From the NCBI GenBank assembly GCA_903895595.1, contig CAITUP010000144.1, forward strand, positions 1-48,519: 48,519 nt of DNA. Direction: 5' to 3'. Below, one piece after another: positions 1-48,519 of this stretch. The notes under the pieces are model-generated. The model saw nothing but the letters and a program-made list of their open reading frames with translations, was not told the origin of the DNA and ran no database searches. The translations under genes and the position numbers were made by a program. How positions within the stretch are numbered: position 1 is the first letter of the stretch; every line of letters begins with the position of its first letter. The stretch comes from an uncultured Acetobacteraceae bacterium. GTDB lineage: Bacteria > Pseudomonadota > Alphaproteobacteria > Acetobacterales > Acetobacteraceae.

Positions 1-112
1 CATGGGGCCAGTCGATGCCTTCTACGCGCTCGCCGCGCGCGATGCGGGCCAAGAGAGCGGCCTGGGTTTCCGATCAAGTCAGAATGTCAGTGTCATAGAG
101 ACTGTCCGTCAT
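1..112 (-). pseudogene. DUF29-family protein, 5' part, interrupted by in-frame TGA
   Basis: On the minus strand an ATG at 112 opens a reading frame beginning MTDSLYDTDILT, then TGA at 76-74, then continues in the same frame with SETQAALLARIARGER and runs off the window edge. DUF29 proteins typically start with an L-Y-x-x-D-x-x-x-W-x-x-x-Q-A-x-L-L pattern, and the TGA falls exactly where the conserved Trp (TGG) is expected. So this looks like a DUF29 gene with a nonsense change, or a sequencing error of one base. The function of DUF29 is unknown. No good ribosome site is seen before the ATG. The rest of the gene lies outside the window. Confidence 0.5.
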
Positions 113-230
113 GGGGGCAGTATACGATGTGGCGACGGCCTTGTCCTGTGCCGCGTGCAGCCTGATGCTTCCCGAAACGGATTGACTCCGAGCGGGGGGT
201 ACCGTTGTCATCTCACGAGAGTGGACGCCG

Positions 231-835
231 ATGGGCTTTTGCAAATTCATAACAGCGATGGGGGTGTCGGTGGTGCTGGCCGGATCGTCATTGGCGCAGG
301 TCGACTTTCGAATTTCCCTGCCGACGGATGCCGACGCACAAGCTGGCAGGGCAGCCGCCAGCACGTTCAGTGCCGATCGGGCGGCCTTGAAGGCCAAGTT
401 CCCGGACTGGACCGAGGAACGACGAGCGCGCTATCAATTTTGCCGCATGGGTCAAAAGCGGATTCTGGAAAATTCGCTTGAAAACGATGGGGCAGTGGAG
501 GCGTTCAAGGTGGCTTGGCCATGCTCGGTATACGCTGCTCCGGACGGCGCGGTGGCATCGATTATAAAAAGTGAAGTGTCGATTGAAAAAATGAAGTTCC
601 GCTCTCGTCCGCGGAAGCGCTTAAGGCCCGGTCTGCCCTCCTTGACGCGGAAAACCAATGCTTTGGCCTGTTTATCGATGCCCTTAAGGAATTTGCAACG
701 GTATTACAAATTCGGCACACCTGTATGTGCGGTGCGGGGCAAGTGGTCGGCAGGAAACTGGCGGGTGACAAGGCGGATAACGGGGCGAATAATTGGTCGT
801 ATTGCATCGGTTTTGCGCTGGGCGCCGACAAGTAG
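231..835 (+). pseudogene. Secreted Cys-containing protein, frameshifted at a run of six A
   Basis: The first frame (from ATG 231) starts with a signal peptide (MGFCKFITAMGV, then a hydrophobic stretch ending SSLAQ) and reads about 120 coherent residues, including FPDWTEERRARYQFC and VAWPCSVYAAPDG. After the A-run at 586-591 that frame becomes low quality, while the -1 frame continues with NEVPLSSAEALKARS, ENQCFGLFIDALKEF, a CMCGAG segment and NNWSYCIGFALGADK, stopping at 833-835. Joined, the product would be about 201 residues with several cysteines, a normal exported protein. One missing base in the A-run explains the break. No family was recognised. The heptamer is not a classic slippery site, so programmed shifting is less likely than mutation or sequencing error. 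Confidence 0.65.
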
Positions 836-933
836 TTCCCAGCCAGACCAACTCAATATATCGGTACCGTACGTACCCTCACGCAAAGCGACAGACCACC
901 ATCAAGCCGAGGGGCACTCCCGTGCATGCGACG

Positions 934-1245
934 TCAAGCCGCTTTCGGGACAAAGGGCGCGACGTCGATCTGGTCTTTGCGGAGGCGGGCTTGCGCGACG
1001 TCGTAACTGTTCTGAATTCGCATCAATGTTTCCATCGACAGACCGAAAGCCTTCTCCAGCCGTATCGCCATCTCAGGCGACAGAGACGACCGTTCGTTCA
1101 GGAACGACGACAGCGCCGCTCGGGTTATGCCGAGGGCCTTGGCAGCGTCGGTGACGGCCAGGCCCAGCGGCTCGATGATTTCCGTTTTGACGAAGGCGCC
1201 GGGATGCCCCGGGTTCTTCATGCGAATGCCCTGCGACTGCGTCAT
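934..1245 (-). CDS. higA: HigA-type antitoxin, XRE helix-turn-helix
   Basis: A 103-residue DNA-binding antitoxin. The central part (VTDAAKALGITRAALSSFLN, then S-x-x-S-P-E-M-A-I-R-L-E-K-A-F) is the classic helix-turn-helix of the HigA/VapI subfamily, preceded by the H-P-G motif that family carries (KNPGHPGAFV). It lies 12 bases downstream of the toxin gene on the same strand, the toxin-first order usual for higBA. Family knowledge: HigA binds HigB and represses the operon. Start could be the ATG at 1245 or the in-frame Met eight residues later; the longer form is given. Confidence 0.88.
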   Translation of the reverse strand: MTQSQGIRMKNPGHPGAFVKTEIIEPLGLAVTDAAKALGITRAALSSFLNERSSLSPEMAIRLEKAFGLSMETLMRIQNSYDVAQARLRKDQIDVAPFVPKAA

Positions 1246-1257
1246 GGCGGCTGCCCC

Positions 1258-1548
1258 CTAATGATAATCCTCGTAATCCAGATCGAAGATTTCGATCTCC
1301 TCATTGTCGATCTCGAACGTGATACGCCAGTTGCGGGTGACGTGGAGGCTCCAGACACCGTTCCGATCGCCTGTCAGGCGATGCGCTTTCCAGACCGGCA
1401 CGGTCAAAAGCTCGTTCTCCTGCCCCATGTCCTGGAGGAAGCCGACGATTTTGCGCAGCTTTGGCCTGACGTCGCCTGGGAGGCCGGAGGCGTCATCGTC
1501 TTCGATGAAACGCCGCAGCCCCTTATGGATCACATTTCTGATCTTCAT
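1258..1548 (-). CDS. higB: HigB-type toxin, RelE/ParE fold mRNA interferase
   Basis: A 96-residue protein with the plasmid-maintenance killer/HigB pattern: MKIRNVIHKGLRRF at the start, a central L-R-K-I-V-G-F-L helix, then WKAHRLTGDRNGVWSLHVTR and NWRITFEIDN near the end, where family members place the basic and aromatic residues of the active site. HigB toxins are ribosome-dependent RNases held inactive by HigA. It is the first gene of the pair. No clear Shine-Dalgarno sequence precedes the ATG. A perfect 15-bp inverted repeat lies 27 bases upstream (1575-1615) and may be the operator. Confidence 0.88.
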   Translation of the reverse strand: MKIRNVIHKGLRRFIEDDDASGLPGDVRPKLRKIVGFLQDMGQENELLTVPVWKAHRLTGDRNGVWSLHVTRNWRITFEIDNEEIEIFDLDYEDYH

Positions 1549-1574
1549 GAGGCAAGATGGGCTGGCCGCCGTAC

Positions 1575-1615
1575 GGCGTCAAGCGACGCTTGCCGATCTC
1601 GCGTCGCTTGACGCC
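1575..1615. promoter_or_regulatory. Perfect 15-bp inverted repeat upstream of higB
   Basis: Arms 1575-1589 (GGCGTCAAGCGACGC) and 1601-1615 are exact reverse complements, with an 11-base spacer. It lies between the stop of the amidohydrolase gene (1654) and the higB start (1548), both on the minus strand. There is no T-run, so an operator for autoregulation by HigA is at least as likely as a terminator of the amidohydrolase gene. Confidence 0.5.
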
Positions 1616-1653
1616 CTGGCCCCGAACGGCTGACGGGGTGCGTTGCCGCGCCC

Positions 1654-2862
1654 CTACTGAACCCCCAACCGCTGATGCGCCGGCACCTCGATCCCGAACA
1701 AACGCGCCGCATTCAGCCCCAGGATTTTCGCCCGCTGTCCGTCGGTCAGCCCCGGCATCGTCCGTTCGATCGCCTCTGCGGAGTGCGGCCAAGTTCCCTC
1801 ATGATGCGGGTAATCGTTCGCCCACATGAAGTTGTCGTCCAGCCCATAGCGTTCCGCCAGAGCCAAACCCGCCGGGTCCTCCTGAAACGAGGCGAACCCA
1901 TGCGCCTTGTAGTAATCGCTCGGCAGTCCCTGTAGCTTCGGGCGCACCCACATATGGTGCTTGCGATACGCCTCATCCATCGCGTCCAGCAGCCAGGGGA
2001 TCCAGCCGATACCGGCCTCGATGGTCGCGAAGCGCAGCTTCTTGAACCGTTCCAGCACGCCCGAGGCACACAGATTGGCCACCGGTTCGATCGTCGGGCA
2101 CAGCGAGTGCGTCACGTAATTGATCACCGCGCCGCCGTTCCCGCGCGAAGCCCGAGGATCGCGGCCCGTCGAAACATGGAACGTAATCGGCAGATTGCAT
2201 TCCTCGATCAACGCCCACATCGGATCGAAATGCGGCAGGTTGTAGTTGACGTGATCCACATCGTGCCCGCCCCAGATCGGCTTGCACGGCAACGTCAGCG
2301 CTCGGAAGCCCACCTTCGCGACGCGCTCGATCTCCGCCATCGCGCCCGGCAGATCACCCGTGGCGATGGCGGCGACGGGTAGCATCGACTCGGGATGGGG
2401 GCCGTACTGCTCCCACGACCACTCGTTCCACACCTTGCATTGCGCGTTGGAGAACACCGGGTCCGGCGTCGCCCACATGGCGAGGCCCTTGTTCGGGAAG
2501 ATGATCTCCACGTCCACGCCGTCGCCACGGTTGTCGCGGATGCGGTCGGCCACCACGGCGCCGGATTGGGCGCGCAGCCAGTCCTCGCCCTCGAAGCTCA
2601 TGACGCGGACGCGGTCGGGGCGGTAGCCCTCGGTGTAGCGCCACTGCACGCCCTTTTCGTCGGTAATGATACGCGGGGCGCGTTCCCGGTACTGCACCGG
2701 CAGGCGGGTCGCCCACAGATCGGCGGGCTCGTTCGCATGGCTGTCGGTGGAGATCATGAAGTATTTCTTCGGATCGCCGACGCGCGCGGTGCGGTTCCAG
2801 CCGGTATGGCCGGGGGTTTCCAGGCGCCAGAGATTCGGGGGGTTGATCGTGGCTTGGCTCAT
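1654..2862 (-). CDS. Amidohydrolase-family metal-dependent hydrolase (COG2159 type)
   Basis: A 402-residue TIM-barrel hydrolase of the amidohydrolase-2 group that also holds ACMSD-like decarboxylases. Visible signatures are STDSHANEPADLW near residues 38-50, VDVEIIFPNKGLAMW, ITFHVSTGRDPR around residue 230 and WANDYPHHEGTWPHS near 355, which supply the His and Asp ligands of the metal site. Length is usual for the family. The start is supported by GGAGGACG upstream of the ATG. It stands alone, divergent from flgB, with a 147-base shared upstream region. Substrate cannot be told from sequence; cyclic or aromatic carboxylates are common in this group. Confidence 0.85.
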   Translation of the reverse strand: MSQATINPPNLWRLETPGHTGWNRTARVGDPKKYFMISTDSHANEPADLWATRLPVQYRERAPRIITDEKGVQWRYTEGYRPDRVRVMSFEGEDWLRAQSGAVVADRIRDNRGDGVDVEIIFPNKGLAMWATPDPVFSNAQCKVWNEWSWEQYGPHPESMLPVAAIATGDLPGAMAEIERVAKVGFRALTLPCKPIWGGHDVDHVNYNLPHFDPMWALIEECNLPITFHVSTGRDPRASRGNGGAVINYVTHSLCPTIEPVANLCASGVLERFKKLRFATIEAGIGWIPWLLDAMDEAYRKHHMWVRPKLQGLPSDYYKAHGFASFQEDPAGLALAERYGLDDNFMWANDYPHHEGTWPHSAEAIERTMPGLTDGQRAKILGLNAARLFGIEVPAHQRLGVQ

Positions 2863-2970
2863 GGGGACGTCCTCCTGCTTCTTACTGACCGGTAGCCTAA
2901 CGCGCTTACGGCGCCGGTCACAACAGGACTCTGAGCCTCGCTCGACGTGGCCAAACTTTTTTCCCCGCCG

Positions 2971-2985
2971 TTAACCTTTTCTTAA
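2971..2985 (+). promoter_or_regulatory. CtrA-binding box (TTAA-N7-TTAA) before flgB
   Basis: The sequence TTAACCTTTTCTTAA matches the full CtrA consensus TTAA-N7-TTAA exactly. Its upstream edge is 39 bases before the flgB ATG at 3010. CtrA boxes usually cover the -35 region, which would put the transcript start at or very near that ATG. No Shine-Dalgarno sequence is visible before flgB, so a leaderless mRNA is possible. Known biology: CtrA activates early flagellar operons in alphaproteobacteria. Confidence 0.75.
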
Positions 2986-3009
2986 CCAATCCGCGTCATC
3001 CTCCCGCGC

Positions 3010-3402
3010 ATGGACCCGACACGCATTGGTATTTTCGACCTCGCGCAAAAGCGCATGGCCTGGGCCGAACAGCGGCAGGCGGTGCTGGCGAAAAACATCG
3101 CCAACGCCAACACGCCGCATTTTCAGCCCACCGACGTGCCGGCGTTCGCCAAAACCCTGTCCGGCGTGACCGGCATCGGGCTGGCTCAGACGCACCCGAC
3201 CCATCTCACCGGGTCGGGTGCGGCGAGCGCCGGTCTCGTCAAGCCGCGCCCGACGGCGAAGTCGCCGGATGGGAACGCGGTGCAAATGGATCAACAGCTG
3301 ACGAAGGTCGCCGACACCGAAACCGCACAGTCCCTGACCACCACGATCTACAAGAAATACATGGGCCTTTTCGGGATCGCGCTGGGCAAAGGCGGCCTCT
3401 GA
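3010..3402 (+). CDS. flgB: Flagellar basal-body rod protein FlgB
   Basis: 130 residues. The N-terminal rod-protein motif is clear: QRQAVLAKNIANANTPHFQP at about residues 22-41, the conserved segment by which rod proteins assemble. FlgB is a proximal rod subunit exported through the flagellar type III apparatus. It opens a flgB-flgC-fliE cluster and follows a full CtrA box by 24 bases. There is no ribosome-binding site before the ATG, which fits a leaderless transcript; this is inference. The length is typical. Confidence 0.93.
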   Translation: MDPTRIGIFDLAQKRMAWAEQRQAVLAKNIANANTPHFQPTDVPAFAKTLSGVTGIGLAQTHPTHLTGSGAASAGLVKPRPTAKSPDGNAVQMDQQLTKVADTETAQSLTTTIYKKYMGLFGIALGKGGL

Positions 3403-3424
3403 CCGATGAAAGGACCATGACCCC

Positions 3425-3838
3425 ATGAATGCCGATCTGACGAAATCGATGACCATCTCGGCCGCCGGGATGGAGGCGCAGACGCTGCGTCTGCGGGTCA
3501 TCGCCGAGAACCTCGCCAATCAGTCCACCACCGGCAGCGCCCCCGGCGCCGATCCGTACCGGCGGAAGACGATCGCGTTCGAAAACCAGTTGGACCGAGC
3601 GACCGGCCTGGAGACGGTGAAGGTCAAGGAAATCGGTACCGACAAGGGCGAACTGCCGCAGCGTTATGAGCCCGCCAATCCCGCCGCCGACGCACAAGGC
3701 TATGTGAAACTACCCAACGTCGACAGCTTCATCGAGATGATGGACATGCGGGAGGCGGAGCGGTCGTACAACGCCAATCTCGCAGCGATGCAGGCCTCGC
3801 GCAGCATGCTGAACCGCACGATCGAGCTGCTGAAATGA
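3425..3838 (+). CDS. flgC: Flagellar basal-body rod protein FlgC
   Basis: 137 residues, the usual size. The rod motif is MTISAAGMEAQTLRLRVIAE followed by NLANQ, and the C-terminal helix SFIEMMDMREAERSYNANLA is characteristic of FlgC. It forms the proximal rod with FlgB and FlgF. It lies 22 bases after flgB, with AAGGA upstream of the ATG, and its stop overlaps the fliE start (ATGA), indicating one transcript and coupled translation. Confidence 0.95.
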   Translation: MNADLTKSMTISAAGMEAQTLRLRVIAENLANQSTTGSAPGADPYRRKTIAFENQLDRATGLETVKVKEIGTDKGELPQRYEPANPAADAQGYVKLPNVDSFIEMMDMREAERSYNANLAAMQASRSMLNRTIELLK

Positions 3839-4119
3839 CCGAGATTCCCTCGATCACCATCACGCCCTCGACCGCCGCCCGCGCCTATGCCCGCACCGGG
3901 GCCGGCGATTTCGGTTCGGCTTTGCAGCAGGCCCTGGAAACCGCGGTCGGCAGCGGCCACCAGGCCGACACCCAAGCCGCGCGGGCGCTGACTGGCAGCG
4001 GCAACCTGACCGACGCCGTCACCGCGCTGTCCCGCGCCGAGCTGACGCTGCAAGCGGCGACGGCGGTCCGCGACCGGATGGTGCAGGCGTATCAGGACAT
4101 CGTGAAGATGCCGATATGA
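3835..4119 (+). CDS. fliE: Flagellar hook-basal body complex protein FliE
   Basis: 94 residues. FliE joins the MS ring to the rod. The C-terminal part (NLTDAVTALSRAELTLQAAT, then A-V-R-D-R-M-V-Q-A-Y-Q-D-I) matches the family's conserved helix. The N-terminus is variable, as usual. ATGA overlap with flgC. A palindromic repeat followed by a T-run (4138-4176) lies downstream and probably ends this transcript before fliQ. Confidence 0.93.
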   Translation: MTEIPSITITPSTAARAYARTGAGDFGSALQQALETAVGSGHQADTQAARALTGSGNLTDAVTALSRAELTLQAATAVRDRMVQAYQDIVKMPI

Positions 4120-4137
4120 GGGGGGATCTGTACATAT

Positions 4138-4176
4138 CGTCATCCCCGGACTGGTTCCGGGGATGACGCGTTTTTT
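4138..4176 (+). terminator. Hairpin plus T-run; copy 1 of a CGTCAT palindromic repeat
   Basis: Stem arms CGTCATCCCCGGA (4138-4150) and its exact reverse complement (4156-4168) surround a 5-base loop. CG and six T follow (4171-4176). The form is that of an intrinsic terminator for flgB-flgC-fliE. The same CGTCAT-start palindrome recurs at 8487 and 28722, so it is probably a dispersed REP-like element recruited as a terminator. Confidence 0.7.
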
Positions 4177-4215
4177 GGGCCGGCGCCCCGATGTTTTAGC
4201 GCCTATTCCAGCCCC

Positions 4216-4488
4216 ATGACCGCCGCCGACACTGGCGCCCTGCTGGCCGAGGCCATGCTCGTCATCGTCAAGCTTGGCGGCCCACCGCTGCTCGCGGCGC
4301 TGGTCGTTGGCGTCGTCATCGCCCTGTTCCAGGCCGTCACCCAGATTAATGAGGCCACATTATCCTTCATCCCCAAACTTCTCGCGCTCGGCGTGACAAT
4401 GATGCTGCTGGGGTCGTTCATGTTCGCCACCTTGTCCAGCTACACAGCGCTGCTGTTCGACCGCATGGTCGCCGCCGGCGGGTCCTGA
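4216..4488 (+). CDS. fliQ: Flagellar export apparatus protein FliQ
   Basis: 90 residues with two membrane helices, the normal FliQ form. The segment LGGPPLLAALVVGVVIALFQ followed by AVTQINEATLSFIPK is the signature of the FliQ/SpaQ family. FliQ is part of the FliPQR export gate. Its TGA overlaps the fliR ATG by one base (TGATG). fliP is not next to it here. Confidence 0.95.
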   Translation: MTAADTGALLAEAMLVIVKLGGPPLLAALVVGVVIALFQAVTQINEATLSFIPKLLALGVTMMLLGSFMFATLSSYTALLFDRMVAAGGS

Positions 4489-5255
4489 TGGAGCTGCCCC
4501 CCGACCTCGACCACTGGGCATACGGCCTGATGCTCGTCCTCGCACGCGTCGGCGCCGCGATGACGCTTCTGCCAGGCATAGGAGAATCCACGCCGCCCCC
4601 AATGGTGCGCGCCGGCTTGGCACTGGGGATCGCGCTGCTGCTGCTGCCGGTGTTGCTACCCGAGCTGCCGCTTCCCCCCGATGCCGACGCGAGGGCCGGA
4701 CTGGCAGTCGTGGGAGAGGTCGTCACCGGCCTGTGGTTCGGCTGGCTCGCCCGCGTCCTGGCGCTGGCACTGGCGACCGGGGCGCAGTTCATCGCCTACA
4801 CGATCGGCATATCGAACGTGCTGCAATCGGACCCCGAACTCGGCCCGCAAACCACCGCCGTCGCCCGCCTGTTCGATGCCGCCGCCCCGCTGCTTATATT
4901 ATCGACCGGCCTCTACCGCATGCCCTTGTCAGCACTGGAGGGCCTGTACCGCCTGATCCCCGCCGGCACGATGCTGCCGCCCGCCGATAGCCTGCAAACC
5001 GTGCTGCGGGGAACGGCGGACGGGTTCGTGCTGGCGCTCCGCCTCGCCGCCCCGTTCGTGCTGGCCAGCCTGGTCTGGCACCTCGCCACCGGCCTGCTGG
5101 CGCGCTTCCTGCCACGCCTGCAGGTCTATTTCGTCGCCGTCCCCGGCCAGATCCTCGGCGGTTTTCTGCTCCTGACAGCGCTGTCCGGCGCGCTCCTGTC
5201 CGCCTGGCTGGAGGCCTTTCGCACCGGCCTCGGCGCCCTGCCCGGCGCCGGCTAA
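4488..5255 (+). CDS. fliR: Flagellar export apparatus protein FliR
   Basis: 255 residues, strongly hydrophobic, about six membrane segments. VLARVGAAMTLLPGIGE near the start and the VGEVVTGLWFGWLARVL segment are typical of FliR. It forms the export gate with FliP and FliQ. Its start overlaps the fliQ stop, and flhB begins three bases after its own stop, so the three genes form one unit. Confidence 0.95.
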   Translation: MELPPDLDHWAYGLMLVLARVGAAMTLLPGIGESTPPPMVRAGLALGIALLLLPVLLPELPLPPDADARAGLAVVGEVVTGLWFGWLARVLALALATGAQFIAYTIGISNVLQSDPELGPQTTAVARLFDAAAPLLILSTGLYRMPLSALEGLYRLIPAGTMLPPADSLQTVLRGTADGFVLALRLAAPFVLASLVWHLATGLLARFLPRLQVYFVAVPGQILGGFLLLTALSGALLSAWLEAFRTGLGALPGAG

Positions 5256-5258
5256 CCC

Positions 5259-6317
5259 ATGTCCGGCAGCGCACCGGAAGACCGGACACAGGACGCCACC
5301 CCGAAACGCCTGCAAAAGGCGCGGGAGGAAGGCCGCATTCCGGTATCCCGGGAGCTGGTCAATCTCGCCGGCCTCGGTGGCGTGACACTGGCGATTATCT
5401 ACGCCGCCCCCGCGACGATACGCGAGCTTGGCCTGCGCCTCAGCCTGTTCCTGTCCCACGCCGACGCCCCCAACCTGATCGGGCCGGAGGCCTTCACGCG
5501 GGCGGGCACCGCCCTGTTACGCGGCATTGCCCCCTTCGTGCTCGCCGCCATGCTCGCCGGCGCGCTCGGCGTGCTGGCCCAGACCGGCTTCCTGCTCCGC
5601 CCCTCCGCCCTGCACCCCGACATGTCCCGGCTGAACCCCGCCGCCGGCCTGAAACGCCTGTTCGGGGCCGAGGGCGCGATGGAGGCGCTAAAATCCACCG
5701 CCAAACTGCTGGTCATGGGCTGGGCTGTGTGGCTGGCGGTGCGGGGCGCGATCCCCGTGTTGACCACCCTGCCCTTCCAGGACCCACGTTTGCTGCTGTC
5801 GCACGCAATGCCGCCGGTCGGGCAGGTGCTGTTCGCGGTCCTGGGCGTCCAGGCGGCCGTGGCGCTGCTGGACGTGCTCTGGGGCCGGATGCGCTTCGCC
5901 CGACAAATGCGCATGAGCCGCCAGGATATCATCGATGAGCAGCGTGAATCCGACGGCGACCCCAAGATCAAGGCCCGCATCCGCCAGCTACGGACTCAGC
6001 GTGCCCGCCGGAGGATGCTGGCGGCGGTGCCGAAAGCGACGGTGGTGATCGTCAACCCCACCCATTACGCTGTCGCTTTGGCCTACGATCGTGCGAAAAA
6101 CGCCGCGCCCCGCGTGGTGGCGAAGGGAGTGGACTCGATGGCGGCCCGCATCAGAGAAGTTGCGATGGAACACCGCGTGCCGCTGGTCGCCAACCCGCCG
6201 CTCGCCCGCGTGCTGCATCTGGTGGAGCTGGACGCCGAAATCCCCGCCGAACATTTCAAAGCGGTCGCCGAAATCATCGCCTATGTCTGGCGCCTGAACC
6301 GGGGCGCGCGGCGATGA
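5259..6317 (+). CDS. flhB: Flagellar type III secretion switch protein FlhB
   Basis: 352 residues. It starts with the conserved E-D-R-T-Q-D-A-T-P-K-R-L segment, followed by four membrane helices and a cytoplasmic domain. The autocleavage motif NPTH is present at residues 266-269 within VVIVNPTHYAVALAYD. FlhB switches export from hook to filament substrates after cleaving itself between N and P. Its stop overlaps the next gene (ATGA), coupling it to the hybrid kinase. Confidence 0.96.
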   Translation: MSGSAPEDRTQDATPKRLQKAREEGRIPVSRELVNLAGLGGVTLAIIYAAPATIRELGLRLSLFLSHADAPNLIGPEAFTRAGTALLRGIAPFVLAAMLAGALGVLAQTGFLLRPSALHPDMSRLNPAAGLKRLFGAEGAMEALKSTAKLLVMGWAVWLAVRGAIPVLTTLPFQDPRLLLSHAMPPVGQVLFAVLGVQAAVALLDVLWGRMRFARQMRMSRQDIIDEQRESDGDPKIKARIRQLRTQRARRRMLAAVPKATVVIVNPTHYAVALAYDRAKNAAPRVVAKGVDSMAARIREVAMEHRVPLVANPPLARVLHLVELDAEIPAEHFKAVAEIIAYVWRLNRGARR

Positions 6318-7240
6318 CCGACGAACGGCTGCTCCACGATCTCCGGCATCTGCTGACGGCCGTGCTGGGGGCATTGGATGAGGATAATCTGGCCGTTGCC
6401 CGCGCCGCGGCGGCCCAGGCGGCGGCGTTGCTGACTGACGGGGCTACGGGGACGGTCGCGCTGCGCGAGGCCGTTTTGCTGTTGCGGGGGGTGGTTGGGC
6501 CGCGGATTCGGTTGGAAACGACGATGCCCGACCCCGACCAGGAAATCCCGGTCCCGTTCCTGCGAGCGCTGACCAACCTCGCCGCCAACGCCCGCGATGC
6601 GATGCCGGAAGGCGGCACGGTGACGCTTGTGTGCGCGCTGGACGGAGACGACGCGACTATCGCGATCCAGGACACCGGCCCCGGAATGCCGCCGAACGTT
6701 CTGGGCCAAGCGTTCGAACCGGGTTTCAGCACGAAAGGCAGCACCGGTCTGGGCTTGGCCATCGTGCGCGACATCGTCGCCAAGGCGGGTGGTTCGGTGT
6801 CGGTGGAAAGCACGCCGGGACAAGGCACAACGGTCACGCTGCGCTGGCCCCTGACACAAAAACATTCCCCCCGTCCCACCGAAAAAACCGTCCTCCTGAT
6901 CGAAGACGAAGCAATGCTCCGCCAACTCGCCGAACGTGCCCTGCAACGTGCCGGCTGGCACGTCGTCGCCACCGCCTCCGCCGAGGCTGCCCTGAAAGCC
7001 GCACAAACCACGCCCCCCGACGCCGTCATCGCCGACCTGACGCTCCCCGGAGGCATGGACGGACGCGCGTTGATCGCGGCGCTGCGGAAGAATTGGCCGA
7101 ACCTGCCGGCGATCCTGGTTTCGGGCTATGCCGACTCGGGCACTTCGGCCGATCCTGTTGGGCAGAATACGGTGTTTCTGGCCAAGCCCTACACGCTGGT
7201 CGCACTGGAGGCCGCTTTGCGGGCTTCCGTTCGCGATTAG
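6314..7240 (+). CDS. Short CckA-like hybrid histidine kinase with receiver domain
   Basis: 308 residues, soluble. Order: a minimal dimerisation/phosphotransfer segment starting almost at residue 1 (LLHDLRHLLTAVLGALD, His8 as likely phosphoacceptor, compare HDFNNLLTA in CckA); a HATPase domain with N-box NLAANARDAM (88-97), G1 DTGPGM (120-125) and G2 GSTGLGLAIV (142-151); then a receiver domain with acidic pair 197-198, phospho-acceptor Asp241 and Lys291. Full CckA has a membrane anchor and PAS domains and is more than twice this length; both are missing here. ATGA overlap with flhB and position before recA. CckA feeds CtrA, which probably controls the flagellar genes upstream, but whether this gene is the functional CckA or a derived paralogue is open. 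Confidence 0.82.
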   Translation: MTDERLLHDLRHLLTAVLGALDEDNLAVARAAAAQAAALLTDGATGTVALREAVLLLRGVVGPRIRLETTMPDPDQEIPVPFLRALTNLAANARDAMPEGGTVTLVCALDGDDATIAIQDTGPGMPPNVLGQAFEPGFSTKGSTGLGLAIVRDIVAKAGGSVSVESTPGQGTTVTLRWPLTQKHSPRPTEKTVLLIEDEAMLRQLAERALQRAGWHVVATASAEAALKAAQTTPPDAVIADLTLPGGMDGRALIAALRKNWPNLPAILVSGYADSGTSADPVGQNTVFLAKPYTLVALEAALRASVRD

Positions 7241-7304
7241 TTCTTGCACGTCAGGCGAATCTGGAACATACATCGAACGAATGGTTAACGGGGTATGCGG
7301 CATT

Positions 7305-7319
7305 GTTCGCGAAAAGTTC
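7305..7319 (+). promoter_or_regulatory. LexA SOS box before recA
   Basis: GTTCGCGAAAAGTTC fits the alphaproteobacterial LexA operator GTTC-N7-GTTC exactly. It lies about 100 bases before the recA start. A possible promoter follows (TTGCAT at 7335-7340 and TAGAAT at 7359-7364, 18 bases apart), which would put LexA just upstream of the -35. Known biology: LexA represses recA until DNA damage. Confidence 0.82.
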
Positions 7320-7415
7320 TTTCGCACGCAGGGGTTGCATTTTCCCGTATAACGCGAGTAGAATCGCGTCCATCTAAACAAACGGTTGCAAACAATAGGG
7401 CGAAGGATCATGGCG

Positions 7416-8456
<1,041 letters not shown>

Positions 8457-8486
8457 TTTTCCACCGACGGCGGGCGCACTACCACC

Positions 8487-8519
8487 CCGTCATGGCCCGG
8501 ACAGGCCGGGCCATGACGG
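8487..8519. repeat. Palindromic repeat, copy 2 of the CGTCAT family
   Basis: A perfect 14-bp stem (CCGTCATGGCCCGG, 8487-8500, with its reverse complement at 8506-8519) and loop ACAGG. It lies 30 bases after recA and has no T-run, so it may act as a weak terminator or simply be a dispersed REP-like repeat. It appears to interrupt the decayed TA remnant on the other strand. Confidence 0.65.
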
Positions 8520-8523
8520 TGGA

Positions 8524-8728
8524 TTGTAGGCAGGCGTCGAGATCGCGCAGCGCGGCCGGCGTAAAGAAGATCGCCCGCGGCAAGGACGTGGGTTACCGGC
8601 TGACAGACGCTCGCGGCATCGCGAGAGGGGCCGCACGTTCCCAGGCTGTCGATCCAAGCGTTAGCCTCGGCCGCCGGTATCGGTAGCCCGGCATCCGCCT
8701 CTCCGAAGCCACGGATTTCCAACCCCCC
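8524..8728 (-). pseudogene. Remnant of a TA locus (antitoxin tail plus toxin start)
   Basis: Read on the minus strand just after the stop of the binding-protein gene, one frame gives EIRGFGEADAGLPIPAAEAN then AWIDSLGT, resembling the C-terminal half of CopG/ParD-like antitoxins (A-D-A-G-x-x-I-P-x-x-E-x-x-x-W-x-x-S-L-G-T). A second frame, from a TTG at 8583, gives LPRAIFFTPAALRDLDACLQ, resembling the start of RelE/ParE toxins, then runs into the palindromic repeat at 8487-8519 and stops. The DNA-binding half of the antitoxin and nearly all of the toxin are missing. It is a decayed module at best; the identification rests on short similarity. Confidence 0.38.
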
Positions 8729-8730
8729 GC

Positions 8731-10323
8731 CTACCGGTCCAGCCAGACATCCTCCATCCGGAACCCGTTATATTCGCTGTTTATCATTTGGGAAAAACCC
8801 TTGACATAATTCTGCCAACAGGTCCCCGACTTGCTGTGGAACAACACCGGACGCGCCACATCCTGCGCCAGCCGCCGCTCGATATCCCAAACCAGGCTCT
8901 TACGCTTCTCCGCATCGCCCTCCCGCGACTGCGCATCGAACAGCGCATCGATCTCCGGCTTACAGTACCCGTCGTAATTCGTGTCCGACCCGCAGGCGTA
9001 ATTCTCGAAGAACGCCTGATCCGGATCGTCCACCCCGTTGCCGGTCAGGTTCATGCCGATCGTGTAATCCTTGCGGGCGATCTTCGCGTACCACATGGCG
9101 CTGTCGATCGGCTCCAGCTCCGCGTCGATGTAAATCTCCCGCAGTTGATCGATCAGCAGCACCGCCGGGTCGCGATAGGCGGCGTTGTCGCGCGCCGAGA
9201 CCTTCATGTGCAGCCGCTTGTCCGGCCCGTAGCCCAGACGCGCCATGATCGCCCGAGCCTCGGTTCGATTTTGGGCGACATCGGGGTTGTAGCCAGGCAA
9301 TTGCCGCACGATTTCCGGTGGCATACCCCAAATTCCGGCGGGCGGCGCCAGCATTGCCCCGCCGATATCGGCCTCCCCCTGCGTCAGGGTATCGATGAAC
9401 GCCTTGCGGTCGATGGTCAGCGCGACCGCCCGCCGCATGTCGGGATTGTCGAACGGTGGCGCCGAACGATTGAGGATGACGTTGCGCTGGTTGTTGGCGG
9501 GGACGAGTTCGCAGATCGCCGTCGGTGCCTGACGTTGCGTATCGTGCAGAATCGGCGGCTGAAAATAATAAGGCGACGTCATATCCACCTTGCCGGCGAC
9601 GAAGGCCAACGATCCCGTCGACTGGTTCTTGATGATCTCCCAATCGATGCCGTCGAGGTACGGCCGTCCGGGCTTCCAGTACGTGGGATTGCGCACCACG
9701 CGGATCAACTCGTTGCGCTTGAATTCGACGAACCGGAACGGTCCGGTGCCGACCGGATGTTGCCGCATCTGCGCCGCCGGCACATGGCACGGATAAACCG
9801 GAGAGAACCCGGCCGCGAGCAAAATCGGCAACGACGGCTGCGGCTGTTTCAGCTTGAACGCGACGCGATGATCGCCGTCGACGACGATGTCCTCGACGTT
9901 GCGGTACCAGGCTTTACGCGGATTGATGCGCAGCTTTTCCGTGGAACGCCCGAGCAGCATGTCCCAGGTGCATTTGACGTCGCGGGCGGTGAAGGGCTGG
10001 CCGTCGTGCCATTGCACGCCCTGGCGCAGCTGAAAGGTCAGCGTCGTCTTGGCCGCATCCCAGGACCAGGATGTCGCGAGTTCCGGCACGATCGAACCCA
10101 GGCTGGATTGCGGCACTTTCGGATCGAAGGTGACGAGGTTGTTGAACACGCCCATCATCGACGCCAGGGTCGCGATGGTGACTTCCTCGTGAATCGACAT
10201 CGTGGCGGGGCTGTCGAACAAATAGACGCGCATGACACCGCCCTGCTTCTGGGCACGCGACTCACCGGAGAACGCCACGATCAGCGCCACTGCCAGCGCG
10301 GCGATGCGTCGCTGAATCGTCAT
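8731..10323 (-). CDS. ABC transporter substrate-binding protein, peptide/nickel family 5
   Basis: 530 residues with a Sec signal peptide (MTIQRRIAALAVALIVAFSG, cleavage probably after SRAQ). Family 5 features: TTLTFQLRQGVQWHDGQPFT, GTGPFRFVEFKRNELIRVVR, NPTYWKPGRPYLDGIDWEI and FDNPDMRRAVALTIDRKAF. Such proteins capture peptides, opines or other solutes in the periplasm for an ABC importer. The start at 10323 follows GGAGGAAATTAGC. No permease or ATPase genes are adjacent, so it is an orphan; it must borrow a transporter encoded elsewhere or act as a sensor partner. Ligand unknown. Confidence 0.9.
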   Translation of the reverse strand: MTIQRRIAALAVALIVAFSGESRAQKQGGVMRVYLFDSPATMSIHEEVTIATLASMMGVFNNLVTFDPKVPQSSLGSIVPELATSWSWDAAKTTLTFQLRQGVQWHDGQPFTARDVKCTWDMLLGRSTEKLRINPRKAWYRNVEDIVVDGDHRVAFKLKQPQPSLPILLAAGFSPVYPCHVPAAQMRQHPVGTGPFRFVEFKRNELIRVVRNPTYWKPGRPYLDGIDWEIIKNQSTGSLAFVAGKVDMTSPYYFQPPILHDTQRQAPTAICELVPANNQRNVILNRSAPPFDNPDMRRAVALTIDRKAFIDTLTQGEADIGGAMLAPPAGIWGMPPEIVRQLPGYNPDVAQNRTEARAIMARLGYGPDKRLHMKVSARDNAAYRDPAVLLIDQLREIYIDAELEPIDSAMWYAKIARKDYTIGMNLTGNGVDDPDQAFFENYACGSDTNYDGYCKPEIDALFDAQSREGDAEKRKSLVWDIERRLAQDVARPVLFHSKSGTCWQNYVKGFSQMINSEYNGFRMEDVWLDR

Positions 10324-10367
10324 GCTAATTTCCTCCGGAACCAGAGGCTTCATTTACCTTCCGCGGA

Positions 10368-10580
10368 TCACCGCGGCAAACACACGCTACAGCGATACGC
10401 CAACGACGCCGCCAGTTTATGGGTAGGCACCGCACCGGCGGCCCGCGATTTCATCGTCGAGACCGCGATCGCCTCTTCGGAACCACTCCCGATCAGGGCG
10501 GTCGCGCCGAACACGATCAAGGCGGCGACAACCAGGGTTGTTCCAGCGATCGTCCATGTGTGGGCGGGTAAATGACGCAC
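10368..10580 (-). CDS. Small single-pass membrane protein, GTG start
   Basis: A 70-residue frame from GTG at 10580 to TGA at 10368, with GGAGG five bases before the start. It has one membrane helix (WTIAGTTLVVAALIVFGATA) followed by a polar tail ending in RCSVCLPR, a CxxC near the C-terminus. It lies 44 bases upstream of the binding-protein gene on the same strand, so they may be co-transcribed. No family recognised. It also occurs inside a longer low-quality frame that is not credible as a whole. Confidence 0.55.
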   Translation of the reverse strand: MRHLPAHTWTIAGTTLVVAALIVFGATALIGSGSEEAIAVSTMKSRAAGAVPTHKLAASLAYRCSVCLPR

Positions 10581-10631
10581 GGGACCCTCCGGGAGGTTGT
10601 CTTGCCGCCAGACCTGCCTTCCCGAAAGGAC

Positions 10632-10653
10632 GGCCCCGGCTCGCGCCGGGGCC
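10632..10653. other. Strong GC-rich hairpin in non-coding stretch
   Basis: A perfect 9-bp stem GGCCCCGGC / GCCGGGGCC with loop TCGC. It lies in the 384-base stretch (10581-10964) that carries no convincing gene, between divergent units. It could be a leader structure for the small membrane protein on the minus strand. No T-run on either side. Confidence 0.4.
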
Positions 10654-10763
10654 ATAAGTCTGGGGAGGGAGTGATGCCCCTGGGGAAGGGCAACCGCGAA
10701 ACCTGAACCCGGCCGAGCCGGAGAATTTCGCGACATCGCCACATTAGGCGGCATTCCGCGAAA

Positions 10764-10853
10764 CCGGGCAGGATCGGAAACTACGCAAGCGCGGCTTCGG
10801 TCGGCGGGTGCCGATCGGCGACCGCCGCACGGGTGATTTCCGACCCTGCCCGG
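10764..10853. other. Long imperfect inverted repeat, candidate structured RNA or cruciform
   Basis: Arms CCGGGCAGGATCGGAAA (10764-10780) and TTTCCGACCCTGCCCGG (10837-10853) pair at 16 of 17 positions. The 56-base interior is itself GC-rich and has further self-complementary pieces (CGGTCGGCG against CGGCGACCG). It lies upstream of the His-rich gene (ATG 10965) with no coding frame that resembles a protein. Strand and role are unknown; a leader RNA, small RNA or protein-binding palindrome are all possible. Confidence 0.4.
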
Positions 10854-10964
10854 CATGGCGGCATCTCCGGATAAGGGCGGCGGCCGAGGGGACCGGGCAC
10901 GCCATATCGTTGGTGTCTCAGAACCGAACGCCGAGCAGTCTCCATTCACCGAAGGAACACCATC

Positions 10965-11195
10965 ATGGCCATGACCCCGACCCATCAGGCTGGCGAACAC
11001 CACGTGCAAGCCGCCGCGCATCACCAGGCCGCCGCCCATCATCACCTGCAGGCCGCGCACCATGACGTTCTGAGCCAGCCGCGCGAATCCAAGGAACACG
11101 CCACGGCGGCGCAGACCCACAGCGACAACGCCCACAAGCACACCGCCGCCGCCTCGGCGAACGGCACCGCGAAGCCCGTGGTCGCCGCTCACTGA
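10965..11195 (+). CDS. Small histidine-rich protein
   Basis: 76 residues of which 15 are His, many in pairs or triplets (EHH, AHHQAAAHHHLQAAHH), plus many Ala and few hydrophobics. No signal peptide or membrane segment. GAAGGA lies nine bases before the ATG, and a strong terminator follows directly, so it is a genuine single-gene unit. Such composition suggests binding of nickel, zinc, copper or another metal, or a role as a histidine/metal buffer, but this is inference from composition. No named family recognised. It precedes the molybdenum hydroxylase cluster but is separated by the terminator. Confidence 0.7.
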   Translation: MAMTPTHQAGEHHVQAAAHHQAAAHHHLQAAHHDVLSQPRESKEHATAAQTHSDNAHKHTAAASANGTAKPVVAAH

Positions 11196-11215
11196 TCCCG
11201 GTTTCGGGTTGAGAC

Positions 11216-11257
11216 AGGCGCCTTACGGGCCATGCGGCCCGCGAGGCGCCTTCTTTG
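11216..11257 (+). terminator. Terminator hairpin after the His-rich gene
   Basis: Outer arms GGCGCC (11217-11222 and 11245-11250) enclose CGGGCC / GGCCCG with loop ATGC, followed by TTCTTTG. It lies 20 bases after the stop and separates this gene from coxS. Confidence 0.65.
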
Positions 11258-11342
11258 CGTTTCATCCCCCGCTTGACCGCCCCACCCCCCAGCGACCATT
11301 CTCCGCCCCGACGGATCGACGACAAAGTGGGAGGGTAAAGCG

Positions 11343-11819
<477 letters not shown>

Positions 11820-11847
11820 GCGCTACCTTATAATAGGGAGAACGATC

Positions 11848-14229
<2,382 letters not shown>

Positions 14230-14251
14230 GCAAGGCGAAGGGATCAGAACG

Positions 14252-15043
14252 ATGTACGATTTCAATTATGAAAAGCCTGCCAGCCTGGCCGCCGCCGTGG
14301 CCACGCTGACCGGCGACGCCGACGCTAAAGCTTTGGCCGGCGGTATGACCTATATTCCGGTGCTGAAAATGCGCCTGGCGAAGCCGTCCGCCATCGTGGA
14401 CCTGTCGGCCGCCGGCCTGTCGGGAATCACGGTCACGGCGAGTTCCGTCACCATCGGCGCCATGACGACGCACGACACCGTGGCGAAGAACGCCCAGGTG
14501 CGGGCGGCGATCCCGGCGCTGGCGGCCTTGGCCGGCGGCATCGGCGACGAAGCCGTGCGCCATCGCGGCACCATCGGCGGCTCGCTTGCCAACAACGACC
14601 CGGCAGCCTGCTACCCCTCCGCCGTGCTGGCGCTGGGTGCCACGATCAAGACCAACAAGCGCTCGATCGCGGCCGACGACTACTTCCAGGGCATGTTCAC
14701 GACGGCGCTGGAAGACGGCGAGCTGATCGTGTCGGTGGAATTCCCCATCCCGCAGAAGGCGGCGTATGAGAAATTCCGCAACCCGGCGTCGCGCTATGCC
14801 ATCGTCGGCGTGTTCGTCGCCAAGTTCGCAAACGGCGCCCGCGTGGCGGTGACCGGCGCCAGCCAAGGCGGCGTGTTCCGGCATGAGGGGATGGAAAAGG
14901 CGCTGTCCGCCAATTTCTCCCCCGATGCGACCGCCGGCGTGACCACCGACACCGACAATATGAACCAGGATATCCACGCCAGCGCCGAATACCGAGCGCA
15001 TCTGGTGGGCGTGGTGACCAAGCGGGCCGTCGCCAAGGCGTAA
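14252..15043 (+). CDS. coxM: Molybdenum hydroxylase medium FAD subunit (CoxM-like)
   Basis: 263 residues. FAD-binding motifs are ALAGGMTYIPVLKMRLAKPS near residue 30 and HRGTIGGSLANNDPAACYPS near residue 105, followed by the CO-dehydrogenase flavoprotein C-terminal domain. It receives electrons from CoxS and passes them to a quinone or another acceptor. It is the last gene of the cluster and is followed at once by a strong terminator. No accessory genes (coxD, E, F, G) are nearby, so assembly factors must be elsewhere. Confidence 0.92.
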   Translation: MYDFNYEKPASLAAAVATLTGDADAKALAGGMTYIPVLKMRLAKPSAIVDLSAAGLSGITVTASSVTIGAMTTHDTVAKNAQVRAAIPALAALAGGIGDEAVRHRGTIGGSLANNDPAACYPSAVLALGATIKTNKRSIAADDYFQGMFTTALEDGELIVSVEFPIPQKAAYEKFRNPASRYAIVGVFVAKFANGARVAVTGASQGGVFRHEGMEKALSANFSPDATAGVTTDTDNMNQDIHASAEYRAHLVGVVTKRAVAKA

Positions 15044-15060
15044 GGCCTCGCGCATAGCCG

Positions 15061-15098
15061 AGAAAAGAGGCCCGCTGGCAACGGCGGGCCTTTTCTTC
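15061..15098 (+). terminator. Intrinsic terminator after coxM
   Basis: GGCCCGC (15069-15075) pairs with GCGGGCC (15084-15090) around an 8-base loop. The flanking AGAAAAG and TTTTCTT extend the stem with one bulged A and give a T-rich tail. It lies 18 bases after the coxM stop. Confidence 0.82.
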
Positions 15099-15130
15099 GT
15101 ACACCGGCATTGCCTTGGTCAGGCGCGATA

Positions 15131-15150
15131 GATTACCTTATTCGGTAATC
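15131..15150. promoter_or_regulatory. Palindromic operator before the Phd-type antitoxin gene
   Basis: GATTACC (15131-15137) and GGTAATC (15144-15150) are exact reverse complements with a 6-base AT-rich spacer. The site ends 19 bases before the antitoxin ATG. Phd antitoxins bind such palindromes as autorepressors. Confidence 0.55.
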
Positions 15151-15169
15151 GATACCCAGGGCGCCCCCA

Positions 15170-15457
15170 ATGGACATCACCCAAGACATTCAACCGATGA
15201 CCGCTTTCCGCAACCAGTCGGCGGAATTCGTCCGGCACCTGAAGACGACCGGACGCCCGGTGATACTGACGGTCAACGGCAAGGCGGCCGCGGTGGTGCA
15301 AGACCCCGCCGCCTATCAGCGACTGCTCGATATCGCCGCACGCGCCGACGCTCGGGAGGGCATTCGCCAAGGATTAGCCGAACTCGAGCAGGGGTTAGGT
15401 CGCCCGGTCGACGACGTGTTCGACGAAATACTCGCCGAACATGATCTATCGAGTTGA
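15170..15457 (+). CDS. Phd/YefM-family antitoxin
   Basis: 95 residues. The N-terminal half (FRNQSAEFVRHLKTTGRPVI, then L-T-V-N-G-K-A-A-A-V-V-Q-D-P-A-A-Y-Q) is the classic Phd/YefM DNA-binding fold, and the C-terminal tail is the toxin-wrapping part. It overlaps the toxin gene by 17 bases, the tight coupling usual for this class. The palindrome at 15131-15150 is the likely operator. Confidence 0.9.
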   Translation: MDITQDIQPMTAFRNQSAEFVRHLKTTGRPVILTVNGKAAAVVQDPAAYQRLLDIAARADAREGIRQGLAELEQGLGRPVDDVFDEILAEHDLSS

Positions 15458-15755
15458 AGTACTCCCTCGGGGCGCCCAGGATTTACGGGAAATCCGGTTG
15501 TCGATCGGTGTCCGCGTGTCGCGCGATGCCGCCGATTGGTTCCTCGGCCTCCGCGCCATCATCCGGCGGTTGGACCAAAACCCCGGTCGGGGCTCCGTGA
15601 CGCCGGAAAATCCAGTTTTGCGCGAGTTGTCGTACGGCAAAAGACCCCGATCCTATCGCATCATCTACAAGATCGACGAGGACCGCCGCTTGGTATCGGT
15701 GCTGCACATCCGCCACGGCGCCCGCGACCGCTTCCCGCCGGAGCTTGGCGCATGA
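15441..15755 (+). CDS. RelE/ParE-family toxin
   Basis: 104 residues. The start (MIYRVEVLPRGAQDLREI) and C-terminal strands (YGKRPRSYRIIYKIDEDRRL, VSVLHIRHGARDRF) match the RelE/ParE fold; the H-I-R-H-G-A-R-D motif is that of the ParE/RelE group with Phd-type partners. Whether it cuts mRNA or inhibits gyrase is not clear from sequence. It overlaps both neighbours: 17 bases with the antitoxin and 4 bases (ATGA) with the following hydrolase gene. Confidence 0.88.
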   Translation: MIYRVEVLPRGAQDLREIRLSIGVRVSRDAADWFLGLRAIIRRLDQNPGRGSVTPENPVLRELSYGKRPRSYRIIYKIDEDRRLVSVLHIRHGARDRFPPELGA

Positions 15756-16597
15756 CCGACCTCTCCCCTCTCGTCGCCGCGCCCGGCGCGCACAGCATCC
15801 CCTATTTCGACCCCTCTTTCCCCGACCGGCGCATGATCCTCCACGCCGCCCGCCCCCGCCATTTCGACGCCAACACCCCGATCCTGTTCGTCCACCACGG
15901 CGTCGCCCGCAATGGGGAGGCCTATCGTGACTACTGGCTGCCCCACGTGGACGAAGCCGGCATCCTGGCGATCTCCATCGAATTCCCGGAAGCCACCTTC
16001 CCCGAATACCTCTGGTACAATTTCGGCAACCTCCACACCAAAGACGGCACGTCCAATCCACGCGCGGAATGGACCTTCGGCATCGACGAACGCCTGTTCG
16101 ACGCCTTACGCGCCCAAGGCATCACACGGCGGCAGCGCTACGGGCTGTTCGGCCATTCCGCCGGCGGGCAATACGTCCACCGCATGCTTTCGTTCGGCTA
16201 TCGCGACCGGATCGCCATCGCCGTCAGCGCCAACGCCGGCACCTACGCGATGCCGGACCTGGAGGTTCCCTGGCCCTTCGGCCTCGGCGAAACGGAACTG
16301 ACGCCCGGCTCCCTGGCCGCGCTACTGCGCTTCCGCATCACCGTCATGGCCGGCACCAACGACACCAAAACCACCGGCAAATTCTTCCCCAAAGGCCCGC
16401 GCTCCAACCGCCAGGGCCTGACGCGGCATGAACGCGCCCACAACTATGTGCGGCTCGGCCGGGAAGCGGCAGTCACGCTGGGCACGCAATGCGCTTGGAC
16501 GGTGATCGACGTGCCGGGTGTGGGCCATGACGGCAAAGGCATGTCGGCGGCCGCCGCGCCGGTGATCGCGGCGGCTCTGCACGCTTCCGAAACTTAG
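15752..16597 (+). CDS. Alpha/beta-hydrolase, esterase/depolymerase-like
   Basis: 281 residues from the ATG that overlaps the toxin stop. The nucleophile elbow is GHSAGG (Ser136), preceded by a family-like ILFVHHGVARNGEAYRDYW segment with the oxyanion region, and a C-terminal His in VPGVGHDGKG. It resembles PHB-depolymerase or feruloyl-esterase-like hydrolases that lack a signal peptide, so it is probably cytoplasmic. The substrate is unknown. Its 4-base overlap with the toxin gene means it is translated from the TA transcript, which is unusual; it may also have its own promoter. Confidence 0.82.
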   Translation: MTDLSPLVAAPGAHSIPYFDPSFPDRRMILHAARPRHFDANTPILFVHHGVARNGEAYRDYWLPHVDEAGILAISIEFPEATFPEYLWYNFGNLHTKDGTSNPRAEWTFGIDERLFDALRAQGITRRQRYGLFGHSAGGQYVHRMLSFGYRDRIAIAVSANAGTYAMPDLEVPWPFGLGETELTPGSLAALLRFRITVMAGTNDTKTTGKFFPKGPRSNRQGLTRHERAHNYVRLGREAAVTLGTQCAWTVIDVPGVGHDGKGMSAAAAPVIAAALHASET

Positions 16598-16657
16598 ATT
16601 GCCGGCGGTGCCGTGCTGGGATTAGGCTGGTATCGCTCCCAGGGAAGGCACAGCATC

Positions 16658-18232
16658 ATGAAACGACGAACGGTACTGACATCCGCCCTCGCGACTCTCG
16701 CCGCGCCGCGCGTGGTCTCCGCGCAAAAAGCCGCGAAGACCGTGACATTCGCGCCGCACGCCGATTTGGCCTCGCTCGATCCGGTCTGGACCACCGCCGA
16801 CATCACCCGCAATTATTCGCTCGCGGTGTTCGACACGCTCTATGCCAACGACGCGAACTTCATGGTCCAGCCGCAGATGGTGGCCGGAGACAAGATCGAA
16901 AACGACGGTAAAACCTGGGAACTGACGTTGCGCGACGGCCTGAAATTCCACGACGGCCAAAAGGTGCTGGCGAAGGATTGCGTCGCCACGATCCAGCGCT
17001 TCGCCAAACGCAACCCGTTCGGTCAGGCCCTGATGAAGCGGGTCGATGAGATTTCGGCACCGTCCGACGGCGTGATCCGATTCCGTCTCAACAAGCCCTT
17101 CCCGCTGCTGCGCGCCGCGTTGGCCGAACCCTATTGCGCCATCATGCCGGAGCGGTTGGCCGCGACCGATCCGCTGAAGCAAATCCCCGAAGCCATCGGC
17201 AGCGGCCCGTTCAAATTCGCGGCCGACGAACGTATTCCCGGGTCCCGTGTCGTGTTCACCAAAAATCAGGCTTACGTGCCCCGTCCCGACGGCGTCCCCA
17301 GCTTCCATGCCGGACCGAAGATCGTAAACATCGACCGGGCGGTTTGGAGTTTTATTTCGGATGCTTCAACGATCGAGGCGGCTTTGCAGAACGGCGAAAT
17401 CGATTGGTGGGAACAGGCCGCCATCGACCTCGTGCCGAAAATGCGCAAGGATAAAAACCTCGTCGTTACCGTCAAGGATCGCACCGGCGAAATCGGCTGC
17501 CTGCGGTTCAATCATTTGCAACCGCCGTTCGATAACCCGGCCATTCGCCGCGTTGTGCTATCGGCGATCAACCAGAGGGACGTGATCGAGGCTTATGCCG
17601 GCGCCGATCCGTCCCTGATCAAAACCGATGTCGGTATCTTCGTCCCCGGCACGCCGATGGCCAGCACCGTCGGAGTCGAAAAGACCCATGGCGGCAAGGA
17701 TTTCGCGCAGTTGAAGAAAGACCTCGCTGCCGCCGGCTACAAGGGCGAGAAAATCGTCGTCCTCGCCGCCACCACGCTGCCCAATATCTGGGCTGAGGCG
17801 CAGGTCGCCACCGATATTCTGACCCGCATGGGCTTCAACGTAGACATGCAAACCCTCGAATGGGGCACCGTGGTCGCTCGGCGCGCCAGCCGGGAGCCGA
17901 TCGACAAAGGCGGTTGGAACATTTTCTATACGTATCTGGGCGGCATGGGGAACGTTTCGCCAGCACCCGCTATCGGATTCCGCGGCAACGGCACGGGCGC
18001 CTGGTTCGGCTGGCCGAACAATCCGAAGATGGAAGCCCTGTACGATATCTGGTTCGAAGCACCGGATCTCGCCGCCCAGAAGAAAATCGTCGACGATATG
18101 CAAACCGTATTCTGGGACGATCCGCCCTACGTGCCGATGGGCATGTACGATCAGCCAACGGCGTATCGCAGCTATCTGACCGACGTGCCGGAAGGATTTC
18201 CGCAGTTCTACACACTGAAGAAAAACATCTGA
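16658..18232 (+). CDS. ABC transporter substrate-binding protein, family 5
   Basis: 524 residues. MKRRTVLTSALATLAAPRVV is an export signal with a twin-arginine look, cleaved near VSAQ. Family 5 motifs: DGKTWELTLRDGLKFHDGQK, IGSGPFKFAADERIPGSRVV and FDNPAIRRVVLSAINQRDVI. The start at 16658 follows AGGGAAGG; an in-frame ATG at 16613 lacks such a site. No permease or ATPase genes are nearby. It is followed after one base by a DadA-like oxidoreductase, suggesting a nitrogen-containing ligand such as a peptide or opine; this is inference. Confidence 0.9.
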   Translation: MKRRTVLTSALATLAAPRVVSAQKAAKTVTFAPHADLASLDPVWTTADITRNYSLAVFDTLYANDANFMVQPQMVAGDKIENDGKTWELTLRDGLKFHDGQKVLAKDCVATIQRFAKRNPFGQALMKRVDEISAPSDGVIRFRLNKPFPLLRAALAEPYCAIMPERLAATDPLKQIPEAIGSGPFKFAADERIPGSRVVFTKNQAYVPRPDGVPSFHAGPKIVNIDRAVWSFISDASTIEAALQNGEIDWWEQAAIDLVPKMRKDKNLVVTVKDRTGEIGCLRFNHLQPPFDNPAIRRVVLSAINQRDVIEAYAGADPSLIKTDVGIFVPGTPMASTVGVEKTHGGKDFAQLKKDLAAAGYKGEKIVVLAATTLPNIWAEAQVATDILTRMGFNVDMQTLEWGTVVARRASREPIDKGGWNIFYTYLGGMGNVSPAPAIGFRGNGTGAWFGWPNNPKMEALYDIWFEAPDLAAQKKIVDDMQTVFWDDPPYVPMGMYDQPTAYRSYLTDVPEGFPQFYTLKKNI

Positions 18233-18233
18233 C

Positions 18234-19487
18234 ATGCACGTTGTCGTCATAGGCGCCGGCATTGTCGGCGCCGCCTGCGCATTGGAACTGCTGCGCGACG
18301 GGCACCGGGTCACCATCGTGGAACCCGGCGAGCCCGGCGGCGAGCAGGCCGCCAGCTACGGCAACGGCACACTGCTCAACCCCAGTTCGGTCATTCCGAT
18401 GTCGTCCCCCGGCATCTGGAAAAAGGTGCCGGCGTACCTGTCCGATCCGTTGGGACCGCTGGCGATCCGTTGGTCTTATTTACCGAAAGTGCTGCCTTGG
18501 CTGCGGCGGTTTCTGTCTGCCGGCTCCACCCCCGCGAAAGTCGCCGCCATCGGCAAGGCCCTGCGGCCGCTGCTGATCGACGCGCCGGAACGCCACCGCA
18601 AACTGGCCGAGGAAGCCGGTGCCGGCGATCTGATTACCCGCCAGGGCGTCCTGTTCGCCTTCCCCGATCGAGCCGCCTTCGAAGCGGAAGCATTGTCCTG
18701 GAAAGTCCGCCGCGACAACGGTGTGCGGTGGCTGGAACTGGACGAAGACGAATTGCGCCAGCGCGAACCGTCGCTCGACCGGCATTATAAATTCGCCGTT
18801 CTGGTCGAGGAAAACGGCCAGTGCCGCGATCCCGGTGCCTATGTCGCGGCCCTGATCCGCCACGCTGTGGACCAGGGCGCGGCCGTGCGTCGTGTGAAAG
18901 CGACCGGCTTCCGCATCGAAAACCGCCATTTACGCTCCGTCGCGACCGAGGGCGACGAAATCCCCTGCGACCGCGCGGTCATCGCCGCCGGCGCCTGGTC
19001 GAAAGTCCTGGCGCGGCAGGCCGGCGACAACGTACCGCTGGAAACCGAACGCGGCTACCACATCGTCATCGCGAATCCCGGCGTTGAGCCGCGCTATCCC
19101 GTAATGCCCAGCGACGGCAAAATGGGGTGCGCGATGACGCCTCAGGGGTTGCGGCTGGGCGGGCAAGTGGAACTGGCGGGGCTGGAGGCCGATCCGAACT
19201 GGAAACGGGCCGACGTGCTGCTGAAATTCGCGCGCAAAGTTTACCCGGGAATCCCCGAGGGCCTGTCGCTGGACAATGTGAAAGTCTGGATGGGGCATAG
19301 GCCCTCGATGCCCGATGGGCTGCCGTGCCTGGGGCCGGCGTCCGGCTGTCCCGACGTGGTTTACGCCTTCGGGCACGGGCATGTCGGGCTGACGGCGGGG
19401 GCGACGACCGGGCTGGTGGTGGCGGATATCGTCGCGGGACGGAAACCTCGGGTGGATTTGGCGCCTTACGCGGCGACGCGGTTTTAG
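18234..19487 (+). CDS. FAD-dependent oxidoreductase, D-amino-acid dehydrogenase (DadA)-like
   Basis: 417 residues. The FAD dinucleotide motif VVIGAGIVGAACALELLRDG is at the very start, with ASYGNGTLLNPS following, as in DadA. The C-terminal segment HRPSMPDGLPCLGPAS and the YAFGHGHVGLTAGATTGLVV end are typical of DAO-family dehydrogenases that remove amino groups from D-amino acids or related amines and pass electrons to the respiratory chain. It starts one base after the stop of the binding protein, so the two form an operon. Exact substrate unknown. Confidence 0.88.
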   Translation: MHVVVIGAGIVGAACALELLRDGHRVTIVEPGEPGGEQAASYGNGTLLNPSSVIPMSSPGIWKKVPAYLSDPLGPLAIRWSYLPKVLPWLRRFLSAGSTPAKVAAIGKALRPLLIDAPERHRKLAEEAGAGDLITRQGVLFAFPDRAAFEAEALSWKVRRDNGVRWLELDEDELRQREPSLDRHYKFAVLVEENGQCRDPGAYVAALIRHAVDQGAAVRRVKATGFRIENRHLRSVATEGDEIPCDRAVIAAGAWSKVLARQAGDNVPLETERGYHIVIANPGVEPRYPVMPSDGKMGCAMTPQGLRLGGQVELAGLEADPNWKRADVLLKFARKVYPGIPEGLSLDNVKVWMGHRPSMPDGLPCLGPASGCPDVVYAFGHGHVGLTAGATTGLVVADIVAGRKPRVDLAPYAATRF

Positions 19488-19490
19488 GCC

Positions 19491-21344
19491 CTACCCAACC
19501 TCCGCCCGCACGACCTCCAACACCGCATCCCCGTAACGGTCCAACTTCGACGCGCCCACGCCCTTGATCTGCCCCAACTCCCCCAAATCCGAGGGCCGCA
19601 CCGCCGCGATATCGCGTAGTACAGTGTCATGGAAAATGACATAAGGCGGCACCGACTGCGACCGCGCCTCCGCCGAGCGCCAGGTCCGCAGCGCCTCGAA
19701 CAACCCGGCCGCTTCCGGCCCAGCGGCGGGCGCATCCGGAATGACCCGGCGCCGGTCCGGTTTGGCGGCGGGTTTGCGCGGCGCGTCCTGGCGCAGCATC
19801 ACCCGGACTTCCCCACGCAGGATGGGCCGAGCCTCCTCTTGGACCAAAAACAACCCGCCATGGCCGGCGGTATCGACGTCCAGCGCGCGGATTGCCACCA
19901 GTTGCCTGATCAGCCCGCGCCAATACTGCACGGAACGATCCGCCCCCACGCCGAACGTGGATAACTGATCGTGCCGGTGCCGCAACACGGGTTCGGTCTT
20001 CTCCCCCCTCAGCACCGAGATGATATGCAGCGCCCCGAAAATCTGGTCGGTGCGGTAGACCGCCGACAGCACCTTCTGCGCGTCCACCGTCGCATCGGCC
20101 GTCATGGGCGGTGCGTCGCAATTGTCGCAGTGCCCGCAATCGTCGGCCAGAGACTCCCCGAAACACGCCAGCAGCGTGCGGGTGCGACAGGTCACAGCCT
20201 CGGTCAAGGCGACCATTTCCTCCAGTTTGGTGCGCATGACGCGCTTCTGCGTCTCCGGCGCCGAGGATTGCGCCAGCCAATGCCGAGCCTGCGCGATATC
20301 CTGGCCGCCGTACAAAAGCAGCGTGTCGGACGGATCGCCGTCGCGGCCGGCGCGGCCGATTTGCTGGTAATAGGCTTCCGGCGAGTCAGGCATATCCAAA
20401 TGCGCCACGAACCGCACGTCGGGCCGGTCGATGCCCATGCCGAAAGCGATGGTCGCGACGATCACCACCGGCTCCCCGGATCGGAACCGGGTCAGCGATT
20501 CGCGCTTGTGCTGCGGGTCCAAACCGGCGTGGAACGCAATCGCCGGAAACCCCTTCTCCGTCAGCTTCGCCGCCATCCGCTCGGTTTTCGCGCGACTGCC
20601 GCAATAGACGATGCCGCACTGTCCCCGGTGGCGCGCCAGAAACTCCAGCAGTTGCGCGGTTTCCCCCACCTTCGCCGCCGCGGCCAGATGCAGGTTGGAA
20701 CGGTGGAAACTGTCGAGGAAGACTTCCGCGCCTTCCATCCCCAGCGCCGCCAGAATATCGGATCGCGTGCGCGTATCCGCCGTCGCCGTCAGCGCGATGC
20801 GCGGCACGCCGGGAAACCGTTCCGGCAGCAGCGCCAGACCGCGATATTCCGGCCGGAATTCGTGGCCCCATTGCGATACGCAATGCGCCTCATCGATCGC
20901 GAACAGCGAAATCGTCAACCGCGACAACCGGTCGATCGTTCCGTTGCTCAGCAGCCGTTCGGGGGACACGTAAAGCAGATCGAGATTGCCCTCGACCATG
21001 TCGCGGTAGACGGATCGCGCCTCGGCGGGATCGAGTTCGGAATGCAAAGCACCCGCGTTCACCCCCACCTGCCGCAAGGCAGCGACCTGATCGTCCATCA
21101 ACGCGATCAACGGGGACACGATTACAGCGGTGCCGGGACGGCACAGGGCGGGGACCTGATAGCAGATGCTCTTGCCGCCGCCCGTGGGCATCAGCACCAG
21201 CGCGTCGCCCCCGGCGATGACATGGCGAACCACATCTTCCTGCTGGCCGCGAAAGCCAGGGAAGCCGAAGACGCGGCGCAGGGCCGCCGTCGGGCCTTCC
21301 TTTGTCAGGGTTTGCAGCATCGGCCTGACCCGGTGGGGCGGCAC
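19491..21344 (-). CDS. recQ: ATP-dependent DNA helicase RecQ
   Basis: About 617 residues from a GTG at 21344, chosen because GGAGAG lies about nine bases upstream; a TTG at 21362 or ATG at 21320 are alternatives. Helicase motifs: PTGGGKS (motif I), DEAH in FAIDEAHCVSQWGHEFRPEY (motif II), GIVYCGSRAKTE, FGMGIDRPDVRFVAHLDMP and QIGRAGRDG (motif VI). The zinc-binding cysteines are in CRTRTLLACFGE and CGHCDNC. A C-terminal HRDC domain covers roughly the last 80 residues. RecQ unwinds DNA in RecF-pathway repair. It converges with the DadA-like gene with only three bases between. Confidence 0.95.
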   Translation of the reverse strand: MPPHRVRPMLQTLTKEGPTAALRRVFGFPGFRGQQEDVVRHVIAGGDALVLMPTGGGKSICYQVPALCRPGTAVIVSPLIALMDDQVAALRQVGVNAGALHSELDPAEARSVYRDMVEGNLDLLYVSPERLLSNGTIDRLSRLTISLFAIDEAHCVSQWGHEFRPEYRGLALLPERFPGVPRIALTATADTRTRSDILAALGMEGAEVFLDSFHRSNLHLAAAAKVGETAQLLEFLARHRGQCGIVYCGSRAKTERMAAKLTEKGFPAIAFHAGLDPQHKRESLTRFRSGEPVVIVATIAFGMGIDRPDVRFVAHLDMPDSPEAYYQQIGRAGRDGDPSDTLLLYGGQDIAQARHWLAQSSAPETQKRVMRTKLEEMVALTEAVTCRTRTLLACFGESLADDCGHCDNCDAPPMTADATVDAQKVLSAVYRTDQIFGALHIISVLRGEKTEPVLRHRHDQLSTFGVGADRSVQYWRGLIRQLVAIRALDVDTAGHGGLFLVQEEARPILRGEVRVMLRQDAPRKPAAKPDRRRVIPDAPAAGPEAAGLFEALRTWRSAEARSQSVPPYVIFHDTVLRDIAAVRPSDLGELGQIKGVGASKLDRYGDAVLEVVRAEVG

Positions 21345-21389
21345 ATGATCGAGTCTCTCCAACGGCGGAAGGCCGCACCTACCTGCCGG

Positions 21390-21421
21390 TCGGACAACGC
21401 GGCGTCAACCGCGTTGTCCGA
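21390..21421 (-). terminator. Hairpin downstream of the di-heme cytochrome genes
   Basis: A perfect 13-bp stem, TCGGACAACGCGG (21390-21402) with its reverse complement at 21409-21421, around a 6-base loop. It lies just after the stop of the cytochrome gene at 21431 and before the recQ start, all on the minus strand. No T-run follows, so termination strength is uncertain. Confidence 0.55.
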
Positions 21422-21430
21422 GAGAGTGGG

Positions 21431-23185
21431 TTACAGGCTCTTCAAGTACTCCAGCAGCGCCGCCTTTTCATCGGGCTTCAGAGTGGCGCCGAATTCATGG
21501 CCGCAATTGCTGTTGCCGGAGTTCAGCACCGCCTTGTAGCGCGGATCGTTTTTCGGAACGCAGCCGGTTTGCAGCGTGAAGTTGAACTTCGTCTGCGTCG
21601 CGGCCAGCCCGACCTTCCCCGTCGGATCGTAGTTGGGGCCGATCCGGAACGACGTCGGCCGTTCGGTCGCGGGCTTCAGCAGATCGTCGAGCGTGGGCAC
21701 CGAACCGTTGTGCAGGTAGGGTGCCGCGGCCCAGATTCCCTGCATCACCCGGGATTCGTAGCTGCCGGGCGAGGCAGGCACGATCAGCTGCTCGACCTCG
21801 CCATAGATGCTGCTGATGGTTTTCAGCAGACCGTCGGCCCCGGAAAAGCGATGGGTGTTATCCAAGTCGTAGAACGCGATCTCCTTGATATGCGACAGGA
21901 TGATACCGCCCACGGCGTTGCCCAGAACCGTCGTCGCGGCCTCGACCGGCTTTAGCGCCGGCAGCGGGCCAAGCCGGGTTCCCGTCAGCACGCCGGGATC
22001 GACCTTCCAGCCCAGCGTCGCCCATTCCCTGGTATCCGTGCCGACATTGTCGATCGGGGTTTTCCAAAGCGCGGCCGGCAACATGGGATCGGCGCTCTTG
22101 ATGCCGTGGCATCCTTCGCAGCCGGCGCCCTGCTCGACAGTCCACTTGTAGATTTCGGCCCCTTTGGCCGCGAGCGCCTTGTCGTAGCCCCATTTGAACG
22201 GCGGCGGCGACAGCTTCGCGATCAACGTCTCCAACTGCAGCAAGCCGGTCGTGTCGATCGAATTGTCGTCGTAATCCGCCCCGCCCCACATGGTTTTGGT
22301 CGGATAGAACCGGCCGAATACGCCCACGACCTCCCCCACGTTGCGGACCATCGCGAAGGCTGTCGTGCCGTTCGGCGCGAAGCCCGGCCACTGGGTCCGG
22401 TCCTGCCGGCTCGCGTTCCACAGGAACGGATAGCGGGTCGGCGCATCGGCGCGCCGGATGTTTTTCAGCATAACGTGGTGGTTCGACGCCGGTCCGACGT
22501 CGAGCCCGGCCAGACGGTCGATGATCATTCCGACCGCGTCCAGACGCGACGGGCCCCAGGCCTGGGACGCCGGCGGCGTCACGCACTTCATCTTCGGATT
22601 GGCCTGTTGCGGCAGCGCGCATTGCACGATCGCATCGTAGGATGCGAACCAATCGTTCACGTCCACTTTCAGCGCGTCGATCTGCGTCTGGTTCGGCGTG
22701 CCACCCAACACCGATGCGGCAAATTCCGAGAAAGCGCCGTTGTCGGCCAGAACGCCACCGACGGCGGTATCCAGATCCGCCATGAGCGACTGGAATTCCA
22801 CGATCGCCGGACCGCCGTCGATCCGCACGGGGACGCCATTCACCTGAATCTCCCGCGTGTGGCAGGCGGCGCAGGTCATGCCGAGGAACTGGTTGCCATT
22901 TGCGTCGGCATTCGTGGTGAAACCGATCGGGAACGCCGAACCGGGCGTGGCATCGTTCTTGAGATACCCGTAGCGGCCGAGGCCGTCGGCCATGAACGGC
23001 GCGGCGGTCCCGGGCTGCTTGAGCGCCATCATCCACTTCAACGGAATCATGCGCGATCCCTGATCCGTCGAATAAAACGCAGAACGATCCGCATCGGTCC
23101 AGCCTTGGGCATTTTGCGCCGACGCACCAGTATTGGCGAATTGCCCCATGGCAAGCGCCGTCGCCAGCAGAAGCAGGCGTTTCAT
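21431..23185 (-). CDS. Di-heme cytochrome c peroxidase/RoxA-like protein, copy A
   Basis: 584 residues with a signal peptide (MKRLLLLATALAMGQFANTG, cleavage near ASAQ). Two haem c sites: CAACH at 105-109 and CEGCH at 356-360. QGSRMIPLKW, GPSRLDAVGM, RYPFLWNAS, IWAAAPYLHNGSVPTLDDLL and the C-terminal EYLKSL match the RoxA/MauG-type di-heme family, whose best known members are extracellular rubber oxygenases. The start at 23185 follows GGGAGG. It lies 35 bases after its paralogue. Peroxidase or oxygenase activity is possible, and the real substrate cannot be read from sequence. Confidence 0.88.
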   Translation of the reverse strand: MKRLLLLATALAMGQFANTGASAQNAQGWTDADRSAFYSTDQGSRMIPLKWMMALKQPGTAAPFMADGLGRYGYLKNDATPGSAFPIGFTTNADANGNQFLGMTCAACHTREIQVNGVPVRIDGGPAIVEFQSLMADLDTAVGGVLADNGAFSEFAASVLGGTPNQTQIDALKVDVNDWFASYDAIVQCALPQQANPKMKCVTPPASQAWGPSRLDAVGMIIDRLAGLDVGPASNHHVMLKNIRRADAPTRYPFLWNASRQDRTQWPGFAPNGTTAFAMVRNVGEVVGVFGRFYPTKTMWGGADYDDNSIDTTGLLQLETLIAKLSPPPFKWGYDKALAAKGAEIYKWTVEQGAGCEGCHGIKSADPMLPAALWKTPIDNVGTDTREWATLGWKVDPGVLTGTRLGPLPALKPVEAATTVLGNAVGGIILSHIKEIAFYDLDNTHRFSGADGLLKTISSIYGEVEQLIVPASPGSYESRVMQGIWAAAPYLHNGSVPTLDDLLKPATERPTSFRIGPNYDPTGKVGLAATQTKFNFTLQTGCVPKNDPRYKAVLNSGNSNCGHEFGATLKPDEKAALLEYLKSL

Positions 23186-23220
23186 GATGGTTGCCTCCCT
23201 TTCCGATTTTTGTGCGGCGT

Positions 23221-25065
23221 TCAGAGCGTCTTCAGGTATTCGAGCAGCGCCTTCTTTTCCTCGGGTTTCAACCAAACCCCGAACTCGTGCCCGCAATTGC
23301 TGCTGCCCGAGTTCCGGTCGGTGCAGCCGGTCTGGATCGTGCCATTGGCGAATTGGGTCTGTTCCTGCGCCAGCCCCACCTTGCCGTTCGGGTCGTAGTT
23401 ACGCCCGATCTGAAAGGACGTCGGCCGCTTGGCCACCGGCTCCAGCAGGTCGGCGAGGGTCGGCACCGATCCGTTGTGCAGATAAGGGGCAGCGGCCCAA
23501 ATGCCCTTCATCACCCGCGCCTCGTACTTGAACAACCCGTCGCACGCCGACTTGCCGGTGCGGTCGGAATTGCTCAGCCGTTCCTGGAAGGCACCGGCGA
23601 GGGAACTGGTGCGTTCGTCCGCCGACGCACCGGAGAGCGTGCGCGATTTGGAGTCATCGCGGTGCTTCGCCTCATAGTCCAGCACAGTACCGAGCCGTTG
23701 CAGGATCGTCCCTTCGACAGCCACGCCCAGCAGGGCGAACGACGGCACACGGCCATCCTTCCCAGGATTGAGCGCCGTGCCGATAAAGGGAATGCGCTGC
23801 CCCTTCAGAACACCGGGATCGGCGCGCCAGCCTGGGCGCTTACAGTCCTGGGGAATGTCCTTCCCATCGATACCGATGAGATCGTACTCGTGCGTATCGG
23901 TCCCGACATCCAACAGCGGCGTATCCCACAGCGTAGCTCCGGTCAGCTTATCCTTGACCGGCTTGATCCCGTGGCAGTCCGCGCAGCTTTGGCCATCCTC
24001 CAGACGGCGGGCAAAGATTTCCTCCCCCGCTTTCTGCAGCGTGGCGTCGACCGGCCATTGGAACTTGGGCGCTTCGATCTTCCGGATCAGGTCTTCCAAT
24101 GTCATCAGGCCGACCGTGTTGGACGAGTTGTCGGTGCTGTAATCGACCTTCAGGAAGGCGGACTTGTCCAGCTTCGGGTTAAAGTCGGCGAAGACGCCGA
24201 TCACCTCCCCCGTGTTGCGGGCCAGGCCCAGCAAGGCGTTGCCGTTGTCGGCGAAACCCGGCCATTGCGTCTTCGACTGGATCGCGGCGTTCCAAAGGAA
24301 CGGATAGCGGGTCGGGGCGGTGGACGGTCGGATATTCTTCTCGATCACGTGAAACATGCCCGGCCCAAGATCGAGCCCGGTCAGCCGGTTGAATATCATG
24401 CCGACCGCATCCAGCCGGCCGGGTCCCCACGGCGACGACGCGGGCGGCAGGCCTTTCGCGACGATGGTCCGGTAGGGTTTGTACCATTGCAGCAGGACCT
24501 GGTACAATTTCCGTTTTTCCTGGGCAGACGCGTCGTAACCCAAAACATCGCCCGCAAATGCGTCGAACGCCGGGCCGGTCCGAGCGACCCGGCCGACCGC
24601 TTTGTCGAGGTCCAAGAGGAAGGTCTGGAAGTCCGCGATCGCCGGACCGCCGTCGATGCGGTAACGGCGCTTGTCTACCTCGATCTCCCGCGTGTGGCAG
24701 GCGGCGCAGTTCATGCCAACCGACTCGTTGCCCGTCGGGCCGTTGGTGGTGAACCCGACGGGCAGCACGGTATCGGTTTCGGTGTTGGGCAAGTACCCGT
24801 ATCGGCTCAGGCTGTCCGGCCCCAGAAACGCTTCGCCCTCATGCCCCGGATCGACCCGCTTCAAGGCTCTGAACCAGCGCAGCGGCATGATGCGAGACCC
24901 TTGATCCTGGGTGTAATAATCCGCCCTTGTCGTGCGGAACCAGTTCGGCCCCTGATCGACAGGCGGCTTCAACAGCGCCACAGGAACCGCCTGTTTTTCA
25001 CCGGGCTGTTCGCCACAGGCAGCCTGCGCAAGGACCAACATCGCGATCAGCAGGAAACGTTTCAT
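23221..25065 (-). CDS. Di-heme cytochrome c peroxidase/RoxA-like protein, copy B
   Basis: 614 residues. The N-terminus MKRFLLIAMLVLAQAACGEQ is a signal peptide; the Cys could be a lipid anchor but the lipobox is not standard. Haem sites are CAACH at 120-124 and CADCH at 361-365. It shares the long conserved segments of copy A (QGSRIMPLRW, GPGRLDAVGM, RYPFLWNAA, IWAAAPYLHNGSVPTLADLL, EYLKTL), so the two arose by tandem duplication, but it has an extra segment around residues 440-500 with many charged residues. First gene of the pair. Confidence 0.88.
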   Translation of the reverse strand: MKRFLLIAMLVLAQAACGEQPGEKQAVPVALLKPPVDQGPNWFRTTRADYYTQDQGSRIMPLRWFRALKRVDPGHEGEAFLGPDSLSRYGYLPNTETDTVLPVGFTTNGPTGNESVGMNCAACHTREIEVDKRRYRIDGGPAIADFQTFLLDLDKAVGRVARTGPAFDAFAGDVLGYDASAQEKRKLYQVLLQWYKPYRTIVAKGLPPASSPWGPGRLDAVGMIFNRLTGLDLGPGMFHVIEKNIRPSTAPTRYPFLWNAAIQSKTQWPGFADNGNALLGLARNTGEVIGVFADFNPKLDKSAFLKVDYSTDNSSNTVGLMTLEDLIRKIEAPKFQWPVDATLQKAGEEIFARRLEDGQSCADCHGIKPVKDKLTGATLWDTPLLDVGTDTHEYDLIGIDGKDIPQDCKRPGWRADPGVLKGQRIPFIGTALNPGKDGRVPSFALLGVAVEGTILQRLGTVLDYEAKHRDDSKSRTLSGASADERTSSLAGAFQERLSNSDRTGKSACDGLFKYEARVMKGIWAAAPYLHNGSVPTLADLLEPVAKRPTSFQIGRNYDPNGKVGLAQEQTQFANGTIQTGCTDRNSGSSNCGHEFGVWLKPEEKKALLEYLKTL

Positions 25066-25133
25066 GATCTTCCTCCACCTGCGATACCGTTGCCCAATTC
25101 AAGCGATTGTGCAAGTGTTGCTCCCGCGCTCCT

Positions 25134-26354
<1,221 letters not shown>

Positions 26355-26365
26355 TCAGGAGCCGC

Positions 26366-26593
26366 CATGCCCCCCTCCCCCGACGCATTGGCACGCGAGT
26401 TCGATCAGTTCATGGCCAGCGCCGGCCTGACGATTCCGGCCACCCGGCGATCAGCGTGCCGGTCGCGCTAGGGTCCGATGGGTTGCCGACCGGGGTGCAG
26501 ATCGTCGGCCGCGCGTTCGATGAGGCAACGTTGTTCCGAGTCGCTCGGGCGGTGGAAGTGCTGTCGGGGTGGGAGAGCGTGGCGCTGCCTTAA
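26366..26593 (+). pseudogene. Amidase, internally deleted remnant
   Basis: An ATG with GGAG six bases before it opens [20 protein letters not shown], then LTIPAT, the start of an amidase-signature protein. From about 26440 a different frame reads [40 protein letters not shown] and stops at 26591-26593; this is the C-terminal end of amidases. The whole catalytic middle (Ser-Ser-Lys triad) is missing. The gene therefore lost most of its body by one deletion that also changed frame. It diverges from pobA by 59 bases and ends overlapping the next gene by four bases. Confidence 0.8.
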
Positions 26594-26871
26594 CGGCGTT
26601 CGCGGCAGCGCTCCAGGATTTCGTGGCGGATTTCCCGTTCGCGGCGTGCGTCCTCGAACCGGGAGCCGAGGCACCACTCGAAATGCTGGCGGTGCTCCAT
26701 AGACCACCGCGGCCCGCGGGCATCGCGCTCGCACCGATGATTTTCCTGCGCGCGACGCGCCTGTTCGACGGCGGATTCCGCGTATTCCCGGCAGAAGCGC
26801 GGGTCGGCGGCATGCGCGGCCATAGGGGCAAGCGTGCTTACGATCAGGCCAAGCGCGATCAGGGTCCGCAT
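26590..26871 (-). CDS. Small secreted Cys-containing protein
   Basis: 93 residues. Signal peptide [20 protein letters not shown] with cleavage after AHA. The mature part (about 70 residues) is rich in Arg and Glu with four Cys ([30 protein letters not shown]), probably two disulfides and helical. GAGGAGGAACCG precedes the ATG, so translation is well supported. Periplasmic location is likely. No named family recognised. Confidence 0.78.
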
Positions 26872-26922
26872 CGGTTCCTCCTCTATTCGTCCCGCCGTTG
26901 GAAGCCCACCGACGGGGTCCGG

Positions 26923-28701
26923 TCAACGCATATCGTCGTCGTCCAACGCCAGCACCCCGGCGGCGCCGTGCATGACGGTGTACGCCAGCCCGTGTGCCTG
27001 CGACAGGACATGGTCGGCATAAAACCGGGCAGTGCCGATTTTGGCCTTGTAGAAACCGGGTTCCTCATTATCGCCGGTTGCCAGCCGATCCGCCGCGGCC
27101 AAAGCCGCTCGGGTGGACTGCCAACCGCCGGCTACGACGCCGAACAGATTCAACAGCGGGACAGCTCCGGCCAGCACTGAGCGCGGGTCGGGCGCCCAGG
27201 TCTCCAGCACCCAGGCGATGGATTTTTCCAGCAGCGCGATCGCATCGCGCAATCCGGCGGCGATGGGGCCGAAATCCGCGCCCTCCGCCGCCGCGGCCCG
27301 ATCGGCGACTTCGCGCATTTCAGCGATGGCGGCGCGCGCGGCGGCGCCCTTGTCGCGCAGGATTTTGCGGCCGACCAGATCGTTGGCCTGAATGCCCGTC
27401 GTGCCCTCGTAAATCGCCAGAATGCGGGCATCGCGGAGGAATTGGGCGGCGCCGGTTTCCTCGATGAACCCCATGCCGCCGTGGATTTGCACGCCGGTGG
27501 AGGCGATATCGATGGCGGATTCCGTGCTCCATCCCTTCACCACCGGGATCAGCAGATCGACCATGGCCTGGTTGCGGGCACGTTCCTTTTCGTCCGGGTG
27601 GCGCTGCGCCGTATCGAACGCAGCGGCAACGACGTAGGCCAATGCGCGCATCGCTTCGGTGCGGGATTTCATGCTCATGAGCATGCGGCGCACGTCGGGG
27701 TGTTTGATAATCGCCACCCGTTTCCCGGCTTCGCTGCCTTGAACGCGATTTTTGGCGTAATCCAGCGCGTGCTGAAACGAGCGGTCCGCGATCGCGATGC
27801 CCTGCAACCCGACATCGAAACGCGCGCGGTTCATCATGATGAACATATATTCCAGGCCGCGATTGGCCTCGCCCACCAAGGTGCCGAGCGCACCTTCGTA
27901 GGACATGACGGCTGTGGGGCTGGCGTGAATGCCAAGTTTATGTTCGAGCGCGATGCACTGGACATCGTTGCGCGCACCGAGGGAACCGTCCGCGTTCACC
28001 AGGAATTTCGGCACGACGAACAGGGAAATGCCGCGCACCCCCTCCGGCGCATCGGGCAGGCGCGCCAGGACCAGATGCACGATATTTTCCGTCATATCGT
28101 GATCGCCGTAGGTGATGAAAATCTTCTGGCCGTGGATGCGGTAGGCGTCGCCCTCGGGCACCGCTCGTGTACGGATCGCGGCGAGGTCGGAACCGGCCTG
28201 CGGTTCCGTCAAATTCATCGTGCCGGTCCAGGTACCTTCCACCATCTTTGGCAGATACATGGATTTTTGCGCGTCCGTGCCGACGAGATGCAGCGCCTCG
28301 ATGGCGCCGGTGGTCAGCAGCGGACACAGCGAGAATGCCATGTTGGCGGCGTTCCACATCTCCCGCACGGCGGTGCCGAGCGTGGCGGGAAGACCTTGGC
28401 CACCGTACTCGGGGTCGGCGTTGAGCGAATTCCAGCCGCCGGCGACATATTGCGCATAGGCATCGGCGAAACCGTCGGCGGTGTGGACGATGCCGTTTTC
28501 CAGGCGTGTGCCTTGCTTGTCTCCCGGTTGGTTGAGCGGGGCGAGAACGCTACCAGCGAAACGGGCGGCTTCGTCGAGGATGGCGTTCGTCAAGTCGGCG
28601 TCGGCGTGTTCGTAGCCGCGGAGCGCGGAAATGCGGTCCATGCCGATCAGGTCGTTCAGGACGAAGCGCATGTCGCGGACGGGGGCGGTGTAGTCGGTCA
28701 T
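26923..28701 (-). CDS. Acyl-CoA dehydrogenase, large (DmdC-like) type
   Basis: 592 residues, longer than the 380-residue classic enzymes and the length of the DmdC/AcdA group with an added C-terminal domain. Motifs: MNLTEPQAGSDLAAIRTRAV (FAD/substrate region), GQKIFITYGDH, and YEGTTGIQANDLVGRK near the C-terminal part. The start MTDYTAPVRDMRFVLND is typical of this group. It introduces a double bond into acyl-CoA. The acyl-CoA ligase lies upstream on the same strand, so the pair activates and oxidises a carboxylic acid. Members of both groups handle 3-methylmercaptopropionate or fatty acids; the substrate here is unknown. Confidence 0.88.
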   Translation of the reverse strand: MTDYTAPVRDMRFVLNDLIGMDRISALRGYEHADADLTNAILDEAARFAGSVLAPLNQPGDKQGTRLENGIVHTADGFADAYAQYVAGGWNSLNADPEYGGQGLPATLGTAVREMWNAANMAFSLCPLLTTGAIEALHLVGTDAQKSMYLPKMVEGTWTGTMNLTEPQAGSDLAAIRTRAVPEGDAYRIHGQKIFITYGDHDMTENIVHLVLARLPDAPEGVRGISLFVVPKFLVNADGSLGARNDVQCIALEHKLGIHASPTAVMSYEGALGTLVGEANRGLEYMFIMMNRARFDVGLQGIAIADRSFQHALDYAKNRVQGSEAGKRVAIIKHPDVRRMLMSMKSRTEAMRALAYVVAAAFDTAQRHPDEKERARNQAMVDLLIPVVKGWSTESAIDIASTGVQIHGGMGFIEETGAAQFLRDARILAIYEGTTGIQANDLVGRKILRDKGAAARAAIAEMREVADRAAAAEGADFGPIAAGLRDAIALLEKSIAWVLETWAPDPRSVLAGAVPLLNLFGVVAGGWQSTRAALAAADRLATGDNEEPGFYKAKIGTARFYADHVLSQAHGLAYTVMHGAAGVLALDDDDMR

Positions 28702-28721
28702 GGTGGAGGTCCTTTTTACAA

Positions 28722-28799
28722 CCCGTCATGGTCGGGCCTGACCCGACCATCTTTATCCTATTGGCCTGAGATGGTCGGGTTAAACCCGATCTTGACGGG
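28722..28799. repeat. Compound palindromic repeat, copy 3 of the CGTCAT family
   Basis: Outer arms CCCGTCA (28722-28728) and TGACGGG (28793-28799) enclose two hairpins: ATGGTCGGG / CCCGACCAT (28728-28736, 28742-28750) and TCGGG / CCCGA (28775-28779, 28785-28789). It sits between the acyl-CoA ligase and dehydrogenase genes, both on the minus strand. The build resembles a paired REP unit. Confidence 0.65.
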
Positions 28800-28807
28800 G
28801 GGAGCGG

Positions 28808-30448
28808 TTAACCGATTGCACTCGCGGATTTCGCGCGTTCCCGCAGGGCAAATTTCTGGATTTTGCCTGTCGACGTCTTTGGTAAATCCCCGAAGACATA
28901 GGCTCGCGGCACCTTGAAACCCGCCAGATGCTGACGGCAGAACGCCCGCAGTTCCTCGGCGGTGACAGTCGCGCCGGGCTTCAGTTCCACGAATGCGCAG
29001 GGGGTTTCGCCCCATTTGTCGTCCGGTTGCGCGACAACGGCGGCGCTGAGGACCTGCGGGTGGCGGTATAACGCCTCCTCGACCTCGATCGACGAAATGT
29101 TCTCCCCACCGGAGATGATAATGTCCTTGGAACGGTCGCGGATTTTCGCGTAGCCGTCGGGCTGCATCACCGCCAGATCGCCGCTGTGGAACCAGCCGCC
29201 CTCGAAGGCCTTTTCAGTGGCGGAGGGGTTTGACAGATACCCCTTCATCGTAATGTTCCCGCGCAGCATGATCTCGCCCATGGTTTCCCCGTCCCAAGGC
29301 ACCGGAAGCATGGTTTCGGGGTCGAGCACCGTCATCGCTTCCTGCAACGGCGTCCGCACACCTTGGCGGCCGTTGCGTTCGGCGCGCTGGTCGATTGGGA
29401 GCGACTCCCAATATTCATGCTTGGCGCAGACGGAGACCGGGCCGTAGACCTCCGTTAATCCGTAAACATGGGTCAGATCGATGCCGGCCTGTTCCGCGCC
29501 CTCGATAATCGCGGCGGGCGGGGCGGCGCCGGCGACCTGACCGGCGATGCGATGGCCAATCCCCTCCCGCAGCGCTGGGTCGCAGTTGATCAGCAGCGAG
29601 TAAACGATGGGCGCGCCGCACATATGGGTCACGCCTTCGTTGCGAATGGCGTCCCAGGCGGCCTTGGCTTCCACCCGGCGCAGGCACACATTCACCCCGG
29701 CGCGTTCGGCCACCGTCCAGGGGAAGGTCCAACCGTTGCAGTGGAACATCGGCAACGTCCACAGATACACCGGGTGATGCGGCATGCCCCAGTTGAGGAT
29801 GTTGCTGACCGCATTCAGATGTGCGCCCCGGTGGTGATAGACGACGCCCTTGGGGTCGCCCGTGGTGCCCGAGGTGTAGTTCAGCGCGATCGCATCCCAC
29901 TCGTCGGCCGGGTTCTGCCACGCGAACTCCGGGTCGCCCTCGGCAAGCAGCGCTTCGTAGGTGGTTTCCCCAACCAGCGCACCGTCGGGCCAGGTGGGAT
30001 CGTCGACATCGATGACAACGGGCATGTGATCCAGCATCGCCAGCGCGGGACCGACGACGGACGAAAACTCCCGGTCGGTGATCAGCACACGGGCGCCGCC
30101 GTGTTTCAGCATGAACGCGATGGTCTCGGCGTCCAGGCGGGTGTTCAGTGTGTTCAGCACCGCACCGCACATGGGCACACCGAAATGCGCCTCATACATC
30201 GGCGGCGTGTTCGGCAGCATCACCGCGACGGTGTCGTTCTTGCCGATCCCCCTTTTGGCGAGGGCCGACGCCAGACGCCGGCACCGAGCATAAGTCTCCT
30301 TCCACGTATATCGCTCGGCCCCATGCACGACCGAGGGCTTGTCCGGGTACACGTAAGCGGCACGCTCGATGAACGTCAGCGGCGTCAGCGGCGTGTGGTT
30401 CGCCTGGTTCTTGTCGAGACCTGTCAGATAGGCGGGGTTCCCGGCCAT
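28808..30448 (-). CDS. Acyl-CoA synthetase (AMP-forming ligase)
   Basis: 546 residues. ANL-family signatures: the P-loop YTSGTTGDPKG, the hinge/ATP region GWFHSGDLAVMQPDGYAKIR, and the catalytic Lys in PKTSTGKIQKFALRE near the C-terminus. It makes acyl-AMP then acyl-CoA. The length and sequence resemble the medium-chain/DmdB-like ligases (COG0318). GGAGGAAATC precedes the ATG. It is upstream of the acyl-CoA dehydrogenase with a palindromic repeat between, which may uncouple their expression. Substrate not determined. Confidence 0.9.
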   Translation of the reverse strand: MAGNPAYLTGLDKNQANHTPLTPLTFIERAAYVYPDKPSVVHGAERYTWKETYARCRRLASALAKRGIGKNDTVAVMLPNTPPMYEAHFGVPMCGAVLNTLNTRLDAETIAFMLKHGGARVLITDREFSSVVGPALAMLDHMPVVIDVDDPTWPDGALVGETTYEALLAEGDPEFAWQNPADEWDAIALNYTSGTTGDPKGVVYHHRGAHLNAVSNILNWGMPHHPVYLWTLPMFHCNGWTFPWTVAERAGVNVCLRRVEAKAAWDAIRNEGVTHMCGAPIVYSLLINCDPALREGIGHRIAGQVAGAAPPAAIIEGAEQAGIDLTHVYGLTEVYGPVSVCAKHEYWESLPIDQRAERNGRQGVRTPLQEAMTVLDPETMLPVPWDGETMGEIMLRGNITMKGYLSNPSATEKAFEGGWFHSGDLAVMQPDGYAKIRDRSKDIIISGGENISSIEVEEALYRHPQVLSAAVVAQPDDKWGETPCAFVELKPGATVTAEELRAFCRQHLAGFKVPRAYVFGDLPKTSTGKIQKFALRERAKSASAIG

Positions 30449-30567
30449 GATTTCCTCCGGATGCGCGTTTCCAGGCGTTCTACACCGTGGCGGCCATCCT
30501 GTCGCCGCCGATTGACCCGCCGGCCGGATACCCGGATGCTGCGGCCGACGATCCAGGGAGCACGACG

Positions 30568-30939
30568 ATGTCCACCGACCTCCACGACCTCGAACAGGCG
30601 CTGCAATCCTATTTCGACGGGCTCTACGAAGGCGACACCGCCAAGTTGGCGGCTATTTTCCACCCGGAATCGCATTTGTTCAGCGTCACCGACGGCAAGC
30701 TGGACGATTTACCGCGCACCGCTTGGTTCGATCTGGTGAAAAGCCGGCCGTCCGCGATCAGCCGCGACCTGCCGCGGCGGGATTGGGTGGTGTCGATCGA
30801 CCGCTCGGGCCCCAATACCGCGTTCGCCAAGGTGCACTGCCAGATTCCGCCCCGGTATTTCACGGATTACCTGACGTTCGTGCGGCTGGCGGAGGGATGG
30901 CGGATTATCTCCAAGACATTCCATACGGAGACGCGCTGA
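30568..30939 (+). CDS. NTF2-fold protein, putative lumazine-binding type
   Basis: 123 residues from the ATG at 30568 (GGAG upstream; an in-frame ATG at 30487 adds a low-quality extension). The pattern LEQALQSYFDGLYEGDTAKL, AAIFHPESHLFSV and GWRIISKTFH is that of SnoaL/NTF2-like proteins of the lumazine-binding-2 family. Many are small enzymes or ligand-binding proteins of unknown role. It is divergent from the ligase gene and converges with the RES toxin gene (7 bases between). Confidence 0.8.
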   Translation: MSTDLHDLEQALQSYFDGLYEGDTAKLAAIFHPESHLFSVTDGKLDDLPRTAWFDLVKSRPSAISRDLPRRDWVVSIDRSGPNTAFAKVHCQIPPRYFTDYLTFVRLAEGWRIISKTFHTETR

Positions 30940-30946
30940 TCGCGGG

Positions 30947-31522
30947 TCACAAACCCAACGGCTGCGACCGCCACCCATCCCAATCGATGATCCCGCGATC
31001 CAGAACGGCCTCACGCGCATCCGGTCCAGCAGTATCGCAAAATACCACCACGTTGGGATGTTCCGATCTCGCGCTCGGCACCCATAACCCGTCGCGTCCG
31101 TGAAAATGTGCGGCCTCGGCGATTTCCTGTGTTCGCGGGTATTCCTGTTCGCGCTCGGTATAAGACAGCTGGCCGAACGTCCCAGCTTTCAACCCTAGGG
31201 CAACCAATTCGTCATGGGATTCGATCCGTGCGCAAGCGGAGAGATTCGCGCGTAATTCGAACAGACGATAGCGCACCTGAGACGGGATCACCGGCTGCCC
31301 ACGGCTCAGGTGAAAATACATTTCCGCCAGTGCCCCATCGGCGCGGGTCGAAGTGTAGAGCACATCGAAACTTCGGTCATCCCAACGCCCGCCGACCGCG
31401 CTGCATTGGATCGGGTCCCGTCCGTCGCGAACGACCCTATAGACCGGTCCTGAGAATGCCTGAGTGGGCAGCGCCTCGACCGCGTCCAGCAGCCGGCTGT
31501 CGCGCGCGGACCGGACGGTCAT
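30947..31522 (-). CDS. RES-domain toxin (NAD+ phosphorylase/ADP-ribosyl-type)
   Basis: 191 residues. RES-domain residues are in place: Arg in GPVYRVVRDGRD, Glu in YTSTRADGALAEMYFHLSRG, and Ser in GLWVPSARSEHPNVVVFCD. Known RES toxins (MbcT and relatives) degrade NAD+ and are held by an Xre/MbcA antitoxin. The antitoxin gene lies directly upstream, two bases away. Expression as an operon is likely. Confidence 0.88.
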   Translation of the reverse strand: MTVRSARDSRLLDAVEALPTQAFSGPVYRVVRDGRDPIQCSAVGGRWDDRSFDVLYTSTRADGALAEMYFHLSRGQPVIPSQVRYRLFELRANLSACARIESHDELVALGLKAGTFGQLSYTEREQEYPRTQEIAEAAHFHGRDGLWVPSARSEHPNVVVFCDTAGPDAREAVLDRGIIDWDGWRSQPLGL

Positions 31523-31524
31523 GG

Positions 31525-31872
31525 TTACAGGTAGACCTCGGCATCGAGCCGGTCGAGAACACGCAACACGTCTTCCGAACGGTGTTTCGAAATCAGATCA
31601 ATTGCTCGGTCGCCGGCCAGTTGCGGATGCCGCGCATACAACCAAGTTCTGATCTCATGCGGGGTGTAATACTCGCGGAGACGGCTGACAACGAAATGCA
31701 GATCGGACAGGACAAGTTGAGTCCCCGGCTGCGGCGTCACCGAACCCGCTTTCCAGCGCGAAACCGTGGCTTTGGAGACATCGACGATGTTCGCGATATC
31801 GGTGCCCGTTAGGCCGCCAATGTCATGCAACGCGTCGATATAGCGGGACATCGTCCCCCGAGTGATGCTCAT
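31525..31872 (-). CDS. Xre/MbcA/ParS-type antitoxin of the RES toxin
   Basis: 115 residues. N-terminal helix-turn-helix (GLTGTDIANIVDVSKATVSR) and a C-terminal toxin-binding domain (RHPQLAGDRAIDLISKHRSE) of the DUF2384 class. First gene of the antitoxin-toxin operon. A start at the ATG seven residues later (31851), which has GGGGGA just upstream, is also possible and may be the real one. The inverted repeat at 31886-31915 is the probable operator. Confidence 0.87.
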   Translation of the reverse strand: MSITRGTMSRYIDALHDIGGLTGTDIANIVDVSKATVSRWKAGSVTPQPGTQLVLSDLHFVVSRLREYYTPHEIRTWLYARHPQLAGDRAIDLISKHRSEDVLRVLDRLDAEVYL

Positions 31873-31885
31873 GGCGTTTGCATCC

Positions 31886-31915
31886 GTGTTTCAGGGGGAA
31901 GATCGCTTGAAACAC
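31886..31915. promoter_or_regulatory. Operator-like inverted repeat before the Xre antitoxin
   Basis: GTGTTTCA (31886-31893) and TGAAACAC (31908-31915) are exact reverse complements with a 14-base spacer, starting 14 bases before the first possible antitoxin start. Antitoxins of this class repress their own operon, so this is a likely binding site. Confidence 0.5.
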
Positions 31916-31935
31916 AGATGTTGTCAAAGCCAGAT

Positions 31936-33216
31936 TCAGTTCCCGTAAACCAACCCCGGCAGCCACATCGTCAGCGACGGCACATACGTAATAATCCCCA
32001 GTACGATCAGCAGCAGGATCAGGAACGGCAGAATCCCCCGGATCACCTCCCCCACCGGCGCGTCGGAAATCGTCGACAGCACATAAAGATTCAGCCCTAC
32101 CGGCGGGTGGATCAGCGCGATCTCCATGTTGTGCGTGAAGATGATGGAAAAATGCACGGGATCGACGCCCAGCGGGATCAGCGCCGGAGCCAGGATCGGC
32201 ATGACCAGCAGCAGCGCCGCCACGACCTCCAGGAAACAGCCCAGGACCAGCAGCAGCACGTTCATCGCCAGCAGGAATTCCCAGGTGGCGAAGTGGTGCC
32301 CGAGCGTCCAGGTGACCAACTTGGCGGGCACGCCGGATTCGGTCATCCAGTGGCCGAATGCCAGGGCCGTCGCGACGATCAGCATGATCGTGCCGGCACT
32401 GCGCAGCGCGTCGGCGATGACAGACACGGTCTGCCCGATACGGAATCCTCGGTAGAAGATCAGGCTGACGAGTAGCGCGACGGTGGCCGCGATGGCGGCG
32501 GCCTCGGTCACCGTGACGATGCCGCCATAGATGCCGACCAGCACCACGATCGGCACCGCCAAGGCCGGCAGCGCGCGCACAGTGATGCGCAGGCGGTCGG
32601 CCATCGGCAAAGATGGCTCCATCGGGAAGTTGTTGCGACGCGCGTACCACCAGACCCAGACGAAGAACGCGCCCGCCTGTAGCAGGCCCGGCATTATGCC
32701 GGCCAGGAACAGCCGCGGCACCGATTGTTCGGTCACGATGCCATACAAAATCAGCGCCAGCGACGGCGGTATCACGATCCCGATGGTGCCCGACGCCCCA
32801 ATGACGCCCAGGGCAAAACCGCGCGGATAGCCCTTCTCCAGCATCGCCGGCAGCAGGATCGTGCCCATGGCCAGCGCCGTCGCGACGGAGGACCCGCAGA
32901 TCGCCGCGAACAGCGTGCAGGCAACCACGGTCACCAACCCGAGCGAGCCTCGGATGCCGCCGAGCCAGGCCGCGGAGACATCGACCAGCGCCTTCGCCAC
33001 GCCGCCTTGGCGCATGAACGCCGCCGCCATCACGAACAGCGGCAGCGACATCAACGTGGAGGAATTCAGGTGATCGATGATCACCTGCGCCACCCCGATC
33101 AGCGGCTGTCCCGACACGATATACAAAGTGGCGGCGCAGGCCCCGAGGACCAGGAAGATCGGCATGCCCGCGGCCAGCAGGCCGAAGAACATCAGCAGAA
33201 ACAGAACGGCGAACAT
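31936..33216 (-). CDS. dctM: TRAP transporter large permease, DctM
   Basis: 426 residues, very hydrophobic, about 12 membrane helices. Typical DctM segments: FGLLAAGMPIFLVLGACAAT, AAFMRQGGVAKALVDVSAAW, GASGTIGIVIPPSLALILYG and HPPVGLNLYVLSTI. It carries the substrate across the inner membrane, driven by a sodium gradient. It lies 6 bases after dctQ in a dctP-dctQ-dctM operon. Confidence 0.94.
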   Translation of the reverse strand: MFAVLFLLMFFGLLAAGMPIFLVLGACAATLYIVSGQPLIGVAQVIIDHLNSSTLMSLPLFVMAAAFMRQGGVAKALVDVSAAWLGGIRGSLGLVTVVACTLFAAICGSSVATALAMGTILLPAMLEKGYPRGFALGVIGASGTIGIVIPPSLALILYGIVTEQSVPRLFLAGIMPGLLQAGAFFVWVWWYARRNNFPMEPSLPMADRLRITVRALPALAVPIVVLVGIYGGIVTVTEAAAIAATVALLVSLIFYRGFRIGQTVSVIADALRSAGTIMLIVATALAFGHWMTESGVPAKLVTWTLGHHFATWEFLLAMNVLLLVLGCFLEVVAALLLVMPILAPALIPLGVDPVHFSIIFTHNMEIALIHPPVGLNLYVLSTISDAPVGEVIRGILPFLILLLIVLGIITYVPSLTMWLPGLVYGN

Positions 33217-33222
33217 CCGCGC

Positions 33223-33777
33223 TTAACCCTTCCCGACGGGTGGCAGGTTCGTGGCAAGCTCGTGATCGGGGATATGCCCCAACGCCATCGTCGCCGGATC
33301 GAACCAGAGTACGTAGCGGAAGAAGCGGATGATATACCGCACCGACATCAGCGCCCCGCCAGCCGGCAGCGCGCTGTAGTAAATCCACATCGGGAACGCC
33401 AAACCGGTGGAGCTGGTTTCCTCCAGCGCCAAGGACGTGTCCACGATCTGCCAGCCGTACCAGACCATACCGAAGCAGAACGCCAGCGCGACCAGGCAGT
33501 TGAATGCCTCCAGCCAGCGCTGCACGGCCACCGGCATGATGCGCAGCACCAGATCGGGCCGCACATGGCCATCGGTGCGGACCAACTGGCTGGAGATAAT
33601 CATCACACCCCAGACGACGAGGTAGACGATCACCTCCTCCGCCCAGACGATCGCATGCGCCGGGAAGAAGTAGCGCCCGAGTACCTGCAATAGGCCCACG
33701 ATCATCGCCAGCAGGCCGAGCACGCCGACGATGCCGCGCTCGATCTTGTCGTAGAAATTGTTGGCTGGGGGCGCCAC
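33223..33777 (-). CDS. dctQ: TRAP transporter small permease, DctQ
   Basis: 184 residues with four membrane helices. IVGVLGLLAMIVGLLQVLGR and WAEEVIVYLVVWGVMIISSQ match the DctQ family, including the conserved W-x-E-E. It partners DctM as the small membrane subunit. It begins four bases after the dctP stop. Confidence 0.9.
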   Translation of the reverse strand: MAPPANNFYDKIERGIVGVLGLLAMIVGLLQVLGRYFFPAHAIVWAEEVIVYLVVWGVMIISSQLVRTDGHVRPDLVLRIMPVAVQRWLEAFNCLVALAFCFGMVWYGWQIVDTSLALEETSSTGLAFPMWIYYSALPAGGALMSVRYIIRFFRYVLWFDPATMALGHIPDHELATNLPPVGKG

Positions 33778-33781
33778 GCGA

Positions 33782-34810
33782 TCAGCCTTTGACGGAGGCT
33801 TCGGCGAGCTTCACCACGTCCGGCGACAGCTTGGCATCCTTGATCAAGGTCGCCACGTCCGCCTGCATGCGTGCTCGATCGGCGGCCAACACGGCTTCCG
33901 AGGGATCGGCGAACTGCACACCATGCTCTTCCAGCACCTTGCGGGCCCGCGCCTGCGCGGCCATCGCGTTGTCGCGATACGTGCCGATATTCTCCGCCCA
34001 AAGCTTCGTCATGGTGCCCTGCAGTTCGGGCGTGAGCTTGGCCCAGAAGGCCTCGCTCACCAGCGGGATATACTGCCCGACATATTGATGATCGACATAG
34101 GAGTAGCGCACGCCGGCTTCCCACAGCTTGGCGCTGAAGCAGCTTTCGTCGGTGGACACGAACCCGTCGAACGTGCCCTGCGACAGCGCCAACGGCACGT
34201 TCGGCCATGCGGTGGTGTTCGGAATGCCGCCGAAGAAATTGATCCGCCAAGCGATGCCCGCGCCGCCGGGACTGCGGATTTTCAGGCCTTTCAGATCGGC
34301 CGAGGTCTTCAACGGGGTCTTGGTCGTGTACCAGTTCTGGAACCCGAGAGAGAGCCAGGACCCCAGCACATGGCTCTTGAGCTTGCCGCCGAGGACCGTG
34401 TTCACGTGCTGGCCGGCCGCACCGTCGGAGGCTCCGAACGTCGCCGCGACCGGCTTGCCGTAGAATACCGGCAGTTGCACGAAGTCGGCGTCCGGCACGA
34501 TACCCGTCTGCGTCCAGCCGCCGGGCACGGCCATATCCACCTGCCCCTGCAGCAAAGCCTTGCCGACGTTCAGATCGGCGAAGAGCTGGCCGGCGTGGAA
34601 CACCTCCGACGTCAGCTTGCCGCCGGTCGCCGCTTCCAGCTTCTTGAGGTAGTCCACCACGGACACGTTGCGCACATGCGACGGGGCGGTATCCAGCGAG
34701 CAGCGGATTTTCAGCGCTTCCTCGCCCCGAGCGTGCTTCAGAATGCCGAAGCTGGCGACACTGGCGATGGCGGCGCGACCGAGGGTGCGGCGGGACAGAC
34801 CGTCTTGCAT
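33782..34810 (-). CDS. dctP: TRAP transporter substrate-binding protein, DctP
   Basis: 342 residues from the ATG at 34810, which has GGAG seven bases upstream; longer in-frame starts lack such a site. The N-terminus MQDGLSRRTLGRAAIASVAS has a twin-arginine motif (SRRTL), so export by Tat in folded form is likely. DctP features: YLKKLEAATGGKLTSEVFHA, FNAGQ-like GQLFADLNVGKALLQGQVDM, LKGLKIRSPGGAGIAWRINF with the conserved Arg that binds a carboxylate. Ligand probably an organic or keto acid. First gene of the operon. Confidence 0.92.
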   Translation of the reverse strand: MQDGLSRRTLGRAAIASVASFGILKHARGEEALKIRCSLDTAPSHVRNVSVVDYLKKLEAATGGKLTSEVFHAGQLFADLNVGKALLQGQVDMAVPGGWTQTGIVPDADFVQLPVFYGKPVAATFGASDGAAGQHVNTVLGGKLKSHVLGSWLSLGFQNWYTTKTPLKTSADLKGLKIRSPGGAGIAWRINFFGGIPNTTAWPNVPLALSQGTFDGFVSTDESCFSAKLWEAGVRYSYVDHQYVGQYIPLVSEAFWAKLTPELQGTMTKLWAENIGTYRDNAMAAQARARKVLEEHGVQFADPSEAVLAADRARMQADVATLIKDAKLSPDVVKLAEASVKG

Positions 34811-34913
34811 GGGGAAACTCCGACAGAAGGAAGGCGCCGGGGTCATGATGGCGGGGCGGCGGGGAGTCAAGCGATTGTCGCGGATGCCTGTCGCCTGAGG
34901 ATTGGGACAGAGG

Positions 34914-35252
34914 TTAGCTACTTTGCGGATAGGCAGTAACCAGCCAATAGCTACCGTCCGATCGTTGTTCCCAGACTGACAGGATGCAGTAACGCCTGCC
35001 ATTGGGGGCGACCGGCAAATCGCACCGATAAACCCGGCGCTCGCCGTGGATCGTCGTCATGGATTTGTGCAGAAGGGCAGTCGTCGGGTGGGCGGTCAGA
35101 GCGAAGGCCAGATCCTGCCAAGCCTCTGGCGTGTAACCCGCCGAACGAAAGAACCGGTTCTTCGCTGCCGCCGTGGGGGTCGCGTCGCTGAGGAGATACC
35201 GCAGGATTTTGTCCGAATGGACCCGCCAATCCGCGCCGCCCCGATCAGACAA
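34914..35252 (-). CDS. DUF6883-like protein, TTG start, coupled to DUF4926 gene
   Basis: 112 residues from a TTG at 35252 that overlaps the end of the upstream gene; GGAG lies nine bases before it. The frame stays open further upstream, but that part is the shadow of the upstream gene. HSDKILRYLLSDATPTAAAK, NRFFRSAGYTPEAWQDLAFA and YRCDLPVAPNGRRYCILSVW follow the DUF6883 pattern (K-x-x-x-Y-L-L, K-x-x-F-F, W-x-x-L). The family is found next to DUF4926 genes and is suspected to be a toxin or effector-like partner; the function is unproven. Confidence 0.65.
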   Translation of the reverse strand: MSDRGGADWRVHSDKILRYLLSDATPTAAAKNRFFRSAGYTPEAWQDLAFALTAHPTTALLHKSMTTIHGERRVYRCDLPVAPNGRRYCILSVWEQRSDGSYWLVTAYPQSS

Positions 35253-35469
35253 CGGCAGCCAACTCCGTGGCGTACATTGTGACGACCTCGAAGGACGGTG
35301 TCGCAAACTCGACACTGTACGATCCATCGGCATGGTCATGAACGATAACACCTTCGATGCCGCGCGGCAGGCTCACGCCCTCACGGTTCACCGGGGCCGT
35401 TAAGATCACGCGGCTGTACTCCGCGAAACCGATGGGCAGCCTTGGGCGGGCGATACTGGCCGATGCCAT
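35245..35469 (-). CDS. DUF4926-domain small protein
   Basis: 74 residues. Pattern FAEYSRVILTAPVNREGVSL, RGIEGVIVHDHADGSYSVEF and ATPSFEVVTMYATEL matches DUF4926, a small beta-barrel (SH3-like) domain. GGAGGTGACTG precedes the ATG. It overlaps the next gene by 8 bases, so the two are translated together. A 7-bp stem hairpin (35483-35502) lies just upstream and may be an operator. Possibly the protective member of a two-gene module. Confidence 0.7.
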   Translation of the reverse strand: MASASIARPRLPIGFAEYSRVILTAPVNREGVSLPRGIEGVIVHDHADGSYSVEFATPSFEVVTMYATELAAVV

Positions 35470-35482
35470 CAGTCACCTCCGG

Positions 35483-35502
35483 CCGAGCGACGGGCCGCTC
35501 GG
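35483..35502. promoter_or_regulatory. Short inverted repeat before the DUF4926 gene
   Basis: CCGAGCG (35483-35489) and CGCTCGG (35496-35502) with a 6-base spacer, directly upstream of the GGAGG of the DUF4926 gene. It could be an operator or a 5'-leader hairpin that hides the ribosome site. Confidence 0.35.
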
Positions 35503-35623
35503 GATAATCGTCGTGGTATCTTTAGCATGAATGCCAAGCGTCGCGCCACAAGTTCACCGTCCACGGCAGGGCAATCGCAAATGGCCAACTGGACGGAACG
35601 ACCATGATAAAACGAGAGCCACC

Positions 35624-36442
35624 TTACCCCAACAGCGTGTCCAGCAGCGCCTGCCACGACTCCCGGTCCGGCGCGCAAATCAGCCCGCCGTCGATCCGCA
35701 TCGGATCGAAGCCGCGCCCGTCGAATTGCGCCGCATAGCCACCGGCTTCCCGGTGCAGCAGCCAACCCGGCGCGTGATCCCAGGGATACAAACGGTTGAA
35801 GAACAGGAAATGGCAGTGCCCGTCGGCCACCATCCGGTATTGATGCGCGGCGCAGCGGTAGTCCCACGATCCCGCCACTTTCGACAGATTGCCGCACACC
35901 ACGCCGCGACGCGGTTCGGGCAGAAACCGCCAGGATACATTGCCCGCCATTTCGCCGACCGGTGCCTTCACGCGCAGATCGCGGGTCGCGCCGGTGGCGG
36001 TTTCCATCCAGGCCCCCTCCCCTCGCAACGCCAGCGCGTGGTCGTCTCCGACCGGGTCGTGGATGGCGCTGGCGACGACTTCCCCGCGCACGATCGCCGC
36101 CGCCATCACGCCGAACAACGGCAGGCCGGCGGCGAAATTGGCGGTGCCGTCGACGGGATCGACCACAAACGCCAACTCCGCGTCTTTCAGGGTGTTCAAC
36201 AAAGACGGATCGGCCGTCGCCGCTTCCTCCCCCACCACGATGCAGCCGGGGAACAGACGGCGCAGGCCGGCGGTGATCAGGCGTTCGGCGGCCTCATCCG
36301 CCTCGGTCACCAGATCGAGCGGGCCGGATTTCGCGCGCACGCTGCCGGCTTCAAGGTTACGAAAACGCGGCATGATCTCGCGCTGCCCGGCCTCGCGCAG
36401 CAGGGCCGCGACATCGGCGAGTTGATGCCGAGAGAATGTCAT
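35624..36442 (-). CDS. Inositol-monophosphatase family phosphatase
   Basis: 272 residues. The Mg/Li-sensitive phosphatase motifs are GEEA (71-74), DPVDGTANF (95-103) and YPWDHAPGWLLHREAGG near residue 220. Members hydrolyse inositol phosphates, histidinol phosphate, fructose-1,6-bisphosphate or PAP. The P-W-D-x-A-P-G motif is usual, so activity is expected; the substrate is not certain. It overlaps the hflX stop by four bases (ATGA), so it is the last gene of an hfq-hflX unit. Confidence 0.9.
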   Translation of the reverse strand: MTFSRHQLADVAALLREAGQREIMPRFRNLEAGSVRAKSGPLDLVTEADEAAERLITAGLRRLFPGCIVVGEEAATADPSLLNTLKDAELAFVVDPVDGTANFAAGLPLFGVMAAAIVRGEVVASAIHDPVGDDHALALRGEGAWMETATGATRDLRVKAPVGEMAGNVSWRFLPEPRRGVVCGNLSKVAGSWDYRCAAHQYRMVADGHCHFLFFNRLYPWDHAPGWLLHREAGGYAAQFDGRGFDPMRIDGGLICAPDRESWQALLDTLLG

Positions 36443-37860
36443 TCCCGCCGCTCGAACCGCGCTTTATCCGCCGGCAGCAACCGCACCGTTACGTGCACAT
36501 TCGTGTCCGAATCCGATCGCTCCACGACTTCGCCGTGCTGATAGAGCCAAGCCAGCCGCGCGCCATCTTCCGGCGGGATATCGTAGTCCACGACGTCCAT
36601 GCCCTCGGCGATCCGCGCATCGATCGCCAGCGCCAGCGCCCGCAACCCGTCGCCGGTAATCGCCGACACCGCGACGCCGTTCGTCCGCACCGCGACCTGT
36701 TCGACGCCGCCGAGCAGATCGGCCTTGTTGAGAACCTCGATGGTGCGGGAGGGCCAAGTTTCGTCCAGCGTGCCGTCGGCGACCATGTCGTCCAGCACCT
36801 TCATCACGTCGGCCCGCTGAGCGGCGGTATCCGGATGCGCGGCGTCGCGCACATGCAGGATCACATCCGCCTGCGATACTTCCTCCAGCGTCGCGCGAAA
36901 GGCTTCAACCAGTTCATGCGGCAGTTCGGAGATGAAACCCACGGTGTCCGACAGGATCACGCGCCGGCCGGATGGCAGACCCAGCCCGCGCATGGTGGGA
37001 TCGAGCGTCGCGAACAGTTGGTCCTTCGCCACGACCTCCGCCCCGGTCAGGGCATTGAACAAAGTCGATTTGCCGGCGTTGGTATAGCCGACCAGCGCCA
37101 CCACCGGGAACGGCACGCGTTTGCGTGCGGATCGATGCAGGCCGCGAGTCCGCCGCACCTGCTCCAAATCTTTTTTCAGCCGCACCAAGCGTTCGTCGAT
37201 CAACCGCCTGTCGGCCTCGATCTGCGTTTCGCCGGGGCCGCCGAGGAAGCCGAAACCGCCGCGCTGCCGTTCCAAGTGGGTCCAGGACCGCACAAGGCGG
37301 GATCGCTGGTATTCCAGATGCGCGAGCTCGACCTGCAGCGTGCCTTCCTTGGTAGCCGCGCGTTCGCCGAAGATGTCCAGGATCAACCCGGTCCGGTCGA
37401 TGACCTTGCAGTTCCAGCCGCGTTCGAGATTGCGCTGCTGCACGGGCGTCAGCATCGCATCCACGACGACGACGGTCACGCCATTGCGCTGCAGCTCCCG
37501 CCCCTGCGCGGACACCTGCCCTTCCCCCAACAGGGTGGAGGGCCGGCGGATGCGCAGCGGCAGGATCGCCTCATGCACCACCACCAAACCGATGGAGGCG
37601 CAAAGACCCACGGCCTCGGCGAGACGGGCTTCCGCCGCGCGCGGCCGGTCCGGCACGCCCGCTTCGTGCGTGCCGAGCGGGTGGTCGGCGACGCCATGGC
37701 CGAAGCGGCTCCATGGCAGGATGACGGCTGCCCGCGTCGGGCCGGTACCGTCGCCGGTCCAGTGATCCGAAGGTTCGGTCGCGTCGTCGTCCGGCCAATC
37801 AGCCGTCGGCAGGGGCCATCTCCCGCGTCGCGCCAGCGGAGGCTTCCGCCTTGCTGGCAT
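36439..37860 (-). CDS. hflX: Ribosome-associated GTPase HflX
   Basis: 473 residues if the first ATG (37860) is used. HflX features: the [11 protein letters not shown] region, [40 protein letters not shown], and the GTPase domain with [12 protein letters not shown] (G1), [10 protein letters not shown] (G3) and NKAD (G4). It rescues stalled ribosomes and binds 50S subunits. That ATG lies 62 bases inside hfq with no ribosome site. A CTG at 37812, seven bases after GGGAG and overlapping the hfq stop by 14 bases, is an alternative; no ATG, GTG or TTG is found between. Confidence 0.93.
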
Positions 37861-38083
37861 CGAACAGCATGATCGGTGCGCCTGGCATCACCGTGCTGAT
37901 CGCGTGTTTGTAAACGAGCTGGGTATGCCCATCCCGCCGCAGAAGAACGGAAAAATTATCGAACCAGGTAATGATACCCTGCAGTTTGACTCCGTTCACC
38001 AGGAACACCGTGACCGGTGTTTTGCTTTTCCGCACATGGTTCAGGAACACGTCCTGAACATTTTGCGCCTTTTCGTTGGCCAC
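37799..38083 (-). CDS. hfq: RNA chaperone Hfq
   Basis: 94 residues with a GTG start (38083) eight bases after AAGGA. Sm1 and Sm2 motifs are complete: [40 protein letters not shown] and [13 protein letters not shown], where the Y-K-H is the uridine-binding proximal site. The tail is short, as in other alphaproteobacteria. Hfq pairs small RNAs with mRNAs. Order hfq-hflX is widely conserved. Confidence 0.97.
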
Positions 38084-38173
38084 TTTCGGATTCCTTCTCG
38101 TTTGCCGTTCAAGGCGGTCTCACGGCGGGTCGTGGCACGGCCACCGCATGTTACGCTTTATCGGCGTACCGCC

Positions 38174-38818
38174 TCAGGCAAGCAAGCGAAGTTCAGCGGC
38201 GAGGTGGTATGCGGAAGGGAAATGGATATCCGGCGCGGCGTTTTCAACGCCCCCATCGTGGGAAGCATCGCCGACCAGAACCGCCGTCACCCCGGCGGCG
38301 CGTGCGGCGACCATATCCAGCGCGGTATCGCCCAAATACCAGACCGACCGGTCGGCCTGGCGACCCAGTTTCTCCAGCGCCAGGAAGATGGGCGCGGGAC
38401 TCGGCTTGTCGGCGGAGGCGTCGCCGGCCCCGATGACGGTGCCGAAGTGACGGTCCCAGCCCAAATGGGCGACCTCCGCGCGCAGATAGGCGCCGGCCTT
38501 GTTCGACACCACGCCCTGCGTCCACGCCGCGCCGGCTTCCAGGGCAGCCGTGACATCGGGCATCGGCTGCACGTAGCTCAGATGGTTATCCTTGAACGCA
38601 GCGTAGAAGACGTCGCGCGCTTCCTCCCATCGGTCGCCGAACATCGGCGGGAAGCTTTCCTTCAACGCGACTCGGACCCGCTGTTTGGTCTCCTCGACCG
38701 TCCAAAGCGGCTTGCCGAACGCCTGGAACGTCGCGTTGAGGGCGCCGGCAATCGCGGCCCAGCCATCGACCAGGGTGTTGTCCCAATCGTACAGCAACAG
38801 CGACGGACGGTCCGTCAC
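38174..38818 (-). CDS. HAD-family phosphatase (phosphoglycolate-phosphatase-like)
   Basis: 214 residues from a GTG (38818) that overlaps the stop of the upstream gene (GTGA). HAD motifs: LLLYDWDNTLVDG (catalytic Asp11, Asp13), VVSNKAGAYL (motif II Ser-Asn), the Lys in GDASADKPSPAPIFLALEKL, and YLGDTALDMVAARAAGV (motif IV). A helical cap sits between motifs I and II. It dephosphorylates a small molecule. Coupled translation with the unknown protein upstream suggests a shared pathway, perhaps in surface sugar metabolism; that is inference. Confidence 0.88.
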   Translation of the reverse strand: MTDRPSLLLYDWDNTLVDGWAAIAGALNATFQAFGKPLWTVEETKQRVRVALKESFPPMFGDRWEEARDVFYAAFKDNHLSYVQPMPDVTAALEAGAAWTQGVVSNKAGAYLRAEVAHLGWDRHFGTVIGAGDASADKPSPAPIFLALEKLGRQADRSVWYLGDTALDMVAARAAGVTAVLVGDASHDGGVENAAPDIHFPSAYHLAAELRLLA

Positions 38819-40017
38819 GTCGCGCCCCGCCCAAGGCGGGCGAGCACAACCGCATTGGCGCACACCTTCAACCACCCGTCGAACGAGAAATCATGCGCGT
38901 TCTCATCCGTGGCAAAGCGGTCGATATAGCCCTTCAGCAACCCCGGCATCACGACTTCCACGGTGCCGGCCGGCCGGGCGCGTCCGGCCGGCACGACCCA
39001 TAGCAGCGTATTGTTGCCATGGCGCCGCAGGGACAGGAACAGCGGGAGGATTTCCTCTTCCGGGACCGGCGTATTGCGCTTGTAGATGAAAATCTTCTCG
39101 GCGATTTCCAGCTCTTCCAGGAATTTCCGGCGCAGGAACTTCAAACGCGCGGCTTCCTGTTCGCGCATCAGCCAAGGACTGCGCTCTCCCTCGTACACGA
39201 AGGTGTGATAGACGAGGCCATACTTCTTTTCATGGACCATGAACTCCCGCGGCGCGTCGCCTTGCAGCCGCGGGTCGACGTCGTCGTCCTCGCCGATCCC
39301 GGCGAAGCCGTCGTCCAGCCCACGGATCAGGCTGCGCAGGAAGGTACTGGAAAACCGCAATAGGCCCAGCGGTTCCGACTCGCAGCGGCGCTGGACCAAC
39401 CCGTATTCGCAGTTCTCCCCCAGGCTTTCGAACTGCAGCGCCAGCGCCGGGAGATCGAGCCCGGTGCGTTCGGCGACCCACGCCGCCAAGTCGGCCGGCG
39501 GACGGTCCTTGAAATCGTGGCTATCGCCGCCGCTGATCATCACGCCCCGCGGCGCCCTCCACGCTCGGTCGGCGTCATCCTGGACCACACGGTAAAGCCG
39601 CATTTCCACCAGGGAGAACGCCAGTTGCCGCTGATCCGTGGTGGCGAGAAACTCCGAAGGCAAGACGGCGTCGGGATGTTGCAGCACGATCCGGATGGCA
39701 CCCGTCCCGCGCAGCAGGTGACCGGGGACCCGGTAGCCAAGCAGAGTCGGGCGAGAAAGGGCAGACGATCCGACGACCGAACCGTTGACAGACACGATGA
39801 TACGCTGGGCCGGCAGTTCGGGAGCATGCACGAAGGGAATGACATCGAGTTGTAGCACGTAATCGTCATCGGGCGCGATATCGCGCAGCACGACGTGGCT
39901 TTCCGTCCCGATGGCCCAGGTAAACCCTGCCTCAGGCTGAGCCCAACCGCCATCCAGGTAGCCGAGGCTGTTGCCCTCGGCCCTGAAGTCGATCACGAGT
40001 GCGAGTTCAGCCCCCAT
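38815..40017 (-). CDS. Two-domain protein of unknown function with beta-rich N-terminal module
   Basis: 400 residues. Residues about 15-145 form a beta-rich module (GYLDGGWAQPEAGFTWAIGT, then LPAQRIIVSVNGSVVGSSAL, and LLRGTGAIRIVLQHPDAVLP) that also ends the sulfotransferase upstream. The C-terminal part has ALQFESLGENCEYGLVQRRC, then LGLLRFSS, a motif I associate with polysaccharide-related proteins of Acetobacteraceae, and later a Lys/Arg-rich helix (ARLKFLRRKFLEELEIAEKI). No signal peptide or membrane helix. GTGA overlap with the HAD gene. Function unknown; a role in surface glycan modification is a guess from context. Confidence 0.72.
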   Translation of the reverse strand: MGAELALVIDFRAEGNSLGYLDGGWAQPEAGFTWAIGTESHVVLRDIAPDDDYVLQLDVIPFVHAPELPAQRIIVSVNGSVVGSSALSRPTLLGYRVPGHLLRGTGAIRIVLQHPDAVLPSEFLATTDQRQLAFSLVEMRLYRVVQDDADRAWRAPRGVMISGGDSHDFKDRPPADLAAWVAERTGLDLPALALQFESLGENCEYGLVQRRCESEPLGLLRFSSTFLRSLIRGLDDGFAGIGEDDDVDPRLQGDAPREFMVHEKKYGLVYHTFVYEGERSPWLMREQEAARLKFLRRKFLEELEIAEKIFIYKRNTPVPEEEILPLFLSLRRHGNNTLLWVVPAGRARPAGTVEVVMPGLLKGYIDRFATDENAHDFSFDGWLKVCANAVVLARLGRGAT

Positions 40018-40193
40018 CCCGAACGAACCAATTCCCCTCTATATGACAGCCTGCACACCCTAACGTGCCGTGTATCCGACTTTCGTATACAAAATTGCAA
40101 CCCTGACGAATGTCAGGATATGTCAAGCGACTTCATTAACGCATATCGCTCTCAAAAATTCCACAGGCCCCCATGAAATCGCGAGGCAGCCGA

Positions 40194-41918
40194 TCAGCGT
40201 CCATGCACTTGATAAAGCACAATCTTGTGCAGCGCGAAACCCAGCAGCCGTTCATCGTCGAAACCGTTGATGTCGCGTGGGCGCGCCGCATCCGGAAGCC
40301 GCAGCGAAAGCGCCACCGGCTCGTTCGGCGGCAGCAAGCCGGCGGGAAACTCGCACTCGATCACGGATATCCTGGTCAAACGGGCGACTCCAAGGCGCTT
40401 GTCGCCAGCCCAAACCTCGACCCGCTGCGCGGGCAGCTTTTCCTCGGACACAAACGGGCTTCCGACGATTCGCAGGACACATAGGTCGGCGTCCGGCAAC
40501 GCCGGCAGGCTTAACCGGCTCACAGGCGCGTTGGTCCAGGTAAACGTGCGCTCGGTTACCGACCAGCCATCCAACTGATAGCCGGCCCCCTCTCCGCCGA
40601 CGCCGAACGCGATGGAGGTCACCAACTCCATCCATGGCGCACCCGGCGCGGCTTGCGGCGCGGGATCCAGATAGCGTTCGATCAGGTCCGGATCGTCCAA
40701 TGCCAGAAGGTCGCGATCCTCCCCCTGATCGGCTTGCGGCTCTTCCGGTGCGGGAGCCTGCGGGGCCGCGGTCTTGGGCGGAACGCCGGTCATCAGCGAC
40801 GCCCCAGCCAGACGGGCGAGCTGCACGCCGGTGACCGACGCCCCACCGGTCTGTTCCAACGCCCAGGAGACCATGTCGAACAGCTTCTGGTCTTCCGCCA
40901 CCCTGTCGCGCAAAGCGCCCGCGTAGAGCCACCGCAAGTCGCCGCGGGTCAGGATCGCTTCGGATCTGTTGTGGCGGGCGCTGCTGCCGATGTTCCAGCG
41001 TTCTTGCAACCAGCGTTCGTACAGAGCCGTCGTGGTGATTTCCACGTCATGCACAACAAGACGGTCGATCGCCGATGCATATGTCCCCCTCATCCCCCGC
41101 CCCAGGTAAATGCATGCCCGATTGGGCTGGGTGATTTCCGGATGCATCAGCGCTCGGGATGCCAGTTCCTTCAGTTCGCGATCCCCGATATCGGCCGGCA
41201 ATCGGGGAATCTCCAGATATTGCAGTATCTCCGCTGTGTCGGGTGCGGTGCCCAGCGGGTCCTGTCGCAACCGGCCGATGGCGTAGTTCGCCTGCGACAG
41301 CATCTGCCCGAGCGGATCGCGGATTACGGTGAATATGCGGTCGCCGGCGCGGATGCCGGCATCGCCGACGTAACTGCCGAGTTCCATGTGGCCGTAGACG
41401 AAGAACCGCTCGTGGAACGGCAACTGACGGCAAATGCCGCCAACCGTTGCCAGAAACTCTTCCTCGGACAGCCAACCCTCGAGCTCCAGCATCCTGGGGA
41501 GCGGCAGCCCGCGAGTCGCGAGGTTGAAGATCAGGTCGGTGCCAGCACATTTGGGCACGTGAATGAAGATGTCCCGGCCCATGGCGCGAAACGTGGACAG
41601 GAGATTGCGCATGATTCCACGGCGGAACTCGCCGCTGGTCAGTGCGGCGCGAAACTGTGCCGGTGCATCGAAATCGGCTTCCGGCACCGCCATGGCAGGG
41701 TCGTCCGGTGCCCGTCCGAGCACCGCTAAGAAGATGTCAATCGGCGCGATACCGCTGAAATCGAGCATGCCGATCAGATCGCCGATGCTCCGGTTCGGTG
41801 CCAGATAGGTCAGCAGACCGAACAACGCCTGTTGCGATCTCGGCATCGGAATGCGGCGTTCCGGTAGTGCGAGCATGATGTCGCGCTGTGTCTCGGGGAG
41901 CGGACTATGTGCGGTCAT
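40194..41918 (-). CDS. Sulfotransferase-family protein with C-terminal beta-rich module
   Basis: 574 residues. Residues 60-105 (IFLAVLGRAPDDP, FRAALTSGEFRRGI) resemble a DUF4214-like helical segment. Residues 115-320 are sulfotransferase-like: IFIHVPKCAGTDLIFNL (5'-PAPS site, 120-127) and IFTVIRDPLGQMLSQANYAI (Arg200 and Ser208, 3'-PAPS site). After a Pro/Ala linker (380-430), residues 440-574 form the same beta-rich module found at the start of the next gene (YQLDGWSVTERTFTWTNAPV, LPAQRVEVWAGDKRLGVARL). It may sulfate a surface polysaccharide. It is separated by 176 AT-richer bases from the downstream gene. Confidence 0.75.
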   Translation of the reverse strand: MTAHSPLPETQRDIMLALPERRIPMPRSQQALFGLLTYLAPNRSIGDLIGMLDFSGIAPIDIFLAVLGRAPDDPAMAVPEADFDAPAQFRAALTSGEFRRGIMRNLLSTFRAMGRDIFIHVPKCAGTDLIFNLATRGLPLPRMLELEGWLSEEEFLATVGGICRQLPFHERFFVYGHMELGSYVGDAGIRAGDRIFTVIRDPLGQMLSQANYAIGRLRQDPLGTAPDTAEILQYLEIPRLPADIGDRELKELASRALMHPEITQPNRACIYLGRGMRGTYASAIDRLVVHDVEITTTALYERWLQERWNIGSSARHNRSEAILTRGDLRWLYAGALRDRVAEDQKLFDMVSWALEQTGGASVTGVQLARLAGASLMTGVPPKTAAPQAPAPEEPQADQGEDRDLLALDDPDLIERYLDPAPQAAPGAPWMELVTSIAFGVGGEGAGYQLDGWSVTERTFTWTNAPVSRLSLPALPDADLCVLRIVGSPFVSEEKLPAQRVEVWAGDKRLGVARLTRISVIECEFPAGLLPPNEPVALSLRLPDAARPRDINGFDDERLLGFALHKIVLYQVHGR

Positions 41919-42078
41919 GGCTGCTGCGCCTTGGGATAACGTCGCGCGGCGACACCGAGTCCGTGTCTCTGGCGGCGATTTGTTTGGCCAGATCGATCAT
42001 CGGGCGCGAAATGCATACTGTAAGCGCGGCCCTTAATAAAGACCCGTTAGTATTTTGATAAACAACAAATAAAACAGC

Positions 42079-42330
42079 TCAACCGCCGCCGATCTTCGGG
42101 ATCAGCACAATCTCGCTGCCCGGCCGCAACTCGGCGCTGTAAGCATCCTGGAAAATCTCACCGTCGATAGCAACGGCCATGCTTTCTTCCACTTGCGTCC
42201 CCAATCCTGGAAAACGTTTCTCCAATTCCAGGATCAAGCGACGAAAGGTGGTCGCCTCCACCTCGAATTCCGTGACCCCGCCGGTAAGGGACAGAGATGC
42301 GGAACCCGAGGAGAGGACGACCGTAGGCAC
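42079..42330 (-). CDS. MoaD/ThiS-family small sulfur-carrier-like protein
   Basis: 83 residues. A ubiquitin-like beta-grasp fold is seen in VTEFEVEATTFRRLILELEK, then RFPGLG, and ends in IVLIPKIGGG with the C-terminal Gly-Gly that carries sulfur in MoaD. It lies five bases after a molybdenum hydroxylase large subunit, so a dedicated role in cofactor assembly or sulfuration of that enzyme is plausible. It could also be a SAMP-like modifier. It ends in GGG instead of GG. Confidence 0.8.
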   Translation of the reverse strand: MPTVVLSSGSASLSLTGGVTEFEVEATTFRRLILELEKRFPGLGTQVEESMAVAIDGEIFQDAYSAELRPGSEIVLIPKIGGG

Positions 42331-42335
42331 TTGGA

Positions 42336-44600
42336 TCAGCCGGCGTCGATGGCGGCGCGCACTTTCGGCGGCGACATCGGCAGGTCCGGCATGCGAAGGC
42401 CGATGGCCCCCTTGATCGCGTTGGAGATGGCAGCCATCGGCGGAACGATCGGCACCTCGCCCACGCCGCGTGCCCCGAAGGGATGGCGGGGGTTCGGAAC
42501 TTCGACCAGCACGGCCTCGATCATCGGCAGATCGGAGGCAACCGGGCAGCGGTAGTCGAGGAAGCCAGGGTTATCCATCTGACCCTTGGCGTTGTATATG
42601 TATTCCTCGCTCAACGCCCAGCCGATGCCCTGCGCGGCACCGCCTTGGATCTGGCCTTCCACGTAGGACGGGTGGATGGCCTTGCCGACGTCCTGGATCG
42701 CGGTGTAGCGGACGATATCCACCTTGCCGGTTTCCTTATCGACGGCGACGTCGCAGATGTGGGCGCCGAAGCCCGCACCGGCGCCTTGCGCGTTGACCGA
42801 CACTTCCGCGTTGATCGGACCGCCGGTCCGGCCTTGCTTCAGCGCGATGGCCGCGAGGTCCAACGGCTCGAACGCGCCGGCGTTGGTGCCAGCGGGATAC
42901 GCCTTGCCGTCTTTCCATTCCACCGCGTCCACGGGAATGTCCCAGGTGGCGGCCGCACGGGCTTTCAGCTGGTCCACGACCTTTTCGCTCGCCTGCGTCA
43001 CCGCCATGCCCGTCGCGAACGTCACGCGCGAACCGCCGGTGAGGAAGGTGAAGCCGATGGAGGCGGTGTCGGCGACGATGGCCTTCACCTTCGACACCGG
43101 AATGCCGAGGACTTCCGCCGCCATCATGCCCATGGAGGCACGCGAGCCGCCAATGTCCGGACTGCCGGTGGCGACCATGACAGTGCCATCTTCGTTGATG
43201 TGCACGGTCGCGGAGGACTCACCGCCGATGTTGAACCAGAAGCCGACGGCGAGACCGCGTCCGTGCCCTTCCGCCAACGGTGCCTTCCAATGCGGATGCG
43301 CGCGAGTCGCTTCCAGCACCTGGGTGAAGCCGATGTTGGTGTGGGTCGGGCCGTAATGGGTCTTGGAACCGTTCACGACCGCGTTCTTCTCGCGGAGCAC
43401 GAGCGGGTCCATGCCCAGCTTGCGGGCCAGATCGTCCACGGCGCATTCCACCGCGAAAGAGCTGATCGGCGCGCCGGGCGCGCGGTAGGCCGCGACCTTC
43501 GGACGGTTGCTGACCACATCGTAGCCGACGACGTCGACATTCGCGATGTCGTACATCGCGAGGCCGCACATCGCGCCGGGACCGACCGGCGAGCCGGCAT
43601 AGGCACCCGCCTGGAACTTCAGCACCTGCTGAGCGGCAACGATGGTGCCGTCCTTCTTGGCGCCGAGCTTCACGGTGACCGAGGCGCCCGAGGTCGGACC
43701 CGAACCGCGGAACACTTCCTCCCGCGTCATCTGCATCTTCACGGACCGGCCGGACTTACGCGACAGCGCAACAGCCACGGGCTCCAAGTAGATGAGAGTC
43801 TTGCCGCCGAAGCCGCCGCCGATTTCGGCGGGGTTCACGCGTATCTGCGCCATGTCGATCCCAAGCAGCTTCGCCGTATACGCTCGGATCATGAAATGAC
43901 CCTGGCTGGAGGCGTGGATCGTGACTTGACCGTCGGGGGCGTAGGTCGCGAGGCAAGCATGAGGCTCGATATAGGCCTGATGCACCGGTTTGGTGGTGTA
44001 GCTGTCCTCGAAGATGACTTCGGCTTCGGCGAAGCCCGCGTCGATGTCGCCCTTTTTGAAAGTGACGACCTTCGCGATGTTGGACGCGGTGGCCGGCTTC
44101 GGGTTGACGCCAGCGGTAAACATGTCGGCGTGCAGCACCGGCGCGCCGGGTTGCATGGCCTCGTCCACGTCGATGACATGCGGCAGCACATCGTATGTCA
44201 CGTCGATCAGCGCCAGCGCCTCATCGGCGAGGGCGGCGGTCGTCGCGGCGACGGCGGCGATGGCATGACCTTCATAAAGGGCCTTGCCGCGCGCCATGAT
44301 GTTGTCGGACAGATCGCGGAAGTTCATCGGGCCTTCGCCGACGAACGCTTCTTCCGAAGCGATTTCCGGGAAATCCTTCGACGTCACCACGGCGTAAACG
44401 CCCTTTAGGGCTTCCGCCTTGGAGGTGTCGATCGACACGATGCGCGCATGCGCATGCGGGGAGCGCAGGATTTTGCCCCACAGCATGCCCGAGGCGCGGG
44501 TATCGGCGGCGAATACCGCACGGCCCGTGACCTTATCCACGCCATCCGGACGGATGGGGCGGGTCCCGACGACCTTCAGGTCGCTGGAAATGTAGTTCAT
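42336..44600 (-). CDS. Molybdenum hydroxylase large subunit, xanthine-dehydrogenase family
   Basis: 754 residues. Molybdopterin-binding subunit features: TGRAVFAADTRASGMLWGKI, HAHARIVSID, GGGFGGKTLIYLEPVAVALS, the active-site loop AYRAPGAP at residues 371-378 and catalytic Glu715 in FGARGVGEVPIVPP. The loop differs from both CO dehydrogenase forms (AYxCSFR and AYRGAGR). It lies second to last in a medium-small-large-MoaD order and overlaps nothing. It is quite different from the CoxL at 11848. Substrate unknown; purines, aldehydes and aromatic or heterocyclic compounds are typical. Confidence 0.92.
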   Translation of the reverse strand: MNYISSDLKVVGTRPIRPDGVDKVTGRAVFAADTRASGMLWGKILRSPHAHARIVSIDTSKAEALKGVYAVVTSKDFPEIASEEAFVGEGPMNFRDLSDNIMARGKALYEGHAIAAVAATTAALADEALALIDVTYDVLPHVIDVDEAMQPGAPVLHADMFTAGVNPKPATASNIAKVVTFKKGDIDAGFAEAEVIFEDSYTTKPVHQAYIEPHACLATYAPDGQVTIHASSQGHFMIRAYTAKLLGIDMAQIRVNPAEIGGGFGGKTLIYLEPVAVALSRKSGRSVKMQMTREEVFRGSGPTSGASVTVKLGAKKDGTIVAAQQVLKFQAGAYAGSPVGPGAMCGLAMYDIANVDVVGYDVVSNRPKVAAYRAPGAPISSFAVECAVDDLARKLGMDPLVLREKNAVVNGSKTHYGPTHTNIGFTQVLEATRAHPHWKAPLAEGHGRGLAVGFWFNIGGESSATVHINEDGTVMVATGSPDIGGSRASMGMMAAEVLGIPVSKVKAIVADTASIGFTFLTGGSRVTFATGMAVTQASEKVVDQLKARAAATWDIPVDAVEWKDGKAYPAGTNAGAFEPLDLAAIALKQGRTGGPINAEVSVNAQGAGAGFGAHICDVAVDKETGKVDIVRYTAIQDVGKAIHPSYVEGQIQGGAAQGIGWALSEEYIYNAKGQMDNPGFLDYRCPVASDLPMIEAVLVEVPNPRHPFGARGVGEVPIVPPMAAISNAIKGAIGLRMPDLPMSPPKVRAAIDAG

Positions 44601-45083
44601 TTAGACAGTCTCCCCTCGCATGACGGCGGCTGCATCCATAACGGCGCGAATGACTTTGTCGTAGCCCGTGCAGCGGCAGAGGTTGCCGGCCAGCCAGTAG
44701 CGGGCTTCGGTCTCGGTCGGGTTGGGGTTTTCGTCCAGCAGCGCCTTGGTGGCGACGATCAGCCCCGGAGTGCAGAAGCCGCATTGCAGCGCCGCATGTT
44801 CCAGAAACTTCTGCTGAATCGGGTGCAGATGGTCGCCCTGAGCGATACCTTCGATCGTGGTGATCGACTTGCCTTCGGCTTCAACGCCCAGAACCAGGCA
44901 GGAGCAGACCAACGTGCCGTCGATCAGAACCGAACAGGCGCCGCAGTCGCCGGACGCACAGCCTTCCTTGGCGCCGGTCAGACCGACGACATCGCGCAGC
45001 ACGTCCAGCAGGGTCTGCTGCGTCTCGCACAGGAATTCGGCGGCCTCGCCGTTAATGGTGGTCGTAACGTGTGACTTGCTCAT
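44601..45083 (-). CDS. Molybdenum hydroxylase small subunit, two [2Fe-2S] clusters
   Basis: 160 residues. Cluster ligands in KEGCASGDCGACSVLIDG plus a further Cys (TLVCSC), and in [11 protein letters not shown] and [13 protein letters not shown]. It carries electrons between the molybdenum and FAD subunits. It is directly adjacent to the large-subunit gene with no gap and follows the FAD subunit by one base. Confidence 0.93.
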   Translation of the reverse strand: MSKSHVTTTINGEAAEFLCETQQTLLDVLRDVVGLTGAKEGCASGDCGACSVLIDGTLVCSCLVLGVEAEGKSITTIEGIAQGDHLHPIQQKFLEHAALQCGFCTPGLIVATKALLDENPNPTETEARYWLAGNLCRCTGYDKVIRAVMDAAAVMRGETV

Positions 45084-45084
45084 C

Positions 45085-45975
45085 TTAGTGGGTCTTTCCT
45101 GTCGCTTTGCCGGCGGCGCGATCGAACGCGATGGCGGCCACGCGGCGCGCCAGCACTCCGGCTACTTTGGTACGGTATTCGGCGGTGCCGCGCTTATCGC
45201 TGATCGGCTTGGCAGCGGCCTGCGCCGCGGCGTCCAGCTTCGCCAGCGTGTCGGCGTCGAGCTTATGCCCAACCAGCACGTCGGCCATTTCCTTCACCAG
45301 CAGCACCGTCGGCGCGACGGCGCCCAGGGAGCAGCGGGCGGCGGTGCAAACGCCATTGGCATCAAGCGTGACGCTGATGCCGCAGCCAACGACCGCGATG
45401 TCCATTTCCGTGCGCGGGATGAAGCGCAGGTACGCATCGGAGGAGTTGGCCGGACGCGCCGGCAGCTTGAATTCCAGGATGAATTCGTCCTTGCCGAGCG
45501 AGGTGCGGCCCGGACCGGTCGGGATCTGCTCGACCGGCACTTCCCGCTTGCCCTTGCTGCCCACCACGACGGCGATCGCGCCGGCGGCATACAGCGCCGG
45601 CACGCTGTCGGCGGCCGGAGAGGCATTGCACAGGTTGCCCGCGAGCGAGCAACGGCCCTGTACCTGGGTGGACCCGATCAGATCGAGCGCTTCCACGATG
45701 CCCGGCCATGCCTTGTTGAGGCCGGCATGCGCCTCGACCACCGCGCCGGGCGTGCCCGCGCCGATGACGAACGCGCCGTTTTCTTCGCGGATACCGATGA
45801 TCCCGGGGATCTTCTTGGTGTCCACGATGATTTCCGGCTTCACCCGGCCCGCGCGCATCTGCACCAGAAGGTCGGTCCCACCTGAAAGGACCTTGGCCAC
45901 GCCGCCGGCGCCGGCCAGAAGTTTAACCGCTGCGTCCACCGAAGTGGGTGCGGCATAGCTGAGACTTGTCATCAT
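45085..45975 (-). CDS. Molybdenum hydroxylase FAD subunit
   Basis: 296 residues. FAD-binding motifs KVLSGGTDLLVQMRAGRVKP and QGRCSLAGNLCNASPAADSV, followed by a CO-dehydrogenase-flavoprotein C-terminal domain. There is no added four-Cys insertion of the kind that carries a [4Fe-4S] cluster in 4-hydroxybenzoyl-CoA reductase, so that identity is unlikely. It is first in the medium-small-large-moaD order. Confidence 0.92.
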   Translation of the reverse strand: MMTSLSYAAPTSVDAAVKLLAGAGGVAKVLSGGTDLLVQMRAGRVKPEIIVDTKKIPGIIGIREENGAFVIGAGTPGAVVEAHAGLNKAWPGIVEALDLIGSTQVQGRCSLAGNLCNASPAADSVPALYAAGAIAVVVGSKGKREVPVEQIPTGPGRTSLGKDEFILEFKLPARPANSSDAYLRFIPRTEMDIAVVGCGISVTLDANGVCTAARCSLGAVAPTVLLVKEMADVLVGHKLDADTLAKLDAAAQAAAKPISDKRGTAEYRTKVAGVLARRVAAIAFDRAAGKATGKTH

Positions 45976-46162
45976 CGCTCCCGAGTTAGTTCATGCTCGT
46001 GGTTCCGGGCCCGGGGGGTCCGGGATCGGCTGGGAGGCAAACTAGGGGAACATTGGCGCGCGGTCGAGAGGGGCCGGGCGGCTGATTTCAGCGGCCGCGT
46101 TCACCGAATGTTAACCTTTGGCTGTCAGGGTTGGGGCCGTGCTTCGTTGAAAGGCGGCTCCG

Positions 46163-46600
46163 ATGGGGTATGATCGCAATATTGCTATGGACGCGGTGCG
46201 GTTCTGGTGCTATCTCTCTCCTGACGGAAGAGATGAGATCAGGGCCTGGTACGAACGGCAAACCGAGGAGGTGCAGGGCGCGGTTCTCGACGCCTTGGAC
46301 CGGTTGGCCGCGCGACACCCGGTCTGGTGGCGACGAAAACCGTTCGGCGTTCTGCACAGCGGGGCCTGCGCGGGGCTGGGAGAAATACGGATCGAATATC
46401 CAAAAGGGACGCATTACCGCATCCTTGGATATTTCGCCGCCACCGGGCTGGATTTTGTCATGGTCTATCCCTTTCCGAAGGACACCGACCCAGCATACCT
46501 CCGAGCATGTCCTGTCGCTCGGTTTCGGAGAATGGAGATTGAGCATGACCCACGACGCAGCGGCCTCTGGCACGGCCAACCCACCGGGTGGTGCCACTAA
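46163..46600 (+). CDS. Phage Gp49-like/HigB-type toxin
   Basis: 145 residues. Pattern VQGAVLDALDRLAARHPVWW, RRKPFGVLHSGACAGLGEIR and YPKGTHYRILGYFAAT is that of the Gp49/RelE-like toxins (DUF891). The antitoxin gene begins inside its 3' end (overlap of 56 bases). An in-frame ATG at 46187 is an alternative start. The last residues, after PKDTDPAYLRACPVA, look variable, so the frame may be extended past its real end in relatives. It probably cuts translated mRNA. Confidence 0.8.
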   Translation: MGYDRNIAMDAVRFWCYLSPDGRDEIRAWYERQTEEVQGAVLDALDRLAARHPVWWRRKPFGVLHSGACAGLGEIRIEYPKGTHYRILGYFAATGLDFVMVYPFPKDTDPAYLRACPVARFRRMEIEHDPRRSGLWHGQPTGWCH

Positions 46601-46961
46601 CCCGTTCGACAGCCAGGGTTTTCGGACAACGTACATGACACACAGGACCAAGGGTTTTTTGGCAGACCAGATTCGTCAGCTGCGCGGCAACCGGTCGCAG
46701 CGAGCATTCGGGGAACTGATCGGCAAACCGCAAAGCGTGGTGTCTCGGCTGGAAAACGAGGAATACGGCAAGCTGACGCTACAAACTTTGTTGGATATCG
46801 CGGAAAAGCTGGATATCGCGCTGGAGGTGCGGTTCGTGGATTATCCGACGTTTATTCGGGGCATTCGGGGGGCGTCGCGGAATTTGGCGCCGCCGGGCTA
46901 CGACGAAGCCGTCAAGGCCGTTGCCGACGCCGCCGATACCGGCGACAAGCGCGCGGCATAG
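46545..46961 (+). CDS. XRE-family antitoxin of the Gp49-like toxin
   Basis: 138 residues from the ATG at 46545, which has GGAG seven bases upstream; a longer open frame upstream is a shadow of the toxin gene. The helix-turn-helix is SQRAFGELIGKPQSVVSRLE, then N-E-E-Y-G-K-L-T-L-Q-T-L-L-D-I-A. A flexible N-terminal 40 residues precede it. It is toxin-first in order, as in HigBA. It would bind the toxin and repress the operon. Confidence 0.82.
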   Translation: MTHDAAASGTANPPGGATNPFDSQGFRTTYMTHRTKGFLADQIRQLRGNRSQRAFGELIGKPQSVVSRLENEEYGKLTLQTLLDIAEKLDIALEVRFVDYPTFIRGIRGASRNLAPPGYDEAVKAVADAADTGDKRAA

Positions 46962-46979
46962 ATTTCCAAGGACTCCCCC

Positions 46980-47648
46980 ATGCTCGCCGGCGAAGCCGTG
47001 GTCGCGATCTGGAACGACATCCCCGCCGACACGCGGGAGCAGTTCTACGACTGGCACATCAACGAACACATGCCCGAGCGGGTCGGCATTCCCGGCTTCC
47101 GGCGCGGGCGACGCTACATCGCGCTCGATGCCGCGACGCGGCCCGAATTTTTTACGCTCTACGAACTCGACACCATGCAGGTGGCGCAGGGCACCGACTA
47201 TGCCAATCGACTCAACGACCCGACTCTGGCCACCGCGCACGTCACCGCTCGGTTTCAGAACACATTCCGAGCGCTGTCGCGGGTGTTGGTCAGCCATGGG
47301 CCCGGTGGCGGGGGAGTCATGCTGACGATCCGCTTCGGCTGCGACGACGCGCATATTCCGGCGTTGAAGGCGCTGGTGCGGGCCGCGGGGCAGGCCGCGC
47401 GTATCACGGGGGCGCATTTTTGTCAGGGGGATGCCGCGGCTTCCTCCGTGCGAACCGTCGAAACGCGAGGGCGGACCGATATCCAGACACCGCCCGACTG
47501 CTTCCTGATGATCGAGGCCACCGATGCGGAAGCCTTGTCGCAGATCATGCTGGACCGAGCGATGACGGGCGCCGGCGCCACGGGACCGTTCGAACGCGGG
47601 CTGTACCGGCTGGAATACACGCGTCTGAAAACGGGGTTCGCCTCATAG
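46980..47648 (+). CDS. Alpha/beta-barrel (EthD/DUF4286-like) protein
   Basis: 222 residues. The start EAVVAIWNDIPADTREQFYD, WHINEHMPERVGIPGFRRGR is typical of small dimeric ferredoxin-like barrel proteins annotated as DUF4286 or EthD-like; the second half (about residues 115-215) seems to be another such fold, so the protein may be an internal dimer. No catalytic site recognised. It starts 18 bases after the antitoxin stop, with AAGGA before the ATG. A short hairpin follows the stop. Confidence 0.7.
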   Translation: MLAGEAVVAIWNDIPADTREQFYDWHINEHMPERVGIPGFRRGRRYIALDAATRPEFFTLYELDTMQVAQGTDYANRLNDPTLATAHVTARFQNTFRALSRVLVSHGPGGGGVMLTIRFGCDDAHIPALKALVRAAGQAARITGAHFCQGDAAASSVRTVETRGRTDIQTPPDCFLMIEATDAEALSQIMLDRAMTGAGATGPFERGLYRLEYTRLKTGFAS

Positions 47649-47654
47649 CCGGTC

Positions 47655-47677
47655 TCATCCCGCGACCGATGGGATGA
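47655..47677. other. Short hairpin after the barrel-protein gene
   Basis: TCATCCC (47655-47661) and GGGATGA (47671-47677) form a 7-bp stem. It is followed by A on the plus strand, so it is not a clear terminator for the gene upstream. The remainder of 47649-47870 shows no gene. Confidence 0.3.
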
Positions 47678-47867
47678 AAAACAGCCCATGATTTGCTTAG
47701 AAACCGGGCACTCTGCCCCGCCATATTGACGTTCGGCACAAACCGGTCTGCCTGATTCGTATCCACCCCTCGTCCCCCGAGTCCGGCGCGCCCCCAGCCA
47801 CCCCACCCGCCTCATGAAAACGGGGGGAAACGCGATAGAATCCCCTCAATCGCGTATCCGTCATTGA

Positions 47868-48320
<453 letters not shown>

Positions 48321-48379
48321 GGTCGGCACGGCTTCAGCCTCCATTTCACAACAACTCACAACTATTCAGGAATGTGACC

Positions 48380-48519
48380 ATGTCTGACGATGTCAAGAAG
48401 GTCCTCGAAATGATCAAGGAAAACGACGTCAAGTACGTCGACTTCCGGTTCACCGATCCCCGCGGCAAGTGGCAGCACACCGCGCAGCACGTCTCGACCA
48501 TCGACGAGGGGCTGCTCAC
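48380..48519 (+). CDS. glnA: Glutamine synthetase type I, N-terminal fragment
   Basis: Only the first 46 residues are in the window (MSDDVKKVLEMIKENDVKYV, then DFRFTDPRGKWQHTAQH). These are the beta-grasp N-terminal domain of GlnA. AGGA lies about eight bases before the ATG. The usual glnB-glnA order supports the call. The rest of the gene continues beyond position 48519. It makes glutamine from glutamate and ammonia. Confidence 0.93.
   Translation, partial: MSDDVKKVLEMIKENDVKYVDFRFTDPRGKWQHTAQHVSTIDEGLL

What the first reader, a model, noticed from the sequence alone, without database searches (positions are those of the whole stretch)
38174..41918. Sulfotransferase locus with a module shared by two neighbouring genes
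The C-terminal module of the sulfotransferase and the N-terminal module of the next protein align through LPAQR-I/V-x-V and the segments around it. A HAD phosphatase is coupled by GTGA overlap. The same binding module on different catalytic bodies suggests a surface-glycan sulfation and processing system whose parts recognise the same ligand. Gaps around the sulfotransferase gene are AT-richer than elsewhere.
Basis: partly seen in the sequence, partly recalled or inferred. Interest (0 to 1): 0.7.

Follow-up and report, generated by a model that had tools for sequence, protein, structure and literature searches.

The report
Sulfotransferase and neighbour share sugar-binding-like module
Two neighbouring bacterial genes, one a probable sulfate-adding enzyme, carry the same small domain that looks like a sugar-binding fold, and related bacteria plug that domain into many sugar-modifying enzymes, so it may hold the sugar while the enzyme works on it.

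Summary
In detail: residues 431-571 of the sulfotransferase-like protein and 4-144 of its neighbour are homologous (33% identity, E 1e-16). Neither protein matches a Pfam model alone; profile comparison places the parts. The module is a divergent relative of DUF7024, modelled as a jelly-roll like carbohydrate-binding modules. The first body is a divergent Sulfotransfer_2 enzyme with PAPS-site motifs. The second is a divergent relative of DUF1796 ('putative papain-like cysteine peptidase') with a conserved Cys and His.

The module is dispersed in Acetobacteraceae: 114 non-redundant open frames join it to sulfotransferases, WcbI-like enzymes, glycosyltransferases, methyltransferases, carrier domains and, most often, the DUF1796-like body. 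In other genera sulfotransferase, module and DUF1796-like body form one chain (4 frames), which supports joint action of the window's two genes.

Not supported: a shared ligand (the two modules are old paralogues that follow their bodies), a surface location, a glycan gene cluster here, or a special role of the HAD, which is conserved with or without the sulfotransferase. New variant of a known kind, moderate interest.

The parts
40194..41918 (-). sulfotransferase-like protein with C-terminal module (P0001, 574 aa)
   Evidence: full-length relatives in 6 other genomes of 33 in the genus sample
40749..41843 (-). sulfotransferase body (about residues 26-390), divergent Sulfotransfer_2-like
   Evidence: hhalign of 19-row alignment A3 against 14 PF03567 members: probability 97.9%, E 3.4e-13 over 110 columns; no Pfam hit on its own
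41538..41555 (-). PKCAGT, residues 122-127, the expected 5'-phosphosulfate loop of PAPS sites (motif name recalled)
   Evidence: kept in 17 of 19 aligned rows; lost in fused L039 and L040
41295..41321 (-). RDPLGQMLS, residues 200-208, the expected 3'-phosphate site (motif name recalled)
   Evidence: kept in 17 of 19 aligned rows
40206..40628 (-). module A, residues 431-571 of P0001
   Evidence: modelled as beta-sandwich, pLDDT of ten-residue blocks 61-87 except 50 at 541-560
38815..40017 (-). module plus DUF1796-like protein (P0002, 400 aa)
   Evidence: P0002-type orthologue in 27 further genus genomes
39586..40008 (-). module B, residues 4-144 of P0002
   Evidence: modelled as beta-sandwich, pLDDT of ten-residue blocks 63-82 except 48 at 61-70 and 43 at 121-130
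38842..39471 (-). DUF1796-like body (residues about 183-392) with conserved Cys203, Gln209, His271, Trp382
   Evidence: hhalign of 31-row A2 against 6 DUF1796 members: 94.8%, E 5.5e-8; conservation; structure not resolved, pLDDT under 50 from residue 148 on
38174..38818 (-). HAD phosphatase, GTGA overlap with P0002
   Evidence: PF13419 96.2 bits, cut-off 23.8; beside P0002 and HflX in 25 of 27 other genus loci, the other two cut by contig ends

Best explanation
P0001 is most likely a cytosolic PAPS-dependent sulfotransferase whose C-terminal DUF7024-like jelly-roll holds a saccharide acceptor (a lipid-linked or nucleotide-linked glycan, or a nascent polymer) near the active site. P0002 carries a related jelly-roll on a DUF1796-like body with a conserved Cys-His pair, and probably acts on the same class of acceptor, before or after sulfation, or presents it. 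The two genes are the split form of a three-part protein (sulfotransferase, module, DUF1796-like body) that other Acetobacteraceae encode as one chain. Shown here: homology of the modules, the family placement of each part, motif conservation, dispersal of the module and the fusions. Inferred: sugar binding, cytosolic site, PAPS use, joint action. Unknown: acceptor, chemistry of the DUF1796-like body.
For: Module homology. Module profile A1 (61 rows) against 7 DUF7024 members including intermediates: 98.4%, E 8.6e-15; against four canonical enterobacterial members alone 68%, E 5e-5. Foldseek of both models gives BcsB first and also CBM22; the P0002 model further gives CBM36, CBM6, CBM35 and CBM27; E 2e-5 to 1e-3. 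Body placements, with unrelated pairings at or below 1% in the same calls. Fused frames: sulfotransferase-module-DUF1796-like body L037, L039, L040, and L038 with two modules and cut at the contig end; the same order with a Sulfotransfer_3-type body in L047, with KTGT-type bodies (sulfotransferase by motif only) in L105 and L113, and with a WcbI body in L110. Bodies with the module by Pfam over cut-off: Sulfotransfer_3, WcbI (L110), Glyco_tranf_2_4, TylF, Methyltransf_11, PP-binding. Outside the family the module profile lands at the C-terminal ends of three DUF6311 proteins, a GT4 enzyme and an NTP_transf_5 protein. A GlcNAc 2-epimerase gene stands divergently beside the fused gene in L066. 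APS kinase is present in 32 of 33 genus genomes including this one. In 5 of the 7 genus genomes with the full-length gene it lies at this same spot.
Against: No significant sequence relative among solved structures for either protein or for the three profiles, and both bodies modelled poorly. P0002 is common without the sulfotransferase: it is in 28 of 33 genus genomes against 7 for the full-length sulfotransferase. The two modules are old paralogues. No glycan cluster here. Both PAPS-site motifs are lost in two of the four fused chains, so some fusions are unlikely to be sulfotransferases. The jelly-roll matches also include receptor, toxin and other non-sugar domains. P0001 has one 19-residue stretch (49-67) of mean hydropathy 1.8, which contains two Asp but is above a usual membrane mark of 1.6 (mark recalled), so the cytosolic place is not proved. 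APS kinase is nearly universal and so tests nothing by itself. The DUF1796-like body also occurs without the module: in 3 of the 5 copies found in this genome and in all 3 loci fetched from outside the family.
Confidence: 0.5

Rival explanations
1. The module is a docking domain: jelly-rolls of this family bind each other or a common scaffold and bring glycan-tailoring enzymes together, without binding sugar themselves.
For: It occurs at either end and in tandem, on chemically unrelated bodies, and joined to carrier-protein domains. It stands between two catalytic bodies in fusions. Few columns are kept at 90% or more: F4, G17, W18, E22, W27, Q64, P108, R123.
Against: The folds it matches include many carbohydrate-binding modules, and DUF7024 relatives sit on glycosyltransferases (61, 64, 89). 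BcsB, the best match, is itself seen as a multimer in the matched entries, so the fold evidence does not exclude docking.
Confidence: 0.25
2. The adjacency is incidental: the sulfotransferase gene was inserted into a variable spot between a conserved P0002-HAD-hfq-hflX block and a molybdo-hydroxylase set, and only shares a common dispersed module with its neighbour.
For: P0002 with HAD and HflX is found in 25 of 27 other genus loci (two cut by contig ends), only 2 of which also hold the sulfotransferase. The spot holds other genes in G032, an AMP-ligase and a two-module protein. Module tree. In G014 and G015 the gene lies elsewhere.
Against: Five of seven full-length genes sit here, two of them beside the HAD where P0002 is missing (76). 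Fusions of the same three parts in other genera (79) are hard to credit to chance.
Confidence: 0.2
3. The DUF1796-like body is a glycan- or thioester-handling acyl transferase or hydrolase (Cys-His) rather than a peptidase, so the pair belongs to a carrier-linked decoration pathway.
For: Cys in 29 of 31 and His in 26 of 31, both in 7 of 7 DUF1796 members (two of them nearly identical); the two rows without Cys also lack His (Fisher p 0.02, rows related). In a second locus a bodyB-module gene lies with WcbI genes and an FkbH_N-type gene (22 and 23.8 bits in two genomes, cut-off 27), and an ACP-like gene was scored in one of the loci viewed (69, 90). The Pfam label 'papain-like' is itself only putative.
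Against: No carrier protein or CoA enzyme was recognised beside the window's pair. Fold not modelled.
Confidence: 0.15

Closest known systems
DUF7024 (PF22895), ends of DUF6311 and glycosyltransferase proteins
   Same: length, beta-sandwich, GW..E..W.W start and D-R-L-G end; profile match 98.4%; placed at an end of glycan enzymes
   Different: the window's modules have no DUF7024 hit and the best of 61 copies is E 0.003; on soluble-looking tailoring enzymes instead of membrane glycosyltransferases
Sulfotransfer_2 (PF03567)
   Same: PAPS-site loop and R..S motif; profile match 97.9%
   Different: no Pfam hit; extra N-terminal part and C-terminal module
DUF1796 (PF08795), putative papain-like cysteine peptidase
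   Same: SLGxxC and a later His; profile match 94.8% over 180 columns
   Different: has EPLGLLRF where DUF1796 has a PFDW-like stretch; usually beside a module in the loci fetched
WcbI (PF18588), capsule enzyme
   Same: the same module occurs on WcbI-like proteins in this genome (26.8 bits, just under the cut-off 29.2) and relatives (L110, 52 bits)
   Different: WcbI itself is a CoA-binding protein without shown activity; its authors propose a partner that presents the acceptor (PMC4104973, abstract and passages seen)
Carbohydrate-binding modules CBM22, CBM36, CBM6, CBM35
   Same: predicted fold
   Different: no sequence match; those are mostly on secreted hydrolases (recalled), these on enzymes without an evident signal

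Membership tests
Sulfotransfer_2 (PF03567) | score over Pfam gathering cut-off | tested here: not met
   no hit for P0001 at E 10; 2 of 19 rows weakly, best 0.18
Sulfotransfer_2 (PF03567) | profile-level homology | tested here: met
   97.9%, E 3.4e-13 over 110 columns with both motifs aligned
Sulfotransfer_2 (PF03567) | PAPS-site loop PKxxG[TS] and R...S | tested here: met
   present in P0001; 17 of the 19 rows including it
Sulfotransfer_2 (PF03567) | PAPS-dependent sulfate transfer | not testable with these tools
   no assay
Sulfotransfer_2 (PF03567) | P-loop alpha/beta fold | tested here: inconclusive
   body modelled mostly under pLDDT 50
DUF7024 (PF22895) | score over Pfam gathering cut-off | tested here: not met
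   3 of 61 module copies at E up to 1, best 0.003; no hit for the two window proteins
DUF7024 (PF22895) | profile-level homology | tested here: met
   98.4% with intermediates, 97.6% against L139/L140, 68% against canonical members alone; module HMM finds the DUF7024 domains of L120, L140 and L200
carbohydrate-binding module | jelly-roll fold | tested here: met
   AF2 module parts and Foldseek, E 2e-5 to 1e-3, moderate pLDDT
carbohydrate-binding module | binds carbohydrate | not testable with these tools
   no assay; aromatic binding face not analysed
DUF1796 (PF08795) | score over Pfam gathering cut-off | tested here: not met
   no hit for P0002; 3 of 31 weakly, best 0.045
DUF1796 (PF08795) | profile-level homology | tested here: met
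   94.8%, E 5.5e-8 with 6 members, two of them nearly identical; only 20.6% with 2 members
DUF1796 (PF08795) | SLGxxC Cys and later His | tested here: met
   C 29 of 31, H 26 of 31; 7 of 7 in DUF1796
DUF1796 (PF08795) | peptidase activity | not testable with these tools
   name is putative in Pfam itself
HAD hydrolase (PF13419) | score over Pfam gathering cut-off | tested here: met
   96.2 bits, cut-off 23.8

The most novel reading that the evidence does not exclude
Acetobacteraceae use one plug-in acceptor-presenting module for a whole set of cytosolic glycan-tailoring enzymes: sulfotransferases of more than one kind, WcbI-type acyltransferases, methyltransferases and glycosyltransferases. 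The DUF1796-like body is a second, shared catalytic partner of these enzymes. The module would then be the kind of acceptor-presenting partner that WcbI was proposed to need.
Probability: 0.25. Interest if true: 0.65.

Novelty: new variant of a known kind. Interest (0 to 1): 0.42.

Why it matters
Three protein parts that Pfam does not recognise here are tied to known superfamilies, and one of them is a dispersed module on many sugar-modifying enzymes. If the module presents the acceptor, the WcbI enzyme without known activity and the unlabelled DUF1796 and DUF7024 families become testable together. Sulfated glycans would then be expected in a bacterial family whose name occurs together with 'sulfotransferase' in only 3 papers of the held library (listing only).

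Tried and rejected
Same-ligand reading: the module tree (124 rows, 132 columns, many unresolved forks) groups the 7 sulfotransferase modules (97/94) and, apart from them, 24 P0002-type modules (100/99); I therefore do not claim a shared ligand. HAD as part of the system: it stays with HflX in loci with and without the sulfotransferase. Horizontal island: gene GC is 63.7% and 63.9% against 64.0% for the window, so composition gives no sign of it. KTGT-type bodies (L050, L105, L113) as sulfotransferases: only the motif GLPKTGT (recalled) supports it; profile comparison to PF03567 gave 0.1% and Pfam gave nothing for L105. That is a weak test, since the Sulfotransfer_3-type bodies, two of which Pfam does recognise, reached only 8.3% in the same comparison. 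Solved relatives by sequence: none significant. NCBIfam on the 61 modules: single weak hits only. Plasmid relatives of P0001: none at E 1e-5. DUF1796 in the window's relatives: 0 of 40, so members came from another family of the class. Structures of the two bodies: too poor to use. Literature: DUF1796, DUF7024 and DUF6311 occur in 0 papers of the held library; WcbI with domain and sulfotransferase 0; three further searches gave 3, 1 and 1 papers, none on this subject by their listings. Subscription papers are not held.

Limits of counts. The 114 open frames come from 119 loci held (two, L001 and L002, left out as copies of the window), nearly all chosen because they matched P0001; they are not a random sample, some frames are fragments, body labels come from BLAST clusters of which ten frames were checked in Pfam, and places listed were fetched only in part. 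In one search at most 4, at most 9 and at most 10 candidates per genome were scored. In one search the Hfq query was shortened by my script to an inner Met, so I give no Hfq counts. For the DUF7024 comparison one of 8 loci (L141) gave no sequence and was dropped; for DUF1796, L144 was not used, and L157 was left out of the profile (6 members) but kept (7 members). Names of hfq, TetR, HlyD-like and molybdo-hydroxylase genes are by eye.
Full report
What is there. On the - strand lie a 574-aa gene (40194-41918), a 400-aa gene (38815-40017) and a HAD gene (38174-38818), the last two overlapping by GTGA. The C-terminal part of the first and the N-terminal part of the second align without a gap over 141 residues, 33% identical, E 1e-16 for one comparison, and E 1.4e-13 in a search of the whole genome.

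What the parts are. On their own the first two proteins match no Pfam model at E 10 and no NCBIfam model at E 1. I therefore built alignments from related loci: 61 module copies (A1), 31 second bodies (A2) and 19 first bodies (A3), and compared them by hhalign with members of the families that gave the faint Pfam hints. Module against 7 DUF7024 members: 98.4%, E 8.6e-15; against L139/L140 alone 97.6%; against four canonical enterobacterial members alone 68%, E 5e-5. First body against 14 Sulfotransfer_2 members: 97.9%, E 3.4e-13, with the PKCAGT and RDP...S stretches aligned. Second body against DUF1796 members: 94.8%, E 5.5e-8 with six members, only 20.6% with two. The E-values are for single pairs; unrelated pairings in the same two calls gave at most 1%.

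Fold. AlphaFold2 modelled the module parts of both proteins as beta-sandwiches with strands in the same order; the bodies stayed mostly under pLDDT 50. Foldseek against the PDB gave, for both, the cellulose-synthase subunit BcsB first and also CBM22; for the P0002 model further CBM36, CBM6, CBM35 and CBM27, at E 2e-5 to 1e-3. The two alignments share rows, so agreement is expected; the hits include other jelly-rolls as well, among them receptor and toxin domains, so the fold is shown and the ligand is not.

Motifs. The loop PKxxG[TS] and R-x-P with a following Ser are kept in 17 of 19 first bodies; the two without are in fused proteins L039 and L040. In the second body Cys is kept in 29 of 31 and His in 26 of 31; both rows without Cys lack His too (Fisher p 0.02, with related rows); all 7 DUF1796 members have both. 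This fits a Cys-His site and does not show its chemistry. The highest 19-residue hydropathy means are 1.8 (P0001, residues 49-67, with two Asp inside), 1.1 (P0002) and 1.4 (HAD). No signal or membrane predictor was run. A cytosolic place is likely by this and by PAPS use, but not shown.

Dispersal. A search with P0001 matched 33 of 33 genomes of the genus sample and 77 of 299 of the family sample, mostly through the module. Open frames with the module in the loci held number 135, or 114 after removing contained duplicates. Their architectures: 49 module-bodyB, 11 bodyB-module, 10 module-module-bodyB, 8 module with no labelled body (one, in L114, has a methyltransferase by Pfam), 8 module-WcbI, 7 sulfotransferase-module, 3 module-GT2, 2 Sulfotransfer_3-module-ACP, 2 Sulfotransfer_3-module, 2 TylF-module, and the fusions and single forms below. 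Ten frames were checked in Pfam; the WcbI score of the window's own genome copy (26.8 bits) lies just under the cut-off of 29.2. In the class sample the module profile matched 13 of 385 genomes including this one. Of eight proteins from that search scanned in Pfam, three had DUF6311 (L190, L193, L200), one GT4 (L189), one NTP_transf_5 (L192) and three nothing (L191, which is of the window's family, L195, L198); DUF7024 was over its cut-off in one (L200). Two DUF7024 proteins scanned beside them (L120, L140) are also found by the module HMM.

Fusions. Four frames carry sulfotransferase body, module and DUF1796-like body in one chain: L037, L039, L040, and L038 with two modules and cut at the contig end. 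One Sulfotransfer_3-type body (L047), two KTGT-type (L105, L113; sulfotransferase by motif only) and one WcbI body (in L110) show the same order. The remaining single forms are module-bodyB-module-bodyB, bodyB-module-module, module-module and one cut KTGT-module frame. The tree needs four changes for the fused label and well-supported branches force at least two (25 of 500 label shuffles are as low), so fusion probably happened more than once. This is the best evidence that the window's neighbours act together.

Gene order. P0002-type genes were found in 27 further genomes of the genus (27 loci). HAD and HflX follow in 25; the other two lie at contig ends. Full-length sulfotransferase genes are in 7 of 33 genus genomes. 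Two others share the window's order (G013, G022). In G001 and G004 the gene stands directly beside the HAD and no P0002 is seen there. In G014 and G015 it lies elsewhere, beside TetR- and HlyD-like genes, in G014 also near the molybdo-hydroxylase gene (names by eye). So the sulfotransferase is the variable partner at a conserved place.

A second pair. In this genome a WcbI-like gene with the module lies with a second WcbI gene (47.7 bits, over the cut-off), a frame-broken bodyB-module gene, and an FkbH_N-like gene under the cut-off. G013 has the same order with an ACP-like gene between; in G014 the gene between WcbI-module and bodyB-module looks FkbH-like by eye but gave no Pfam hit. A WcbI-cluster gene with the module and a bodyB-module gene share one fetched locus in 7 genomes: G000, G007, G013, G014, G017, G020, G032. 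Thus two neighbouring genes with the module recur in a different enzymatic setting.

Mechanism and weight. Most likely P0001 sulfates a sugar held by its jelly-roll, and P0002 acts on or presents the same class of acceptor (0.5). A docking role of the module (0.25) or an incidental adjacency (0.2) are live rivals. PAPS can probably be made, since an APS kinase is in 32 of 33 genus genomes including this one, but that is not specific.

Compared with the literature. WcbI was reported to bind CoA, to show no activity in three assays, and was proposed to need a partner that presents the acceptor (PMC4104973, abstract and passages seen). The module seen here on WcbI-like proteins is a candidate for such a device; this is inference. 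DUF1796, DUF7024 and DUF6311 are named in no paper of the held library.

Noticed in passing
G000:C38 (L074 3198-8851): Second module locus in the same genome: WcbI-like gene with module, a second WcbI gene, a bodyB-module gene broken by a frame change inside its module (or a sequencing error), and an FkbH_N-like gene.
   Followed up: partly
L039, L040: Fused sulfotransferase-module-bodyB proteins whose sulfotransferase part has lost both PAPS-site motifs: probable pseudo-enzymes.
   Followed up: partly
L018, L020: Sulfotransfer_3-type body, module and a C-terminal carrier-protein domain in one chain; PP-binding was scored by Pfam in L018, L020 is by cluster.
   Followed up: no
L120 1-2697: Protein with four tandem DUF7024-like copies, an intermediate between DUF7024 and the module.
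   Followed up: partly
L064 (G001:C188): Three sulfotransferase-body genes in a row, the last with the module, followed by the HAD.
   Followed up: no
window 42079-42333: Small ThiS-family protein (PF02597, E 2.4e-8) just upstream of the sulfotransferase gene and beside a molybdo-hydroxylase gene set (the latter by eye).
   Followed up: no
window 35624-36442: Inositol monophosphatase-family gene (PF00459) in the HAD-hfq-hflX run; such phosphatases can act on the PAP by-product of sulfation (recalled), but a similar gene (by eye) lies near HflX in L004 and L077, where this sulfotransferase was not found.
   Followed up: no
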